DNA of 64,000 bases from Hyphococcus flavus (GTDB lineage Bacteria; Pseudomonadota; Alphaproteobacteria; Caulobacterales; Parvularculaceae). The notes beneath the pieces were generated by a model. The model saw only the letters and a list, made by a program, of their open reading frames with translations. It did no database searches and had not been told where the DNA came from. Made by a program: the position numbers and the translations under genes. The stretch is taken from NCBI RefSeq assembly GCF_028748065.1, contig NZ_CP118166.1:2991501-3055500 (forward strand). The letters are read 5' to 3'. Each line of letters starts with the position of its first letter. Position 1 is the first letter of the stretch. Below are positions 1-64,000 of this stretch, one piece after another.

Positions 1-2
1 AA

Positions 3-545
3 AAAAGTAACAACGGAACTTCGGCTGATCAGATCGAAGTCACGATTACGTATCTTGAACAGACTGAACGGCCCCTCCTGCCGCCCGCGCCGACACCCAC
101 ACGCAAGACCGCTTTGATGCGTGCTGAAACGCCGCCAGTGCATTTTTACCGCTATCTTTATGATCTTGTCGGCGGGCCTTGGAACTGGGTCAGCCGCCGC
201 AAATTGAGCGATGAAGAGTTGGCGACAATAATCCAGGACCCGGATGTCTACTTTTATGTTCTTTACGTCGATGGCGCGCCCGCCGGCATGGCGGAAATTG
301 ACGCGCGCGATAAGCAAATTCATGAACTCAAGTTCTTTGGCCTGGCGCCTGACTTTACGGGCGGCGGGCTCGGCCGGTATTTTCTGACGCACGCCGTCGA
401 GTTGTTGTGGTCCCATGGCGCTCAACGCGTTCGCCTTGAAACCTGCACGCTGGACCACCCGGCGGCGCTGCCGCTTTATCAAAAGTTCGGCTTTACCGTG
501 ATCGACAGGCGCAAGGGTTTTGTGGAAAAGCTTGAGAACCTCTAA
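3..545 (+). CDS. GNAT-family N-acetyltransferase, 5' end missing
   Basis: This reading frame is open to the left edge of the window, so the gene starts outside. The first ATG in frame is at 117, but the codons before it read as sensible protein (a Pro-rich linker ending in TRKTALMRAE), which matches the longer N-terminus I recall for this acetyltransferase family. The visible part has the GNAT acetyl-CoA-binding region (LAPDFTGGGLGRYFL, an RxxGxG/A-like loop) and the closing LPLYQKFGF strand typical of the fold. It is a soluble cytoplasmic enzyme and its acceptor substrate cannot be told from sequence. It lies 46 bp before metC on the same strand and may be cotranscribed with it. Confidence 0.85.
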   Translation, partial: KSNNGTSADQIEVTITYLEQTERPLLPPAPTPTRKTALMRAETPPVHFYRYLYDLVGGPWNWVSRRKLSDEELATIIQDPDVYFYVLYVDGAPAGMAEIDARDKQIHELKFFGLAPDFTGGGLGRYFLTHAVELLWSHGAQRVRLETCTLDHPAALPLYQKFGFTVIDRRKGFVEKLENL

Positions 546-591
546 GCCTTAGCGGCTTAATTCCCGCCTCAATTCAGGCTACAAGGCCGAT

Positions 592-1755
592 ATGAAAGAC
601 GACACAAAGTTAGCCGCCGCCGGCCGGCCGCACCATCGCCCGGCGCACCCGGTGAACCCGCCCGTCGAGCGCGCCTCGACCTATCTGTTCCCGACTTACG
701 ATGATTATCTCGAAGGCGCGAAGTCCATTACCTATGGACGCCTTGGCACGCCCACGCACCGCGCACTCGAGGAAGCCGTCACTGCGCTTGAGGGCGGTTT
801 TGAAACCCGCCTCGCCCCCTCTGGTTTGCAGGCCTGTAACGCGGCGATCCTCGCCTTTGTGGCGACGGGCGATCACATCCTGATGACGGATGCGGCGTAT
901 GATCCGACGCGCAAATTCTGTGAAAAGTTCCTGAAGCGCTTTGGCGTTGAAACGACGTTTTACGATCCCCTCGCCAGCAAGGAAGAGGTCGCCGCGCTTA
1001 TGCGCCCGAACACGAAAGTCGTATTTGCGGAATCGCCCGGATCGCTGACATTCGAAGTGCAAGACTTGCCGATGCTCGCCGAAGCCGCGCATGCGGGCGG
1101 CGCGAAACTTGTCGCCGATAATACCTGGAGCGGCGGGTATTACTGCAAACCGATAGAGCTTGGCGCCGATGTCAGTATTCAGGCTGGAACCAAATACCTT
1201 GCCGGTCATGCCGACTGTCTTATCGGCACGATAACGTCAGCCGACGAACAAACTGCGAAAAAGATTTATTACGCCCTTTTGCAACTTGGTTCAAACGTGT
1301 CAGCAGACGACGCGTACCTGACCCTTCGCGGCATGCGAACACTGTCAACACGGCTTTCACGCCATCAGGAGAGTACGGAAGAACTCATCAAATTCTTCAA
1401 GAAACGCGATGAGATTGATCGGATTCTGCATCCCGCGCTCAAGTCATGCCCGGGCCATGCGATCTGGAAGCGCGATTTTTCCGGCGCCTCAGGGCTCTTC
1501 GGCGTCGTTATGAAGCCAGCGCCGCTGCCGGCGTTGAAAGCTTTTTTCAACGCGTTGAAGCTTTTTGGCATGGGATTTTCATGGGGCGGCTTTGAAAGCC
1601 TCTGCCTGCATGTACGGCCCGAACAATACCGGACGGCGACCGAATGGCGAGAGGAAGGACACGTTCTTAGAATTCACGCCGGTCTTGAAGATATTGATGA
1701 TTTGAAAGCTGATCTTGAGCGCGCTTTCGCAGCGATGCATGCTGCGTTAAAGTAA
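592..1755 (+). CDS. metC: Cystathionine beta-lyase, PLP-dependent
   Basis: A 387-residue Cys/Met-metabolism PLP enzyme (fold type I), the usual length for MetC. It would cleave cystathionine to homocysteine, pyruvate and ammonia in methionine synthesis. The PLP lysine is K201 in QAGTKYLAGHADCL. The N-terminal PVNPPVERASTYLFPTYDDY and the TYGRLGTPTHRALEEAV segment are typical of alphaproteobacterial MetC. Cystathionine gamma-lyase or gamma-synthase activity cannot be excluded, because this superfamily is close-knit. The gene sits between an acetyltransferase and a lipoprotein on the same strand with gaps of 46 and 29 bp. Confidence 0.9.
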   Translation: MKDDTKLAAAGRPHHRPAHPVNPPVERASTYLFPTYDDYLEGAKSITYGRLGTPTHRALEEAVTALEGGFETRLAPSGLQACNAAILAFVATGDHILMTDAAYDPTRKFCEKFLKRFGVETTFYDPLASKEEVAALMRPNTKVVFAESPGSLTFEVQDLPMLAEAAHAGGAKLVADNTWSGGYYCKPIELGADVSIQAGTKYLAGHADCLIGTITSADEQTAKKIYYALLQLGSNVSADDAYLTLRGMRTLSTRLSRHQESTEELIKFFKKRDEIDRILHPALKSCPGHAIWKRDFSGASGLFGVVMKPAPLPALKAFFNALKLFGMGFSWGGFESLCLHVRPEQYRTATEWREEGHVLRIHAGLEDIDDLKADLERAFAAMHAALK

Positions 1756-1784
1756 CCTCACCGTAGGGAGCGGAGCGTCGCGTT

Positions 1785-2105
1785 ATGAAAAAAACCCTTG
1801 TTCTTTTCACATTTGTGCTGTTGGGCGGATGCCAGACCATGAATTTTCTGGGCGGCGCCGGTGACAAACTGAACCTCCAGACGGACCCGCCAGGCGCGCT
1901 TGTAGAGATCGAAGGCGTTGGCAGTTGTGAAACGCCCTGCACGATCAGGCTCGACAGCCCGCAAAAGGCGCGCATCGCCAAGGCCGGCTTCGTGACGCAG
2001 TATGTTGTGCTGAATCCGAGCGCGCGTAAGGAAGTTGTCGTTCCGCTCGAACTCGCCGCTGCAAGCGACGAGGTGGATGCGACGGCATTGCCGGAACTCG
2101 ACTAG
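1785..2105 (+). CDS. Small lipoprotein with PEGA-like domain
   Basis: A 106-residue protein with a lipoprotein signal: MKK, a hydrophobic stretch, then the lipobox LLGGC with Cys16 as the lipidation site. The mature part (LQTDPPGALVEIEGVGSCETPCTIRL...KAGFVTQYVVL) follows the PEGA pattern, in which a small beta domain carries a P-x-G-A-x-V signature and a C-x-T-P-C turn. PEGA domains usually sit on surface or periplasmic proteins; no enzymatic role is implied. The start is preceded by GGGAGCGGAG, a good ribosome-binding site. Confidence 0.75.
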   Translation: MKKTLVLFTFVLLGGCQTMNFLGGAGDKLNLQTDPPGALVEIEGVGSCETPCTIRLDSPQKARIAKAGFVTQYVVLNPSARKEVVVPLELAAASDEVDATALPELD

Positions 2106-2121
2106 AAGCTATTCGGCTGAC

Positions 2122-2493
2122 ATGCGCCTTCGCTTATTTCAAGACTCCACCATTATCACATCTATCGAAATTGATGACCGGTGCATTGGGGTAATCCGAA
2201 GCGAGCCAGGAAGCGATGATTATCTGCGAATAGATAGAATACACCGCGTCTCAGTCGCGAATCTCTTTGCAGAAATGCTGCGGCAGCGCAGTGCAAGAGA
2301 ATCCAATAAATTTGCAGCCGGACGCTTCCCCTCAGTCAACGCTCAAACAGATAGCGATGTAAGCGATGAAGAAATTCTGAACACGGCCTATCAAGCCTTC
2401 TCGTCTTTCGAAAAAGATCCATATGATGAGATTCAGCGGCTGCTTAGGGAAAACGGCATACCAGCAACATACTCTTTGTGGTCAAACCGCTAA
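2122..2493 (+). CDS. Hypothetical protein, 123 aa
   Basis: I do not recognise this protein. The chosen ATG at 2122 lies 16 bp after the lipoprotein stop; the frame also runs upstream to 2035 but that part overlaps the previous gene. The product is soluble, acidic in its second half, and has no signal peptide, membrane segment or known motif. Its codon use is visibly more AT-rich (ATT, AAA, ATA, AGA) than its neighbours, which suggests a recently acquired or fast-evolving gene. No strong Shine-Dalgarno is visible. Confidence 0.5.
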   Translation: MRLRLFQDSTIITSIEIDDRCIGVIRSEPGSDDYLRIDRIHRVSVANLFAEMLRQRSARESNKFAAGRFPSVNAQTDSDVSDEEILNTAYQAFSSFEKDPYDEIQRLLRENGIPATYSLWSNR

Positions 2494-2527
2494 CTATGCT
2501 GAGAGTTGGGCGAGCCTTCGTTGATTA

Positions 2528-2597
2528 AAAAGAAATGGCGACCTGACAGCGAATAATCTCAAACTCGCTGAAATCATAAACCCTAACCTGGTCGCCA
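2528..2597 (-). terminator. Structured 3' region and likely terminator of the DEAD-box helicase gene
   Basis: Just past the helicase stop, the minus-strand transcript has perfect 8-bp arms TGGCGACC and GGTCGCCA (plus-strand 2536-2543 and 2590-2597). The 46-nt interior can form a second stem (AGCGA with TCGCT). The outer stem is followed on the minus strand by the U-rich run ATTTCTTTTTAAT. This is a branched intrinsic terminator or a processed 3' RNA. Confidence 0.5.
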
Positions 2598-2606
2598 CTC
2601 GCAAAC

Positions 2607-3848
2607 TCATAAACCAGCAATCGCCTTGTCAGCTTCGCGAAGAGTAGCCGCGCTCGCTTTAGGGCGCCGTTTGCCATTACCTTTGCGGTGAGGCCTACGC
2701 GGCGGTTTTCGGCCGGGCCGAGACCCATTTTTTTTGCCCGCCGGCCCACCGAAGCGTTGGCCAGTCAGCCGCTCAATTGAACGCAATTCTGAACGTTCTT
2801 CCGGACTGCAAAAAGAAATCGCAATCCCTGTAGCGCCGGCGCGCGCCGTCCGGCCAATCCTGTGCACATATGTTTCCGGCACATTTGGCAGATCGAAATT
2901 GATGACATGGGATACGCCCTGAATATCAATCCCTCGCGCAGCGATGTCGGTAGCGACAAGAATGCGTGCTTTGCCCGATTTGAAAGCTCTAAGAGCGCGT
3001 TCGCGCTGCCCCTGGCTGCGATTACCGTGAATCGCCTTAGCTGGCAGACCGGCGTTGTTCAAACTCTTTACGATTTTGTCAGCGCCATGTTTTGTGCGCG
3101 AAAATACAAGACCGCTGGTAAATGCGCTATCGCCTGCAATCTTCATCAAGGCGCCAATTTTCTCCGGCTTCGTTATGAACATGACGGATTGTTCTATTTT
3201 CGGCGGCGCCTGGCGCTTCATTTCCAGGCGAACCGGTTTGCGAAGAAGTGCATTCGCAAGGCGCTCAATTTCCCGCGGCATGGTTGCAGAGAAAAACAGG
3301 CTCTGTCTGTCTTCAGGCAACTTCGCGGTAATGGCCCGGATCGCGTGAATGAATCCCATATCCAGCATCTGATCGACCTCATCGAGGACAAAATACTCAA
3401 CCGCGTCGAGCGAAACAGCGTCCTGTTTCATAAGGTCTTCAAGCCGGCCCGGCGTGGCGATAAGAATATCGACGCCGCGGCGGATCATGTTTTTCTGTTT
3501 GTTGATCGGCGCGCCGCCAATCACGAGACCGGTGCGCAGCGAAGTACGCACGCCATAAGCGGCGACGCGGTCTCTGACTTGTCCGGCAAGCTCCCGTGTC
3601 GGTGTCAGGATGAGCGCACGAGGGCTCAACGGTTTCACGTTGCCCGGGGTTTCAAAAAGCCGGTGCAGGAGCGGCAAGGTAAAGGCTGCGGTTTTGCCTG
3701 AGCCTGTCTGCGCGATCCCGAGAAGATCGTGACCCTCTAAAAGCGCGGGTATCGCCTGCGCCTGGATAGGTGTTGGCGTCTGATGGTCTTCCTGGGCAAG
3801 CGCTGTGAGGAGCGGCTTTGCAAGGCCGAGTTCGTTAAAGCTGGTCAC
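2607..3848 (-). CDS. rhlE: DEAD-box ATP-dependent RNA helicase (RhlE type)
   Basis: RNA unwinding ATPase of the DEAD-box family. From the GTG at 3848 (preceded by AGAAAG) the protein is 413 residues; an upstream TTG at 3899 is possible but lacks a good ribosome site and precedes the family's normal start (TSFNELGL). Motifs in order: Q-motif region PTPIQAQAIP, Walker A AQTGSGKT (46-53), TPTREL, motif II DEVD (156-159), SAT (187-189) and HRIGRTARAG (329-338). Motif II reads DEVD instead of DEAD, a conservative change. The C-terminus is a basic Arg/Lys/Gly-rich tail, usual for RhlE-like proteins and likely to bind RNA. Role: ribosome assembly or RNA turnover, often cold-related, fitting the nearby cspA. 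Confidence 0.92.
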   Translation of the reverse strand: MTSFNELGLAKPLLTALAQEDHQTPTPIQAQAIPALLEGHDLLGIAQTGSGKTAAFTLPLLHRLFETPGNVKPLSPRALILTPTRELAGQVRDRVAAYGVRTSLRTGLVIGGAPINKQKNMIRRGVDILIATPGRLEDLMKQDAVSLDAVEYFVLDEVDQMLDMGFIHAIRAITAKLPEDRQSLFFSATMPREIERLANALLRKPVRLEMKRQAPPKIEQSVMFITKPEKIGALMKIAGDSAFTSGLVFSRTKHGADKIVKSLNNAGLPAKAIHGNRSQGQRERALRAFKSGKARILVATDIAARGIDIQGVSHVINFDLPNVPETYVHRIGRTARAGATGIAISFCSPEERSELRSIERLTGQRFGGPAGKKNGSRPGRKPPRRPHRKGNGKRRPKASAATLREADKAIAGL

Positions 3849-4271
3849 AAAATATCTTTCTGGGCGCTGCGCGCCGCTTTCCAGAAAAGCGCGCAACAAC
3901 AGCGTCCGGGTTCACTAAGAGAACCCGCGTGTCTGGGCGCCCGATTATCAGGATGAATGGCCGGAGGGACAAATTTCGCCTTAGTGGCGGCTCCCGCTAC
4001 ACGCGGCCGATACGCCGCATATGGCGCAGCTTGGGGTTAATAGCAAGTGAAGAAGGGATGATCAGTTGGCCAAGGCCTGCTTATGGCGTTTTCTGACTGT
4101 TCGGGAAAAACTTGTAATTTCGCGGTTTTAGGTCCATGTACCCCATGCGCCATGATTGAAGGCCGGCTATTAGGCCTCTGAACCAAGCTTCTTACTCTCC
4201 TCCAAACATCGGCAGCACTTTTTATGCCTGGCTATACTGGGCGATCACGCCTGTTTGAAAGGAAAACAAAA
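3849..4271. other. 423-bp intergenic region between divergent helicase and cspA
   Basis: No supported gene. The region must carry the promoters of the divergent helicase and cspA genes. A TATACT hexamer at 4233-4238 could be a -10 box for cspA, but no clear -35 is seen at the right distance. The cspA leader may be long, as is usual for cold-shock genes. Confidence 0.4.
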
Positions 4272-4478
4272 ATGGCATCTGGAACAGTGAAATGGTTTAA
4301 TTCACAAAAAGGCTACGGATTCATCGCGCCTGACGATGGCGGCAAGGATGTATTTGTTCATGCCTCAGCGCTTGAAGCGGCTGGCATTCGCGGCCTTGAT
4401 GACGGTCAGAAAGTCACTTTCGAACTGCAAGAAGATCGCGACAAAACCTCCGCAGGCCAACTGGCGCTCGCCGACTAA
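4272..4478 (+). CDS. cspA: Cold-shock protein, single CSD
   Basis: A 68-residue nucleic-acid chaperone of the CspA family. The OB-fold shows both RNA-binding motifs, KGYGFI (RNP1) and DVFVHAS (RNP2), after TVKWFNSQ. Start chosen at the ATG preceded by GAAAGGAAAAC; an in-frame ATG at 4224 would add 16 unlikely residues. It opens a same-strand set with two small charged proteins and infA. A strong hairpin follows 7 bp after the stop. Confidence 0.95.
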
Positions 4479-4485
4479 ACCAATT

Positions 4486-4519
4486 GCCCGGCAAAAAAAC
4501 CTCTTGGGCTTTGCCGGGC
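4486..4519 (+). terminator. GC-rich hairpin after cspA
   Basis: Perfect 10-bp stem: GCCCGGCAAA (4486-4495) pairs with TTTGCCGGGC (4510-4519) around a 14-nt loop that holds its own CC/GGG. No T-run follows, so it may be a Rho-aided terminator, an attenuator, or an RNA-stabilising hairpin at the 3' end of the cspA message rather than a classical intrinsic terminator. Confidence 0.5.
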
Positions 4520-4558
4520 ATCCGCACCTGATCCAACCTAGAACGCCGAGGATTTGAA

Positions 4559-4747
4559 ATGATTGCAGATAGACAAGCCCGGCAACAGCGCGCGCAGGAA
4601 GCAGCCATGCGCGACCTTGAAACTGAAGCGAATTTTCAACGCGAGCAGACGAACAAATTACGTAAACTCCGTCTTGAAAAAGAAAAAGCAAACGCATCGC
4701 GTTTCAAAATGTGGCGCCAGAAACAATCGTCAGACAATAACGGCTGA
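4559..4747 (+). CDS. Small charged helical protein, 62 aa
   Basis: Uncharacterised. The whole chain is rich in Arg, Lys, Glu and Gln with no hydrophobic core and is predicted to be helical. It shares the segment TNKLRKLRLEKE with the next gene's [12 protein letters not shown], so the two are likely paralogues. Similar short proteins with a T-x-x-LRxLRL-x-KE motif are common near cold-shock or IF-1 genes in alphaproteobacteria, as far as I recall. Start supported by CCGAGG about 8 nt upstream. RNA or ribosome binding is a guess from charge and context only. Confidence 0.6.
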   Translation: MIADRQARQQRAQEAAMRDLETEANFQREQTNKLRKLRLEKEKANASRFKMWRQKQSSDNNG

Positions 4748-4835
4748 TAAGCGTTTTCGACTGCACGACAACAATTGCGCCTTATGACTTTCGCGGCGCG
4801 GCAAAGCTAAATAGTAGATCCAAAGGAAACCCGTT

Positions 4836-5069
4836 TTGCAGAAAACAGGGACAGCAGCGGAGCGCAAATTTTTCCGCGATAGCGACAAAAAAGCCGCCCT
4901 TTCCGAAGCAGAAAAACTTCGCCGGGCGACGTTGAAAAAAACGGAGAAGCTGCGTGCGTTACGGCTTGAAAAAGAAGCCGCAGAACGCGCTGAAGAAGCC
5001 GCGAAGCCCAAAAAACCTGCAGGAAAGAAGCCCGTAAAGACAAAGCTTGCAGCCTGGCAAGGTGGGTAA
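4836..5069 (+). CDS. Small charged helical protein, 77 aa, coupled to infA
   Basis: Uncharacterised paralogue of the gene before it (shared [12 protein letters not shown]). The start is a TTG with AAAGGA placed 9 nt upstream. The N-terminal two-thirds is a charged helix with alternating Lys/Glu and the C-terminus is a Lys/Pro/Ala tail ([14 protein letters not shown]), a look typical of nucleic-acid-binding tails. Its stop overlaps the infA start as TAATG, so translation of the two is probably coupled, which ties this protein to translation initiation or cold adaptation. Confidence 0.65.
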
Positions 5070-5353
5070 TGGCGAAAGAAGAGCTTCTTGAATTCGATGG
5101 CGACGTTACCGAAGCGCTGCCCGATGGCAATTATCGAATCACACTGGATAATGGTCATGAAATTCTCGCTTATGCCGGCGGCAAAATGCGTAAACACCGC
5201 ATAAAAACACTTGCCGGCGATCGCGTCACGGTGGAAATGTCAGCGTACGACCTGACAAAAGGCCGGATCACGTTCCGTCATAAGCCGGAAGGCACGCCCG
5301 CGCCCTCCTCCAACAAAAAACGCAGTGTCTACCATCAGCGCGGACGGCGCTAA
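5069..5353 (+). CDS. infA: Translation initiation factor IF-1 with C-terminal extension
   Basis: Binds the 30S A site with IF-2 and IF-3 during initiation. The S1-type OB domain is complete ([20 protein letters not shown], ...[32 protein letters not shown]). The protein is 94 residues where IF-1 is normally about 72; the additional 22 residues ([20 protein letters not shown] and on) are basic and unstructured. Located directly after a TAATG overlap with the small charged protein gene. Whether this is the only IF-1 copy cannot be seen here; alphaproteobacteria may carry a second one. Confidence 0.9.
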
Positions 5354-5370
5354 GGGCAAATCAAGAAAAT

Positions 5371-5447
5371 TGGCGACCCCGGTAGGACTCGAACCTACAA
5401 CCCTCGGCTTCGAAGGCCGATGCTCTATCCAATTGAGCTACGGAGCC
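5371..5447 (-). tRNA. tRNA-Arg (anticodon TCG)
   Basis: Full cloverleaf on the minus strand, 77 nt with encoded CCA. Acceptor arm GGCTCCG/CGGGGTC with two G-U pairs, D-arm GCTC...GAGC, anticodon loop CTTCGAA giving TCG, T-arm GTAGG-TTCGAGT-CCTAC. Reads CGA/CGG arginine codons. Confidence 0.95.
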
Positions 5448-5480
5448 GTGAAAATCTTTGATAACGCGGACCGGAGGAAA

Positions 5481-5557
5481 TGGCGACCCCGGCAGGATTC
5501 GAACCTGCGACCATCGGCTTAGAAGGCCGGTGCTCTATCCAGCTGAGCTACGGGGCC
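5481..5557 (-). tRNA. tRNA-Arg (anticodon TCT)
   Basis: Full cloverleaf on the minus strand, 77 nt with encoded CCA. Anticodon loop CTTCTAA gives TCT (AGA/AGG codons), T-arm GCAGG-TTCGAAT-CCTGC. It is very similar to the tRNA-Arg 33 bp away and the two probably derive from a tandem duplication. Confidence 0.95.
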
Positions 5558-5569
5558 TTGGCCGCCCCC

Positions 5570-5878
5570 CTAATGCGTCCAGGGTTTACGGCGGTGAAAG
5601 GCGAAATTATCAGAATAGGCTTTGGGTTGCGGCGTTGACAGGTGCGGCTCGTCCACTCTGAACGCCAGCCCGTGTTTCTCGGCGTAAGCAACCGCCTCTT
5701 CCTGGCTGTTGAATTTCAGTTGCAACTGGCCGGATGTAACACTGTCGCCGCTTGTCCAGCCCATCAGCGGGTCAACGCGCCGGGCCGTTTCCGCCTCGAC
5801 CTCCAGCACCCAGCGCTCCGTGTTGGCGCGGCCAGACTGCATGGCGGTTTTCGAGGGCTTGAAGATGCGAGCGAACAT
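5570..5878 (-). CDS. NDUFS4-like accessory subunit of respiratory complex I
   Basis: A 102-residue protein of the ETC complex I conserved-region family (bacterial counterpart of mitochondrial NDUFS4, the 18-kDa subunit). Recognisable signatures: ARIFKPSKTAMQSGRANTERW at the start, DPLMGWTSGDSV in the middle, and SQEEAVAYAEKHG near the end. In mitochondria this subunit stabilises the NADH-oxidising N-module; alphaproteobacteria are the bacteria that keep it. It is a soluble peripheral subunit. It sits alone between tRNA genes, away from any nuo operon. Confidence 0.88.
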   Translation of the reverse strand: MFARIFKPSKTAMQSGRANTERWVLEVEAETARRVDPLMGWTSGDSVTSGQLQLKFNSQEEAVAYAEKHGLAFRVDEPHLSTPQPKAYSDNFAFHRRKPWTH

Positions 5879-5918
5879 GGTCCAGCGGTTCCCAATCGAT
5901 TTCCGGCGCTAATTCTCA

Positions 5919-5995
<77 letters not shown>

Positions 5996-6078
5996 GCACG
6001 AGAATTTTCGAAGCGCTGACATCGGTCATCTTGCCGCCGATGTAAAGCCCCCAACGCCATAGGGATGCCCTTAAATCA

Positions 6079-6993
6079 TCAGGTCAGCCAGGCTGCGCCC
6101 CTGACGCCGCTGTCATCGCCCCAGCGATTTCGCAAGAGCTTTGTTGCGATGACGGCAGGATCGGGCGACGCGTTAAAAACATAGCGTCCCCAGCGCAGCG
6201 GCACTTCCTGATAGATAGACGAAATGTTTGATACGCCGCCGCCGACCACGATGGCGGACGGATCCAGCAAGTTGATGATCGTGGACAAGGCCTTGGCCAG
6301 ATTCTCGTGGAATTCATCAAGGACGGTGACAGCGGCCTCGTCGCCATTTTTCGCAGCCCGTTCTAGATCTTTTGTCGATATTTTCTTACCGGCGGCTATC
6401 TCATAATCAGCCGCCAGCGCCGGACCGGAAATGACTTGCTCGTTGCAGTCGATCTTGCCGCAGTAACAGCTACGGTTTTTTGCAGGCGCGCCATAGAACG
6501 GGAATGGATTATGCCCCCATTCACCGGCAAGACTGTTCAAGCCCGCCCATGGCTTTCCTTCAAAAGCAATCCCGCCGCCGGCGCCCGTGCCCAGGATGAC
6601 GCCAAACACGACGCGTTCGTTTTTCGCCGCCCCGTCAGCAGCCTCGGACGCCGTAAAACATGTCGCATCGTTGGCGATAACGAACTCTCTGTTCAGACGT
6701 TTTTCAAGATCGACTTTTAAGGGCTTGCCAATCAGGCACTGCATATTCGCGTTTTTCACAGTGTGGGCGTTTTGATGCATGGCGCCGGGAATGCCAATGC
6801 CAATTTTATTAATCTCAACGCTATCGATAAAGGCAAGCGCCTTTTGAACGAGCGCATCGACTGTATCGATAACCTCACCGTACTCACTGGCTGGCGTGGG
6901 CAGCCTGTCTGAAAAAACCGTTTCGTTACGGCTGTTCAGAACGGCGACGGAAACCTTCGTTCCACCAAGATCTACGCCAATGCGGTAAGTCAT
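6079..6993 (-). CDS. ROK-family sugar kinase (fructokinase / N-acetylglucosamine kinase type)
   Basis: A 304-residue ATP-dependent hexose kinase. Visible motifs: N-terminal phosphate loop GVDLGGTKVSVAVL, the ROK sugar-binding GEWGHNPFPF with the zinc-site cysteines of CYCGKIDCNEQVISGPAL, and the C-terminal adenosine loop IVVGGGVSN. The catalytic Asp is in IPGAMHQN...IANDATCF. It acts in the cytoplasm; the CYCGKxxC form is closest to fructokinase (Mak) and N-acetylglucosamine kinase, and substrate choice cannot be made from sequence. No transporter or isomerase is adjacent. Confidence 0.85.
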   Translation of the reverse strand: MTYRIGVDLGGTKVSVAVLNSRNETVFSDRLPTPASEYGEVIDTVDALVQKALAFIDSVEINKIGIGIPGAMHQNAHTVKNANMQCLIGKPLKVDLEKRLNREFVIANDATCFTASEAADGAAKNERVVFGVILGTGAGGGIAFEGKPWAGLNSLAGEWGHNPFPFYGAPAKNRSCYCGKIDCNEQVISGPALAADYEIAAGKKISTKDLERAAKNGDEAAVTVLDEFHENLAKALSTIINLLDPSAIVVGGGVSNISSIYQEVPLRWGRYVFNASPDPAVIATKLLRNRWGDDSGVRGAAWLT

Positions 6994-7264
6994 CTGATAT
7001 CTATTATATGCTGCTAGGACCGGACGACAATCGTCCTCAATACGACCGCGATTGTTTTATCAGACAAGCGATTATCATTTGGCGGCCAGTAAATACTTAA
7101 CTCTTCTGGAAACGCTCAATTTATGAGATAAGACTATTCCCAGCTTTTATATGGCGGGAGCTAAAAATATTTCATGGCGATAAGTTGAGAAGAACAAATT
7201 TTGACGCTTCAGCTTCACCTCTAGTGAAACTGTTCATAACGCCCCTCCCCGTCATTCACTAATG

Positions 7265-7810
7265 CTAGTTGTCAGGATCCGGCCTGACGTCGATGGCTAA
7301 AAGCCCTTTCGAACCAGCCGCGAATGAGACCTGCACGCGGTCGCCTTGCGTCAACTCGCCCAACCCGCTGCGTCGCAAGGTTTCCATATGAACAAAGATA
7401 TCTTCCGTGCCTTCGCCGCGCGTCAAAAACCCGTACCCTTTTGCACGGTTGAACCATTTCACATGTGCACGGACGAAATCACCCGCAGGCGTTTGATCAA
7501 GCACCGGCGCCGCCGGCGTGATCGGCGCCGCAGTCGACTCATCAATGTTCAACAGCCGCGATGCTTGCAGTCCCTTTGCTCTGCGCACAACTTCGCATTC
7601 AACTGTCGCGCCTTCGCGCGCGGTCGACATGCCCGCTGCTTTCAGACACGACGAATGTATAAGTATGTCAGTGTCAGCCTGTTCAGTGATGATGAACCCG
7701 TACCCCTTGGTAGGGTCGAACCATTTCACAATGCCTTTAACCATAAACGACTCCTCGCTCTCTTCAGGCGAATTATCGTCGTCATGCGATGCGTCAAACC
7801 GCTCGACCAT
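7265..7810 (-). CDS. Cold-shock protein with two CSD domains
   Basis: A 181-residue protein with two cold-shock domains: the first with [13 protein letters not shown] and DILIHSS, the second with [13 protein letters not shown] and DIFVHMETL. Two-domain CSPs of this type are known from Caulobacter and relatives, where they act in stationary phase. The ATG at 7810 adds an acidic leader ([16 protein letters not shown]) as in those relatives. An internal ATG at 7744 has a very strong GAGGAG 7 nt upstream and could be the main or an alternative start, giving 159 residues. The linker is Ala/Pro-rich. Confidence 0.9.
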
Positions 7811-8003
7811 ATTGTTCTTGGTACCCCTGTAGCGCCCTGAACCGTTGCGTTTTTTTATTAACTATACGGCGTGTTCGCGAAAACTCTAATCCCTTCGCGC
7901 AAAAAATGCACTATTTTAGTTCGCTCACGTGCGATTTTCGCCGTGAAGTTGTGGTGATTAGATAACATTACGGCTGCAGACGTATCAGCCGGCGTTTTCA
8001 GAT

Positions 8004-8456
8004 TTAAGCGATCACTTGCGATTCAAGATGCGACATGAAGGAGCTGATCAGCATCAAAAACACATCGAAATCGGATTCGATGTTTTGGATGGATGAGCCG
8101 CCGGCGCCATTGCGATCCATTTGCAATGTTACATCGCCGTCTTCATCGATATACACGCGGCCGAACTTAACGTCGTTATTAAACTCGTTAAGCACCTTGT
8201 AGCTGATGTCTTTGCCATCAACTTCAAACAGCCACGCACGATAGGAAATGTCACCGTCAGGGCCGACTACATCAATGCGGATATCGTAATCCGCAACGCG
8301 GACGAACAACGTGTGCGGGCCCACATCCTGAACAGCATAACCCTGCTGGGTAAGGCTTTGCTCAATCTGGTCTTTTGAAACGGTTGCGGCGAAAGCTTGC
8401 GAAACCGGCGCAAAAGCCAATGTCGCTGCAGCTGCCAGTGCAATCATACCCCTCAT
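8004..8456 (-). CDS. Exported YbjN-domain protein
   Basis: A 150-residue protein with a Sec signal peptide (cleavage likely at SQAFA-ATV). The mature part has the YbjN pattern: an N-terminal helix with LTQQGYAV, strands around DIRIDVVGPDG, then LNEFNNDVKFGRVYIDEDGDV and a C-terminal helix with SDFDVFLMLISSFM. YbjN is a putative sensory-transduction or chaperone-like fold of unsettled function; the exported form is frequent in alphaproteobacteria. AAGGGGTTAGGTCC gives a good ribosome site. Confidence 0.78.
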   Translation of the reverse strand: MRGMIALAAAATLAFAPVSQAFAATVSKDQIEQSLTQQGYAVQDVGPHTLFVRVADYDIRIDVVGPDGDISYRAWLFEVDGKDISYKVLNEFNNDVKFGRVYIDEDGDVTLQMDRNGAGGSSIQNIESDFDVFLMLISSFMSHLESQVIA

Positions 8457-8554
8457 GGACCTAACCCCTTCGGTCTAACGCTGTTAACGATCCTTAATAG
8501 ACGCCAAAAAAACCCTGAAATCAATGATTGACTGGCCAAAATGCTGGGGTTCAG

Positions 8555-8576
8555 GCCCTTCAGCGCCGTGAAGGGC
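8555..8576 (-). terminator. Hairpin downstream of tRNA-Glu
   Basis: Perfect 8-bp stem GCCCTTCA/TGAAGGGC with a 6-nt loop, about 30 nt past the 3' end of tRNA-Glu in its direction of transcription. No T-run follows, so it is only a possible terminator or processing signal. Confidence 0.35.
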
Positions 8577-8606
8577 GAGTCAGAAGTCGGCTAAAAACGG
8601 AGAAAG

Positions 8607-8681
8607 TGGCAGGCCCTAGGGGAATCGAACCCCTCTTTCCAGGTTGAAAACCTGGCGTCCTAACCGATAGACGAAGGGCCC
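8607..8681 (-). tRNA. tRNA-Glu (anticodon TTC)
   Basis: Minus-strand cloverleaf of 75 nt with encoded CCA. Acceptor GGGCCCT/AGGGCCT, anticodon stem CCAGG/CCTGG with loop TTTTCAA giving TTC, T-arm AGGGG-TTCGATT-CCCCT. Structure and sequence match alphaproteobacterial tRNA-Glu. Confidence 0.95.
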
Positions 8682-8772
8682 GCACAAAATAGCCGAATAC
8701 CCGGCGGAAGCGCTGTATAGGCGCCACCCCGCCCCCATGCAAGCCCATTTTCGCTGGCGCTGCACGAATTTC

Positions 8773-10584
8773 CTACTCGGCGAAGGCGGCGTCGGAAATC
8801 TGCAACTGCCCGGCGTCGCCGCCACGCCAATCGTCGGCCCGGATCTTCCCCGCCACATGAAAGCGGCGGCCTGATCTCAGGACTTCCTCAATCGGCTCGC
8901 CGCCCGCGCGAAACGCAATCGCCCGCACTGATTCGCCCGTATCGCTTTTAAGGGTCAGCGACAAATGCCCTTTGCCAACGGTTTTAAGATGCGTCCCGCG
9001 CATATTAAGCAATGCGAAAGCCGGTTCGGGATTACCCTGACCATAGGGGCCCGCCCTGGCGATCAGTTCCGCAAAGCTTTTTGTCACCGCGCTGGCGCCG
9101 ACAACAGCATCGATTTCAAGCGTTCTGTTTTCCCGCGCACGCTGAATATCAGCCCGCAATGTTTTGCTTAGCCTGTCCCGCAATGCGCCTAGCTTATTAC
9201 GGGCGATCGTTAATCCCGCCGCCATGGCGTGACCGCCGCCAGCAAGCAGCAAGCCGTCATTCCTTGCAGCGCTGATCGCCGCCCCCAAGTCGACACCGGT
9301 TATGGATCGTCCGGACCCTTTTCCTTCGTCGCCATCCAGGCCGATGACGATGACAGGACGATCATACGTTTCCTTCAGCCGCCCGGCGACGATGCCAATG
9401 ACGCCGGGATGCCACCCCTCGCCTGCCGTAACGATCACATCGTCCGCATGCCGCTGATTGCCTTCAATGTCTCGCAACGCAGCCTCTTGGACAGTTGCTT
9501 CAATTTCCTGTCGTTCCGCATTCAGAATATGCAGACGTTCTGCTAACTCGCGCCGCCGTGTCACATCCTCCGTCGTCATCAACTCAAAGGCGAGACGAGC
9601 ATGACCGATACGGCCCGCCGCATTGATGCGCGGACCAAGCAAAAACCCGAAATGGTATGTGCTAGGCGGCCCTTTGACGCCTGCACGCTCGCCAAGCGCT
9701 TTCAGTCCCGGATTTCCCTCGCCGCCGAATATTTTCAGCCCTTGCGCAACAAGAGTGCGCGTCAATCCGTTAATGGGCATCACATCGCATACGAGCCCCA
9801 AAGCCGTCAGATCGAGGAGCCTCGTCAGGTTTGGCTCCGGCTTGTTCTGAAAAAAACCTTTGTCTCGCAGTGAGCGATTAAGGGCGACCATTCCCATAAA
9901 GGCGACACCCGCAGCAGAAAGATTTTCAAGACCAGAGAGGTCATCCGTCCTGTTCGGATTGACGACTGCCGTTGCGCCTGCTGGCGGCGCGCTGCTCATC
10001 AAATGGTGATCAAAGACAACAATGTCGACGCCATCGCGCGTTGCTTCTTCGATGGGTTCATGGGCTGACGCGCCGCAGTCGACAGTAACGATGACGCCGG
10101 CGCCTTGCTGGTGCAGACTTTTAAACGCCTCCGCGCTCGGCCCGTATCCTTCAGTGATGCGGTCCGGAAGATAGATCAGCGACGCAACGCCGATCCAGTC
10201 GAAGTAGGATTTCAGAATGGCGGACGCCGTCGTTCCGTCCACGTCGTAATCGCCGAACACGCCGATGGTCTCGCCCGATAAGACAGCGCTAGTCAGACGT
10301 TCGACGGCACGGTCCATATCCTTCATTACCAGCGGATCGGGCATATCCTCCCGCAGGCTTGGCGACAGATACCGGGCTGTGTTTTCAGCACTGACGCCGC
10401 GCGCTGCAAGTATCCTCGCAAGAACAGGCTCGATTTCTGCCGTCTGCGCGATGGTCAAGGTTGCGCGCGGGTCCGCCTCACGCAGACGCCAAAAGCGGCC
10501 GGAGGCGGCAACGCCCATCGGCGGCAACGCCATTTCTGGTAGGCCGGCGTCAGCCGTGAGGGGCGTGAAACTAGGTACATTCAT
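8773..10584 (-). CDS. recJ: Single-stranded-DNA-specific exonuclease RecJ
   Basis: A 603-residue 5'-3' ssDNA exonuclease used in recombination (RecFOR), mismatch and base-excision repair. DHH-family motifs: GDYDVDGTTA (111-120, motif I), TVDCGASAHEPI, DHH at 192-194 (motif III), and the DHHA1 motif with GGGHAMAAGLTI. The C-terminal OB-type domain follows. Length is normal for RecJ. It lies head-to-tail with the Ada/2OG gene upstream (gap 72 bp), so the two repair-type genes could be cotranscribed. Confidence 0.95.
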   Translation of the reverse strand: MNVPSFTPLTADAGLPEMALPPMGVAASGRFWRLREADPRATLTIAQTAEIEPVLARILAARGVSAENTARYLSPSLREDMPDPLVMKDMDRAVERLTSAVLSGETIGVFGDYDVDGTTASAILKSYFDWIGVASLIYLPDRITEGYGPSAEAFKSLHQQGAGVIVTVDCGASAHEPIEEATRDGVDIVVFDHHLMSSAPPAGATAVVNPNRTDDLSGLENLSAAGVAFMGMVALNRSLRDKGFFQNKPEPNLTRLLDLTALGLVCDVMPINGLTRTLVAQGLKIFGGEGNPGLKALGERAGVKGPPSTYHFGFLLGPRINAAGRIGHARLAFELMTTEDVTRRRELAERLHILNAERQEIEATVQEAALRDIEGNQRHADDVIVTAGEGWHPGVIGIVAGRLKETYDRPVIVIGLDGDEGKGSGRSITGVDLGAAISAARNDGLLLAGGGHAMAAGLTIARNKLGALRDRLSKTLRADIQRARENRTLEIDAVVGASAVTKSFAELIARAGPYGQGNPEPAFALLNMRGTHLKTVGKGHLSLTLKSDTGESVRAIAFRAGGEPIEEVLRSGRRFHVAGKIRADDWRGGDAGQLQISDAAFAE

Positions 10585-10656
10585 GCAAACAAAAGGCGCC
10601 GATTCGCGTCACTGCACCTTTTATCCTGTCCGAAAATTTCCCCCAATGGCGCCTGA

Positions 10657-11616
10657 TCAGGCAGCATCGTGAAAAATCACGCCGAGGCAATAGCGTGCGC
10701 CACGCAACACTTCAGAAACGCCATGGCGCATTTTCGCTCGATAGATGCCTTTTGCGCCTTTGATAGGCCGCTCGTTGACCGCGAATGCGATCGCGTCGCC
10801 CTTCTCCAGCGGCGCTACCATGGCGCGGGATTGACGGCGCGGCGATTGCTCGGTCATGACAAATTCGCCGCCTTCGAAGTCCTTTCCCGGCGCTGAGAGC
10901 AGGATCGCAATCTGAATGGGGAAAACTTCTTCGCCATAAAGGTCCTGATGCAGGCGGTTATAATCGCCCGGACCGTATTTGAGGATCAGCGGCGTGGGCC
11001 GCATCTGGCCTGCTTTCATGCATTGACGGCGATACCCAAGGTGACTGGCGGGGTATGAATGTTCTTTTCCAAGCGCGCGCATCCATTCATTTGCCTGCGG
11101 GACAAGATGTTCATAGAGCCCTACGCGTAACGCAGAGACGAGGTCCGGCGCGCAATCGTTAAAGTAGCGATACTCTCCTTCGCCAAAGCCATGACGGCGC
11201 ATCACGACGGTTGATCTGTATTTGTCCTGATCCTTGTAGCCTGAAATCAACGACGCGCATTCTTCATCACTCAGCAGTCTTCCAAGCTTGGCCCAACCGT
11301 TATTATCAAGCGTCTCGCCTACACGCTTCCAATCGATCCCGTTGATACGTTCATCAAGACTTCCCTGAATAAAGCGATCCGGGCGACAGCGTTTGCACGG
11401 GCGAAAACCTGCCGCCTCCGCCTCAACGCGTGTATCGACAAAAAACACGTTCTTGCGGTGCGGACGGCCGGCGCATGACGGCAAGCAGTAGACACCTGTT
11501 GTTCTGACGCAGCTCCAGAATTTTCCGTCACTGGCGCGGTCTCTTTTTTCCACCGCCCGCCAGCGCAGCGTATCGCGGTCGTCAGAAGAATGAACGAGCT
11601 TGAGTGCACCGGTCAT
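10657..11616 (-). CDS. Ada methyl-phosphotriester domain fused to a 2OG-Fe(II) oxygenase
   Basis: A 319-residue two-domain protein. Residues about 18-80 match the N-terminal zinc domain of Ada: VRTTGVYCLPSC and FRPCKRCRPD supply Cys44, 48, 74 and 77, with Cys44 in the place of the methyl-accepting Cys38 of E. coli Ada. An additional Cys36 is present. Residues about 95-319 form a 2OG-Fe(II) dioxygenase: HQD at 223-225 and His298 are the iron ligands and Arg308 the likely 2-oxoglutarate binder. The oxygenase belongs to an uncharacterised bacterial group (GEYRYF, NRLHQDLYGE, GGEFVMTEQ), not to AlkB proper. No AraC-type DNA-binding or Ogt domain is present. A role in alkylation damage repair is inferred. 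Start has GGAGG 7 nt upstream. Confidence 0.85.
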   Translation of the reverse strand: MTGALKLVHSSDDRDTLRWRAVEKRDRASDGKFWSCVRTTGVYCLPSCAGRPHRKNVFFVDTRVEAEAAGFRPCKRCRPDRFIQGSLDERINGIDWKRVGETLDNNGWAKLGRLLSDEECASLISGYKDQDKYRSTVVMRRHGFGEGEYRYFNDCAPDLVSALRVGLYEHLVPQANEWMRALGKEHSYPASHLGYRRQCMKAGQMRPTPLILKYGPGDYNRLHQDLYGEEVFPIQIAILLSAPGKDFEGGEFVMTEQSPRRQSRAMVAPLEKGDAIAFAVNERPIKGAKGIYRAKMRHGVSEVLRGARYCLGVIFHDAA

Positions 11617-11687
11617 CGTTAACCTCCATCATTGGAGGCGCAACCCTATCCGTTCAACGACATCAACACCGCCCGTTTGTTGCGGTG

Positions 11688-11939
11688 TTACTTCCGTTCC
11701 TTGTAGAAGGCCTCAACCTTGCCCTTCAGCGTAAGCGTCAGCGGGTTGCCGCGACGATCGACGGACTTGCCGGCTGCAACCTTTATCCAACCTTCCGAGA
11801 TACAGTATTCCTCAACATTGGTCTTTTCCTGACCGTTGAGACGAATGCCGACTTCGCGTTCAAAGATCGCTTCATTGTAATATTTGCTGTTTGGATTGAC
11901 ACTGAGGCGGTCGGGCAACTCTGGAAGATCTTCACTCAT
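11688..11939 (-). CDS. DUF3297 family protein
   Basis: An 83-residue conserved small protein. The family signature is clear: PDRLSVNPNSKYYNEAIF, GIRLNGQEKTNVEEYCIS, EGWIKVAAGKSVDRRGNPLT. Function unknown; cytoplasmic, no signal or membrane segment. I place the start at the ATG at 11939 rather than the TTG at 11954, because family members begin just before the PDRLSVNP motif. It is followed at 71 bp by the Ada/2OG gene on the same strand. Confidence 0.82.
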   Translation of the reverse strand: MSEDLPELPDRLSVNPNSKYYNEAIFEREVGIRLNGQEKTNVEEYCISEGWIKVAAGKSVDRRGNPLTLTLKGKVEAFYKERK

Positions 11940-12020
11940 AACAGTTTCTTTCAATTTCAGACGCGGGTTGGCGCTTAAATTGTTAACAGATGAAGCGTTT
12001 TCCTAACCATAAACGAGTCG

Positions 12021-12044
12021 TTTGTTAATCTCATGATTAACAAA
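12021..12044. promoter_or_regulatory. Perfect 24-bp dyad upstream of the two-component operon
   Basis: Arms TTTGTTAATC (12021-12030) and GATTAACAAA (12035-12044) are exact inverted repeats around a TCAT spacer. The site ends 40 bp before the kinase ATG at 12085. The AT-rich arms make a poor terminator, so a binding site for a dimeric regulator is more likely. Confidence 0.55.
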
Positions 12045-12084
12045 TTGGGCTTTTATCTTGAAAAATTTCAGGATCCGTCACGTC

Positions 12085-13350
12085 ATGACCGACAATGAAT
12101 TGATCGAGACTAAAGCGGCCCTCAAGGCAAGCCAATCGCTCCTGTCAGGCATCATGTCCGCCTCGCCCGATATGATCATTACTTGCTATGAAAACTGCAA
12201 CATTCATGGCGCGAATATAACTGCGGAAACACAGCTTCACGCTAATGAGCGCATGCTGGTCGGCCGTTCTATTGATGACTTTCTTCCTGGACTTAGCGCA
12301 GCCTTGAAGGAACGCGCTGACGGTCCTTTTGATCTCGAAAATTTGCGCGCCAGTCGGATAGATGGCTTTTCATTTCCCGTAGAAATTCGCGGCTTCAAAG
12401 GGCCTGTTAACGAAGACGTTCGGTACGTATTGTTCTTCCATGACACCTCACGCCGGGAAGCCGCCGACGCCAAGCGCAAGAAGATGCAACAACAGGTTGA
12501 TGAAGCCCGCCGTCTCGAAGCAATCGGCGCACTTTCCGCCGGCATCGCGCACGAAATCAATACGCCGATCCAGTTTATTGGCGACAACCTTGATTATCTT
12601 GAAGAAGCTCTTGCGCTTATTCACGGCTCGTACAAACGATATGATGCTCTTAGAGTCGCTATTACGGCTGGCGCATCATACGAAGAAGCAATTTGCGCTG
12701 TTGAGGAATTCAACGAAAAAATCTCCTTAACCAACCTCGTACCGGAAGTCATCTCCGCACTGAGCGAGTCTCGCGAAGGCATCAGCCAAGTCCGTGACAT
12801 TGTCTTGTTGATGAAGGAATTCGCCCATCCCGGTACTGATGAAAAAGATGAGGTTGATCTCAATGCTATTGTTAAAAACGTCGTTGCGATTTGCCGCAAC
12901 AGACGAAAGCATATAGCAGAAATCGAGTTGAAACTGGACGCCGATTTGCCGCGCGTGCCGTGCCGCAAGGGCCAAGTTCAACAAGTAATCCTAAACTTGG
13001 TGCTAAACGCCATTGACGCTATCGATGAAGCTAAACCTGAGCGGCGAACCATTGAGATAGAAAGCCGTGCGAATGAGAGCGGCGTATCCGTCAGCATCAG
13101 CGATACCGGCTGCGGCGTCCCGCAAGCTCTCGTTGAAAAGATCTTTGATCCATTTTTCACCACAAAACCTGTTGGCAAGGGCACCGGTCAGGGGCTGGCG
13201 CTGGCCAAAGACTGCATCGTTAAAGGACACGGCGGCAAATTAAGTCTGATCGACAAGGAAGACTTTGCGACCACGTTCCATATCGAATTGCCGCAGACAA
13301 ACATCTTAAAAAGCACGCGACAGGAGCCGAATGATGACATCGCAGCCTGA
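12085..13350 (+). CDS. Cytoplasmic PAS sensor histidine kinase
   Basis: A 421-residue kinase without membrane segments. A PAS-like sensor region (about 10-130, SGIMSASPDMIITCYENCNI onward) precedes a short coiled coil, then a HisKA-like domain with H156 in AGIAHEINTP, the N box VILNLVLNAIDAI, G1 DTGCGVP, F box FDPFFTTKPVGKG and G2 GTGQGLALA. The IAHEINTPIQFIGDNL form marks the kinase class that often pairs with hybrid or diguanylate systems. Start taken at the ATG at 12085; a TTG at 12058 has no ribosome site. Its end overlaps the next gene by 20 bp. Confidence 0.88.
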   Translation: MTDNELIETKAALKASQSLLSGIMSASPDMIITCYENCNIHGANITAETQLHANERMLVGRSIDDFLPGLSAALKERADGPFDLENLRASRIDGFSFPVEIRGFKGPVNEDVRYVLFFHDTSRREAADAKRKKMQQQVDEARRLEAIGALSAGIAHEINTPIQFIGDNLDYLEEALALIHGSYKRYDALRVAITAGASYEEAICAVEEFNEKISLTNLVPEVISALSESREGISQVRDIVLLMKEFAHPGTDEKDEVDLNAIVKNVVAICRNRRKHIAEIELKLDADLPRVPCRKGQVQQVILNLVLNAIDAIDEAKPERRTIEIESRANESGVSVSISDTGCGVPQALVEKIFDPFFTTKPVGKGTGQGLALAKDCIVKGHGGKLSLIDKEDFATTFHIELPQTNILKSTRQEPNDDIAA

Positions 13351-14482
13351 TAAAATCCTGCTGGTCGACGACGAACCGAAACTTATTTCGGCTTTGCGTC
13401 GGCGATTGTCTGGTGAGTTTTCCATCGTAACCGCCAATAGTGGCGCAGAAGCTTTGCAGGTCATAGACAATGACCCGCATATCGCAGTGATTGTGGCGGA
13501 CATGCAAATGCCGGGCATGAACGGCATTGAACTGTTGAAACACGTAAAAGAAAAAGCACCCTCGATCAGAAGGCTGATGTTAACGGGTAACTCCGATCAG
13601 GAAACTGCGGTCGCCGCAGTCAACGAAGGCCGCGTCATGCGGTTTATGCGGAAACCATGCGACCACGAAACACTTAAATCAGCATTGCGTGAAGCACTGG
13701 ATGAATTCGCATTCCAACACGCTGATACTATTCCGTCCAACTCCCCCGCGCCGTCGGATGGCGCAGAAGACGCACGCAATGCGTTCCTTTCCATGATGAG
13801 TCATGAGCTTAAAACACCACTGAATCATATTATCGGTTTCGCCAAAGTGCTTCAGGAGCAAAAAGACATTGGTGAAGATAACGGATCACTGGAGTTCTTA
13901 ACGCACATTCGCGACAGCGGCGAAGAAATGCTGACGCTCGTGAACCGAATTCTCGAATTCTCACGACTGCGCTCAGAAGCCCAAAGCAGCAACGATGAGT
14001 CCGTGGACATCGTTGACGTCGTGAATTCAGAAATTCAAAACATTCGCAAAGAAGCACGCGCAAAAGCGATCACCATTTCGGTAGACTCGCTGCGTCTTAA
14101 AGCAGACGTGGTTTCGAATCCCGACGAGGCGCGTACCGCCATTCGGGAGCTTCTCTCCAACGCCGTCAAGTTCAACAAGGACGAAGGCCACATAAGCGTT
14201 TTAATAAAATGCGACCGGGATCAGACGGCCGTTCGCATATCTGATAGCGGCGGCGGCGCGCCTGCAGCCGTGGTTGAACAACTCGCAGCACCATTTCAAC
14301 AGGCAAACAATGGATATGATCGAGGCAAAGAAGGTGTCGGCCTTGGCCTTGCTCTCGTTTCAACAATCGCTCAGTCAAACAACATCAGTTTCAGGTTTGA
14401 AACCGGCGCCGGCGGCGCTGTGGCAACACTTGTATTCCAGCGTCCGTCAGTTGAAACACTTGTTGAGCATTCAGCAGCTTAA
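13331..14482 (+). CDS. Response-regulator/histidine-kinase hybrid (REC-HisKA-HATPase)
   Basis: A 383-residue protein whose N-terminal receiver (acid pocket DDEPK, phospho-Asp D57 in VADMQMPGMNG, switch Lys K108) is followed by a complete kinase: H158 in MMSHELKTPLNHIIGF, N box ELLSNAVKFN, DSGGGAP, GVGLGLALV. A receiver placed before the kinase suggests it is controlled by the preceding PAS kinase, whose gene overlaps it by 20 bp (start ATGATG preceded by CAGGAGCCGA). Downstream phosphotransfer must leave through another receiver or an Hpt protein. It converges with glpX, overlapping by 4 bp. Confidence 0.9.
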   Translation: MMTSQPDKILLVDDEPKLISALRRRLSGEFSIVTANSGAEALQVIDNDPHIAVIVADMQMPGMNGIELLKHVKEKAPSIRRLMLTGNSDQETAVAAVNEGRVMRFMRKPCDHETLKSALREALDEFAFQHADTIPSNSPAPSDGAEDARNAFLSMMSHELKTPLNHIIGFAKVLQEQKDIGEDNGSLEFLTHIRDSGEEMLTLVNRILEFSRLRSEAQSSNDESVDIVDVVNSEIQNIRKEARAKAITISVDSLRLKADVVSNPDEARTAIRELLSNAVKFNKDEGHISVLIKCDRDQTAVRISDSGGGAPAAVVEQLAAPFQQANNGYDRGKEGVGLGLALVSTIAQSNNISFRFETGAGGAVATLVFQRPSVETLVEHSAA

Positions 14483-15438
14483 CGCTTGGACTTGGCGCGA
14501 ATGTAACGCACAGTGCCTGTTTTGGACCGCATCACGACTGTGTGTGTCGAGACATGCCCCGGGTCCCACCTGACGCCATCAAGCATGGTGCCGTTGGTAA
14601 CACCAGTCGCCGCGAATATAACATCGCCAGACGCAAGATCTCGTAATCCGTATTTGCGGTTGAGGTCCTTGATGCCGGCTTTTTCTGCGCGCCCGCGTTC
14701 GTCATCATTGCGGAACACCAGCCTGCCTTGCATCTGTCCGCCAACACATCTGAGCGCCGCCGCCGCCAGCACGCCCTCAGGCGCGCCGCCCTGACCGACA
14801 TAAAGATCAATACCTGTCGAGCCTTCCGTTGTATGAAATACGCCCGCCACGTCTCCGTCGGAAATCATGAACACGCGCGCCCCCATACGCCGGGCGCCCT
14901 CCACAAGATGCGCATGCCTTTCCCTGTCAAGAATGCAAAGCGTCACCTCTTCGGTCGGCACGCCCTTGGCTTTGGCGATTGCTGAAATATTATCCTCTAC
15001 TGAAGCATCGAGATCGATCACGCCTTCGGGATAACCCGGGCCACAGGCGATCTTGTCCATGTAAACATCGGGAGCGTGGAGCAGCGTGCCGCCCTGTGCC
15101 ATGGCGACCACCGCCAGCGCGTTCGCCATCGCCTTTGCAGTCAGCGTCGTTCCCTCGAGCGGATCGAGAGCGATATCGACTTTCGGTCCCTCGCCCAAGC
15201 CGACCTTTTCGCCAATGTAAAGCATTGGCGCTTCATCACGCTCGCCCTCGCCGATCACCACCGTGCCGTCGATCTTGAGTTTGTTAAACGCCTCACGCAA
15301 TGCGCATACCGCAGCGTCATCAGCGCCCTCCTTGTCGCCGCGCCCAATCATTTTTGAAGCAGCAATGGCGGCGGCTTCCGTGCAGCGGCCCACTTCCATG
15401 GTCAAAACGCGGTCCAGGAAATTTTCGTCAGTAGACAT
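14479..15438 (-). CDS. glpX: Class II fructose-1,6-bisphosphatase
   Basis: A 319-residue GlpX-type phosphatase that hydrolyses fructose-1,6-bisphosphate in gluconeogenesis (in some bacteria also sedoheptulose-1,7-bisphosphate). Metal-binding and catalytic motifs of the family: VIGEGERDEAPMLYIGE, IALDPLEGTTLTA and GQGGAPEGVLAAAAL. I set the start at the ATG at 15438 (MSTDENFLDRVLTMEVGR), which matches the family; a longer frame to 15567 has an Arg-rich, non-family leader. Next upstream gene is a lipoprotein 58 bp away on the same strand. Confidence 0.93.
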   Translation of the reverse strand: MSTDENFLDRVLTMEVGRCTEAAAIAASKMIGRGDKEGADDAAVCALREAFNKLKIDGTVVIGEGERDEAPMLYIGEKVGLGEGPKVDIALDPLEGTTLTAKAMANALAVVAMAQGGTLLHAPDVYMDKIACGPGYPEGVIDLDASVEDNISAIAKAKGVPTEEVTLCILDRERHAHLVEGARRMGARVFMISDGDVAGVFHTTEGSTGIDLYVGQGGAPEGVLAAAALRCVGGQMQGRLVFRNDDERGRAEKAGIKDLNRKYGLRDLASGDVIFAATGVTNGTMLDGVRWDPGHVSTHTVVMRSKTGTVRYIRAKSKR

Positions 15439-15496
15439 CGTTGGTCTTTCGTTCCTTGTTAATTTTTCACACAGATTTGCGCCGCACTGGAGAGTA

Positions 15497-15964
15497 TTAC
15501 TCAGGCGGGGCCTCAAGTTTTTCCCGGCGTTCGAGCGCCGCCGCCTGAGCGTCTTTGTCGACCTCAACTTTCAGGGAATCTCGCCGTTCGGGCAGCCTGC
15601 GCGTGTCCTCCGCTTCTGCTTCAGCTTCCGCCCGCGCTTTGGCCATATTGCTCTCGAGCGTGTCGCGCGCGCTGGCTAGCGCATTCAAATCCGCCTCAAC
15701 AGAGGCTTCGGAAGGTTTTTTTGGACGAGCATTTGCGCTGGGGGTTTCTGACAGGACCGGAAACTCGCCCGAGCCCGGCTCCGCCTTACGCTCGGCGATG
15801 CGCGCCGCCACGTTCGGGTTAACCGGTTCGGGATCGGTTATCCTGTCGACTTTCACAAGTCCCGGCGGCGCAAATCGCGCCAGCTCGCTATTCGCGCAGC
15901 CTGAGACGGCAAAACCCGCCAATAGCGATGCAAATAAAGCGCTGGATTGTTTTACACCTGACAC
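15497..15964 (-). CDS. Putative lipoprotein, 155 aa
   Basis: I do not recognise the family. A signal peptide with lipobox AVSGC points to an outer-membrane or periplasm-facing lipoprotein. The mature part starts with a Pro-rich segment and continues as a long Ala/Glu/Arg-rich helix (about 85-150), probably coiled coil. It precedes glpX on the same strand. Confidence 0.65.
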   Translation of the reverse strand: MSGVKQSSALFASLLAGFAVSGCANSELARFAPPGLVKVDRITDPEPVNPNVAARIAERKAEPGSGEFPVLSETPSANARPKKPSEASVEADLNALASARDTLESNMAKARAEAEAEAEDTRRLPERRDSLKVEVDKDAQAAALERREKLEAPPE

Positions 15965-16014
15965 GCAGCCATCCTATAAAGGTAATCAGAACCCTTTAAC
16001 CCCTATCTGGCGCC

Positions 16015-17964
16015 ATGACGCAAGCGAAAGACAAACCAGCCAAGCCGAAAAAGCCCAAGAAAACGGGCGGAAAGACTAGTGAGGCCGTCAATAAAACGAC
16101 GGCGAAGCCTCATCCCTCCCGCATGGCCTCGGTTGAGAACCCTCAGGAACCTCAACTGCCGCCGCCGCCGAAGTCGCTCTATGAGGATTTCGATGCTTTG
16201 TCGGAGTACCTGACGGACATTAGCGGCCGCAGCCAGGAAGTGATTCGCGAGTTTTTCGACCGAAACGCCGACATGCGCCGCTATACGGGCGAATTGCCGA
16301 GCGACCCATTGAACGTGGGAGAAGCCTTTCAGGAAATGATGAAAGGTCTTTCCATGGATCCCGGCACTGTTATGCAGCGCCAGTTCAATCTCTATGGCGA
16401 CTACGCCAAGCTGATGGCGACCATGTCGCAACGCATGGCCGGGGAAAGTGTGAAGCCCGCCATCTCACCGACGCCGGGCGACAAGCGTTTCGCCCACCCT
16501 GCGTGGAATGAAAATCACATGCTTGACTTCATCAAGCAGTCTTACCTGATTTTCGCCCGCTGGCTCGAAACGACGATTGATCAAGTTGATTTCGATGACG
16601 AACACGAAAAGAAGAAAGCGGAGTTTTTTACCCGGCAATTCATCGACGCGTTCTCTCCGTCGAATTTCGCCATGCTGAATCCTGAAGTCGTCGAAGCAAC
16701 GATAGAGAGCAAGGGAGAGAACCTTTTAAAGGGTCTCAAGAACCTGCTTGAAGACATTGATCGCGGTCATGGCGAACTGGCGATCAGGCAGGCTGACCTC
16801 GATTTTTTCAAACTTGGTGAAAATGTCGCCACGACACCAGGCAAGGTCGTCTTTCAGAACGAGATTTTTCAGTTGATCCAGTATTCGCCGACGACGGATG
16901 AAGTCGCGAAGACGCCGATGCTTATTGTTCCGCCGTGGATCAACAAATTCTACATTCTGGATTTGCAGCCGAAGAACTCGTTCATTTCGTGGCTTGTCTC
17001 ACAAGGGCGCACCGTATTCGTCATGTCGTGGGTTAACCCCAGCCCCGAGTTGAAAGACAAAACTTTCGAAGACTATATCAAACAAGGTCTGTTCGAGGCG
17101 CTCGATGCTGTCGAAAAAGCAACCGGCGAGAAGCGCGCCGATACGATCGGGTATTGCATTGGCGGCACCATGCTCTCTACCGCTCTCGCCCTGATGGCGC
17201 GTAAAGGCGATGACCGGGTGAACTCGGCGACATTCTTTACGGCGCAAGCCGACTTTAAAGAGTCGGGCGATCTCTTGTTGTTTGTCGATGACGAACAGCT
17301 CGACGCTATCGAAAAGCAAATGGATGCGGCCGGCGGCGTGCTCGAAGGACGCGCCATGGCGACGACATTCAACATGCTGCGCTCCAACGATCTGATCTGG
17401 TCTTTCGTGATCGACAACTACCTGAAAGGCAAAGACCCGGCGCGGTTCGATCTCTTGTTCTGGAATTCCGACGCTACGCGCATGCCGAAAAAGGTGCACC
17501 TGTTTTACTTGCGCGAATTCTATCAACATAATCGCCTCGCCAAGGGCGAGATGATCATAGATGGCGAAGCGCTTGATCTTGGTGAGGTCGATATACCCAT
17601 TTTCATGCAGGCAGGCGAAACTGACCACATCGCGCCTCATAACTCCGTTTACAGAACAGCGCGTTTATTTGCGTCTAAAGGCAACGACAAGGTGCAGTAT
17701 ATGCTCGCCGGATCTGGCCATATCGCTGGCGTCGTCAATCATCCGGACAAACACAAATATCACCACTCAACAAATGTTGAATTGCCTGGCTCGCTCGACG
17801 AGTGGAAAGCCAAGGCCGAAAAGGCGCCAGGTTCGTGGTGGCCGTATTGGATTGACTGGCTGAACCATGTCAGCCCGGGTAAGGTTCCGGCGCGCACGCC
17901 GGGCGACGGCAAACTCGAACCGATTGAGGATGCACCCGGTTCATATGTGAAAGTAAAAGCCTGA
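16015..17964 (+). CDS. phaC: Class I poly(3-hydroxyalkanoate) synthase
   Basis: Polymerises (R)-3-hydroxyacyl-CoA into storage polyester on the granule surface. The catalytic triad is in place: Cys381 in the lipase-like box GYCIGG, Asp537 in AGETDHIAPH and His569 in GSGHIAGVVN. At 649 residues it is slightly longer than usual (about 590) because of a Lys/Pro-rich, disordered N-terminus (first 45 residues). No PhaE or PhaR partner is adjacent, which is consistent with class I. phaA, phaB and phasin genes are not in the window. No strong ribosome-binding site is seen before the ATG. Confidence 0.95.
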   Translation: MTQAKDKPAKPKKPKKTGGKTSEAVNKTTAKPHPSRMASVENPQEPQLPPPPKSLYEDFDALSEYLTDISGRSQEVIREFFDRNADMRRYTGELPSDPLNVGEAFQEMMKGLSMDPGTVMQRQFNLYGDYAKLMATMSQRMAGESVKPAISPTPGDKRFAHPAWNENHMLDFIKQSYLIFARWLETTIDQVDFDDEHEKKKAEFFTRQFIDAFSPSNFAMLNPEVVEATIESKGENLLKGLKNLLEDIDRGHGELAIRQADLDFFKLGENVATTPGKVVFQNEIFQLIQYSPTTDEVAKTPMLIVPPWINKFYILDLQPKNSFISWLVSQGRTVFVMSWVNPSPELKDKTFEDYIKQGLFEALDAVEKATGEKRADTIGYCIGGTMLSTALALMARKGDDRVNSATFFTAQADFKESGDLLLFVDDEQLDAIEKQMDAAGGVLEGRAMATTFNMLRSNDLIWSFVIDNYLKGKDPARFDLLFWNSDATRMPKKVHLFYLREFYQHNRLAKGEMIIDGEALDLGEVDIPIFMQAGETDHIAPHNSVYRTARLFASKGNDKVQYMLAGSGHIAGVVNHPDKHKYHHSTNVELPGSLDEWKAKAEKAPGSWWPYWIDWLNHVSPGKVPARTPGDGKLEPIEDAPGSYVKVKA

Positions 17965-17975
17965 CGCTCGCGTCG

Positions 17976-17990
17976 TTAATCTTTCGTTAA
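17976..17990. promoter_or_regulatory. CtrA-type box TTAA-N7-TTAA
   Basis: TTAATCTTTCGTTAA followed by CCAT, an exact match to the full CtrA site TTAA-N7-TTAA and its common extension TTAACCAT. It lies 50 bp before the start of the small gene at 18041. The second half also belongs to a 7-bp AT-rich hairpin (TTCGTTA/TAACGAA, 17983-18000), which could be the end of the phaC transcript. Confidence 0.55.
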
Positions 17991-18040
17991 CCATAACGAA
18001 TCACCCTGAGCGCTTCGGAATAACAGGCCGGGGGGCTTCG

Positions 18041-18274
18041 ATGAGCCGGATGGATACGACGACGCAGGAGTTATTCCTGCGGTTGGGAACCACGTCACAA
18101 TCGCGAAGCGCGCGTGCAGATGCGCTGTTCAGGCGGTTAAGGGCGCAAGAACAAGATCAGCTTTCCCATCAATTGTCGAAAGCGCCGGCAAAACTTATGT
18201 TTTCAGATGTGCCGCCGGATCTCACGCCTGCACAGGAAGACGACGAGTTGCTGCTCACAAACCCGCTGCCGTAA
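18041..18274 (+). CDS. Small hypothetical protein, 77 aa
   Basis: Not recognised. ATG preceded by GGCCGGGGGGCTTCG. The N-terminal half (TQELFLRLG...ARADALFRRLRAQEQDQL) is helical and basic, and the C-terminal half is Pro/Asp/Glu-rich and probably disordered. No signal peptide or membrane segment. A full CtrA-type box 50 bp upstream suggests cell-cycle control. It converges with the rhodanese gene (11 bp apart). Confidence 0.5.
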   Translation: MSRMDTTTQELFLRLGTTSQSRSARADALFRRLRAQEQDQLSHQLSKAPAKLMFSDVPPDLTPAQEDDELLLTNPLP

Positions 18275-18285
18275 GTTTAGTTAGG

Positions 18286-18963
18286 TTATTGCGGATACGT
18301 CGTCTGGTGACCGGCTGCTTTCCACGCTTCGATGCCGCCTCGATACCATAACACGTTCGTGTACCCCATATTAATGGCGCGCAACGCAGCATTGTATGAC
18401 ATCCAGCATTGCGTTGACTGACAGTAAAGGATCAGTGGCACTTCTTTGTTGCCGCCGGTCATCTGCATCAAGAACCTGCTGAACTCATTTTGCGTCTGAT
18501 CATTAAAATTACCCGGCTGATGCGCAGGAACAGCAAAGACAGCGCCGGGAATAATTTCCTGCCCGCCAAGAATATCCAGCACCAGATAAGGCGTTTGGCC
18601 CCCTTGCATCAATTCCGCGACGCCTTTCGTGGTAATGACCTGTCCGCCCGGAATACTTGCCGGGGTAGGCCCGTGCATGGCGCCAGTATGAAGCTGGTTT
18701 GTCGCAGCGACGCCGTAATCTTGCAATTCCGCCGCGCTTTGCGGGTCAGAGTGAGGCGCTGCTTTATTCGTAACATTTTGTTGCGGCTGGCTCACATTAG
18801 GCTGCTGAGATTGCACGCGATTATCACCCTGCTGATTTTGCACCGGCGCGGGCTGGGTATTCTGTTTTGTTGGTTTGCCGCCAAAGCTGTCTTGCGCAAA
18901 GGCGGGCGGCGTTGCAATCAAACTGCATGCCGCCAAAAGCGCTATAATCGATCTCATCGTCAT
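18286..18963 (-). CDS. Exported rhodanese-like protein
   Basis: A 225-residue protein with a Sec signal peptide (PPAFA-QDS), a Gln/Asn/Pro-rich linker of about 45 residues and a C-terminal rhodanese fold. The active-site loop reads LYCQSTQCWMSYNAALRA: a Cys in the rhodanese position and a following CW pair, as in the CxxxxCW group linked to PQQ-dependent catabolism. IPGAVFAVP and NVLWYRGGIEAWKAAG are typical rhodanese landmarks. It should act in the periplasm on sulfur or as a redox partner. It follows a lipoprotein gene by 5 bp, so they form an operon. Confidence 0.82.
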   Translation of the reverse strand: MTMRSIIALLAACSLIATPPAFAQDSFGGKPTKQNTQPAPVQNQQGDNRVQSQQPNVSQPQQNVTNKAAPHSDPQSAAELQDYGVAATNQLHTGAMHGPTPASIPGGQVITTKGVAELMQGGQTPYLVLDILGGQEIIPGAVFAVPAHQPGNFNDQTQNEFSRFLMQMTGGNKEVPLILYCQSTQCWMSYNAALRAINMGYTNVLWYRGGIEAWKAAGHQTTYPQ

Positions 18964-18968
18964 CCCCT

Positions 18969-20201
18969 CTATTCCACGGCCTTTAACCGTTGACCATCGA
19001 CGCCAAGATCGCGAAACGGCTCAAACATCGTGTCATTGGTCAGCACATAGGTGCCGTCATTCAATTGCCATGCGCTGTCGTAAGTATGGTCAAGCTCAAC
19101 AGTCCCGCCATAATAGGGATCGTTATAAGTTTCGACGCCGCGGATTGATTCAGATGTTTCACGTGACATGCGGTCAAAACTCTCGCTTTGCGTGCGCCAT
19201 GTGTCGGATTGAATCTGCCTGATTTCCTCGCCCGTCTGCGCTATAATTCGCGACCTGTCCCGCGCGCCTTTAAGGTTGGTCTGGGCGATCTTTGAATTGT
19301 GACGCGCAATGCGCTGTGACCACTCGGGCGTTTGGCGGATTGTTTTCCGCAACATTTCCGTAAACTCAAAATCAAGCTGGCCGCTTGGCGCGCGCATAGC
19401 GAAACCCGGCATTGCGGCGCCAGTGATGATTTCGCTCGCAGGCATGCCCATGGAAGCATGCTGGATGGTCATATTGAAAACAACAGCAGCGGCGATTGAT
19501 TCCCGCAACTCTGTTCCGTTTTCATTATAAGCGATCAAGACCTCGCCGGATTCAACCCAGCTACGCATTTCGCCGCCCGCCATCGGCATATTGGATTCGA
19601 GTTGCTTGTACGTAGCAGCAATGTCTGGGCGCGGACGAAAGTCGAGCACGCGCGCACCGCCGCGAGTCTGGGAGACAAGATAATTCAGGTAGCCCTCGAC
19701 ATTGCGGATCTGGAGAAATGGGCAACCTCCTGCTCCGGCGCCGCCGCTGAAATTATTCCAGACCCAAGTGTAGGACGGAAACAGATGCGCGCGCGATAAC
19801 CCGTCGGGCGATGCAGCGTAAAAATCAGTGGTGTAGCCGGACCCGGCGCCGCAATTGGTATTATGTCCCCAGACGATGCCGCCCTTGCCCTGCCAGTCGG
19901 CAGGAACAAGCATGGTCATCGCTGCCATTGGTTTTTCAAACCCGTGCCGGTCAATGATCTCTATTCGTTTTACGCGAACCGCGCCGTCAGGCAGGGCCTT
20001 TACACTCGCTTGCCTGCCCCGCGTTTGCCCAGACGCCGGCGTTGAAGCGCTCTGTTCGCCATTTTCTATTTGCTGCACATCTGCAGTCGCAATCTGAGCG
20101 GGCATCATGTCTTGCACCCCTTCTTCGACGGAATCGCCGCCGCCTGAACAAGCCGCCGCTAAAGCCGTGAGGCCAAAACCAAAAAATCGAATGCAACCCA
20201 T
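18969..20201 (-). CDS. Large putative lipoprotein, 410 aa
   Basis: Unrecognised family. Signal peptide with lipobox LAAAC, then an acidic, low-complexity spacer. Middle part (about 120-270) is a mixed alpha/beta globular region with NNFSGGAGAGGCPFL and three Cys. Residues about 290-350 form a long, polar helix (RIARHNSKIAQTNLKGARDR...) and the C-terminus has the YNDPYYGGTVELDHTYDSAW type end that I recall from other secreted bacterial proteins. It heads a two-gene operon with the exported rhodanese. Start supported by GGGGGATCATC. Confidence 0.7.
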   Translation of the reverse strand: MGCIRFFGFGLTALAAACSGGGDSVEEGVQDMMPAQIATADVQQIENGEQSASTPASGQTRGRQASVKALPDGAVRVKRIEIIDRHGFEKPMAAMTMLVPADWQGKGGIVWGHNTNCGAGSGYTTDFYAASPDGLSRAHLFPSYTWVWNNFSGGAGAGGCPFLQIRNVEGYLNYLVSQTRGGARVLDFRPRPDIAATYKQLESNMPMAGGEMRSWVESGEVLIAYNENGTELRESIAAAVVFNMTIQHASMGMPASEIITGAAMPGFAMRAPSGQLDFEFTEMLRKTIRQTPEWSQRIARHNSKIAQTNLKGARDRSRIIAQTGEEIRQIQSDTWRTQSESFDRMSRETSESIRGVETYNDPYYGGTVELDHTYDSAWQLNDGTYVLTNDTMFEPFRDLGVDGQRLKAVE

Positions 20202-20328
20202 GATGATCCCCCGCGTCTGCTGAATGCAGGCGATCTATTTAGCAGTTTAGGGGTGATTCACAAAGACTTGAGCGATTGCCCGCAAGCAAACGCTGTAAAT
20301 CCTAGCTCACTATAGAAAGATCGGGTGG

Positions 20329-20667
20329 TCAGGCCGCGACGGGTACGCCTTTGCCTTCCAGAAAGCCGCGCAGTTCGCCCTGTTCAAACATTTCCCGGAC
20401 GATATCACAGCCGCCGACAAACTCGCCTTTCACATAAAGCTGCGGAATTGTCGGCCAATCCGAAAACGTCTTGATGCCCTGGCGCAGATCGTCAGATTCA
20501 AGGACGTTGGCGGAAGTATATTCGACGCCGAGATGATCGAGAATCTGAACAACGACAGAAGAGAATCCGCATTGCGGGAACTGCGGCGTGCCCTTCATGA
20601 ACAGCATCACCGGGCTGGCGTCGATTTTCGCTTTGATATCCGTGTGGGCCGCGTCGCTCATACTCAT
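20329..20667 (-). CDS. grxD: Monothiol glutaredoxin (Grx4/GrxD)
   Basis: A 112-residue CGFS glutaredoxin (C33-G-F-S36 in [12 protein letters not shown]) that binds a glutathione-ligated 2Fe-2S cluster and delivers or senses it together with BolA proteins. The [18 protein letters not shown] glutathione-binding region is intact. In many alphaproteobacteria grxD follows bolA directly; here the BolA module is fused to PurL 8 kb away. Confidence 0.95.
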
Positions 20668-20731
20668 CTCCTGACGTCTGACCGTTAGCTAGGCGCCAGC
20701 CGGGCCGCCGTCAAGGGCAGGTAAACAGGCC

Positions 20732-21394
20732 CTAGTAACCAGCCCTTGTGGGCTCAGTCGCTGAATGCGGCAATGGACCGTTATAGGCCAAATGATCTTC
20801 ATAATCCGCAAGGGCGCGTTCCGCCTCATAAAGATCGCGGTTCAGGCGGGGAAAGGCGGCGTTTATGTCTTCCTTGCGCTCGTAAAGCTCTTTCATCTCC
20901 ACAAGCAGCGCCGGGCGGTCGGCCATGGGCGTTGACGGCGAGACCAGCGCCATCTGCGTATTCGCAATAGCAACGTCGGTGTTGTGCAGATCGGCTTCCG
21001 CCTGATGCAACCGTCCTTCAGCCGTGGCGACATCCTGTTCCAGAGAAAATAAACGCCGCCCGCTTTCATAAGCCGAAAGAAACAGGCGTTCGGAACCGTC
21101 CGTGCAAACGCCGTAATAACGTCCGCCCGCAGCGCCAATGGAATAGCCATTCGATGGCCGGCAATAAAGTTTCAGCCCTTCGGCGCGCCCGGCGTTATAG
21201 GCAACCATATCGACCGTGACGCCAGCCTTCTTTGCACAAGCCGACCGCCGGTGAGAGACGGCGGATACTGGCCGTCCGGCCGCGCCATCTTCATAGCCGA
21301 CGGCGGACCAGTCCGCATAAAGACATTCCTCTTTCGAGATGCCTGCGCAACCAACAATGCTTAGCGCTATAACAGGCGCATAAAACTTTCGCAT
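20732..21394 (-). CDS. DUF2799 lipoprotein
   Basis: A 220-residue lipoprotein with lipobox SIVGC. The YADWSAVGYEDGAAGRP and NAGRAEGLKLYCRPSNGYSIG repeats are the hallmark of DUF2799: repeated GY-D-G motifs followed by a helical tail (about 115-200). Function unknown; likely outer membrane or periplasm. A near-match to the CtrA box (TTAA-N7-TTAG, 21441-21455) lies upstream. Confidence 0.8.
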   Translation of the reverse strand: MRKFYAPVIALSIVGCAGISKEECLYADWSAVGYEDGAAGRPVSAVSHRRSACAKKAGVTVDMVAYNAGRAEGLKLYCRPSNGYSIGAAGGRYYGVCTDGSERLFLSAYESGRRLFSLEQDVATAEGRLHQAEADLHNTDVAIANTQMALVSPSTPMADRPALLVEMKELYERKEDINAAFPRLNRDLYEAERALADYEDHLAYNGPLPHSATEPTRAGY

Positions 21395-21468
21395 GGGCGT
21401 ATCCCCTACTTCCCTGAGGAAAAGAATGAAGACACGCCGTTAAGGCTCTCTTAGAGAGTATTTTGGAA

Positions 21469-22329
21469 TTACTTCAAATTATCGCCAGAAAAGTCCTTCA
21501 GCCCTTCTTCCAGCGTCGTTGGCGTAAGGATTACGTCTTCACCTTTGGGGATTTTGTCGAGATCGCTTCTTCGTATTTGAGCCGATGACACCGGCATTTT
21601 GAGTCCAAGCCCCTCAAAAACCGCAAGCGCATTTGCGAACAGCGATGATGGCAGGGTTACGATGCGCGACTTTTTCCCTGACACCGCCGCAGCCGCCGCA
21701 TAGAGCGCGCGCTTGGATACAGGAGCCGGACCGGACACGGCTTTCGTCTTGCCGCAAGCCGCGCCATCAAACAACGCATTAACAGCGGCGTTTGCAAGGT
21801 CCTTATAAAATACCGGCTGCTGTAACGCGCTTTCGTTTCCGAACAACGGCATAACCGGCCAGCGCCGCATGGCTGCCACCAACGACGCCATGTTTCCATC
21901 ACCGGCATAGCCATAGATCATGGTCGGGCGCAAAATCACCGCTTGCGGCGCCGCCTCGCGAACCGAACATTCCGCTCTTAACAACGTCGCGTACACCTCG
22001 GCGCCAGGATCAATCGCTACGTTATTGCTTGAGAAGAATATCGCCGGCTTGTCGCCCAGATTGGGCGCGGCCACCGACGAAACACTCAGGATGGGCGTGA
22101 AAATAGCAGCATCACAGTCTTCGATCAGCATGCGTGCTGATTTTCGGTCATCGATATCAAGCCGGATGGGAATGGCGCCCGCTTCGCCTATCGCTTGTTC
22201 AACGCCCTCACGTTTCGTGCGATATGTACCGATAACCTTTTTTGCGCGTGCGGATGCGAGCCGCGAAATCTCCAGCCCCAAAGCGCCGCCAGCACCGACA
22301 ACTAAAATCTTGTTGAGCTTGTCCGGCAA
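21469..22329 (-). CDS. NAD(P)-dependent sugar epimerase/dehydratase family protein
   Basis: A 286-residue Rossmann-fold protein of the atypical short-chain dehydrogenase group. N-terminal ILVVGAGGALGLEI is the dinucleotide-binding GxxGxxG-like motif; the YGYAGDG region holds the usual tyrosine. The start is a TTG at 22329 immediately after the stop of the upstream dehydrogenase (TGATTG); no other start would keep the nucleotide-binding loop. The tight joint implies translational coupling. Substrate unknown. Confidence 0.8.
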   Translation of the reverse strand: MPDKLNKILVVGAGGALGLEISRLASARAKKVIGTYRTKREGVEQAIGEAGAIPIRLDIDDRKSARMLIEDCDAAIFTPILSVSSVAAPNLGDKPAIFFSSNNVAIDPGAEVYATLLRAECSVREAAPQAVILRPTMIYGYAGDGNMASLVAAMRRWPVMPLFGNESALQQPVFYKDLANAAVNALFDGAACGKTKAVSGPAPVSKRALYAAAAAVSGKKSRIVTLPSSLFANALAVFEGLGLKMPVSSAQIRRSDLDKIPKGEDVILTPTTLEEGLKDFSGDNLK

Positions 22330-23304
22330 TCAAACCACCCGGTCGATGGGCACGCCATTTTCAAAATAGGCGTCGATGTTCGACAACACGCGCATGGCCA
22401 TGGCCGAACGGCTTTCGACAGTCGCAGACGCAGCATGCGGCAAACAGAACACATTGGGCAGAATGTATAATTCTTCGCGAATAGGCCCCGGTTCCGTTTC
22501 AAACACATCGAGCCCGGCGGCGAAAATCTTTTTTGTCTTCAGCGCATCAATCAGCGCCAGCTCATCAATAACCGGCCCGCGTGAAATATTGATGATGACA
22601 GCCGTAGACTTCATGTTCTGCAGCGCTGATGCATCAATCAGATGGTGGGTTTCCGGCTTTAGCGGACAATGCAGGGAAATCACATCCGCCTGCTTTAACA
22701 ACTCATCAAGTGATACAGCCTTTGCATCGTAAGCTTGATCGATATCGGCGGATGGCCGCGGCGTCGTATAGATAATATTCATGTCGAACGCCCGGGCGCG
22801 CTTGGCGACTTCGCGTCCGACATTACCCATGCCGACAATGCCGAGGGTCTTGCCAGATACGCGCAGGCCCCAGCTTTCCGGCGTCAGCATGCCGCGCCCC
22901 TCGCCTGTTCGCGCCACATCCAGCCCTTCGCGAAAGCGTCTGCAGGCGGCGATAATCAATCCGATAGTGGTGTCGGCGAGGCAGGCCGTGGTGACCTCCG
23001 GCGTGTTTGACACCATCACGCCGCGCGCTTTTGCAGCGTCAAGGTCAATGTGATCGACGCCCACCCCGATGGAAGCGATGAATTTAACGCTGTCGGGAAG
23101 CGCATTGATGAAACCGGCGTCCATTTCATCAAACGCCGTGGCGAAAATCACTGCCGTTCCCTCCGCCATCGCCATGAATTCTTCAGGGCTCGCCGTCGCG
23201 CGCTCAGGCTCACAAACGTCATATTTCTGGCGCATGATGCCCGCGAGCGCTCCTGGAAATTGTCTTGGGCTGGCTATTTTTGACTTCATCGGTCTGGCTT
23301 TCAT
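22330..23304 (-). CDS. D-2-hydroxyacid dehydrogenase (NAD-dependent)
   Basis: Oxidoreductase of the D-isomer 2-hydroxyacid dehydrogenase family, such as glyoxylate/hydroxypyruvate or gluconate 2-ketoreductases. NAD loop GIVGMGNVGREVA, the catalytic Arg in INISRGPVIDE, Glu in LDVFETEPG and His in LPHAASAT are all present. Start uncertain: ATGs at 23304 and 23289, neither with a strong ribosome site, and a TTG at 23334. It forms a two-gene operon with the epimerase-like gene. Confidence 0.88.
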   Translation of the reverse strand: MKARPMKSKIASPRQFPGALAGIMRQKYDVCEPERATASPEEFMAMAEGTAVIFATAFDEMDAGFINALPDSVKFIASIGVGVDHIDLDAAKARGVMVSNTPEVTTACLADTTIGLIIAACRRFREGLDVARTGEGRGMLTPESWGLRVSGKTLGIVGMGNVGREVAKRARAFDMNIIYTTPRPSADIDQAYDAKAVSLDELLKQADVISLHCPLKPETHHLIDASALQNMKSTAVIINISRGPVIDELALIDALKTKKIFAAGLDVFETEPGPIREELYILPNVFCLPHAASATVESRSAMAMRVLSNIDAYFENGVPIDRVV

Positions 23305-23437
23305 TACAGTCGATATGAGGCGAATCCCCGGCAAACAGACGAAAGTTTGCGATATTTGACAATATCTGGCGTATGCGGGGTTGCTGGGCTAGGCTTGTCC
23401 CGTGGGGTAGCCTCTCATGCCAGTATGGCGAGGAAGT

Positions 23438-24523
23438 ATGCGGTATATCATTGGCGGCGTTGTCCTTTTGCTCATTGCAGCGGTCGGATGGTCCATTCTG
23501 CACATTGTCCCCGCATCGGGCATTAATGCGGAGTTGAATACCCGACTCGCTGATCAGTGCGCCCGCGTTGATATCGCCCCTGGCACCGAAGACGTAACCA
23601 TCGACGCTGAACTAGGGCTTGCATTCATTTCTGCGGCTGACCGCCGCGCATGGTTCCAGGGCGGCGAAGGCGCGATCAATCCGCAAAACGGCATTTACGC
23701 CATGACGCTCGACGGCGCGAGCGTGCGCCGTGTATCGCCTCCCATGGACAACTTCCTGCCCCACGGCATCAGCCTGTGGCGTGGGGATGATGGTTCGAAG
23801 CGACTGTTTGTGGTCAACCATCCGCCGTCCGGTGAAGAGACGGTGGAAATTTTCGACATTGGTGCGAATGGCGATCTCACACATGTAGAGACGATTTCAT
23901 TCCCGGCAATGAAGTCTCCCAATGACCTTGTGGCGGTGGGTCCGCGTCAGTTTTACGTTACCAATGACAAAGGGTTCAAAAACAGAATTCTCGGGACAAT
24001 CGAAGGGTATCTCGCGCTGCCACTTGCGAGCGTTGCTTATTTTGATGGCGAGAATGGACGCATCGTCAAGGGCGGCATCGCCTACGCTAACGGCATCAAC
24101 AAGTCTGCCGACGGCGCCGCGATTTATGTTGCAGAACTGTTAAAGCGGCGCGTCCTCGTTTTCGAGCGCAATCCGGAAACCAACGCGCTAAAACGCATCA
24201 AAACGCTAAAAGTCGATACGGCGCCGGATAATATCGAAGTCTCGCAGGACGGCGCTCTATGGGTCGCGGGACATTCGAAAATATTTGAGTTTCTAAACCA
24301 CGCGAAAGACGAAAACACCATCGCGCCGTCCCATGTTGTTCGCGTTAATCCGCGCAATGGCGTTACGTCCGACGTTCTGATCTCCATCAATGGCGAGATT
24401 AATGGATCGTCTGTCGGCGCCGTATGGGCGAACACGCTCATCGTCGGCGCCGTTTTCGACGGGCACGTTCTGGTCTGCCCGATGCTGGAGATATTGCTGC
24501 GCGGACGCCCCGCTGAAACCTAA
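23438..24523 (+). CDS. Paraoxonase-like arylesterase/lactonase (PON family)
   Basis: A 361-residue six-bladed propeller hydrolase resembling mammalian serum paraoxonases: LPHGISLW, LFVVNHPP, KSPNDLVAVGPRQFYVTND, ANGINKSADG, VAELLKRRVLVFER and APDNIEV line up with PON calcium and active-site loops (the Asn/Asp ligands in SPND, TND, ANG and DNI). An N-terminal hydrophobic segment (YIIGGVVLLLIAAVGWSIL) anchors it in the inner membrane facing the periplasm. The ATG at 23438 with GAGGAAGT upstream is preferred to that at 23417. Known PONs hydrolyse lactones, including acyl-homoserine lactones; the substrate here is open. Confidence 0.8.
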   Translation: MRYIIGGVVLLLIAAVGWSILHIVPASGINAELNTRLADQCARVDIAPGTEDVTIDAELGLAFISAADRRAWFQGGEGAINPQNGIYAMTLDGASVRRVSPPMDNFLPHGISLWRGDDGSKRLFVVNHPPSGEETVEIFDIGANGDLTHVETISFPAMKSPNDLVAVGPRQFYVTNDKGFKNRILGTIEGYLALPLASVAYFDGENGRIVKGGIAYANGINKSADGAAIYVAELLKRRVLVFERNPETNALKRIKTLKVDTAPDNIEVSQDGALWVAGHSKIFEFLNHAKDENTIAPSHVVRVNPRNGVTSDVLISINGEINGSSVGAVWANTLIVGAVFDGHVLVCPMLEILLRGRPAET

Positions 24524-24528
24524 GGCGC

Positions 24529-26457
24529 CTAACCAGCCATGATCCCGTCAATACGCCGCTGGGCGATAGGGTGATAACCCGGACGCGCGCGTTCATAAAC
24601 GCTTTGCGCCCACTCGCGACGGCCATTGTCCACCAGCGCCTGATAGAGCCGGTAAATGAACTTGCCGCGCCCCACACGGATCAGGAATGCATCAAGCGGT
24701 TCGAACGCAGGTTCATAACTCGCCTTGATAGCTTTCAGATACCAGGCGTTGGCGATTTCCGCATTCTGTGAGGTTGAAAGGTCAAACTGGCCATCAAGCG
24801 CACTCATCTGATCAATCGAAATATCTTCCGGCAGATTGTTGATGAAATGCAGCCATTCATGAGTCGTCCATTCAGACGTTTGCAAGCCGCTCACGTCGCC
24901 GCCGCCAAGCCACGTATCCATCTGTGCCGACACTCGCTCGAACGCATCGGATTGCGGGTCTTCGATCGTGTCCGGGAAACCCGGTTCGAAGACCCATGCA
25001 TCGATTTCTTCTTTCGTTACGGCTTGCGGCTGATCCGCCCACAGATGATCTTCGAAATAAGAAAGAAAATCCGCCGTCGTAATGCTTTGAAAGGCATATT
25101 CGTCAAAATAGGAACGCAAGAACGCGTCGAACGCATCCCGGCCGAAGCGTTCTTCCAGAAATTTCAGGAAGAACATGCCGCCCGCATAAGACACCTGACT
25201 GAACGCATCATCGGGATGCGCGAGGTCGGCGGGCATTTTCAACGCTGTCAAGGCGGGGCGCTCGGCTTCTTGCACATCGCGCATCAGGCTGGCTTTATCG
25301 AGGTGCCGTTCCATCACGGCGCGCTCCTCACCATAAAGCGCTTCCATGGTGCGGTTTTCGACATAGCTCGTGAAGCCTTCATTGAGCCACGCATCACGCC
25401 AGGTGGCGTTGGTAACAAGATTGCCGGACCATGAGTGCGCAAGCTCATGCGCAACGACATTGGTCAGGCTCTTGTCGCCGGCGATCAGCGTTGGCGTCAT
25501 GAAGGAAAGGCGTGGGTTCTCCATCCCGCCAAACGGAAAGCTCGGCGGCAATACGATCAGGTCATAGCGGTCCCACAAGTATGGTCCGTAGAGCCGTTCC
25601 ATCGCCTCTTCCATCTTTGGCGTGTCTTCAAACTCTTCAGCGGAAGCCTGAAGAATGTACTCTTCCGCATAAACGCCGATGTGATCGTTGATCGCCTGGA
25701 ATTCGATGTCGCCGACAGCAAGCGCCAACAGATAAGACGGGATCGGCTGTGACATTCTGAAGGAATAATCGCCATCGCGCTCGCCAGTCGGGTCCTGACG
25801 CGCGCTCATGATCGCGATCAATTCAGGCGGCGTCGTAATCCGCGCGTCATAGGTGATGCGCACGGCGGGCGTGTCTTGCAACGGAACCATGGTGCGCGCC
25901 AGCAATGGCTGAAACTGCGTGAACAGGAATGGATGTTCGCCGCTGGCCGTCTGTTCCGGCGACAGCCACTGAATGCCTTCCGCTTCCGGGCTGGTGGCGT
26001 AGGTAACGCGGACCTTATCCGCGCCGTCAGGCAGCGCAATTTCAAGACGCGAGCCCATGATGTCGTCATCAGCGCCCAAATCGTAACTTGTTGTCACCCA
26101 GTCGCCATCCGCATGCGTCTCAATCATTTCGATGTTAAGATCGTTAGCGTCGAGCACGAGCGCCGATACATCATCCGACAGCCGTTCAAAATCGAGTTCC
26201 GCAGTACCGGTCAGCGTTTTCGTTTCAAAATCGACAGCCAGATCAAGGTCAACATGGGTAACGCGCACATCCTGATAGTTTGCATAAGTGAACGGGTCGC
26301 GGATATCAGCCGCCGTTGGCGCAGGCCAGCTCGCTTCCTGCTCAACGCCAGGCGCGTCCGAAGCGCTTGGTTCCGGTTCGCTGGCCTGATCATTTCTGGA
26401 ACATGCCAGAGCAAGAACGGATAACGAAACAACAGATGCGGCGGCGCTGATACGCAT
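24529..26457 (-). CDS. M1-family metallopeptidase, lipoprotein (LTA4 hydrolase type)
   Basis: A 642-residue zinc aminopeptidase anchored as a lipoprotein (lipobox LALAC, then a Ser/Glu/Pro spacer). The GGMEN exopeptidase motif and the HExxH-18-E zinc site (H337, E338, H341, E360 in VAHELAHSW and WLNEGF) are intact. Domain order follows leukotriene A4 hydrolase / cold-active aminopeptidases: saddle N-domain, catalytic domain, C-terminal helical domain (about 500-640). It probably trims peptides in the periplasm. It converges on the PON-like gene with only 5 bp between. Confidence 0.92.
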   Translation of the reverse strand: MRISAAASVVSLSVLALACSRNDQASEPEPSASDAPGVEQEASWPAPTAADIRDPFTYANYQDVRVTHVDLDLAVDFETKTLTGTAELDFERLSDDVSALVLDANDLNIEMIETHADGDWVTTSYDLGADDDIMGSRLEIALPDGADKVRVTYATSPEAEGIQWLSPEQTASGEHPFLFTQFQPLLARTMVPLQDTPAVRITYDARITTPPELIAIMSARQDPTGERDGDYSFRMSQPIPSYLLALAVGDIEFQAINDHIGVYAEEYILQASAEEFEDTPKMEEAMERLYGPYLWDRYDLIVLPPSFPFGGMENPRLSFMTPTLIAGDKSLTNVVAHELAHSWSGNLVTNATWRDAWLNEGFTSYVENRTMEALYGEERAVMERHLDKASLMRDVQEAERPALTALKMPADLAHPDDAFSQVSYAGGMFFLKFLEERFGRDAFDAFLRSYFDEYAFQSITTADFLSYFEDHLWADQPQAVTKEEIDAWVFEPGFPDTIEDPQSDAFERVSAQMDTWLGGGDVSGLQTSEWTTHEWLHFINNLPEDISIDQMSALDGQFDLSTSQNAEIANAWYLKAIKASYEPAFEPLDAFLIRVGRGKFIYRLYQALVDNGRREWAQSVYERARPGYHPIAQRRIDGIMAG

Positions 26458-26618
26458 GGAAATCCCCTTACGGTTTCAAATTCGCCGCACAGTAAAAGCG
26501 GCGCAACGGCTGAGCAAGGCGCTATCCATCTTCTTTCGTCGCTATTCGCGCCATTACTTCGCGTCTATAGTAAAGAAAAGCGCCGATTCTCGCGCCGAAA
26601 AGACTGAGGGAGCAAATT

Positions 26619-27965
26619 ATGGCCGGACCAGCAGGCGGCGCAGGCCCGCAATGGACCTCTCGTTTCGGTTTTCTGATGGCGGCCATCGGCTGCGCCATCG
26701 GTCTTGGCAATCTCTGGCGGTTTCCGTTTCAGGCCGGGCAGAACGGCGGCTCGGCTTTTGTGCTCATCTATCTCTTGTGCGTCTTTCTGATCGCCCTGCC
26801 GATTCTGATCGCCGAGATCGCTATTGGGCGGCACAAGGGATTATCCGCTGTCGGATCAACGCGCGAGCTGGCGAAAGAGTCGGGCCACTCGGCGTTATGG
26901 GGCGCGGTCGGTCTGATTGGCATTCTCGCAAGCTACATGGTGCTGACCACCTACAGCGTCGTCGCCGGTCAGATCCTGTCGTTTTCGCTGATGTCGTTTT
27001 CCGGCGTGTTCGCAAGTGAGAACACGGGCGAATTACCGCTTTACGCAGACAACACGCACGCAGTTTTATGGCACGGAGTTTTCATCGCCGCGACCATGGC
27101 GATTGTCGCGCGCGGCCTTAAAGACGGGGTCGAGCGCATGGTGACGATCCTGATGCCGGTATTCTTCATCATGCTGGCGGGGCTTGGCGCGTATTCACTA
27201 TCAACCGGTGCGGCGGGGCGCGCAATCGATTACCTCTTCGCGCCGCGTTTTGATCAGGTGACGGCGGAAACGGTGCTCGCCGCCCTTGGGCAGGCGTTTT
27301 ATTCGATCGCAGTCGGATCGGCGGCGATGATCACCTACGGCGCTTATCTCAACAAAAAGGAAAACATTTCGACCAGTAGCATCGTCATCGTCAGCGCCGA
27401 CACCATTGTCGCGCTCCTCGCCGGGCTGATGATTTTTCCGATTGTGTTTGCTTTCGCCCTCGACCCTGCGGCAGGCATGGGGCTGATTTTTGACGCCCTG
27501 CCGCAGATTTTCGCCGGCATGCCGGGCGGTCAGTTTGTCGGCGGGTTCTTTTTCTTCCTCGCTTTTATCGCCGCGCTGACGACATCGATTTCCATGCTGC
27601 TCATCACCGTGGTGTTCGTCGAAGAAGTATTCGGCATCAAGCGCATGCTCTCCGTCGCGATATTCGGCGCCCTCGCCTTCGGCCTTGGCGCGGTCAGCAT
27701 CATAACGCCAGGCATGGCGGAGAATATCGACTATGCGGCGGGCAGCATCTTCCTGCCGCTTAGCGCTTTGGGGAGCGCCCTTCTCGCCGGGTGGATCGCC
27801 CCGCGTGCAGTCATGCGCGGCGAAATCCACCACGCCAGCGAGCCCATGTTCCGCTTCTGGCGGTTTTTCGTGCGCTATCTCGCGCCAATCGCGGTGATTT
27901 TGATTTTATTGCTCGGGATTGATGCGCGGTTCGATTTTGGGTTGAACCGTATGCTGTCGGGCTGA
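26619..27965 (+). CDS. Sodium-dependent amino-acid transporter (NSS/SNF family)
   Basis: A 448-residue inner-membrane symporter of the LeuT/MhsT family with 11 predicted helices. TM1 carries the signature GFLMAAIGCAIGLGNLWRFP (sodium and substrate site), and TM6 the FYSIAVGSAAMITYGAYL unwound region. Substrate is likely a neutral or aromatic amino acid. Start preceded by GAGGGAGCAAATT. A REP-like hairpin follows 25 bp after the stop and may serve as terminator. Confidence 0.93.
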   Translation: MAGPAGGAGPQWTSRFGFLMAAIGCAIGLGNLWRFPFQAGQNGGSAFVLIYLLCVFLIALPILIAEIAIGRHKGLSAVGSTRELAKESGHSALWGAVGLIGILASYMVLTTYSVVAGQILSFSLMSFSGVFASENTGELPLYADNTHAVLWHGVFIAATMAIVARGLKDGVERMVTILMPVFFIMLAGLGAYSLSTGAAGRAIDYLFAPRFDQVTAETVLAALGQAFYSIAVGSAAMITYGAYLNKKENISTSSIVIVSADTIVALLAGLMIFPIVFAFALDPAAGMGLIFDALPQIFAGMPGGQFVGGFFFFLAFIAALTTSISMLLITVVFVEEVFGIKRMLSVAIFGALAFGLGAVSIITPGMAENIDYAAGSIFLPLSALGSALLAGWIAPRAVMRGEIHHASEPMFRFWRFFVRYLAPIAVILILLLGIDARFDFGLNRMLSG

Positions 27966-27982
27966 TGGATGACTGAATCCAA

Positions 27983-28013
27983 CCCCGCTCATCCCGGCGA
28001 AAGCCGGGATCCA
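27983..28013 (+). repeat. REP-like palindrome, left copy
   Basis: Core ATCCCGGC (27991-27998), loop GAAA, GCCGGGAT (28003-28010), within the unit CCCGCTCATCCCGGC... Such palindromes are dispersed in many alphaproteobacterial genomes. A nearly identical inverted copy lies at 28811-28842 on the other side of one orphan gene. At the 3' end of the symporter gene it can also act as a transcription end. Confidence 0.8.
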
Positions 28014-28095
28014 GATATTTGTAGATGCCTAAAACGGCGCATTGCGCTTTCACCTTAATGCACCCTACGCTTTAAGGTAATTAATCAAGCGCCAG

Positions 28096-28683
28096 ATGAA
28101 ATTACTTCGGGACAGTCCTATGCATATAATCATGTCCGTCATAGTAGACAATGCCAAAGAGTATATTGCCGGACGCAAGCCCGAAAACGGTGCAGGCTTG
28201 CTCGCACATCAACTATTACATGAAAAACCATTTCGGGCGCTCGTGCCATTGAACACTTCTCAAGAGCGGTCGGAGTCGCTGCGCCAAGGCGTGCTGACGG
28301 GATGGGATGATACTGTTCCAGCATTATTACGGGTGTTCAATGCAATATCGAACGGCAATGAAGAGTGTTTTGTTTGCGCTCAAATGTTGATTGCGACCGA
28401 AAAAGATTTCCCGGAAGGCGAGGATTTTGAAATAAAATCTCGTCCGTACCGATTTACAAAAGACGGCGTGACGTACGTTTCGGCGCCATTAGCGGACATG
28501 AATTCAGAACTGCTTTGTGGATTCGTGAAGTATGACATTGGATTCGATGTTTTACTAATATTGTTTGACAGGCCGTTTCAGCTTAGCTGGTTTGACTTAG
28601 ACAGACACCAAAGACAAGCGAGCATACTGGCGATCGCCTATGATACGTATGACGGCGAAAGTTTTATATATTCTGTAGCGTGA
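28096..28683 (+). CDS. Hypothetical protein between inverted REP-like repeats
   Basis: A 195-residue protein I do not recognise. An alternative ATG at 28120 would give 187 residues (MHIIMSVIVDNAKEY). Soluble, mixed alpha/beta, two Cys near residue 100 (ECFVCAQ) and an acidic, Tyr-rich C-terminus. Codon use is clearly more AT-rich than in the flanking symporter and purL genes. Bracketed by the two inverted REP-like palindromes and by about 110-130 bp of gene-free DNA on each side, which suggests a late insertion between two convergent genes. Confidence 0.6.
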   Translation: MKLLRDSPMHIIMSVIVDNAKEYIAGRKPENGAGLLAHQLLHEKPFRALVPLNTSQERSESLRQGVLTGWDDTVPALLRVFNAISNGNEECFVCAQMLIATEKDFPEGEDFEIKSRPYRFTKDGVTYVSAPLADMNSELLCGFVKYDIGFDVLLILFDRPFQLSWFDLDRHQRQASILAIAYDTYDGESFIYSVA

Positions 28684-28810
28684 GGCTGTGCCTTCTTTAA
28701 CCTGACTAAAAAAAATTGAAAAAAATTCTAAACCGTTGGGAGAAACATTCCCCTGTCCATGACCGTATCGCCCATAGTGCTTAGGAGATAAGTATCGAAA
28801 TCTCACAATT

Positions 28811-28842
28811 GGATCCCGGCCTTCGCCGGGATGAGCGGGTTG
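28811..28842 (-). repeat. REP-like palindrome, right inverted copy
   Basis: Core ATCCCGGC (28813-28820), loop CTTC, GCCGGGAT (28825-28832), followed by GAGCGGGTTGGG. Read on the minus strand it matches the left copy over about 30 bases, differing mainly in one loop base and one C. It begins 4 bp after the purL-bolA stop and may end that transcript. Confidence 0.8.
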
Positions 28843-28845
28843 GGC

Positions 28846-31602
28846 TCACTCTTTCGCCTCTGTCTCCAGCGCCAGGGCGTGCAATTCGCCGCCCATGCGG
28901 CCCTTTAATGCTCTGTAGACCAACTGATGCTGTTGCACGCGGGACTTGCCGTTGAAAGCAGATGAGGTGATGCGCGCGCGCCAGTGATCATTATCGCCGG
29001 CGAGGTCTTCGAGTTCGATTTCCGCGTCCGGCAGCGCGTCGATGATGAGCTTTTTGATGTCGTCGGCGGCCATGGGCATATTAGCGGCCTCCTTTCTGGT
29101 TTGGGCGTTCATGTAATCCGGCAGGGCGGCTTCAAAAATATCAGACAAATCAAGGAGTGAAATCGCATCCTTACCGTCAAGCGTGATGTCCGGCCCGCCG
29201 AAGCGGCCGATTTTCGAGGCCTGGACGCCGGCCATCGCAGCTTTCAAAAGCAGCGTGTCGGCGGCGGCGGGCGCGGCGGCGACAAGATAACGCCCCTGAT
29301 CCTCCCCGAACCAGAAGGCGGCCTTGCGCGCCTTCACCGGCGTTGTGAGGTTAAGGCCGCGGCCCGCGCTGAGCGCCATTTCGGCTGCAGCGACGATCAA
29401 GCCGCCATCGGCGACATCATGACAGGCAGTTACGAGCCCTTCATCGATCAGCTTACGGATGAGTTCGCCGGTCTTGCGCTCGCCTTCCAAATCAACTGGC
29501 GGCGGCGCGCCATCGGCAATATCGAAGAGATCACGCAAATATAAAGACTGCCCCAGATGTCCGCGCGTAACACCAATGGCGAGCAGTTCCTCACCTGCTT
29601 CGGCGCCGCCAACGCGCACCGCTTTCGTTACATCCTCCAGAACACCGACGCCGCCAATGGCCGGGGTCGGCGGGATCGCCTGGCTGTTGGTTTCATTATA
29701 AAGCGAGACATTGCCTGAAATAACGGGATAGTTCAGCGCCTCGCACGCCTCGGCGATGCCCTCTATCGCGCCAACGAACTGCGCCATGATTTCCGGTCGT
29801 TCCGGATTGCCGAAATTGAGACAGTTGGTGATGGCGAGCGGCGATGCGCCCGTTGCGCAAATATTGCGCCAGGTTTCGGCCACCGCCTGCTTGCCGCCTT
29901 CATGGGGGTCGGCTTTCACATAGCGCGGCGTTACATCGGTTGAGACGGCGAGCCCGCGTTTCGTGCCGTGCACGCGAACGAGTGATGCATCGCCGCCGGG
30001 ATGGATCACCGTGTCGCCCATCACCGTGTGATCGTATTGCGACCAGATCCAGCTCCTAGAGCAAAGGTCTGGCGTTCCCATGAGCCGCGCCAGAGCCGTC
30101 AGCATGGTGTCGCCGCCGGGCGCGTCGGCCAGCGATAACTGTTCCTCGCGCTGTTCGACTTCCGCGGATTCTATCATCCCGCCGGTGGCGAGATTACGCG
30201 CGGCTTCCTCGAACCCGTCAAAGCTGACGCCTTCGGGTTTTGACCGCACATAAATGCGCGCCTCGCCTTCGCTGACGCTCATACCGACGCCGTCGATCAG
30301 CGCCGCATCGGAGAGGCGGTCGGAAACAAGCGTTTCGGCGATCGCGCGCATCTCGGCTTCAGACTTGCCGGATGCTTTTAATATTGCTTCCGCCTCACGA
30401 TAGGTGACGCTTGGGTCAGCGAGGGGCGCTGGTTTTTCAAGCGTTGCATACGGCCGGTCATAATTTGGCGCATCGTCCGCAAGCGGCGGCACCGGCATAT
30501 CGGCGACAGTCTCGCCCTGATGCTTGATAACGAGCCTTCCGGTATCGGTGGTGACGCCGATGACCGCGAAATCGACGCCCCATTTTTCGAAGATCGCGCG
30601 CGCCGCATCCTCGCGCCCGGGTTTGAGCACCATCAGCATGCGCTCCTGAGACTCAGACAACATCATCTCATAGGCGGTCATGTTCTCTTCACGCTGGGGC
30701 ACATAATCGAGATCAAGCTCGAACCCGCCTTCTCCCAACATGGCTCCTTTCGCCGCCATTTCAACGGACGAAGACGTAAGGCCAGCCGCGCCCATATCCT
30801 GAATAGCGACGATGGCGTCAGACGCCATCAGCTCAAGGCAGGCCTCAAGCAGGAGTTTCTCCGTAAACGGATCGCCGACCTGCACCGTGGGACGTTTTTC
30901 TTCAGAGGCGTCATCAAACTCGGCCGAAGCCATGGTGGCGCCGTGTATGCCGTCACGGCCCGTCTTCGAGCCGACATAGACCACCGGGTTCCCGGCGCCG
31001 CGCGCGGCGGAATAAAAAATCTTCGCTTTTTCCGCGACGCCCACGGTCATAGCGTTGACGAGAATATTGCCATTATAGCCCGCGTCGAAATTCGTCTCGC
31101 CGCCCACAGTCGGCACGCCCATGCAGTTGCCGTAACCGCCGATGCCGCCGACCACGCCAGCAACGAGGTGGCGGGTTTTCGGATGCGCCATCTCGCCAAA
31201 GCGCAGCGCATTCATATTGGCAACCGGGCGCGCGCCCATGGTGAACACGTCGCGCATGATGCCGCCAACGCCCGTAGCTGCCCCTTGATAAGGTTCAATG
31301 AATGACGGGTGATTATGGCTTTCCATTTTGAAGACGGCGACTAGCGGCACGCCGTCATTGTCAGTTCCGATGTCGATGACCCCGGCGTTCTCGCCTGGCC
31401 CCTGCACCACCCAAGGGGCGGAAGTCGGCAACTTCTTCAGATGCCGCCGCGAGGATTTGTAGGAGCAATGCTCCGACCACATGACCGAAAAGACACCAAG
31501 TTCCACGAGATTTGGCTCGCGCCCCATATGGGTCTTGATTCGTTCATATTCTTCAGGATTGAGGCCGTGTTCGGCGACGATTTCAGGCGTGATGGCGGTC
31601 AT
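28846..31602 (-). CDS. purL: PurL (FGAM synthase II) fused in frame to BolA
   Basis: A 918-residue protein. Residues 1-841 are formylglycinamidine ribonucleotide synthetase, large subunit of the PurLQS type (step 4 of purine synthesis): [51 protein letters not shown] and [11 protein letters not shown] are intact. Compared with the usual 740-residue PurL there is an additional segment of about 85-100 residues at roughly 397-498. Residues 842-918 are a complete BolA domain ([22 protein letters not shown]), normally a separate gene just downstream of purL. No stop codon separates them. A full Shine-Dalgarno precedes Met842, so free BolA may also be made. PurS and PurQ are not in the window. Confidence 0.88.
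29077..29094 (-). promoter_or_regulatory. bolA: Internal Shine-Dalgarno and start codon for a BolA-only product
   Basis: On the minus strand AAGGAGG (29094-29088) stands 8 nt before ATG (29079-29077), inside the PurL-BolA frame. The ATG opens [12 protein letters not shown], the natural N-terminus of a 77-residue BolA (28846-29079). BolA partners the CGFS glutaredoxin (grxD at 20329). The site suggests that bolA was, and perhaps still is, translated independently. Confidence 0.7.
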
Positions 31603-31731
31603 GGGAATCCGTAAATGGTAAACTCGCCGCTTCCTTAGGACGCTTGGTCTTTCCGCGCAAATAGGACACGCGACTTAGCGGAACCTTTTTAAGCGCCAGG
31701 GGTTTAAGGGGGAGCGCTCAGGGAGCTGCCT

Positions 31732-32250
31732 ATGCGAAAAATGTTCGTCATCGCCATCGCCGCCGCCATCCTCGCCGCCTGCGGCGAAGTCCAGCGGTCC
31801 GAAGAAGCCAGCACGACAGTTTCAGGAGAAGAAGGCTCGACCGACTCTCCCGAACGACATGTCGCCCGCAGCGTCGAAACCGAACCCGGCGACTGGCATT
31901 ATAAAGAATCAGACGGCTATCCCTGGGCCGGCTTTGGCCCGCCCGCCAGTGAGGCGGTGTTCATCATCAGTTGCAGGCGAGGTCAGGTTTTTTTCAGTCA
32001 CGCTATGGAAGTTTCCGGTGACGACCAACGCATGACCATAGAGGCCGATGGCGATACCGAAACGATCGAGCTTCGTCCCATTGGCGGTCCTGTCCCAATG
32101 GCCGAAGGGGCACTGCCCGCGAACAGCATGTTCATTGACACGCTCCTCAATACGGAAAGCGCATTCACGGTTTCGGTCAAAGGTCGGCGTTTCTCACTGC
32201 GGCCTGCGCTTGAATACCGGCGCGTGATCCGCGAATGCCGGGCGGGTTAG
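31732..32250 (+). CDS. Putative lipoprotein, 172 aa
   Basis: Lipoprotein signal with lipobox LAAC (Cys17), then a Ser/Thr/Glu-rich disordered spacer. The mature domain (about 55-170) has DWHYKESDGYPWAGFGPPASE and two Cys (ISCRRGQ near 83, RECRAG at the end) that could form a disulfide. No family recognised. Divergent from purL with 129 bp between starts. Confidence 0.65.
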   Translation: MRKMFVIAIAAAILAACGEVQRSEEASTTVSGEEGSTDSPERHVARSVETEPGDWHYKESDGYPWAGFGPPASEAVFIISCRRGQVFFSHAMEVSGDDQRMTIEADGDTETIELRPIGGPVPMAEGALPANSMFIDTLLNTESAFTVSVKGRRFSLRPALEYRRVIRECRAG

Positions 32251-32257
32251 CGCGCAC

Positions 32258-32842
32258 TTACTGTGCTCTACTGATCAGGTCACTACATTCTGATGGGGAC
32301 GCCCCTTCGCTACAAACGATTTCTCGCTGCATCATGAGAGGGGGATTAAAAATCGTATTCAACGCTATGATTACAATTACTAAAGCTGCACCGCAAAAAG
32401 AGCCAAAATAGAACTCGCGACGCCGTTGAAAATGTGCGGTGAGAACTGATTTGGCGTTTTTTGAATCATTCGATGACAGCTGCGCATCCGGCGGAGCCAT
32501 GGCAGCCTTCTCGAGTTCGTAGCCATATCGCGGCGTCGTCTTTATTATCTGATAAGGTCGGCTAATATCTCCCAACGCCCGGCGAAGCTTGGAAATCGCC
32601 TGAGTTAACGCTTCGTCCGAACCATCAGCGCCCCAAATCTCATCAAGCAGGGTGTCTCGTGACACAGGTCCTTCCGTTGCAGCGAGGCGCTCAAGCAACT
32701 CCGCAATTTTTGGTTCCAGCGCCAACTCCTTTCCCCCAGTATGCACGATGCGCGATGCAGGATCGTAAAGCGCATTGCCAAAGCGAATGGGGGCGCCGTC
32801 AGTTAAGTTCTCAGTGCTATCCAGCGGTTGTATTAGCGACAT
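32258..32842 (-). CDS. ToxR/CadC-like winged-helix regulator with one membrane segment
   Basis: A 194-residue one-component regulator. N-terminal OmpR-type winged helix (about 17-110) with EALTQAISKLRRALGD and the wing IIKTTPRYGYELE, a polar linker, one transmembrane helix (about 145-165, SFCGAALVIVIIALNTIF) and a short periplasmic tail of about 29 residues with two Cys. The ATG at 32842 fits the domain; a TTG at 32893 would add 17 residues. It is divergent from a serine hydrolase gene (89 bp shared control region), the likely target. Confidence 0.85.
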   Translation of the reverse strand: MSLIQPLDSTENLTDGAPIRFGNALYDPASRIVHTGGKELALEPKIAELLERLAATEGPVSRDTLLDEIWGADGSDEALTQAISKLRRALGDISRPYQIIKTTPRYGYELEKAAMAPPDAQLSSNDSKNAKSVLTAHFQRRREFYFGSFCGAALVIVIIALNTIFNPPLMMQREIVCSEGASPSECSDLISRAQ

Positions 32843-32931
32843 GAAACGTCTCGAAATGTTTCCTTCAGGCTTTCTACTACGAAAAGCAGGCAATTTAGGG
32901 TGAGTATAACCAGAAACAGGAATTTACCCGA

Positions 32932-34074
32932 ATGCCAGGCATCTTCAACAACGCCCTACAACAGTTCACCGCGAAGAATTCTCGCAAAGCCGCAATAACT
33001 GCAATCCTGCTAGCTTCATTAGCTCCCGTCGCAGCCCAACAACTCCATCCGCCCTCGCCCAATCAGGTCTCAGACCGATTTGAGAGAGCTCAATCCCGTC
33101 TTGAGGACATGGGGTTCACGGGAATCGTCGCTGTGTCGGTGAATGGCCGCCCGCCTCTCTATGCCGGATTTGGTGACAACGCCGCTGCAGACGGCCGCCC
33201 TGACAAAGACACGCTTGTGGATATCGGTTCAATCACAAAAACCATAACCGGCGCTGCAGCGATGAAGCTTGTTGATCAAGGCAAACTCTCAATGGCGGAT
33301 CGGCTAAGTGATTTCTTTCCGAATACCCCGGAAGACAAAGCGCGGATAACAATACACCAGCTTCTAACCCATTCTGCCGGTTTTACTGATGCTGTGGGAG
33401 ATGATCTGGAATACCTCTCAAAGGGAGACTTCATGATTCGCGCAATGGATTCCAGCCTGCTTTTTGAACCCGGCTCGGGTTACGCCTACTCCAATGTCGG
33501 CTTTTCGCTAGCTGCTGCGATTATCGAAAAGGTGGCGGGAAAATCCTATGCTGATTTTCTGAAAGACGATGTCCTGCGGCAAGCTGGTATTACAAAAATT
33601 GGTTACGATAAGACGTTTGACGCCAGGCGCTCGCTTCTCACTCAAGACGGTAGAGCGATTGACGATGCTAGTTGGGGCGGGTCGGCGCATTGGGCTTTGT
33701 TCGGCAATGGCGGACTTGTCGCTACAGCAAAAGACATGATCCGTTTCCGCGAAGCTTTTGTTAGCGGGAAAGTCGTTTCAAATGCCGGTATTGAATTGGC
33801 GCAAGCCCCGCTGGTCCGGGAGGGCGAAGGCGTCCCCAGCCATTATGGATACGGGCTTGTGATACAGGACGAGCCACTGCTGGGTCGCACTTACTGGCAC
33901 AATGGCGGTAACCCGCATTTCACGTCGAATTTGACCGATTATTCTGACTACGGCCTGGTTATATTCACCGCGTCCAACAACCCGGACATCAACGCAGACA
34001 TTGCTGCGATGGTTATTACGGAAATGTTGTTTGATGTAAAAATATTTCAGATGGATGCAACCGATAGTAACTAA
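32932..34074 (+). CDS. Exported serine hydrolase, beta-lactamase class C fold
   Basis: A 380-residue protein with a signal peptide (cleavage near PVAAQQ). Penicillin-binding-type motifs: SITK (S-x-x-K, catalytic Ser), YSN in YAYSNVGFSLAAA and HNGG (K/H-x-G) in YWHNGGNPHFTS. These proteins are esterases, D-amino peptidases or beta-lactamases; true beta-lactamase activity should not be assumed. Divergent from the ToxR-like regulator. Confidence 0.85.
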   Translation: MPGIFNNALQQFTAKNSRKAAITAILLASLAPVAAQQLHPPSPNQVSDRFERAQSRLEDMGFTGIVAVSVNGRPPLYAGFGDNAAADGRPDKDTLVDIGSITKTITGAAAMKLVDQGKLSMADRLSDFFPNTPEDKARITIHQLLTHSAGFTDAVGDDLEYLSKGDFMIRAMDSSLLFEPGSGYAYSNVGFSLAAAIIEKVAGKSYADFLKDDVLRQAGITKIGYDKTFDARRSLLTQDGRAIDDASWGGSAHWALFGNGGLVATAKDMIRFREAFVSGKVVSNAGIELAQAPLVREGEGVPSHYGYGLVIQDEPLLGRTYWHNGGNPHFTSNLTDYSDYGLVIFTASNNPDINADIAAMVITEMLFDVKIFQMDATDSN

Positions 34075-34081
34075 AAGACGG

Positions 34082-35053
34082 CTAACGCCGATAAAGATAA
34101 TCCTCCGGCAGCCCCAGTCTTTTACAGGCTCGGACTGCCGGGCTTGATCGCAAGATCAGCCGGTCCGCGCGACGCGCCATGCGACGTACGACACGACCTT
34201 CAAAAGGGCGCAAACCATAACGATTGGTCAGTCCTAAAATTTCGCGAATTTCTTTCGGTACGATATCAACAGCCGCGCGGACAAGCGAGTGTTGCGCCAA
34301 TTGGGCAGGCTGCGGAAACGCTTCCGCTCGTTTCATGATATTGAGAAACTCAAAAATGATTTCAGACGCCTCCAATTTCGGCATCATCTTTTCGAAAAGA
34401 GCGCGCTCCTCCGCAAGCGAACGCGGCGAACCGTTAGCGCCGTATAACAACGCTGCCGGCCTCCCTTCTGCGTAATATCTGTCACGATCCTCATCGCTTA
34501 ACGGCGCCGCATAAGCCGAATAGCTTTCCATAAATCCGAATGCCGCCGTCGCTTGCACCCAGCGTAAGAGTTCTGGATCGCTTGCAGCATATGGCGACCC
34601 GTCGGGCGTCACACCTGCAACCCGATCATGCATGCGGTTGACATTGCCGATCATCTTTTCAGCGACGCTTTTTGCGCCATAAACAGTCACCATGGCGGCA
34701 AGCCCAGTACGTTTCAGGCGGCGCACCGGATCGGTTCTAAATGTCGTGTTGTCCCATACCCCTGTTCGGACGCGCGGTTCAGCGAACTCGAGGATTACGG
34801 CGGCGACTCCGCCGACAAAAAGCGTTACCGGGTTTTTAAATATCCGCCAGGATACGGAGTCGGGACCGACGAGCGCAGCCTCCCCTTGCGGCTCGGCGAA
34901 GTCGATTTTTGCGAGCATGGGGTCTCCGAGATAAGCTTTTGCAGCCTTATCAAGTCGGTTCTCCACCCCTCTTCGTAACGTCGACCTCAACGCATCAACA
35001 GGCATCGTCACTCCAACCCCAGCTTCGTTGAGTGTAGCGAAAGTTTCAGCCAA
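34082..35053 (-). CDS. Oxygenase MpaB family protein (DUF2236)
   Basis: A 323-residue protein of the family that includes fungal MpaB, rubber oxygenase Lcp-type relatives and mycobacterial DUF2236 proteins, thought to use heme b. Typical signatures: VAAVILEFAEPRVRTGVWDN, the RMHDRVAG heme-region motif, and LLRWVQATAAFGFMESY. No signal peptide. It converges with the serine hydrolase gene (7 bp apart). Substrate unknown. Confidence 0.82.
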   Translation of the reverse strand: MAETFATLNEAGVGVTMPVDALRSTLRRGVENRLDKAAKAYLGDPMLAKIDFAEPQGEAALVGPDSVSWRIFKNPVTLFVGGVAAVILEFAEPRVRTGVWDNTTFRTDPVRRLKRTGLAAMVTVYGAKSVAEKMIGNVNRMHDRVAGVTPDGSPYAASDPELLRWVQATAAFGFMESYSAYAAPLSDEDRDRYYAEGRPAALLYGANGSPRSLAEERALFEKMMPKLEASEIIFEFLNIMKRAEAFPQPAQLAQHSLVRAAVDIVPKEIREILGLTNRYGLRPFEGRVVRRMARRADRLILRSSPAVRACKRLGLPEDYLYRR

Positions 35054-35278
35054 AGTGAGGCCCTAATTTGTTCTTCTCACGACTAATCACAAACGCGCGC
35101 AAAGTGCGCTTTTGATTTGATGAATCTCATAAGTTGCGTCAGAACGATTGCCAGGGAGGCGCACAACAGAGAGATAAGCTTTCTCTCGGTAATGACCACA
35201 CTACAGAAAGAGGCCTCATGGTTTTTATCTTCGACAATACATGACGCATACTGAATGAATTAAGATCACTATAGACAA

Positions 35279-35301
35279 AAGGCCCGGCGAAACCGGGCCT
35301 T
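35279..35301 (-). terminator. Intrinsic terminator of the LysM gene
   Basis: Nine-base-pair stem AAGGCCCGG/CCGGGCCTT with a 5-nt loop. On the minus strand it is followed by TTTTGTC, giving a classical hairpin plus U-run 28 nt after the LysM-protein stop. Confidence 0.85.
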
Positions 35302-35329
35302 GTCAGAAATACGGAATGTTCCGTTTCCT

Positions 35330-36328
35330 TTAGAGCTTCTCTGCGTAAACTGCATGATCAAGCACGAGACCGCCACATTGCAGCGCGCGAGTGCTTTGCG
35401 CCCAAACGGTCGCCTCTTTGCCAAGCATGTCATGGGCCGCGACTGGCGCCTGCATGCGCCAGGTCATGCCATCATCAGCACGAAGCGTTACACACTGATC
35501 GTCAACAGCGCTTACAAAGCCACGCAGCACGGTGAGATCATCGCCACGGACTTGTGTAACAGGAGCCGCAGCACCGCGTGAGAGAATGACGCGGCGCGGT
35601 GCAGTCGCTTTCAACGATGTGCAATGCAAAGGTGTTTCCTCGCCATTCGGCACCGGTTTAACTTCCCTCACCTGACGGATTTTTCCGTCTTGCTGACGGC
35701 GAAGAACCGAACATTCCATTAGCGGTGTCGGATATGCGCTGATCGTTGTTGTCTTCAAGGCGCCGCCCATGACCGGCGCGGCAACTGGTGCGATAGTGGT
35801 CGGCGTTGCAGGCGCGCCAGCCGCACGGATGCGCGCCGCCGCCAGTTTTTGATAGCTCAACCGCGATTCCCTGCGCGTATGCACTGGCGACACGCCGACG
35901 GTGTCAAAATAAGTTGTCGCCTCTCTGTTTGCACTCGCATTAATGCGGCGAACCTGTTCACGATCATCATAATAGGAGCGATATGAGTTAACCGGTCTGG
36001 AGGCAATGTAAGGATGCTGAACCGACGGACTAGTTTCGACGGGATCGACAACGGGCGCAGGCGCCGCCGGATCGCTCGGGTTATCAATCTCGTCAGGCAC
36101 CGCCAAGTGCTGTCCCGGTCGAACATAACCGGGGTCAACGCCGCGATTTGCTTCAGCCAGCGCCGCGTAAGACACGTTACAAGCACGCGCCACCTTGGCG
36201 AGCGTTGTCGGCGTATCGACTGCATAAGAATGACCGCATCGTCCCGCCATGGCCGGCGAGGCAGCGGCGAAACCAGCTATAAAGACCGCGCCGGTCAACA
36301 TCCGGCGCATTGCCAAGGTAGAACCCAT
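35330..36328 (-). CDS. Exported LysM-domain protein
   Basis: A 332-residue periplasmic or cell-wall-associated protein. Signal peptide (about 1-28, ASPAMA), one LysM domain right after it (HSYAVDTPTTLAKVARACNVSYAALAEANRGV, about 32-75) for peptidoglycan binding, a Pro/Ala-rich linker and an uncharacterised C-terminal region with four Cys (LMECSVLRRQ, LHCTSLKA, DDQCVTLR, LQCGGLVL) that probably form disulfides. Start at 36328 has GGAGGGGAGCC directly before it; a longer frame to 36400 lacks support. Confidence 0.8.
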   Translation of the reverse strand: MGSTLAMRRMLTGAVFIAGFAAASPAMAGRCGHSYAVDTPTTLAKVARACNVSYAALAEANRGVDPGYVRPGQHLAVPDEIDNPSDPAAPAPVVDPVETSPSVQHPYIASRPVNSYRSYYDDREQVRRINASANREATTYFDTVGVSPVHTRRESRLSYQKLAAARIRAAGAPATPTTIAPVAAPVMGGALKTTTISAYPTPLMECSVLRRQQDGKIRQVREVKPVPNGEETPLHCTSLKATAPRRVILSRGAAAPVTQVRGDDLTVLRGFVSAVDDQCVTLRADDGMTWRMQAPVAAHDMLGKEATVWAQSTRALQCGGLVLDHAVYAEKL

Positions 36329-36854
36329 GGCTCCCCTCCATCCAGAAATTCCAGTTATGGTTAATAACACGGATTCTGGCGGAAGGTGCGAAAATCGCAT
36401 GAATTCTTTTTAGGGTTGCCTCTGCGCATCTTAATGACGAAAACCTCCACCAAAACAGCCAGTTAGCGCTTTATCTTATTGTTTATATTGCACCTTCTTA
36501 AATTTGAGCTTTAAGTCCGCCCGCACTGGAGCCCGCTGAAATCTTTGAAAAAACCGGATTTTGACCGGGACCGTCCCTATTTGGGCGGACATATCCCAGT
36601 TTTGCGTACTCAGTCATCGCGCGGTTTCGTATTCGCCAAAATTGCCAATCGGCGCTGAGAATATGCTCAACATCGCATAAGATTTTTACACGGAATAAAC
36701 CCTAAGGAGACAGACTCAATCCTACTCAATGGTGTCCTAAACTTTACGCTAATTTTTACATTTGTTCTTTTTCCTGGTTGTTAACCACGTCTTCTTACGA
36801 ATCCTTAAGGCTAGGGCTGCATTTTGCTACCGGTAAAAGTATCGGGAGTTTCCT
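36329..36854. other. 526-bp intergenic region upstream of tadG
   Basis: No gene. AT-rich stretch before tadG with a CtrA-like half site (GTTAACCAC at about 36780). An 8-bp exact inverted repeat GTCCGCCC (36515-36522) / GGGCGGAC (36583-36590) spans 60 nt and may be part of a structured leader or an operator. Promoters for the divergent LysM and tad genes must lie here but I cannot place them. Confidence 0.4.
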
Positions 36855-38969
36855 ATGCTGGTAGAAAAGGCCGGTGTAGCAGTCGGCGGCAAGCGCAATT
36901 CTAAATCCACACGCGCGCGTTATCTGACAGTCACAGCAAAACGATTTGCGAAGGATCGCAGCGGCAACATTGTTTTTCTGTTCGCATTTATGGCGACGGT
37001 GTTGTTCCTGTTTGCAGGCGGCGCGGTTGACTATTCACGCTGGAACGCAGTGCGGGCCGACATGGTTGAATCCATGGACGCCGCCAGCCTTGCGATGGCG
37101 CAGCTTGCCGCAACCAATCCCGACCTTACAGAATCTGAATTGAAAGACTACGGACGAAAGTTTTTCGAAGCGAACTTCAATTACGAAAGCAACCTTGAGC
37201 CGGGCTGGAATATTGTCTTCGCCTTGGGCGATGAAGCGATCATCGGTACCTGCATCACCGGCAAGATCGACACGTATCTGCTCGGTGTCGCCGGCATCAA
37301 AAATCTCAACATCGACAAGTGTGTGGAGATTACCAAACAAGGTTCAGGCCGCGTTGAACTGGCGCTTGTACTCGACGTTACCGGGTCAATGGACAATAAA
37401 ATTGACGGCGTCAAAAAGATTGAGAGCCTGAAGGACGCTGTCGATACCCTGCTTGACGTTCTCTACGGCTCTGCTGAATCGAGTGAGAATATAAAAATCG
37501 GCGTTGTGCCGTTTAACGCCAACGTAAACCCTGGCGGGTCGAGCGGCTGGTCTAACGCTTGGGCCGACACTGGCGCGGCTGCATATTATCATGGCCGCCG
37601 TTTTTTCCATGTAGATAAGGACGGCAATGTCGACATGGACACGAAGGTCAATCACTTTTCGCTTTACAATACGACACCGGGCGCTGATTGGCAGGGGTGT
37701 GTCGAAGCACGTCCCTATCCGCTGGACGAACTGGATATACCGCCAGGCGGGTCCATGTCATCAACCGACCTAAACGCCTACATGGCGGTGCCTGGCGATT
37801 ATAGCGACGAGGAAAACGATCAGGAAGAAGAGATGTATGACGCGTTTAATAACGCGCCAGCGTATTCCGTCAGCTCAAGCGAACTGACCAATTCCGCGAA
37901 CTTCAACTGGGTGCCCGTTTTCTTGCCTGACGCTGCCGATTGCAATAACAGCGAAGATTGTGAATCAGACAGCAGCTATTACAACGATAGCGGCACAACA
38001 AGCTACGGCACGCCATGGTATGGATATTACTTCGATGATCCTGATGGTGACGACTATCATGTTTCAGGTAGAAGCATTCAGGAAAGCTCTTACGGGCAAA
38101 ACCACTATTACTTCGTCAACGACAATAACTACACGCATGCAGGTAATGCCCAGTTCGATAAGTACGCCAAGATCGTTCATTATTTTCGACAGTTGTTAAA
38201 CGACGACGTAACAAATGATGATTTCAAGGAGTTTCTTACAGAGCTGAGTATCTCCACTGGCCTGAATGGATCGGGGTCAGCGAGCCATGGTCGCGGTAAA
38301 CAGGAATACCTCCTACGTATGGCCTATGTCGGCTGGTGGGACCCTGTTACGCTGACTTATAAAGGCAAGTACGACACGCCAAATTCCAGCTATATCTCGG
38401 CTGAGGTCGACTGCCCCACGCCTATTCTTCCGCTCACGAACGTTCGTGACGATATCGAAGATCATATCGACCTGTTATACCCGAACGGCAACACGGATAT
38501 CGCACATGGCGCCGCCTGGGGCTGGCGGGTTCTCTCCAAAGAGGCGCCGTTCACCGAAGGCATCGGTCCTGGCGATCAGGATTATGAGAAATGGCAAAAG
38601 GCCGTTGTGATCATGACGGACGGTGAGAACGTCGTCGGCAGTGACAACAATACACACTACGGCTCCACCCAAGGTCAGTACGGTTTCGCAATCGAAGAGC
38701 GCATGGGCGTCGGCAAAGACACCTATTGGGAAATGAGAGATGAGCTTGACGATAAACTGTTACGCGTCTGCCATCGCATGAAAGCCGAAGGTTATCTCGT
38801 TTACACGATCATGTTCGGCCTCGACAGCAATAGCGTGCGCGACATGTTCAAGGCGTGCGCGACAAAACCCACGGCGCCGTATTTCCATGACGCCGTGGAC
38901 GGTAACGATCTGGAAGACGCGTTTGGCGACATCGCCGCCGATCTCGTCGACCTGCACATCAGTAAGTAA
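36855..38969 (+). CDS. tadG: TadG-like pilus-assembly protein with vWA domain
   Basis: A 704-residue protein. N-terminal TadE/G-type segment (KDRSGNIVFLFAFMATVLFLFAG..AVDYSRW, about 33-62) with one membrane helix, a helical region, then a von Willebrand A domain with MIDAS motif DVTGSM (about 174-179). The vWA domain is interrupted by a long Asp/Ser/Tyr-rich stretch (about 310-440). TadG acts in the envelope in Flp pilus (tight-adherence) assembly. The gene begins a three-gene operon with two TadE-type genes (gaps 10 and 0 bp). Core tad ATPase and secretin genes are absent here. Confidence 0.85.
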   Translation: MLVEKAGVAVGGKRNSKSTRARYLTVTAKRFAKDRSGNIVFLFAFMATVLFLFAGGAVDYSRWNAVRADMVESMDAASLAMAQLAATNPDLTESELKDYGRKFFEANFNYESNLEPGWNIVFALGDEAIIGTCITGKIDTYLLGVAGIKNLNIDKCVEITKQGSGRVELALVLDVTGSMDNKIDGVKKIESLKDAVDTLLDVLYGSAESSENIKIGVVPFNANVNPGGSSGWSNAWADTGAAAYYHGRRFFHVDKDGNVDMDTKVNHFSLYNTTPGADWQGCVEARPYPLDELDIPPGGSMSSTDLNAYMAVPGDYSDEENDQEEEMYDAFNNAPAYSVSSSELTNSANFNWVPVFLPDAADCNNSEDCESDSSYYNDSGTTSYGTPWYGYYFDDPDGDDYHVSGRSIQESSYGQNHYYFVNDNNYTHAGNAQFDKYAKIVHYFRQLLNDDVTNDDFKEFLTELSISTGLNGSGSASHGRGKQEYLLRMAYVGWWDPVTLTYKGKYDTPNSSYISAEVDCPTPILPLTNVRDDIEDHIDLLYPNGNTDIAHGAAWGWRVLSKEAPFTEGIGPGDQDYEKWQKAVVIMTDGENVVGSDNNTHYGSTQGQYGFAIEERMGVGKDTYWEMRDELDDKLLRVCHRMKAEGYLVYTIMFGLDSNSVRDMFKACATKPTAPYFHDAVDGNDLEDAFGDIAADLVDLHISK

Positions 38970-38979
38970 TGGTTCGCCA

Positions 38980-39570
38980 ATGTTGCGTTTCAATATGATG
39001 CATAAACTGAAACGGCGAAGACAAGGGTTTCGCAGCGACGCTGACGGATCGACAGCGGTGGAATTCGCTATCGTTGCGCCGCTGTTCCTGACCATCATGT
39101 TCTCGATCTTCGAGGTCGGGTGGTTCTATTTCGCCAATTCCGTTGTGGACGCTTCTGTTGGCGATATGGCGCGCCTCGTGAAAACTGGCCAGGTGCAAGG
39201 CTGGGACGGCACGGACGAAGAAAAATATGACGATCTCTATGACCGGGTCTGCAAAATTGTGAAATCATTTGGCGGCTGTGAAAACCGCCTGACGCTGGAA
39301 GTCGACACGTTTGACACGTTTTCGGATCTCGCCGCCAACAACACCCCGCCTACCTGCGCAGATGCTCCGCCAGAGGATCTCGCCGCCCTTCCTTTTGATC
39401 CGGGTGAGGAACTGCAAATCATCAGGGTTCGCGTTTGCTACATCTACACAACGCTGAACCCGGCGATCGGCGTCAACCTCGCCGAACCGGGCACCAATCA
39501 GCGGCGCATCATTTCAACAATGATATTCCGTAACGAACCTTATGAACTCAACAATCGCGAAGAAGACTAG
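38980..39570 (+). CDS. tadE: TadE-like pseudopilin
   Basis: A 196-residue protein with the TadE signature: basic leader, then SDADGSTAVEFAIVAPLF, a prepilin-type Glu in TAVEFAIV, and one membrane helix (LFLTIMFSIFEVGWFYF). Four Cys (KIVKSFGGCE, PPTCAD, RVCYIY, RVCKIV) in the periplasmic part. Start set at the ATG 10 bp after the tadG stop; an alternative ATG at 38995 exists. Part of the tadG operon. Confidence 0.85.
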   Translation: MLRFNMMHKLKRRRQGFRSDADGSTAVEFAIVAPLFLTIMFSIFEVGWFYFANSVVDASVGDMARLVKTGQVQGWDGTDEEKYDDLYDRVCKIVKSFGGCENRLTLEVDTFDTFSDLAANNTPPTCADAPPEDLAALPFDPGEELQIIRVRVCYIYTTLNPAIGVNLAEPGTNQRRIISTMIFRNEPYELNNREED

Positions 39571-40158
39571 GTGAGCAAAGCTATGGGACATCGTAACAAA
39601 TCTTTGCTGAAAGAATGGCGGCGCTGCCAGAGCGGTCTGGCGGCGACGGAGTTCGCCATGTTGCTGCCGGTCCTGGTCATAATGTTCTTCGGTCTTGTTG
39701 AGGCGTCGGACGCCATGACGGTGAACCGAAAGGTTGCGATCTCCGCCAACACCCTCGCCGACCTCGCCGCCCAGTCAGAACAACTTTACATCTCTGACAT
39801 CGATGATCTGTTCGAGGGCGTCATGGCGATTGTCGAACCCCACGACCCGAACGGTATGCAGTTAAAACTGGTCAGCGTCGTGCTGGACGCGGATGACGAC
39901 CCGGTTGTTCATTGGAGCCGTGATCACGCCGGGGGCATTCCATACGCTGAAGGCGCAGCCTACACGAATTTGAGCGACGATGATGTGGTCAGCTCCAGCT
40001 CATCGATTATTGTCGTTGAAATGGTCTACAACTACTCGCCATCGTTGACGAGCCATGTCATCGAGGCGCCGCTTGTCTTCAACCGGCAGTCGATCCGCTG
40101 GCCGCGTGTTACAAATCGCGTCCAGCTTTGCGACGATCAGGACAATTGCACGACTTAA
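39571..40158 (+). CDS. TadE-like protein, second copy
   Basis: A 195-residue TadE/TadG-family protein: WRRCQSGLAATEFAMLLPVLVIMFFGLVE is the prepilin-like membrane segment with Glu5-equivalent in ATEFAML. The start is a GTG abutting the previous stop (TAGGTG) or the ATG at 39583, which has AGGTGA as ribosome site. C-terminal Cys pair (LCDDQDNC). Third gene of the tad set; it ends 1 bp from the convergent ettA. Confidence 0.8.
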   Translation: MSKAMGHRNKSLLKEWRRCQSGLAATEFAMLLPVLVIMFFGLVEASDAMTVNRKVAISANTLADLAAQSEQLYISDIDDLFEGVMAIVEPHDPNGMQLKLVSVVLDADDDPVVHWSRDHAGGIPYAEGAAYTNLSDDDVVSSSSSIIVVEMVYNYSPSLTSHVIEAPLVFNRQSIRWPRVTNRVQLCDDQDNCTT

Positions 40159-40159
40159 A

Positions 40160-41827
40160 TTAGCGAGTGAGCGGCTTGTATTTGATCCGGCGCGGCACAT
40201 CAGCGTCGGGTCCCAGCCTGCGTTTTTTGTCTTCCATGTAGTCTTCGAAGTTGCCCTCGAACCATTCCACGTGGCTGTCGCCTTCAAAGGCGAGAATATG
40301 CGTCGCGATACGGTCGAGGAACCAGCGGTCGTGCGAGATAATGACGGCGCAGCCGGCAAAGTCCTCAAGCGCGCGCTCAAGCTCCCGCAGCGTATCCACA
40401 TCGAGATCGTTGGTCGGTTCGTCGAGAAGCAAGAGGTTGGCGCCCTCAGTCAGCATTTTCGCCAGTTGAACGCGGTTGCGCTCCCCGCCGGAAAGGCTCC
40501 CGACCTTCTTTTGCTGATCACCGCCTTTGAAATTGAACCAACTCACATAGGCCCGCGATGGAATTTCGCGCTTGCCAAGCTGGATAACGTCCAGCCCACC
40601 GGAGATTTCTTCCCAAACGTTCTTATTGGCATCGAGTTCTTCTCTCGACTGGTCCACATAGCCAAGTTTGACGGTTTCGCCGACCCGCAACGCGCCGTCA
40701 TCGGGTTGTTCCTGCCCTGTCAGCATACGGAAGAGCGTGGTTTTACCGGCGCCGTTCGGACCAATGACGCCGACGATCCCCCCCGGAGGTAATTTAAAGG
40801 ACAAGTCCTCGTATAGCAGCTTGTCGCCGAACGCTTTCTTCAGGCCTTCCGCCTCGATGACAACACCGCCAAGGCGCGGTCCCGGCGGAATTTGAATTTG
40901 CGCGGTGTTGATATCTTCTTTCGACGCCTTGTTGAGCAACTCATCATAGGCGTTGATACGCGCCTTTGATTTTGCCTGCCTCGCCTTCGGACTGGACTTG
41001 ATCCATTCTGATTCGCGATCAAGCGACTTTTGCCGGTTGCCTTCCTCGCGTTTTTCCTGCTCGAGACGTTTTCGTTTTTGTTCGAGCCATGAAGAATAGT
41101 TGCCTTCGTAAGGAATGCCCCTGCCCCGATCGAGTTCGAGAATCCAGCCGGTAACGTTATCCAGGAAATATCGGTCGTGCGTCACAAGCACGACGGCGCC
41201 TGGATATTCCTGCAAGTGATGTTCAAGCCAGGCGACGGATTCCGCATCAAGATGGTTGGTCGGTTCGTCGAGCAACAGTAAGTCAGGCTTTGACAACAGC
41301 AAACGCGCAAGGGCGACACGTCGCTTCTCACCGCCAGAGAGTTTTTCCACGGCCCAATCGCCGGGCGGGCAACGCAGCGCCTCCATGGCCATTTCGATTT
41401 TTGAATCGAGGTCCCAGCCATCAGCCGCGTCGATTTCTTCCTGCAGCTTCGACATTTTCTCCATGAGCTCGTCTGAGTAATTTTCCCCAAGCTCCATGGA
41501 AACGGCGTTGAATTCATCAATCTTGGTTTTCAGATCGCCAGCCCCTTCGAGGACATTCTCGAAAACCGTTTTGCTGTTATCGAGTTCCGGCTCCTGCGGC
41601 AGGTAGCCAACCGTCGCGCCATCGGCTGTATAAGCCTCGCCCCCGAACTCCGTGTCCACGCCGGCCATAATCTTCAATAATGTCGACTTACCCGCGCCAT
41701 TAACGCCGACAACCCCGATCTTGGCGTCCGGGAAGAACTGTAAGTGTATGTCTTCCAATATTTTTTTGCCGCCTGTGAACTGTTTTGTCAGGCCGGACAT
41801 GAAGTAGATATATTGATATTTAGCCAT
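40160..41827 (-). CDS. ettA: Energy-dependent translational throttle protein EttA (ABC-F)
   Basis: A 555-residue soluble ABC-F ATPase that binds the ribosomal E site and gates entry into elongation according to ATP/ADP. Two ABC modules: [12 protein letters not shown] with [15 protein letters not shown] and DEPTNHLD, then [12 protein letters not shown] with [15 protein letters not shown] and DEPTNDLD. The linker between them (about 235-320) is charged. The ATG at 41827 ([15 protein letters not shown]) is the family start; an upstream frame to 41911 is not needed. Confidence 0.95.
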
Positions 41828-41989
41828 AAGCCTTTGAGGCTCCTTTAGGAGTTTTTGCGTTGCAACGAAGGAACAGCGCGGCGTCTTATCGTGCTTATTA
41901 CGGTATTTCAACGGATTGGAGCGTTTCCGATCTTGCGCACATCGCTTATATGGTATGGAAACGACGAGTAAGAGCGGGGATTGGGCGGC

Positions 41990-42532
41990 ATGTCATACGT
42001 CGATAAAACACTGGCGGGCGGGGAAGAAGTTATTCACCGCGCCAATTTCAACTGGACCTACAGTTTCTTTCCGGTGCTCTGGTTCTCGCTTGGCGCAGCC
42101 GCGCTGGCGCTTATGTTCTTCATTCAATACGCCTCGGGCGTGCCTTATGAAGAATTGAAAGTTGGCTGGTGGTCAGCCGCGGTCGGCGGCGCGTGCGGTT
42201 CAATCATTCTGCTTAATCACATGATCATTCTGATCACGACCGAAATTGTTGTGACAACCTACCGCTTTGTCTTCAAAAAAGGTCTCATCTCTCGCGATAC
42301 GCAGGAAGTCAGTCTCGGCAAGATTGAGGAAATCACTTTGCATCAATCCATCTGGGGACGCTTTTTGGGTTACGGTCAGCTTGTGCTGCGCGGTACAGGC
42401 GTTGGCGTCATCACCCTTCCCGATCTCGACGATCCGATCCGGCTGAGAAAGATTATCGAAAACGCCAAGTCGGCGCTGCGCGCTGATCAACGTAAACATA
42501 GGCGCGTCAACGAAGACGAAGACGATTACTAG
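41990..42532 (+). CDS. Bacterial PH-domain membrane protein (YdbS/bPH type)
   Basis: A 180-residue protein with two membrane helices (about 24-46 and 60-85) followed by a bacterial PH domain ([51 protein letters not shown]). The start is the ATG at 41990, behind GGGGATTGGGCGG. Function of the group is not established. The next gene starts 8 bp on, so they probably form an operon. Confidence 0.85.
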
Positions 42533-42540
42533 GACATGGT

Positions 42541-43557
42541 ATGAGATTTGGGCTGTTTGCTGTTGTTGCGTGTTCTTTTGTCTTAACCGCCTCATGCCTT
42601 GCTGACGTTCCTGAAACTGCAGAAGCCAATAGCACCTGGAGCGCGACCTATCGCGGCGCGGCTCAACAACTCGGCGGGTTATGGATTGGTGACGCGCGTA
42701 CGGAGTTTGCTGAACAATCAGGTTTAAGCGCTGAAGACGCGGGTTTGGCGCTGCGTTATTTGCTGAGTTACCCTGTCGATGTCCTTACGGTTGAACACGT
42801 TCTGATCCGTTATCCGCATTACAATCCCACCGCCATAAAAGCTGACTTTGATCGCCTAACGACGCTCGGTTTTCTTGCAAGAAACAATCAAAACTGGACC
42901 ATCACACCGGAGGGCGTCTCACTTATCAGTCACTGGTACGAAGCAGCAGAGAAATCCGCCAGCGTGCATGAGGAGAAAGCCTCGCATATTGATGACCACC
43001 TCCTGTATGTTCTGGACAAGATCGTTTCCAGCGCCTCCGCGCTAGAAGATCAGGGCATTAATCAAAGCATCAATTGGCGATTGAACCATCGCTTCAGGGC
43101 TGGCGATGAAAGTCCTCTTCTGGTCAAAATTGACGAACGTGTTTGGGACTATATCGCTTTCATCAACGATAATGCCCATTACCGTGTTGACCGGTATGAT
43201 CGCGCCAATCCGGATATCATCCCTGACCGCATTATGGATGACCCGCTCGCCAAAGAGCTTTTTGCAGCTATGCGTTCCGACCGTGAATATCCTCTTACAC
43301 GATGCACAGAGCACAGGATCTGGCGCAATGGCGAACAGACCTGTGCAGCTTCATTATCGAGGCTCGAAGCAGTGGGCTGGATTGAGGAAGACACAGAGGG
43401 CGTATTCAAGCAGACACAAAAAGGGGCGGAGCTTTTTAATGAAATTGAAGCGCTCACCGATGCCCGTTTGTACAGCACCTGGTCTGAAGTCAGTGTCGAA
43501 GAGTACGAACGCTACATGGAAATTCTCGAGTCTATCCCCAACCTGATCGAGAATTAG
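42541..43557 (+). CDS. Exported protein with two winged-helix-like segments
   Basis: A 338-residue protein with a signal peptide; LTASC may be a weak lipobox. The mature chain contains two segments resembling winged-helix halves: about 75-125 (LTVEHVLIRY..NPTAIKADFDRLTTLGFLARNNQNWTITPEG) and about 250-310 (LTRCTEHRIW..TCAASLSRLEAVGWIEEDTEGVFKQTQKG), each followed by an helical stretch. Such folds are normally cytoplasmic DNA binders, so export is odd. Function unknown. Located 8 bp after the PH-domain gene. Confidence 0.6.
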   Translation: MRFGLFAVVACSFVLTASCLADVPETAEANSTWSATYRGAAQQLGGLWIGDARTEFAEQSGLSAEDAGLALRYLLSYPVDVLTVEHVLIRYPHYNPTAIKADFDRLTTLGFLARNNQNWTITPEGVSLISHWYEAAEKSASVHEEKASHIDDHLLYVLDKIVSSASALEDQGINQSINWRLNHRFRAGDESPLLVKIDERVWDYIAFINDNAHYRVDRYDRANPDIIPDRIMDDPLAKELFAAMRSDREYPLTRCTEHRIWRNGEQTCAASLSRLEAVGWIEEDTEGVFKQTQKGAELFNEIEALTDARLYSTWSEVSVEEYERYMEILESIPNLIEN

Positions 43558-43586
43558 AGCAGGTAATTTCGCTACCAGACATTACA

Positions 43587-44855
43587 CTATTCAAGCGCGC
43601 CATAAGTAATCGCCCTCACCCGGTCGCGAGCACGCGACGGGGGCGTGTTTGGGCCCGGCATCGCTTGCGTCATCAACACTTCAGCAACACCAAGTTCCGG
43701 AGTAATAAAAAACGAGGTGTCCCAGAACCCTGACCAGCCCCACTCTCCCTTCGCTGCGGCGCGTCCGAAATACCCTGGCGTCCGGATCGTGGCGCCACCA
43801 AGACCAAAGGTAATACCATCGCGCTTCCAGTTCTCCGGCAGCGTATTGAACGGCGTATGATCGCTCATCATCAGCACGACTGTTGCGGGAGATAGAATGC
43901 GGGCGCCGTTAAGCTCACCCCCATTTAGAAGCATCATCATAAAACGCGCATAATCCGGCGCCGTGGAGACCAAGCCACCACCGCCTGAAGCCAATCCAAA
44001 CCCTTCATCTGTTATCGGATCGCGAACCATCTCTCCTTGATCGTTAAAAGCATTCATGGCGGCCAGCCGTGTCGTGTCGGTTTCTTCAAGAAAGAACTCC
44101 GTATCGTTCATCCCCAGCGGGGCGAAGAGGTTTTCTTCCATATATAATCCAAGTGGTTGACCGCTTGCGACTTCGATCACCCTGCCCACGACATCAGTTG
44201 CAAAACTGTAGCGCCATTTTGTTCCTGGATCTTCATAGAGCGGCAGCGACGTCAATACTTCCATCCGCTCAGCAAGCGTGCCGGCGTCGCCATAAAGGTC
44301 GGCGGCAAGATAGGCTTTGCCGATATCCGTTTGTTGATCGAACACATACCCAAGTCCCGCCATATGGGTCAGCAAGTCGTGAATAGTGATCGCCCGCGAC
44401 GGTGGCCGGGTTTCAAATGTTCCATCATCATTCGCCGCATGAGAAATCGCGACCTGCATGCTGGCGAACGAAGGAATGTAGAGAGAAACAGGATCATTCA
44501 AGGCGACAACGCCGCGATCGACCAGCTGCATCATCGCAGCCGTCACCACAGGCTTGGTCATGCTGGCGATTAGAAAGCGCGTCTCCGCCGCCATAGGAAC
44601 GTCATTGTATGGATCGGCCATGCCAACGGCCGTCTGATAGACAACGCCCTCTTTGGTCGCCACTAACGCGACGAAACCGGGTCGAATACCAGCATCAACC
44701 TCTTCCTGAAGCACGCCAGCAATATGCCCCAAGTGTTCCGTCGAAATCTGAACGTCGGAAACAACCGCAGATACAGTGTTTGATTGAGGCTCTACAGAAC
44801 AGCCAAGCGCTGCCAAAGCTGCAATAGCCGCAGCTAGAAACTTTGCACTGTTCAT
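43587..44855 (-). CDS. Serine hydrolase, beta-lactamase class C fold, lipoprotein
   Basis: A 422-residue esterase-type protein of the EstB/LovD-like group with a lipoprotein signal (lipobox LAALGC). Ser in SMTK (S-x-x-K), Tyr in WRYSFATDVVGRVIE, and a C-terminal WGWSGFWDTSFF where classical enzymes have KTG. Start at 44855 with GAGGGG upstream. It closes the long minus-strand gene run, 22 bp after msrC. Confidence 0.85.
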   Translation of the reverse strand: MNSAKFLAAAIAALAALGCSVEPQSNTVSAVVSDVQISTEHLGHIAGVLQEEVDAGIRPGFVALVATKEGVVYQTAVGMADPYNDVPMAAETRFLIASMTKPVVTAAMMQLVDRGVVALNDPVSLYIPSFASMQVAISHAANDDGTFETRPPSRAITIHDLLTHMAGLGYVFDQQTDIGKAYLAADLYGDAGTLAERMEVLTSLPLYEDPGTKWRYSFATDVVGRVIEVASGQPLGLYMEENLFAPLGMNDTEFFLEETDTTRLAAMNAFNDQGEMVRDPITDEGFGLASGGGGLVSTAPDYARFMMMLLNGGELNGARILSPATVVLMMSDHTPFNTLPENWKRDGITFGLGGATIRTPGYFGRAAAKGEWGWSGFWDTSFFITPELGVAEVLMTQAMPGPNTPPSRARDRVRAITYGALE

Positions 44856-44877
44856 GGAATCGTCCCCTCGCCCCGAC

Positions 44878-45348
44878 TTAACCAAACGCAGCTTTTACAA
44901 TAGTTTCAACGCCCTTGCGATCAATCGCATCGAACATCGCCTTTTTGTCGCTGTCCACATCAAACACGGCGATGAGTTCGCCTGCAGTGTCGAGTACCGG
45001 AACAACAATTTCCGATTCAGATCGAGCATCACAAGCAATATGTCCCGGAAAGGCGTGTACGTCTTCGACAATCTGCGTTTCACGTGTTGACGCAGCCACA
45101 CCACAGACACCCTTGCCGAACGGTATACGCAAGCAGCCCATGGTCCCCTGATAGGGTCCGATCACCAGCTCTTCGGGCTTTTCTGGATCTACGAGATAAA
45201 ACCCGGTCCAGAAATAATGATCGAACGCATGATGCAGAATATTCGATACGGTCGCCATACGCGCGATAACATGGTTTTCACCATCGATGACCGCGGCGAT
45301 TTCTTTCGCTACCTCTTCATATCGAGCAGCTTTTTGGTCTGCGTTCAT
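44878..45348 (-). CDS. msrC: Free methionine-(R)-sulfoxide reductase (fRMsr, GAF domain)
   Basis: A 156-residue GAF protein that reduces free methionine-R-sulfoxide with thioredoxin. The three catalytic or resolving Cys are at 72 (GTMGCLRIP), 82 (GKGVCGVAA) and 106 (GHIACDARS), matching the fRMsr family. VEDVHAFPGHIACD and SEIVVPV are conserved. An oxidative-repair role fits its place in a stress-flavoured operon. Confidence 0.93.
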   Translation of the reverse strand: MNADQKAARYEEVAKEIAAVIDGENHVIARMATVSNILHHAFDHYFWTGFYLVDPEKPEELVIGPYQGTMGCLRIPFGKGVCGVAASTRETQIVEDVHAFPGHIACDARSESEIVVPVLDTAGELIAVFDVDSDKKAMFDAIDRKGVETIVKAAFG

Positions 45349-45355
45349 GTCACAC

Positions 45356-46045
45356 TCACACTATGCTGAATTGAAGCGTCATGGCGTCTCCGATTGCGAC
45401 TTTTATCTGGTCGCCCGGAACAACCGGGCCAACGCCATCCGGTGTTCCAGTAAAGATGAGATCGCCCGGTTTCAATTCAAATTGCCGCGACAGCGCCGCA
45501 AGAATCTCCGGAACTGACCAGATCATTTGCTCCAACGCCGCGTCTTGCCGCTTTTCATCATTGACGTATGTCTGCAATCGGGCGCCAGAAAGATTGCTGG
45601 CGTCTGCTGGCACAATGTCGCCTACTGGCGCTGAGAAATCGAACCCCTTTGCCGTGTCCCATGGCGCGCCGCCATCTTTCGCCTTCGCCTGATGATCGCG
45701 TCGGGTCAAGTCGCAGCCAGCGGCGTAGCCATAGATCAATGAAGCCACATCATCTTCCGCGGTGAAATCCTTACCCCCGCCCTTCAGCGCAACCACCAGT
45801 TCGCCTTCGAAATGCAGATTAGTCGTCGCTTGCGCATAGGGGATAGCTGCACCGTTCGCTGCGACGGCATCCGCTGGCTTTGTAAAGAACACCGGCGGCG
45901 ATGATTTTGGGTCCCCGCCCATTTCGCGCACATGATCCGCATAATTGCGGCCGATACAGAAAATCCGCCGCACCGGAAATTTACTGCCGCCATAAACGGA
46001 GACGGTTGGTTGCGCGATGGGGTCGATAACAAAATCCATTCCCAT
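45356..46045 (-). CDS. Fumarylacetoacetate hydrolase-family protein
   Basis: A FAH-fold hydrolase or decarboxylase of about 229 residues (acylpyruvase/FAHD1 type). Signatures: RRIFCIGRNYADHVREMG, HFEGELVVALKGGGK (metal-binding EGE) and ILTGTPDGVG-like FTGTPDGVGPV. It acts on short acylpyruvates or oxaloacetate in the cytoplasm. The start is the ATG at 46045 or 46039; a longer frame to 46084 would overlap the upstream membrane-protein gene. Confidence 0.87.
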   Translation of the reverse strand: MGMDFVIDPIAQPTVSVYGGSKFPVRRIFCIGRNYADHVREMGGDPKSSPPVFFTKPADAVAANGAAIPYAQATTNLHFEGELVVALKGGGKDFTAEDDVASLIYGYAAGCDLTRRDHQAKAKDGGAPWDTAKGFDFSAPVGDIVPADASNLSGARLQTYVNDEKRQDAALEQMIWSVPEILAALSRQFELKPGDLIFTGTPDGVGPVVPGDQIKVAIGDAMTLQFSIV

Positions 46046-46055
46046 TCCAGTCCAG

Positions 46056-46475
46056 CTAAAACTGCATTCCAATGCCGGCGGCAATCAATGTCACGCCAAT
46101 CGCTGCCCCAATAAGCGGTATAATAAACCAGAACGCACGCGCTAAAAGCACATATGAGGCGCCAACAATGACGATCGCCATCCGCACGTAAACATCACTA
46201 AGAATATCCGGCCGCGCCAGCACGGCATAGATCACTACTGCGCCGTAGAACATCAACCCAATGCTGTGACTGAAGTGAAACCCCAGATAGGACAGCCAGA
46301 AATTCTTCACGTCTTTCCGTAAATTGATACGGGTCTGTTTTAACTCATCAAGCAGTTCTTTCTTCGCCGGGATAAAATGCTGGGGCTCTTTCATATCGCG
46401 TACGGTCAGGCGCAAGTGAAGCAAGCCAAGAATGAAGAACAAGAATCCGCCTGTTGCGGCCGCCCATTGCGCCAT
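46056..46475 (-). CDS. Small integral membrane protein, 139 aa
   Basis: Four predicted membrane helices (about 5-22, 62-85, 92-112, 116-137) with a conserved-looking first loop LRLTVRDMKEPQHFIPAKKELLDELKQTRINLRKDVKNFWLSYLGF. Similar to small uncharacterised proteins of the LIC_13387 type; function unknown. It lies 6 bp after the DUF1272 gene and 10 bp before the FAH gene. Confidence 0.75.
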   Translation of the reverse strand: MAQWAAATGGFLFFILGLLHLRLTVRDMKEPQHFIPAKKELLDELKQTRINLRKDVKNFWLSYLGFHFSHSIGLMFYGAVVIYAVLARPDILSDVYVRMAIVIVGASYVLLARAFWFIIPLIGAAIGVTLIAAGIGMQF

Positions 46476-46481
46476 CGTCTA

Positions 46482-46709
46482 TCAGCCTTTTTTCACTATG
46501 CGTTTGGTTGATGCGGGAAATTTCTTGAGCAGCGCTTGTGGCCTTACGGGCCGTTTTTCGAAATTGCCGCCGCAGTTTGGGCAAACGCCGTCAAGCACGC
46601 CATGCACGCAGCCAGGACAAAAGGTGCACTCGAATGTGCAGATATATGCCTCACAGTCGAATGGCAGGTCCGCATCGCAGTTCTCGCAATTGGGCCGAAG
46701 TTCAAGCAT
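46482..46709 (-). CDS. DUF1272 zinc-ribbon-like protein
   Basis: A 75-residue Cys-rich protein: LRPNCENCDADLPFD, YICTFECTFCPGC and GVCPNCGG give eight Cys arranged for two zinc sites, the DUF1272 pattern. The start ATG at 46709 overlaps the MscS stop by 8 bp. Function unknown; the coupling to a mechanosensitive channel is notable. Confidence 0.85.
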   Translation of the reverse strand: MLELRPNCENCDADLPFDCEAYICTFECTFCPGCVHGVLDGVCPNCGGNFEKRPVRPQALLKKFPASTKRIVKKG

Positions 46710-49080
46710 CTTGGTCTTCTTTATTATCAGTGCTTTTTTCGTCTTTTTCATCGTTCGGCCAGGATTTTACGTGTACGTCACGTTGCGGGAACGGAATTTC
46801 AATGCCCGCCTCCGCCAAGGCTTTGAATATCGCAAATCGCAAGTCCGTACGTACGCCAAGCCCTTCGGAAATATCGCGTAAAAACGCCCGCACCTCGAAA
46901 TCTAATGACGACGCGCCAAAATCCATCCACGTGACGAACGGCTCCGGATAGGAAACAACCTTCGGATGGTCGTTGGCGCATTTCAGCAGTATTTCCTTCA
47001 CCTTTTCGGGATCGGACCCATAAGAGACCCCTACAGGTACTATGATACGGCCAAGTTTGCTCTTATGGGTCCAATTGGTGACCGATGAGGAAATCAGTTC
47101 GGAATTAGGAACGATGATGGATGACCGGTCAAAGGTTTCGATTTCCGTTGATCGGACGCTGATCTTTTTGACCGTTCCCTCACCTGAGGTCGTAATAATC
47201 CAATCGCCGACTTTTATTGGCCGTTCGAACAACAAAATCAGGCCCGAAACAAAGTTGTTGACGATAGACTGCAAACCGAAGCCGATGCCGACGGAAAGGG
47301 CGCCAGCGATAAGCGCAAGATTGGAAAGATCAAACCCCAGCGTCGAAACGCTCAAAAACAGCGCAACAATCAGCCCAGCATAGCCCATCAGCGTAATCAG
47401 GGAGTTTTGAACGCCGGCGTCCGCCCGTGAATGAGCCAGCGGCCCGCGCTTTACTCCGGTCTGCACCAGACGGGTCACCGCCATCACAATGACAAAAACG
47501 ATGATGGCGTAGATCAGCTTCGCGACGGAGGGAATGCGCACCCCGCCAATGTTGAAACCGAACAGCGCCTGCCCGCCCAGATCGCGCACCGTTTCACCGG
47601 GGACCCCAAACAAGATGAGAACAACTGGCAAAACGGCTATGGCGAGCAGCGTGTTAATGATCAGCCGAGACCAGAAACGAAAATTCTGAGATGCGGCTTC
47701 AGCGTCTTCCTTGTTTTCTTGTTCACCAGCCAGACGCATGCGGGTCAGGAACGCCATCTCGCTTAGCATTGCCCGTGCAAGCCAGGCGACGCCGATAATC
47801 AACGCGAGAAAACAAATCCGGGTCGTTATGAAATCAGCAAAAGCAACATAACCGGCGAGCGCGCCAAAGACGATGATGATGGCAAGCGCCCGACCGAAGC
47901 GGCGAACAAGCCGCCAACCGCCGCCCTTCGGTTTATTTTCCTCTTCGGCGCGCCAAAGGCGGCTACGGCATATAAGAAAAATTAAAACGCCAATCACGAT
48001 AGAGGCGACGGCCTGCGTTAGCCTGATGAGCGCTGCGTCGGCCCCTGCTGCGTCACCAATAGTCACCAGCAACGTTTTCAATGAAAAGACGATGACGATC
48101 GCCATCGCGAGGCGGCTGACGATTTTGCCGCGTTCCACATCGATCGGTGCGATCCGCCATGCGGGGGACATGGGTGAGAAGAAACCCGAAGTGAAACCTG
48201 AAACCGTCAGTATCGCCAGAACGCTAACCCAGAACGCACGCGCCGCGTCTTCGCCTTGCTCCGTTAACACGCCGACAATGCGAAGCGTTTCGATGATGAT
48301 GAGCCCGCCAATAATGCCTGGTATCGTCCGCGCAACCATGCGCAGACCCGCCACCAGTATTCTTCGTGCAGGCGTAGGCTTGCGCCGTTCAAGCTGGTCG
48401 GAAAAAGTTGAAGTGACCCATCTACTCACAGGACCGAACATCAACAACGATCCAACGATTGCGATAATGATGCCGGCCAGGGCGGGTGTAAAACCACCGC
48501 CGTTCTGTTTGGCACCGGACCAGTTTGTGAAATATCGTCCTATGCGAACTGCAACGTCGCTCGCTGATTGCCAGGCGCCGCCCCACACCGATGGCGATAG
48601 CGGCGATGCGCCGCGTGTTGCGAGCGACTGATAAAGCGCGCCGACTTTGGCGCCGGATATCCGCGTCAGCAGTTCGCCGCTCTCGTATATATTCGCCAGA
48701 ACACGCGTGCGCTGGCCATTCAATTGTGCACGACTGCTCTCAAGCGTCGAGCGTTCCTCAGCAATGATATCGCTTTCGAGCGGATCGTTTTCGCCCGGCG
48801 CAGGGCCAAGCAGGTCAAGCTGCGCGCGATTTGCTTCCAGCTCACGCTCAATTGCAGAAAGCCTTGACCGGCTGCCGTCGCGGATCTCGCGCAAGCGGCT
48901 TTCAAGCGCATCCGGATCTTCGATTTCATCGCGTTCTACTGCCTGACGAACTTCAACGACAGCACGGCTCGCTTGTTCGATCTGACTTGACCGGTCGGAT
49001 TGTGCTAGCGCGCCGACAAAGCTAGACAGCACCACAAGAAAGCTGAAAATAATAATACGAAATGAATGAGTTAGAGCCAT
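46702..49080 (-). CDS. Large MscS-family mechanosensitive channel
   Basis: A 792-residue inner-membrane channel of the MscK/DUF3772 type. Signal-like N-terminus, a periplasmic coiled-coil region (about 28-130), about eleven membrane helices, then the MscS core near 590-770 with the pore helix ALIAGALSVGIGFGLQSIVNNFVSGLILL and the cytoplasmic beta domain (VPNSELISSSVTNW). It would release ions and solutes under osmotic downshock. It overlaps the stop of the ZntB gene by 10 bp and the DUF1272 start by 8 bp. Confidence 0.93.
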   Translation of the reverse strand: MALTHSFRIIIFSFLVVLSSFVGALAQSDRSSQIEQASRAVVEVRQAVERDEIEDPDALESRLREIRDGSRSRLSAIERELEANRAQLDLLGPAPGENDPLESDIIAEERSTLESSRAQLNGQRTRVLANIYESGELLTRISGAKVGALYQSLATRGASPLSPSVWGGAWQSASDVAVRIGRYFTNWSGAKQNGGGFTPALAGIIIAIVGSLLMFGPVSRWVTSTFSDQLERRKPTPARRILVAGLRMVARTIPGIIGGLIIIETLRIVGVLTEQGEDAARAFWVSVLAILTVSGFTSGFFSPMSPAWRIAPIDVERGKIVSRLAMAIVIVFSLKTLLVTIGDAAGADAALIRLTQAVASIVIGVLIFLICRSRLWRAEEENKPKGGGWRLVRRFGRALAIIIVFGALAGYVAFADFITTRICFLALIIGVAWLARAMLSEMAFLTRMRLAGEQENKEDAEAASQNFRFWSRLIINTLLAIAVLPVVLILFGVPGETVRDLGGQALFGFNIGGVRIPSVAKLIYAIIVFVIVMAVTRLVQTGVKRGPLAHSRADAGVQNSLITLMGYAGLIVALFLSVSTLGFDLSNLALIAGALSVGIGFGLQSIVNNFVSGLILLFERPIKVGDWIITTSGEGTVKKISVRSTEIETFDRSSIIVPNSELISSSVTNWTHKSKLGRIIVPVGVSYGSDPEKVKEILLKCANDHPKVVSYPEPFVTWMDFGASSLDFEVRAFLRDISEGLGVRTDLRFAIFKALAEAGIEIPFPQRDVHVKSWPNDEKDEKSTDNKEDQDA

Positions 49081-50078
49081 TTCATGATCCTGAAGATTAT
49101 CAAAAGGCCAAACCCGATCAAACCGCAGGCAAGAACGACCATCCAGAAGGCGACGGGATCATCAACGCCCGGCATGCCGCCCACATTGATGCCAAAGAGC
49201 CCGGTTAAAAATCCTAGCGGCAGGAAGATCGCCGCGACAACCGACAACACCATCATATTGCGGTTCATTTCCTCCGCACGCTGATCGGTTAGCTGATCCT
49301 GGAGGACCATTGCCCGTTCTCTGGCAGCATCAATTTCCTCCGTCAAACGCGTCACTTGATCCGCCACCTCCCGAAGATCAACTCGCACTGAAGTATCGAA
49401 CAAAGCTGAATCATCCTGAGAAAGCCGGGTTAGCGCATCGCGTTGTGGCGCAATAAAGCGCCGCATCAACACGGCGTCATGACGCGCTTCGGCAAGCCGG
49501 GCGCGCAAACGATCGCCCGCGCCGGTCAGAATCTCATCCTCAATCTCATCGACACGGTCATCGATCTGCTCCACAAAAGGCGTCATTCGTTCGGTAAGCC
49601 GCCCCGCAATCCGCGCGAGCAACGCGCCGGCGCTGGCGATTTTCGCGCCTTCCATAATTTCGCCGCGAATATCCTGTGCAGCTTTGAGGCGACGACGCCT
49701 TGTAGTGACGACCCGTTTTTCACTCATCCAGATACGGATCGACACCATGTCTTCGGGTTCCGCGCCTTCATTGAGATTTACACCGCGCAGGTTGACCACG
49801 AGACCATTACCAAAACCCGTCACGCGCGGACGCGTTTCACCCGCTAATAATGCGCTTGCCGCCGCGTAAGGGATGTCTTTCTGTTTGCGGATCCAGCGAC
49901 GCGTATCCTCATTATTCATATTGAGGTGCAGCCATATCCAGTCATAGTCGCTTTCGCTGGCGGCGACTTCCTCCCAACGCATCTCCGCAGCAACGCCATC
50001 CTTGAATCCAAACCCGAAGACAAAGGGCGGGCCAGCATCAAAATCTCCAGACGGCGGTGCAGCGCTAGTATCCTGCAT
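49071..50078 (-). CDS. zntB: CorA-family metal transporter, ZntB type
   Basis: A 335-residue protein with a large cytoplasmic funnel and two C-terminal membrane helices. The selectivity loop reads FGINVGGMPGVDDP: the GIN form and the following GGMPG are typical of ZntB, which handles zinc, rather than the GMN of magnesium CorA. Located between the transaldolase-like gene (11 bp) and MscS (10-bp overlap). Confidence 0.9.
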   Translation of the reverse strand: MQDTSAAPPSGDFDAGPPFVFGFGFKDGVAAEMRWEEVAASESDYDWIWLHLNMNNEDTRRWIRKQKDIPYAAASALLAGETRPRVTGFGNGLVVNLRGVNLNEGAEPEDMVSIRIWMSEKRVVTTRRRRLKAAQDIRGEIMEGAKIASAGALLARIAGRLTERMTPFVEQIDDRVDEIEDEILTGAGDRLRARLAEARHDAVLMRRFIAPQRDALTRLSQDDSALFDTSVRVDLREVADQVTRLTEEIDAARERAMVLQDQLTDQRAEEMNRNMMVLSVVAAIFLPLGFLTGLFGINVGGMPGVDDPVAFWMVVLACGLIGFGLLIIFRIMKWL

Positions 50079-50089
50079 TTAGCAGCCCT

Positions 50090-50743
50090 TTAAAGTATCT
50101 TCTGGCCGGTCTTCGCCCAGTCACTTAGAAATGCTTCAAGCCCTTTATCCGTTAGCGGATGTTTGACGAGCGACTTGATAACGCCTGGCGGTACCGTCGC
50201 GACATCTGCGCCAAATAACGCCGCGTCTTTCACATGGTTCGCGTTGCGGATGGATGCAGCAAGAATTTCCGTATCAAAGTCGTAGTTGTCATAGATAAGG
50301 CGAATATCGCGGATCAGTTCCATTCCGTCGATGTTGATGTCGTCAAGTCTGCCAATAAACGGTGAGATAAACGTCGCGCCTGCTTTCGCCGCCAACAGCG
50401 CCTGATTGGCGGAAAAACACAAGGTCACATTGGTGTCGATACCATCCGACGTCAGCGCTTTGCAGGCGATCAGTCCGTCAAAAGTCAGCGGCAGTTTAAC
50501 CGTGACGTTATTAGCGATTTCCGCAAGCGACTTGCCCTCAGCGATCATGGCGTCGGCTTCAATAGCGGTCACCTCGGCGCTGACGGGACCATCTACAACA
50601 TCGCAGATTTCCGCCACCACTTCGCGGAAGTCGCGGCCCGATTTCATCACCAGGCTCGGATTTGTCGTCACGCCGTCGACCAGTCCTGTTGGAATCAGCG
50701 ATTTGATTTCATCAACGTCAGCGGTGTCCACAAAGAATTTCAT
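50090..50743 (-). CDS. Transaldolase / fructose-6-phosphate aldolase family protein
   Basis: A 217-residue small-type transaldolase (TalC/MipB/FSA group). Schiff-base Lys in [27 protein letters not shown] and PFIGRLDDI are the family's hallmarks. The short enzymes are either true transaldolases of the pentose phosphate pathway or fructose-6-phosphate aldolases, and sequence does not decide. Cytoplasmic. Confidence 0.92.
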
Positions 50744-50773
50744 TATGCATTCCCTTTAAAAGCCGTCGGGCCG

Positions 50774-52084
50774 TTATTTGCGCAAGCGTGAGCCCTGTCC
50801 ATATGTCAGAGCACGCCAGCCCCATTCAAGCGGTCCGAACCGGAACCGCGCCAGCCACCACATGCTGAACGTAAGCTGTGCGGCCAAAATGACGATCATC
50901 ACGCCATAGACCTGCGCCCGGTCGAGCGCTCCGTAAAGACCAAGTCCTACGCCAGTGAATATCAGATTCGCGATGACGGTCTGGCTGATATAGTTGGTCA
51001 GCGCCATGCGCCCCGCCGCTGTTAATGCGCGCATGGGCAAGGATGACGAAAAGAATTTCCACAAGACAAACACCAGCCCCACATGGCCGATTGTCATGGC
51101 GATCCGGGCGACCTGGTACGGAACCCATTCCAGCCATAACAGCGGCGAAAAATCCGCATCCCACCGGTTCCAGACAGCCCAGATGCGTAGAGCAAGCCCA
51201 ATCGCATAGGCGCAAACGGCAAGCGTCACATAAAACCTGACGCTGCGCTCTCCAGTGATGATGCGCCATTTGTAAAACGCCATCCCGATCAGCATCATCA
51301 TGAAGGCGTCGACGACCCACCAGGTCAGGCCCTCAGTTGAAACATCGACCTCGCTGGCGTTTGTTGAATAAACAGTGTCAACATCGCCTGTACGGTTTCC
51401 GATATCTTCTTGAATGATCGTATCGTAATCTCGCAGATACTGGGTTTCCTCTTCCCACGCGCCAAGCTTGTCCATTTGTTCATCGGTGATCTCGTCACCA
51501 GCCTCTATCATGGCTTGAATTGCCTGCGCCTCCAGACCGCGCCGCGTTTCAGGAAGTTCGGTAACGAACGTGTCGTGGAGCATGAAACCGGCGGCAATGA
51601 AGCCCGCCAGCAGCGCCAGCTTACGCGCTGACAAAATCCGGAACGGAAACACGATCAGACCGGCGATGCCGTAAATCAAAAGAATATCGCCAGGCATTAA
51701 CAGCGCATAAGCATGAACAAGCCCGAACACGATGAGCCAAAGTGTGCGGCGGTAGTAAAGATCCGCAACCTTGATTGGCCCATCTGGATAGATCGCGCGC
51801 TGGGTAAAGAGGATCACTCCGGCGCCAAACATGAGAGAGAACAGCCCGCGCATGGATCCTTCGATGAAAATCTCGGTAAACGTCCAAAGACCGTAATTGA
51901 GGGCGCCATCGCCGCCGGCCAGCGTCGGGTAGCTGAACCCCAGCCACGGCATGGAAAAGCCGATAATATTGATGACGAAAATACCTAGGACAGCGACGCC
52001 GCGCAGCGCGTCCAGCCCGTCAATGCGTGAGGAAGCCGGGCTAGGTTGATCCATCGCCGCGGACGCAGATTGCAGATCACTCAT
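50774..52084 (-). CDS. DUF418 domain membrane protein
   Basis: A 436-residue integral membrane protein: DGLDALRGVAVLGIFVINIIGF at the N-terminus and a C-terminal DUF418 region (ALTAAGRMALTNYISQTVIANLIF..WLARFRFGPLEWGWRALTYG) are diagnostic. About nine membrane helices; an acidic loop in the middle (about 195-235). Transport or acyl-transfer has been suggested for the family but is not shown. Start at 52084, overlapping the stop of a small upstream frame as ATGA. Confidence 0.9.
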   Translation of the reverse strand: MSDLQSASAAMDQPSPASSRIDGLDALRGVAVLGIFVINIIGFSMPWLGFSYPTLAGGDGALNYGLWTFTEIFIEGSMRGLFSLMFGAGVILFTQRAIYPDGPIKVADLYYRRTLWLIVFGLVHAYALLMPGDILLIYGIAGLIVFPFRILSARKLALLAGFIAAGFMLHDTFVTELPETRRGLEAQAIQAMIEAGDEITDEQMDKLGAWEEETQYLRDYDTIIQEDIGNRTGDVDTVYSTNASEVDVSTEGLTWWVVDAFMMMLIGMAFYKWRIITGERSVRFYVTLAVCAYAIGLALRIWAVWNRWDADFSPLLWLEWVPYQVARIAMTIGHVGLVFVLWKFFSSSLPMRALTAAGRMALTNYISQTVIANLIFTGVGLGLYGALDRAQVYGVMIVILAAQLTFSMWWLARFRFGPLEWGWRALTYGQGSRLRK

Positions 52085-52281
52085 TCGAGAAACTCCGCCC
52101 AACTCGCCCCTGCGGCGAAAACCGCCGGAGAATACCCGGGTTTGCGATCTTTCCTATTGGAAACTTTAGGATTTCTGGGAGCGGCGGCGGCATTCATCAC
52201 GAGGTTGAGAAGCCGCATATAAAAAGGCTTGTTTTCTGGCTCGAGCGTTGAGATATGCGGGTTTGAAGGATGCGCGGGCAC
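52081..52281 (-). CDS. Possible small upstream ORF coupled to DUF418
   Basis: A 66-residue frame (GTG start at 52281, or a shorter version from the ATG at 52218) whose stop overlaps the DUF418 start as ATGA, the arrangement of translationally coupled genes. The peptide itself is basic, Ala/Pro-rich and unrecognised. It may be a leader, a spurious frame or part of the 5' region. Confidence 0.3.
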   Translation of the reverse strand: MPAHPSNPHISTLEPENKPFYMRLLNLVMNAAAAPRNPKVSNRKDRKPGYSPAVFAAGASWAEFLE

Positions 52282-52363
52282 GGTGGAAAAATCCGAAGCA
52301 CGCGCTTGTTTTTATTCACGGTTTTGACATGCTAACCGGCCAGAAGACGGGTGGGCCAATTTT

Positions 52364-54253
52364 ATGGGTAAGATAACCCCCGAAAACCAATCGGTTGTTG
52401 TGCGTTTTGCGGGAGATTCCGGCGACGGCGTTCAGCTCTTGGGCTCGCAATTTGCGGAATCTACGGCGCTCGCCGGCTCCGACTTTTCAACATTTCCGGA
52501 CTTTCCTGCGGAAATTCGCGCGCCCGTAGGGACGACCTTTGGCGTTTCGGCGTTTCAGATCAATCTTGGCGCAAGACGCATCTCAACTGCTGGCGACCAG
52601 CCAGACGTACTTGTGGCGCTGAACCCGGCTGCCCTGAAAGTAAACCTCCCGCTTTTACAGAAAGGCGCGCTGATTGTTCTGAATACGGACGCTTTCAACG
52701 AGCGGAACTTTTCCAAAGCGCACATAACCGCCGATCCACGCCAGACAGGTGAGCTTGACGATTATCAGGTCATTGAGATTGCGATCTCCACCCAGACCCT
52801 CGAAGCCGTAAAGCCGCACGGACTGTCAAAGTCGGACGCCGAACAGTGCAAAAACTTCTGGGCGCTCGGCGCCGTCTTGTGGATGTTCGGACGGGACCGC
52901 AAACCCATCGTCGAATGGGCGACGAAAAAATTTGCCAAAAAACCGTCGGAGATTCTGGCCGGCAACCTTGCGGCCCTCGACGCGGGCCATGCCTACGCCG
53001 AAACGGCTGAGCTTTCCGCCGAGATCCCACAATTCGTCATCGGCGAAGCGCCCATGGAAGCGGGCGAGTACCGCTCTATCACGGGCGCGGAAGCAATTGC
53101 GCTCGGCCTCGCCGCCGCCGGCGAACTCGCTGGCCGTGAGATCATGTTCTGCGGCTACCCGATTACCCCGGCGTCATCGATTTTGCATCACCTTTCAAAA
53201 ATGGGCGACCTCGGCATTGCAACATTTCAGGCCGAAGACGAAATCGCCGCTTGTTGCGCTGCTATAGGCGCATCATTCGGCGGCGCCATCGGCGTGACGT
53301 CATCATCCGGTCCCGGCATCGCGCTCAAAACGGAGGCCATCGGCCTCGGCATGGCGGTCGAACTACCGCTCGTCATCGTCAACTCCCAGCGCGGCGGCCC
53401 TTCCACCGGCTTGCCGACCAAAACCGAACAATCAGATCTTTATCAGGCCGTCTACGGACGAAACGCCGACGCACCCTTGCCCGTTATCGCCGCTGCCGGT
53501 CCCGGTGACTGTTTCGATGCTGCAATTGAAGCTACGCGCGCCGCGATCCGCCACATGACGCCGGTTTTTCTACTGACCGATGGGTACATCGCCAATGCAG
53601 CGGGTCCGTGGGAATTGCCGAACATGGATGACTACGAACCGATCCTGTCGAACGCCGTCAACGGCGATGCGGCGGGCAAGAACAACCCGACCGAGCTTAA
53701 AAAAGCGATCTGGAACCGCGACCAGTCGAGCCTTGGCCGTCCATGGGTGGCGCCGGGCATGGAGGGGCTCGCCCATCGTATTGGCGGGCTCGAAAAAGAT
53801 ATTGAAACCGGCGACATTTCCTATGACGCAGCGAACCATCAGGCCATGTCTGATCTACGCGCGAAGAAAGTCGCTGCCGTCGCCGAGTTCATTCCCGATC
53901 AGGAAGTAGAACAAGGACACACCAAAGGACCGCTCGCCGTTGTCGGCTGGGGATCGACCCATGGAGCCATCTGGCGAGCGGTTGAGGAAGCGCGGAACGA
54001 GGGTCTCGACGTCGCACAAGTCCACCTGCGCTGGCTCTCGCCATTACCAAAAAATCTCAGGCGGCTGTTATCCGATTACGACCGCGTGCTGCTGCCGGAA
54101 ATGAACATGGGCCAATGCGCGACTCTGTTGCGTGATAAGCTCGGCCTCAACGTCATCCAGCTCAACAAGACTTCCGGCCAGCCGTTTAAGGTCGCAGAAA
54201 TTTTAGGCGCCATCCGCGAAAATTATCCCGGCGCAAAACAGGCGGCGGAGTAG
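52364..54253 (+). CDS. korA: 2-oxoacid:ferredoxin oxidoreductase, alpha subunit (gamma-alpha fusion)
   Basis: A 629-residue subunit joining the gamma domain (VRFAGDSGDGVQLLG, about 9-190) and the pyrimidine-binding alpha domain (TGAEAIALGLAAAGELAGREI and GPSTGLPTKTEQSDL). With KorB it forms a thiamine-diphosphate enzyme that oxidatively decarboxylates 2-oxoglutarate (or pyruvate) to the CoA thioester, passing electrons to ferredoxin. The two-subunit form is the oxygen-tolerant type known from Mycobacterium and aerobic proteobacteria. korB follows 10 bp on. Confidence 0.93.
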   Translation: MGKITPENQSVVVRFAGDSGDGVQLLGSQFAESTALAGSDFSTFPDFPAEIRAPVGTTFGVSAFQINLGARRISTAGDQPDVLVALNPAALKVNLPLLQKGALIVLNTDAFNERNFSKAHITADPRQTGELDDYQVIEIAISTQTLEAVKPHGLSKSDAEQCKNFWALGAVLWMFGRDRKPIVEWATKKFAKKPSEILAGNLAALDAGHAYAETAELSAEIPQFVIGEAPMEAGEYRSITGAEAIALGLAAAGELAGREIMFCGYPITPASSILHHLSKMGDLGIATFQAEDEIAACCAAIGASFGGAIGVTSSSGPGIALKTEAIGLGMAVELPLVIVNSQRGGPSTGLPTKTEQSDLYQAVYGRNADAPLPVIAAAGPGDCFDAAIEATRAAIRHMTPVFLLTDGYIANAAGPWELPNMDDYEPILSNAVNGDAAGKNNPTELKKAIWNRDQSSLGRPWVAPGMEGLAHRIGGLEKDIETGDISYDAANHQAMSDLRAKKVAAVAEFIPDQEVEQGHTKGPLAVVGWGSTHGAIWRAVEEARNEGLDVAQVHLRWLSPLPKNLRRLLSDYDRVLLPEMNMGQCATLLRDKLGLNVIQLNKTSGQPFKVAEILGAIRENYPGAKQAAE

Positions 54254-54263
54254 GAAAAGAGTT

Positions 54264-55265
54264 ATGAACAAACCTCTCACCGCAAAAGATTTTGCCACCG
54301 ATCAGGAAGTGCGCTGGTGCCCCGGCTGCGGCGACTATGCGATCTTGAAATGCGTGCAGAAGACGCTCGCCGACGTTGAGGCCGACCCCAACAAGACCGT
54401 GTTCGTTTCCGGCATCGGCTGTTCGTCACGCTTTCCCTATTACATGAACGCCTATGGCTTCCACACGATCCACGGGCGCGCGCCGGCATTCGCTACGGGC
54501 CTGAAACTCGCAAACCCGGAGCTTGACGTGTGGCTCGTCACCGGCGACGGCGACGGGCTTTCCATCGGCGGCAATCATTTGCTGCATGTCTTGCGGCGCA
54601 ATCTCGATACGCAGATTTTGCTGTTCAACAACGAGATTTACGGACTGACGAAAGGCCAGTATTCGCCGACTTCCCGTGTCGGCACGCGCTCGCCCTCAAC
54701 ACCTACAGGTTCCATTGATGCGCCCGTCTCGCCCGGGGCGTTCGCTCTCGGCGCCAATGCGCGTTTCATCGCCCGCGGCATCGACACGGATGCGAAAAAC
54801 CTCTCGCCGGTGTTGAAAGCCGCGCGCGAATTCAAAGGCGCGGCATTCGTTGAAATCTTCCAGAACTGCATTGTCTACAACAAGGATCGGTTCGAAGATT
54901 TCGTCGCCAAGAAAACCGCGGCTGAAACACAAATCCATTGCGAGCATGGCAAGCCGCTGTTGTTTGCTAAGGGCGAAAAGGGCCTCAAACTCAACACGTC
55001 AACGCTGACGCTTGAGATTGTTGACGTGGGTGATAATGGCGTGCCCGTGGAAGACGTGCTTGTGCACGACGAAACCAACCGCGTCATGGCGCAAATGCTC
55101 TTGACGCTGCCCATGGGTTCTTACCCCATGCCGCTCGGCGTGATCTATCGCGACCCGGCGACCAGCTTCGACGACGCCTTCACCCATCACCACCCGACCC
55201 AGCGCAAACGCACAGGCAAAGTCGCCGACGCATTGCGCAAGGGAAGCGTTTGGAAGAAAAACTAA
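54264..55265 (+). CDS. korB: 2-oxoacid:ferredoxin oxidoreductase, beta subunit
   Basis: A 333-residue thiamine-diphosphate subunit. Cluster Cys in RWCPGCGDYAIL (19, 22) and the ISGIGCSSRFPYY region; ThDP/Mg motif GDGDGLSIGGNH...NNEIYGLTKGQ; later Cys in FQNCIVYN completes the 4Fe-4S site. Partner of KorA in one operon. No ferredoxin gene is adjacent. Confidence 0.94.
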   Translation: MNKPLTAKDFATDQEVRWCPGCGDYAILKCVQKTLADVEADPNKTVFVSGIGCSSRFPYYMNAYGFHTIHGRAPAFATGLKLANPELDVWLVTGDGDGLSIGGNHLLHVLRRNLDTQILLFNNEIYGLTKGQYSPTSRVGTRSPSTPTGSIDAPVSPGAFALGANARFIARGIDTDAKNLSPVLKAAREFKGAAFVEIFQNCIVYNKDRFEDFVAKKTAAETQIHCEHGKPLLFAKGEKGLKLNTSTLTLEIVDVGDNGVPVEDVLVHDETNRVMAQMLLTLPMGSYPMPLGVIYRDPATSFDDAFTHHHPTQRKRTGKVADALRKGSVWKKN

Positions 55266-55279
55266 AAACGGAAGCGCTG

Positions 55280-56572
55280 ATGTCAGTTATCGCCCCCTCT
55301 CGCCGATCGTTCTTTGGACTGTCGGCAGGCGCGGCAGGGTTAATGGCGGCAGCGCGCGCAACAGAAAAACCGATTCCTGAAGTTCGAGGCGCTGATCCTG
55401 TAACCCTGGCGCAGGACGAGAATTTCTGGTCCACAGTTCGCAGCCAGTATTATGTAACCAAGGCAGTCACCAATCTTGAAAATGGGTATTGGGGGATCAT
55501 GGCTGCGCCGGTCATGCGCGCTTATCAGGCGCATACGGAACGCGTGAATTTCGATAACACCATTTATGCCCGCAGCGATCTTTACGGTGATCTTGATGCG
55601 GTCAATGAACGGCTTGCCGGTTTTCTCGGTGTCGGCCAGGATGAAATTCTACTGACGCGCGGCGCCAGCGAAGCCCTGCAAATTCTTATCGGCGGATATA
55701 ACAAGCTCAAACCCGGCGACGCAGTTCTTTACGCCGACCTCGACTACAGCGCCATGAAGTCCGCCATGACCTGGCTGGAAAGTCGCCGCGGGGCGGAAGT
55801 CATCAAAATCAACCTGCCCGAACCAGCGACAAAAGCGTCTATCATTGACGCCTACCGTCAAGCATTTGAGCGTCATCCCAATCTGCGCCTTATGTTGCTG
55901 ACCCACGTCAACAATCTCACTGGGCTGATCCATCCGGTTAGGGAGATTACCACACTGGCGAAGGAACGCGGCATAGACGTTATCCTCGACAGTGCACACG
56001 CACTCGGTCAGGTTGATTTCAATCTCAATAACCTCGGCGCCGATTTCATCGGGTTCAATCTCCATAAATGGATTGGCGCGCCGATTGGCTGTGGCCTTAT
56101 CTACATTAAGAAAGACCGCATCAACGATATCGACCGGTTCATGAACGAGCCAGGCGCCGGGGATGATATCCGCACTCGCGCGCATACTGGCACGCTGAAT
56201 TTCGCAGCGCATTTGGCGATACCGGACGCGCTGGACTTTCATGAGATAGTCGGGGGATCGACTGCAAAAGAAGCGCGTCTCAGATATCTGCGAAACCTTT
56301 GGGTGCAAGCGGCGAGAGATATTCCCGGCGTTGATATTCTAACCCCTGATGACCCGGACATGGTCGCGGCGCTCACGTCGTTCCGTATCAAAGGACGTAA
56401 AACAACCGAAGAAAACAACACTATCGTCGATGAATTGAAGGAAAAGCACGGGATATTCACGGTACGGCGTACGGGCCCCGCCGCCGGCGACTGCGTGCGC
56501 GTCACGCCCGCGCTCTACAATACGCCAGAAGAGATGGCGCTTTTGCCGAAAGCACTGACGGCGCTAAGCTGA
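55280..56572 (+). CDS. Tat-exported class V aminotransferase (isopenicillin-N epimerase / cysteine desulfurase-like)
   Basis: A 430-residue PLP enzyme. Start at 55280 (GGAAG upstream) gives a twin-arginine signal peptide: PSRRSFFGLSAGAAGLMAAARA. The fold-type I core has the PLP Asp/His stretch DSAHALGQVDF and the Schiff-base Lys in FNLHKWIGAP. Relatives include isopenicillin-N epimerase-like and Tat-secreted aminotransferases; export by Tat implies that PLP is bound in the cytoplasm first. It lies 14 bp after korB. Confidence 0.85.
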   Translation: MSVIAPSRRSFFGLSAGAAGLMAAARATEKPIPEVRGADPVTLAQDENFWSTVRSQYYVTKAVTNLENGYWGIMAAPVMRAYQAHTERVNFDNTIYARSDLYGDLDAVNERLAGFLGVGQDEILLTRGASEALQILIGGYNKLKPGDAVLYADLDYSAMKSAMTWLESRRGAEVIKINLPEPATKASIIDAYRQAFERHPNLRLMLLTHVNNLTGLIHPVREITTLAKERGIDVILDSAHALGQVDFNLNNLGADFIGFNLHKWIGAPIGCGLIYIKKDRINDIDRFMNEPGAGDDIRTRAHTGTLNFAAHLAIPDALDFHEIVGGSTAKEARLRYLRNLWVQAARDIPGVDILTPDDPDMVAALTSFRIKGRKTTEENNTIVDELKEKHGIFTVRRTGPAAGDCVRVTPALYNTPEEMALLPKALTALS

Positions 56573-56598
56573 ACGGTAATTCTACTCCATAAGAAGCG

Positions 56599-56925
56599 CT
56601 ACTGCCCCACCAGGCGAGTATAAATGATCGCGCCGACAAACAGCACCGTCAAAAGCAAAAAGAATCCGCCCGACAGCCACAGCGGAATGCGCGAGGCGAA
56701 ACGCTGCAGTCCTGTAGCACTGACGATGCGTCCTGCGATGGAACCGGCAATCGCTGCGATCAGCCCGTAACCCTGCCATTGCAGGAATGCAGAGACGCGG
56801 TTCCAGCCGCGGGTGAAGCCGCTGCCGTCTGCTTCCAGCGTCATATAGGCGTTAAAGCCGAGATAAACACACACCGCCCACGCGATGAGGCAGACCCAGA
56901 CCATGAGACCGGCGATCATACGCAT
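56599..56925 (-). CDS. Small membrane protein, 108 aa
   Basis: Three predicted membrane helices (about 4-27, 50-72, 82-103), no recognised family. It follows the secreted 342-residue protein by 4 bp on the minus strand, so they are likely cotranscribed. Confidence 0.7.
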   Translation of the reverse strand: MRMIAGLMVWVCLIAWAVCVYLGFNAYMTLEADGSGFTRGWNRVSAFLQWQGYGLIAAIAGSIAGRIVSATGLQRFASRIPLWLSGGFFLLLTVLFVGAIIYTRLVGQ

Positions 56926-56929
56926 CGCT

Positions 56930-57958
56930 CTAGTCTCCCTGCCAGTAGGACGAATATTCAGTACCCGTCCAATAGATCAGCACCGACGAGGCGCCTTCCT
57001 TGCCAATGGTAATCGCGTCGCCTTTCAGCGCCGGTGGCGGCGTCCCGCCCGCACCCTGGTTTGCCGGGCCGGTATGCAAGCTCCACCAATCGACCGAGTC
57101 GAAATAGGCGGGCGTCAAATGCGCGCCCATGCGTCCCGTCATGCCTACGACGTTTCCGTAGGTAAGCGCCCGGCAGAAGAATAGCCCGCGCTTGCCATCG
57201 GCTTTTCGGATGATGGGAACCACCTGATCGTGTGCGTCGTCGGCGTCGAAATCGCCTCCCAGCTCCACCGGGGTGAGATACGGCGTAATTTGATAGCGCT
57301 CATAATCGAGCCCGCATGAGCCCATCATCTCAATCAATTCGGGCGTGACCTTACGAAGCTCGGTCATTTCCGCGACCTCCGCTGCTTCAAGCTGATATTC
57401 ACGTTCCGTCTTAGGCCATGTCATGCAGACATTGAATTTCAGATAGTTGAGACGGGCTCTTTCACCCTTGTCGAGGTCGGCGAGGCCCATATCCTTGATC
57501 GTCAGCGCACCGCGTCCCGGCTGGTCCTGCGGATCGACCCCGCCAGCGTCGTTAGGCCGGTAGCCGCCCGTGCCCGTAAGCGCCGGATCGAATCCAAACA
57601 ACCGCAAGCCCTGGGGCGCGTTGACTTCGCCCGTGTTCGGCCCGGTGTTGTCAGCATTCCTGAAATGCCAGCCGTAAATCTGGCGCGGGTTCGGCCCATT
57701 TCGCGGCGGCGTCATCTGAGTCAGGTCGAGGCCATTCTCGTCATTGAGTCGAATGTCCCAACCATGGCTCGAACGCTTTAACTGAAACGTCCAACCGGGC
57801 CCTTCGATATATTCGTTGAAATCGCGATTACCCGCCACTTCGCGTGAGAGCAACACCGCGCTGCGCCCCTCTGTGGGTTCGCATTTTTGCGCGAATGCCG
57901 GCGCCAGCGATGCCAGCAACGCAGCAACTCCAACGATAGAGATTTTGATAGACCGCAT
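56930..57958 (-). CDS. Exported hypothetical protein, 342 aa
   Basis: Sec signal peptide with cleavage near PAFA-QKC. The mature protein is rich in Trp/Gly/Asn loops (WTFQLKRSSHGWDIRL, YGWHFRNADNTGPNTG, WWSLHTGPANQG), with five Cys, and looks like a beta-rich periplasmic protein. No family recognised. Downstream of gabT by 20 bp on the same strand. Confidence 0.7.
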   Translation of the reverse strand: MRSIKISIVGVAALLASLAPAFAQKCEPTEGRSAVLLSREVAGNRDFNEYIEGPGWTFQLKRSSHGWDIRLNDENGLDLTQMTPPRNGPNPRQIYGWHFRNADNTGPNTGEVNAPQGLRLFGFDPALTGTGGYRPNDAGGVDPQDQPGRGALTIKDMGLADLDKGERARLNYLKFNVCMTWPKTEREYQLEAAEVAEMTELRKVTPELIEMMGSCGLDYERYQITPYLTPVELGGDFDADDAHDQVVPIIRKADGKRGLFFCRALTYGNVVGMTGRMGAHLTPAYFDSVDWWSLHTGPANQGAGGTPPPALKGDAITIGKEGASSVLIYWTGTEYSSYWQGD

Positions 57959-57978
57959 GAAACTCCCCCTTTGATGCG

Positions 57979-59289
57979 TCAGCTTTTCAGCGCAGCCTCC
58001 GTCGCATCGGCGAAAATGTCGAGCCCTTCGTTCAGTAGGTCATCCGAAATCACCAGCGGCACGAGGCTGCGCAGGCACTGGGCGTAGGCGCCCGCTGTGG
58101 TCATGATGAGACCGCGTTTGCGTGCTTCCAGCAAGATTGCAGCCGCAGCGTCGCCATTTGGCTTGTTAGGGTCGCCATCCTTGACGAATTCCAGCGCCAT
58201 CATGCCGCCCACGCGGCGCACGTCGCCGATCACGCCCTTGCCGACGCCCGACTGCAGTTCTTTCCAGCGTTTTTCCGTCTGGGCGCCGATTTCTTCTGCA
58301 CGCTGTAAAAGCCCCTCTTCCTCTATGATCTGGAACACAGCGAGCGCGGCCGCGCAAGCGACCGGATTGCCGCCATAAGTGGAACCCATAGAGCCCGGCA
58401 CGACCTTATCCATCAGTTCCGCCTTGCCCGTAAGCGCAGACAGCGGCAGGCCGGCGGCAATGGATTTCGCAACGCAGATAAAGTCCGGCTCAACGCCCGC
58501 TTTTTCAAAGGCAAAGTAATGACCGGTGCGGCCCATGCCGGACTGGATTTCGTCCGCAACCAACAAGATGCCGTGTTCGTCGCATTTCTTGCGCAAACCT
58601 TCGAGAAACTCTTTCGGCGCCGGATTAAAGCCGCCCTCGCCCTGCACCGGCTCGACAATCATCGCAGCGACTTCATTGGCGTTGATCGCCGTTTTGAAAA
58701 TGTGATCGAGACAGGAGAGCGACCCCTCGACCGAGATACCATGATATTGATCTGGATACGGTGCATGAAACACCGCCGGCACGTAGGGACCGAACCCGAC
58801 TTTGTAAGGCTTCGACTTGCCCGTCAGCGTTGTCGCCAAAAGCGTACGACCGTGAAATGCGCCCTCAAATGCAATTACACCAGGGCGCCCCGTAATCTGG
58901 CGGGCAAATTTGATTGAATTCTCTACCGCCTCGGCGCCGGAATTAAAAAGCGCTGTTTTCTTCGGCGTATCGCCAGGCGCTAATCGGTTCAGGTTTTCGC
59001 ATACCTCAATATAGCTTTCATACTGCGCGATGCCGAACGCAGTATGGATGAACTCTTCCGACTGCTTTTTGATGGCTTCAACGACTTTCGGATGCGCGTG
59101 TCCTACATTCAAGACACCGATGCCGCCAATGAAGTCGATATAACGCTTACCCTCGACGTCCCATAGCTCGGCGCCCTTGGCCCGGGCCGCATAAATCCCT
59201 GATTTGGATGGCAAGCCTAGAGGGCAAGCCTCGTCACGACGGGCTTTCAGGCTTTCATTACTGGCGAATTCGTTTTTTCCGTGGTCCAT
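57979..59289 (-). CDS. gabT: Class III aminotransferase, 4-aminobutyrate type
   Basis: A 436-residue PLP aminotransferase. VADEIQSGMGRTGHYFAFE and the PLP Lys in CVAKSIAAGLPLSALTGK are the class III hallmarks; AFHGRTLLATTLTGK and VVPGSMGSTYGGNPVACAAAL match GabT best. Converts 4-aminobutyrate and 2-oxoglutarate to succinate semialdehyde and glutamate; related 5-aminovalerate or ornithine enzymes are possible. GGAG about 9 nt before the start. No gabD in the window. Confidence 0.87.
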   Translation of the reverse strand: MDHGKNEFASNESLKARRDEACPLGLPSKSGIYAARAKGAELWDVEGKRYIDFIGGIGVLNVGHAHPKVVEAIKKQSEEFIHTAFGIAQYESYIEVCENLNRLAPGDTPKKTALFNSGAEAVENSIKFARQITGRPGVIAFEGAFHGRTLLATTLTGKSKPYKVGFGPYVPAVFHAPYPDQYHGISVEGSLSCLDHIFKTAINANEVAAMIVEPVQGEGGFNPAPKEFLEGLRKKCDEHGILLVADEIQSGMGRTGHYFAFEKAGVEPDFICVAKSIAAGLPLSALTGKAELMDKVVPGSMGSTYGGNPVACAAALAVFQIIEEEGLLQRAEEIGAQTEKRWKELQSGVGKGVIGDVRRVGGMMALEFVKDGDPNKPNGDAAAAILLEARKRGLIMTTAGAYAQCLRSLVPLVISDDLLNEGLDIFADATEAALKS

Positions 59290-59405
59290 CGGGGCGGCTC
59301 CGCTTTTGAGGCGATCAGGTAACGCCGCTCTAGCACGTTAAAATATAAAGTGAAGGGGCTGCGTCCCGGCCTTTTATTAAGCGCCCTAACGGCTAGGATA
59401 GCACC

Positions 59406-60581
59406 ATGTTTACCAAGTTTTTCCATGAGCTGAAATCCGCCGGTCTACCCGTTTCACTGCGCGAGTATTTGACCCTGGTGGAAGCGATGAACGCTGACCT
59501 CGCTAACCGCAAGGTTGAGGATTTTTATTATCTCTCACGTTCCGCCCTGGTGAAGGACGAACGCAATCTCGATAAGTTCGATCGTGTTTTCGCACATGTG
59601 TTCAAGGGGCTGGAGTCAATTTCCGAAGACCTGGCGGCGGAAATCCCTGAGGACTGGCTGAAGCTGATGACCGAGCGTTACTTCACCGAAGAGGAAATGA
59701 AGGAGATCGAAGCGCTCGGCGGCTGGGACAAACTGATGGAGACGCTGAAAGAACGGCTGAAAGAACAAAGTAAGCGTCATCAGGGCGGAAATAAATGGAT
59801 CGGCACGGGCGGCACGTCACCATTTGGTTCCGGCGGCTACAATCCGGAAGGCGTGCGGATTGGTAATGAAGGCAAACGTCAGGGCCGCGCCGTCAAGGTC
59901 TGGGAAAAGCGAGAATATAAAAACCTTGACGACTCAATTGAGCTTGGCACTCGCAACATCAAAATGGCATTACGCAAATTACGCAAGTTCGCGCGCGAAG
60001 GCGCGCCCGATGAATTCGATCTCGACAACACTATCGATGCGACAGCGCGCGCAGGGTATCTTGACATCAAAATGCGCCCCGAACGGCGTAACACAATCAA
60101 GGTGCTGATCTTTTTTGACGTTGGCGGATCAATGGATCCGTTCATCAAAATTTCTGAAGAACTTTTCTCTGCCGCGCGCGCCGAATTCAAACATATGGAA
60201 TATTTTTACTTCCACAATTGCCTTTACGACTACGTATGGAAGGACAACCGCCGCCGCTGGTCGGAAAAGACACCCACATGGGACGTGCTGCATAAATACC
60301 CCCATGACTACAAAGTTATTTTTGTCGGCGATGCATCCATGTCGCCTTACGAAATTACCGTCCCGGGCGGGTCGGTCGAATATTTCAATGAAGAAGCCGG
60401 GGCGATCTGGATGCAGCGGCTGACTGGTATCTACGAGCGTGCTGTGTGGTTAAATCCGGTGCAACAAGACAATTGGGATTATGTGCCGTCAACGCAGCTC
60501 ATGCGGGAACTATTGAGTAACCGTATGTATCCGCTGACGCTCGGCGGAATAGAAAAGGCAATGGCGGAACTCAAACGTTGA
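59406..60581 (+). CDS. CoxE-like vWA-domain protein
   Basis: A 391-residue protein of the family usually paired with a MoxR-type AAA ATPase. N-terminal helical domain (FTKFFHELKSAGLPVSLREYL) and a C-terminal vWA-like domain with DVGGSM in place of DxSxS. No MoxR ATPase gene is next to it. AGGATAGCACC before the ATG. It converges with the Hpt gene, overlapping by 11 bp. Confidence 0.9.
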   Translation: MFTKFFHELKSAGLPVSLREYLTLVEAMNADLANRKVEDFYYLSRSALVKDERNLDKFDRVFAHVFKGLESISEDLAAEIPEDWLKLMTERYFTEEEMKEIEALGGWDKLMETLKERLKEQSKRHQGGNKWIGTGGTSPFGSGGYNPEGVRIGNEGKRQGRAVKVWEKREYKNLDDSIELGTRNIKMALRKLRKFAREGAPDEFDLDNTIDATARAGYLDIKMRPERRNTIKVLIFFDVGGSMDPFIKISEELFSAARAEFKHMEYFYFHNCLYDYVWKDNRRRWSEKTPTWDVLHKYPHDYKVIFVGDASMSPYEITVPGGSVEYFNEEAGAIWMQRLTGIYERAVWLNPVQQDNWDYVPSTQLMRELLSNRMYPLTLGGIEKAMAELKR

Positions 60582-60939
60582 TCAGACCTTCTTCGCGACC
60601 ACCCACGACATTCTGCGCGGCCTCAATCACATCCTTGGATTTGCGCTTAAGCGCTTCGAGCAACATCTTGCGCGCTTTTTCCTTATTGCCGACATCGCCA
60701 GTCAACGTCTCCGCTTCCTGACACAAATCACCAACATCCCAGGCGCCTACGCCACGTGCGGCGCCTTTTAACGTATGTGCAGTGTTTTTCCAGGAGTAAT
60801 CGTCAATAGCCGGATCGAACTTTTCCAGAAGCATTCCAAGCTGTTCAACAAAGATGCTAAGCACTTCATCGCGCAACGTATCGTCGCCCATGACATACTT
60901 ATTGAGATGGTTGAAATCGATCGCACTTGCCGCCGTCAT
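60571..60939 (-). CDS. Hpt-domain phosphotransfer protein
   Basis: A 122-residue four-helix Hpt protein with the phospho-His motif NTAHTLKGAARGVGAWDVGDLC. It should shuttle phosphate between receivers. No kinase is adjacent; the REC-kinase at 13331 is one candidate partner in this window. A CtrA-type box lies 84 bp upstream. Confidence 0.88.
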   Translation of the reverse strand: MTAASAIDFNHLNKYVMGDDTLRDEVLSIFVEQLGMLLEKFDPAIDDYSWKNTAHTLKGAARGVGAWDVGDLCQEAETLTGDVGNKEKARKMLLEALKRKSKDVIEAAQNVVGGREEGLINV

Positions 60940-61023
60940 AACTATCAGCCTGTCTTTGCATGTTTAATGACGAAAATGTAAGGCGCGATTGCTACAATGC
61001 CGTTAAAATTTTATCAGCCAGCG

Positions 61024-61038
61024 TTAACAGCACATTAA
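61024..61038. promoter_or_regulatory. CtrA-type box TTAA-N7-TTAA
   Basis: TTAACAGCACATTAA, exact TTAA-N7-TTAA, in the intergenic region upstream of the Hpt gene (84 bp before its ATG) and next to the terminator of the following gene. Confidence 0.5.
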
Positions 61039-61044
61039 TAAATT

Positions 61045-61077
61045 AAGGCCGCGTTTTCATTTTAAAAACGCGGCCTT
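61045..61077 (-). terminator. Intrinsic terminator of the acidic repeat-protein gene
   Basis: Thirteen-base-pair perfect stem AAGGCCGCGTTTT/AAAACGCGGCCTT with a 7-nt loop, about 32 nt after the stop at 61109. On the minus strand it is followed by the A/T-rich AATTTATTAATG, consistent with transcription ending there. Confidence 0.8.
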
Positions 61078-61108
61078 GTTTGGGTTTTACCGATTTTGGC
61101 GAAGACAA

Positions 61109-61609
61109 TTAGTTGTTAGGATCGTCATCTTCAGTGGCTTCGTCTGCCGCTTCTTCTGCTGTCTCTTCAGCTTCGTCGGCTGCAGCTTCAGCATCATCCA
61201 TCATATCACTGGCGGCTTCTTCGACATCGCTCGCCATTTCATCCATGGCTTCGCCGGCATCTTCAGCCATTTCTTCAGCTTCGTCCATGGCGTCGCCCGC
61301 CATTTCCTCGGCTGAGTCCATTGCATCACCAGCCATCTCGCCGGCCTCATCCATGGCGTCGCCAGCCATGTCGCCCGTGTCTTCAGCGGCTTCTTCCATG
61401 GCGTCCGCGGCGCTGTCGCCTTCATCAGATGACATAGCGTCATCTACATCATCGGCCATGTCTTCGGCTGCGTCCGCTGCATCATCAGCAGCATCTTCAA
61501 CGGCTTCCACAGCATCATTTGTCGTCGATTCAGCATCGCGATTGGTCAACTTCATCAGTCCGATAATGACCGCTAAAGCGACTGCGATCACAAGAAGTAT
61601 TCTAAGCAT
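61109..61609 (-). CDS. Membrane-anchored acidic protein with 11-residue repeats
   Basis: A 166-residue protein with an N-terminal membrane helix (LRILLVIAVALAVIIGLM), then about 140 residues almost entirely of Ala, Asp, Glu, Met, Ser and Thr. In the middle an 11-residue unit repeats: GDMAGDAMDEA, GEMAGDAMDSA, EEMAGDAMDEA, EEMAEDAGEAM. This hendecad pattern predicts a long, highly acidic, amphipathic helix, comparable in period (not sequence) to LEA-3 proteins. No Cys, Trp or Tyr in the repeat part. Function unknown. The DNA shows matching imperfect 33-bp repeats. Confidence 0.75.
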   Translation of the reverse strand: MLRILLVIAVALAVIIGLMKLTNRDAESTTNDAVEAVEDAADDAADAAEDMADDVDDAMSSDEGDSAADAMEEAAEDTGDMAGDAMDEAGEMAGDAMDSAEEMAGDAMDEAEEMAEDAGEAMDEMASDVEEAASDMMDDAEAAADEAEETAEEAADEATEDDDPNN

Positions 61610-61815
61610 ATCTGCCCCTTCCTCATTTACTCTTTTGAGCCCGATGTCCGCCGCACGCCCCGTATATGCCCGCGCTCATGCGGTATCTGCTCTCTGTACG
61701 GCGCAGTTATTTTACCGGCTTTCTTTAGCCTGGTAAATGCCGCCGCCCACCCCAAAAGTCCCGAACTTATTACAGATTCGATAGTAATTTCGCTGGGTTA
61801 GCGCTTGCGAAGCCA

Positions 61816-61830
61816 TTAAAGCCCGCTTAA
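61816..61830. promoter_or_regulatory. CtrA-type box TTAA-N7-TTAA
   Basis: TTAAAGCCCGCTTAA, exact TTAA-N7-TTAA, 49 bp upstream of the ATG of the HerA-like ATPase gene. A further TTAAC occurs at 61850. Confidence 0.5.
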
Positions 61831-61879
61831 ACCCCCAGTTTCCCGCCAATTAACGACCAAAAGAAATACTGAGGTACAG

Positions 61880-63337
61880 ATGACGGATTTGTCGGTTTTT
61901 CTCGGCAAAAGCGAGACGCCACAATCGCTGGCGCTGAAATACGCCAACCGGCACGGGCTGATTTCAGGCGCGACCGGCACCGGCAAGACCGTCACCTTAC
62001 AGATCATTGCAGAAGGTCTCTCACAGGCTGGCGTCCCTGTATTTGTTGCAGATGTCAAAGGCGATCTCGCGGGGCTCTCTCACCCGGTAAAAATGAAAGA
62101 TTTCCTGCTCAAGCGTGCAGAGACAATCGAATTCAAGGACTATGAGCCCGGCAGTTTTCCGGTCTGCTTCTGGGATCTTTTTGGACAAAAAGGTCACCCC
62201 ATCCGCGCGACGGTTTCAGAGATGGGGCCGCTGTTACTCTCCAGACTGCTCGACCTCAACGAAACACAGGAAGGCGTGTTAACGCTCGCATTCCGGCTGG
62301 CCGATGATGAAGGCCTGTTATTGCTCGACTTAAAAGATCTGCGTTCTTTACTGGTGGAAATAGCAAACCGTGCGAAAGAATTATCCGCCGAATACGGTCA
62401 TGTTTCTCGCGCTTCCGTTGGCGCCATTCAGCGGCGTCTCCTTGCCTTGGAAGAACAAGGCGCGGAGAATTTCTTTGGCGAGCCCGCCCTAGAGCTAAAT
62501 GACTTTCTGACGACCGATGAAAACGGCGCGGGCGTTATTAACATTCTGGCTGCAGATAAGTTAATGCAAACCCCGAAACTCTACGCGACGTTTTTGCTTT
62601 GGCTGTTATCCGAGCTGTTTGAAGAACTGCCGGAGATTGGCGATCCGGATAAGCCGAAGCTGGTTTTCTTTTTCGATGAGGCGCATCTTCTGTTTGATGA
62701 CGCTCCGAAGGCGCTGGTTGAAAAAGTCGAACAGGTTGTTCGTCTGATCAGGTCGAAGGGCGTCGGCGTATTTTTTGTAACGCAAAATCCGCTGGATGTG
62801 CCTGATTCTGTGTCCAGCCAGCTCGGCAACCGTGTGCAGCACGCACTGCGCGCATTCACCCCGCGTGAGCAGCGCGTCGTGAAAGCCGCAGCGGAGACTT
62901 TCAGGCCCAACCCCGCCTTTAAAACTCTCGACGTCATCACTGAACTTGGGATTGGCGAGGCGCTGGTGTCCACACTTCAAAGCAAAGGCGTCCCGGGTAT
63001 GGTTGAACGGACGCTCATCCGTCCGCCGTCATCGCGCATGGGATCAATTACCAAGGCAGAACGAACGCAAATCATGCGCTATTCAGACATGGCCGATAGA
63101 TATGACGAGTCGATAGACCGTGAGTCCGCCTATGAAGTGCTGCAGGAACGCTCTGAAAAACGCATGAAGGCGGAGGAGAAGGCTCGTAAAAAAGAAAAGA
63201 GCGCGAGATCCAGCAAAAGAAAAACCACAAGACGTTCAAACCGGCAAACTGTCAGCGAAGCAGCATTTAAAACAGCGGCTCGTACGCTCGCGCGTGAATT
63301 GGTCAGGGGTGTGCTAGGCAGCCTCAAGCGGCGATAG
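61880..63337 (+). CDS. HerA-like/DUF853 ATPase (YjgR family)
   Basis: A 485-residue P-loop ATPase of the HerA-FtsK superfamily. Walker A GATGTGKT (30-37), Walker [14 protein letters not shown], and the arginine-finger-type region [15 protein letters not shown]. The C-terminal 70 residues are a Lys/Arg-rich tail ([21 protein letters not shown]). Family members are predicted DNA-translocating ATPases; no NurA nuclease is nearby, as usual for the YjgR branch. Strong start: GAGGTACAG-ATG. Confidence 0.92.
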
Positions 63338-63348
63338 GCGAATGGCCC

Positions 63349-63939
63349 GTGCCGAGTAATCCACACGACGGAAACAAGTATTCCGAAACACAAACTTTTC
63401 TATTTGTGCTTGGCGGAACAATATTGCTGGGACTCGTCGCCTTTGCGCTCAGCATTTTGCTCGGCGTGCCGATTGGGCCGCAATTCGAGTTGAACCCGAA
63501 TGATTTTTTTATTGGCGTTATCGCGACATTGCCGCTCGTTGTTTTCCTGTGGTGGTTTTCGAACACGACGCTCGAGCATCTCGCTGTATTTCGGCGCTCA
63601 CAAATCAAGTTTTTTGCTGAAATTGGTTTTACGTTTACGCCATTGCGGATCGCCTTGATGGCGCTCGGCGCCGGCATCACCGAAGAATTGCTATTCAGGG
63701 GCGTCGTGCAGTCATGGATCAGCGGATTTGCCCCTGTCTTAGTCGCAATAATTGCATCCAATATCCTGTTTGGCGCTCTTCATATGCGAACTGCGCTTTA
63801 TGCTTTGATCGCCGGGCTGGTTGGCGTCTATCTGGGTGTACTGTTTGCGTTTACCGACAATTTATTGGCGCCAATGGTAACCCACGCGCTTTATGACGCT
63901 GCCGCGCTGGAATATACCCGCAGGGCGGTAAAAAACTGA
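63349..63939 (+). CDS. CPBP intramembrane metalloprotease
   Basis: A 196-residue integral membrane protein of the CAAX-protease/bacteriocin-processing (ABI) family. Motif 1 EELLFR (E112, E113, R117), motif 2 FGALH with H145 and a third His in VTHALYD. Six or so membrane helices. GTG start, 11 bp after the HerA-like gene; the ATG at 63342 is in a frame that stops at once. Role in processing of membrane or secreted proteins is likely but the substrate is unknown. Confidence 0.85.
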   Translation: MPSNPHDGNKYSETQTFLFVLGGTILLGLVAFALSILLGVPIGPQFELNPNDFFIGVIATLPLVVFLWWFSNTTLEHLAVFRRSQIKFFAEIGFTFTPLRIALMALGAGITEELLFRGVVQSWISGFAPVLVAIIASNILFGALHMRTALYALIAGLVGVYLGVLFAFTDNLLAPMVTHALYDAAALEYTRRAVKN

Positions 63940-64000
63940 CGGACGCACAGCATCTGATTGAAGTTGCATACGGACTGTTAATCAAACCAGCGCGAAAATC

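Follow-up and report, generated by a model that had tools for sequence, protein, structure and literature searches.

In Hyphococcus flavus the genes purL and bolA are joined in one open reading frame, inside which the ribosome-binding site and the start codon of bolA have been retained. We propose, with a probability of roughly 85%, that bolA persists there as a nested cistron and that one gene gives two proteins, a 97.5-kDa PurL-BolA fusion and a free 8.6-kDa BolA of the YrbA type. Conservation of the frame and of the start was observed across the family Parvularculaceae, and it is from this conservation that we infer the two products. As judged from sequence comparison, two constraints meet at the joint, one keeping the fused frame and the other keeping the buried bolA start. 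An earlier sequence-only reading of the locus had proposed that a purL stop codon was lost in a real fusion and that both the fusion and free BolA may be produced; the first proposal was supported by the open joints of the family genomes, and the second, which we consider probable, by the conserved frame together with the nested start.

The fused gene and its neighbourhood

The window, i.e. the whole stretch of DNA that we analysed, is 64,000 nucleotides long and belongs to a genome assembled as a single contig of 3.47 Mb; its features are collected in Table 1.

Table 1. Features of the purL-bolA locus, in window positions
Feature	Position	Strand	Remarks
purL-bolA fused reading frame	28846..31602	-	918 aa; calculated mass 97.5 kDa
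PurL part, residues 1-831	29110..31602	-	FGAM synthase subunit PurL; ends around LPDYM motif
Linker, residues 832-841	29080..29109	-	length and sequence variable across Parvularculaceae
AAGGAGG, nested bolA Shine-Dalgarno sequence	29088..29094	-	within linker codons
ATG (Met842), nested bolA start codon	29077..29079	-	invariant, 55/55 family genomes
BolA part, residues 842-918	28849..29079	-	YrbA/BolA_H type; 77 aa, calculated mass 8.6 kDa as a separate protein
grxD, Grx4-family CGFS monothiol glutaredoxin	20329..20667	-	~8.2 kb downstream of bolA

The frame of 918 codons has no internal stop and, as the sequence-only reading had described it, runs from PurL into a complete BolA, which was borne out by the open reading frame itself and by the scores of both parts. 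The PurL part scored 995.5 bits against the NCBIfam equivalog NF002290 (cut-off 648) and 909.4 against TIGR01736 (cut-off 525.75), and its fold was recognised by Foldseek, the top match being 3viu (PurL of T. thermophilus, E 2.3e-64) with a TM-score of 0.89 by target length and 0.69 by query length. The BolA domain PF01722 was found with 49.2 bits (Pfam gathering score 25.7) in a match limited to residues 869-917 and profile positions 26-74 of 76. By sequence, the best solved relative of the BolA part was S. meliloti YrbA (5nfk, E 1e-23), with which residues 844-918, from the third residue to the end, could be aligned. In PMC7538681, His32 and His67 of YrbA are described as metal-binding and Phe42 as invariant. 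Counting the nested methionine as 1, these correspond to H873, H908 and F883 of the fusion, which were invariant in all 29 aligned fusions (chosen from the 55 family genomes described below); the histidine of the [H/C] loop and the invariant C-terminal histidine of BolA_H/YrbA proteins are represented by H873 and H908. The window genome has one other BolA match, to a distantly related paralog (40% across 48 residues).

An AlphaFold2 model computed with 29 sequences of the family reached a mean pLDDT of 75.2 and a pTM of 0.73. In it the BolA part was predicted as helix-strand-strand-helix-strand, and residues 835-842, at the linker, fell below a pLDDT of 50; some stretches of PurL, e.g. 199-246, were also poorly predicted. 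In an Rfam scan of window positions 26000-33000, no RNA family reached its gathering threshold. We also noticed an 18-nt hairpin-like unit, TCCCGGCGAARGCCGGGA, occurring twice 3' of bolA (window positions 27992-28009 and 28814-28831; two matches with up to 2 mismatches in the window, 0.01 expected). Genome-wide there were 13 copies and none of the reversed-pattern control, so it is an interspersed element.

A CGFS glutaredoxin is the usual partner of BolA, and grxD was found at the distance of about 8 kb given by the sequence-only reading. In a motif search of loci with at least 2.5 kb of downstream sequence, a CGFS motif lay within 2.5 kb after bolA in 37 of 42 unfused loci (from L095-L140, a set fetched with the fused query) versus 1 of 29 family loci (from L061-L094). 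The sequence-only reading had also suggested that the fusion may link purine synthesis to an iron-sulfur sensor module. One concrete form of such a link, delivery of an iron-sulfur cluster to PurF, looks unlikely. The PurF of the window genome (L211) is close to the B. subtilis type, but when it was aligned to 1ao0, two of the four positions that we take to be the cluster cysteines were occupied by other residues, one of them by Asp, and PurF is for this reason a poor cluster target.

Conservation of the joint

We searched 62 genomes of Parvularculaceae and could read the joint in 55 of them, representing eight genera (26 from the genus of the window genome, then 10, 2, 2, 7, 6, 1 and 1 from g2, g3, g4, g6, g7, g8 and g9). 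It was open, with no stop, in all 55, although these genomes are related and the counts across them are not independent. The BolA part itself was incomplete in three (G001 and G007 end with the available sequence and G062 meets masked bases). The joint was unreadable in seven genomes: G010, G024, G031, G064, G066, G073 and G085. In G031, the sole g5 genome and 98% complete, PurL gave no match, which may be a gap or a real loss. A search with the BolA part gave a match in 59 of the 62 genomes, in some of them just the distant paralog, and none of the 55 contained a second match to the fused BolA at 1e-12. Among named loci of the family the fusion was present in 34 of 34, mostly from the same species as among the 55. 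The nearest named relatives of the window genome are Parvularculaceae (Hyphococcus, Marinicaulis), and the joint was also open in Marinicaulis flavus, Amphiplicatus metriothermophilus, Aquisalinus flavus, Parvularcula oceani and P. dongshanensis.

The protein collection contained 195 proteins of suitable length matching the BolA part, and the best 120 of these carried BolA alongside AIRS domains. Most names among the matches listed were simply PurL, so that a free BolA would escape annotation. One source used 'FGAM synthase-like enzyme/stress-induced morphogen', so automatic annotation does pick up this pair of domains.

The linker varied from 10 to 29 residues. On a tree of the 47 of the 55 sequences with most of PurL, parsimony required at least 16 changes of linker length, all of them by whole codons, and no linker contained a stop, though a single substitution would turn 224 of the 762 linker codons into one.

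The nested ATG was kept in 55 of 55 genomes, and a Shine-Dalgarno (SD) core of at least 4 nt stood at -15 to -5 in 54. In the window genome AAGGAGG is followed by an 8-nt spacer and the ATG of BolA, as had been noted from the sequence, and the comparison indicates that this is not a chance occurrence: of the 1287 other in-frame Met codons that the family genes have before the joint, 145 are preceded by such a core in the same place, and this control also counts any genuine PurL start. An in-frame internal start with a conserved ribosome-binding site, one mark of a gene with two proteins, is present here. G063 (L147) is the only genome of the 55 without a core before the nested ATG, and it may have lost the separate BolA product. 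The mean energy of pairing with the anti-SD sequence was -8.2 kcal/mol at the nested ATG versus -2.2 kcal/mol at the other Met codons; this sequence was assumed, since our 16S search of the window genome found none. In 42 of the 55 genes, a few of which are fragments with few Met codons, no other in-frame Met upstream equalled the nested start. Measured from its GGA, the core stood 10, 12, 13 or 15 nt before the ATG.

Because Lys-Glu codons resemble SD sequences, we recoded six linker codons at random with the codon usage of each genus (2000 sets). The genus-averaged SD energy was -7.63 versus -4.33 (sd 0.51) for this synonymous null, of which the best set reached -6.53. At 0.05 the test was passed by all six genera with at least two genomes and not by the two single-genome genera; among single genomes p was below 0.05 in 5 of 55 and 0.5 or more in four (G006, G028, G063 and G080). 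The Lys-Glu pair was written AAGGAG in 25 of 30 cases in linkers versus 17 of 71 elsewhere. Of the cores, 50 lay in codon phase 2 and four, with different residues, in phase 0. Identity at fourfold sites between the window genome and 14 genomes of other genera was 0.06 to 0.15 above the expectation from base composition (e.g. 0.456 vs 0.372 and 0.336 vs 0.263), suggesting that silent sites approach saturation without quite reaching it. The mRNA from -30 to +20 was more open at the nested start (mean folding energy -8.4 kcal/mol, GC 0.59) than at the other Met codons (-14.2 kcal/mol, GC 0.61), and this was so in each of the eight genera. At the bolA starts of unfused relatives (28 class-sample genomes) the SD energy was -6.36 and the folding energy -10.34, and 23 of the 28 had an SD core.

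In a sample of 385 genomes of the class, 127 matched at 1e-40, the window genome among them. In 69 of the others, all outside the family, PurL and BolA stood in one frame with at least one stop in each match, and the remaining 57 matches covered PurL alone or ended at the first BolA residues. In a sample of 398 genomes of the order, no stop-free PurL-BolA was found outside the family among the matches listed. The sequence-only reading had named separate genes in all relatives among the observations that would speak against it; separate genes were indeed found at every joint examined outside the family, whereas every readable joint within it was fused. The simplest history would be a single stop loss in the ancestor of the family. 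Three candidates for independent fusion were rejected: G046 (f4), which first seemed fused (an open frame of 857 with both parts), has two in-frame stops preceding bolA, and in G338 and G219 the open frames of 464 and 604 aa before bolA do not contain PurL and, judged by eye, look like chance open frames in GC-rich DNA.

When class-sample genomes were chosen by PurL alone (best-scoring loci), purL and bolA were adjacent in 27 of 29, and the 27 unfused pairs showed no preference of frame (10/9/8). Adjacent unfused pairs fetched with a query across the joint were in frame in 50 of 56 cases (59 loci were taken, of which two without a recognised start and one non-adjacent were dropped), but this set is mostly biased by the query used to fetch it. 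Stop-codon readthrough supposes a stop between the two parts, and the joints of the 55 family genomes have none; as a wider phenomenon it was also rejected, the unbiased pairs giving no signal.

Alternative explanations and proposed mechanism

A one-base sequencing or assembly error could open a frame, and such an error at the joint had been put forward as the alternative to fusion. Since the same open joint recurs in every readable family genome, and in the named isolates as well, we regard this explanation as excluded for practical purposes. The SD-like string sits at a domain boundary and might make ribosomes pause there, giving PurL time to fold ahead of BolA synthesis; however, pausing depends neither on a constant spacing to an ATG nor on an invariant Met or open mRNA, and all three were seen, which makes this a very improbable role. 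The fusion could also be the sole product, with the SD-like string and the ATG being leftovers or reflecting a preference for a Lys/Glu-rich linker. The Lys-Glu dipeptide does ease SD-like strings, the synonymous null already averages -4.3 kcal/mol, single genomes rarely beat it, and BolA also begins with M-P-M or M-A-M in most unfused relatives inspected. Against this, the null was beaten (p < 0.05) in each of the better-sampled genera, the SD survives in another codon phase with other residues, its spacing to the ATG is held while the linker length varies, and the mRNA is more open than at other Met codons in all eight genera; we therefore consider a fusion without free BolA quite unlikely.

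The converse possibility is that the useful product is free BolA and that the tail on PurL is a tolerated accident, with which the strong conservation of the nested start and a tether without known function would agree. One stop or frameshift within the linker would, however, be enough to separate the products again, and none was found in the 55 genomes; all the length changes preserved the frame, and the adjacent unfused pairs have no frame preference. We find this explanation unlikely, though less so than a fusion without free BolA. Since its frame has been kept too, the fused protein probably serves some purpose and did not merely persist by accident.

In the mechanism that we propose, with both the fusion and free BolA as products, the purL stop codon would have been lost in the ancestor of Parvularculaceae with bolA following in the same frame, so that ribosomes translating purL would continue into bolA and tether PurL to BolA via a flexible linker. 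The bolA ribosome-binding site and ATG would have been retained in the linker by selection, and because these nucleotide signals are conserved, other ribosomes may be expected to initiate at the nested ATG and make the free YrbA-type BolA of 77 residues. Free BolA would presumably pair with GrxD over a [2Fe-2S] cluster, like BolA_H proteins elsewhere; a CGFS glutaredoxin gene is present in the window genome, and the copy of BolA borne by PurL retains the same ligand histidines. As for the benefit of the tether, the simplest guess is that the FGAM synthase complex would carry a docking domain for GrxD in a fixed 1:1 link. More tentatively, and with doubts outweighing our confidence, one may imagine a family-wide nested cistron in which selection holds both the fused PurL-BolA and the independent bolA start, each PurL bears a GrxD-docking Fe-S/metal domain coupling purine synthesis to iron status, and free BolA comes from the same message, with the buried ribosome-binding site fixing the ratio.

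Comparison with known systems

Our literature search, with thin coverage of subscription journals, did not find reports of a PurL-BolA fusion among the titles listed. In comparison with purL, bolA (yrbA) and grxD of other alphaproteobacteria, the genes and the purL-bolA order are the same; in contrast to those separate genes, the family has lost the purL stop and grxD is no longer close. A chimera of SufE1 and BolA occurs in plants. Solved structures matched by the BolA part included 4pui, a 'SufE-like protein, chloroplastic', and Grx-BolA chimeric proteins of Methylococcales are described in PMC7538681. The fusion resembles these natural chimeras in that a BolA domain is joined to another protein, but here it is joined to the purine-synthesis enzyme PurL, which is not a known Fe-S partner, and a nested start is retained. 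S. meliloti YrbA (5nfk), unlike the fused BolA, is a stand-alone protein, and the function of BolA in S. meliloti is termed unknown in the abstract of PMC7538681. By linking BolA physically to a single defined enzyme, the fusion opens the purL-bolA-grxD neighbourhood to testing.

The locus offers a clear natural case of two merged cistrons whose inner start signal is conserved across eight genera, and suggests that genes can fuse without loss of the free protein. The closest precedent in kind appears to be Cas11b of Haloferax, where, according to PMC11899642, internal in-frame translation of cas8b yields the C-terminal protein. As in that system, one gene would here give two proteins, an internal Met is accompanied by a Shine-Dalgarno-like sequence, and the small product would be C-terminal. 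The locus described here differs in that its small product would come from a once-separate gene, absorbed by stop loss behind a metabolic enzyme, as deduced from its sequence.
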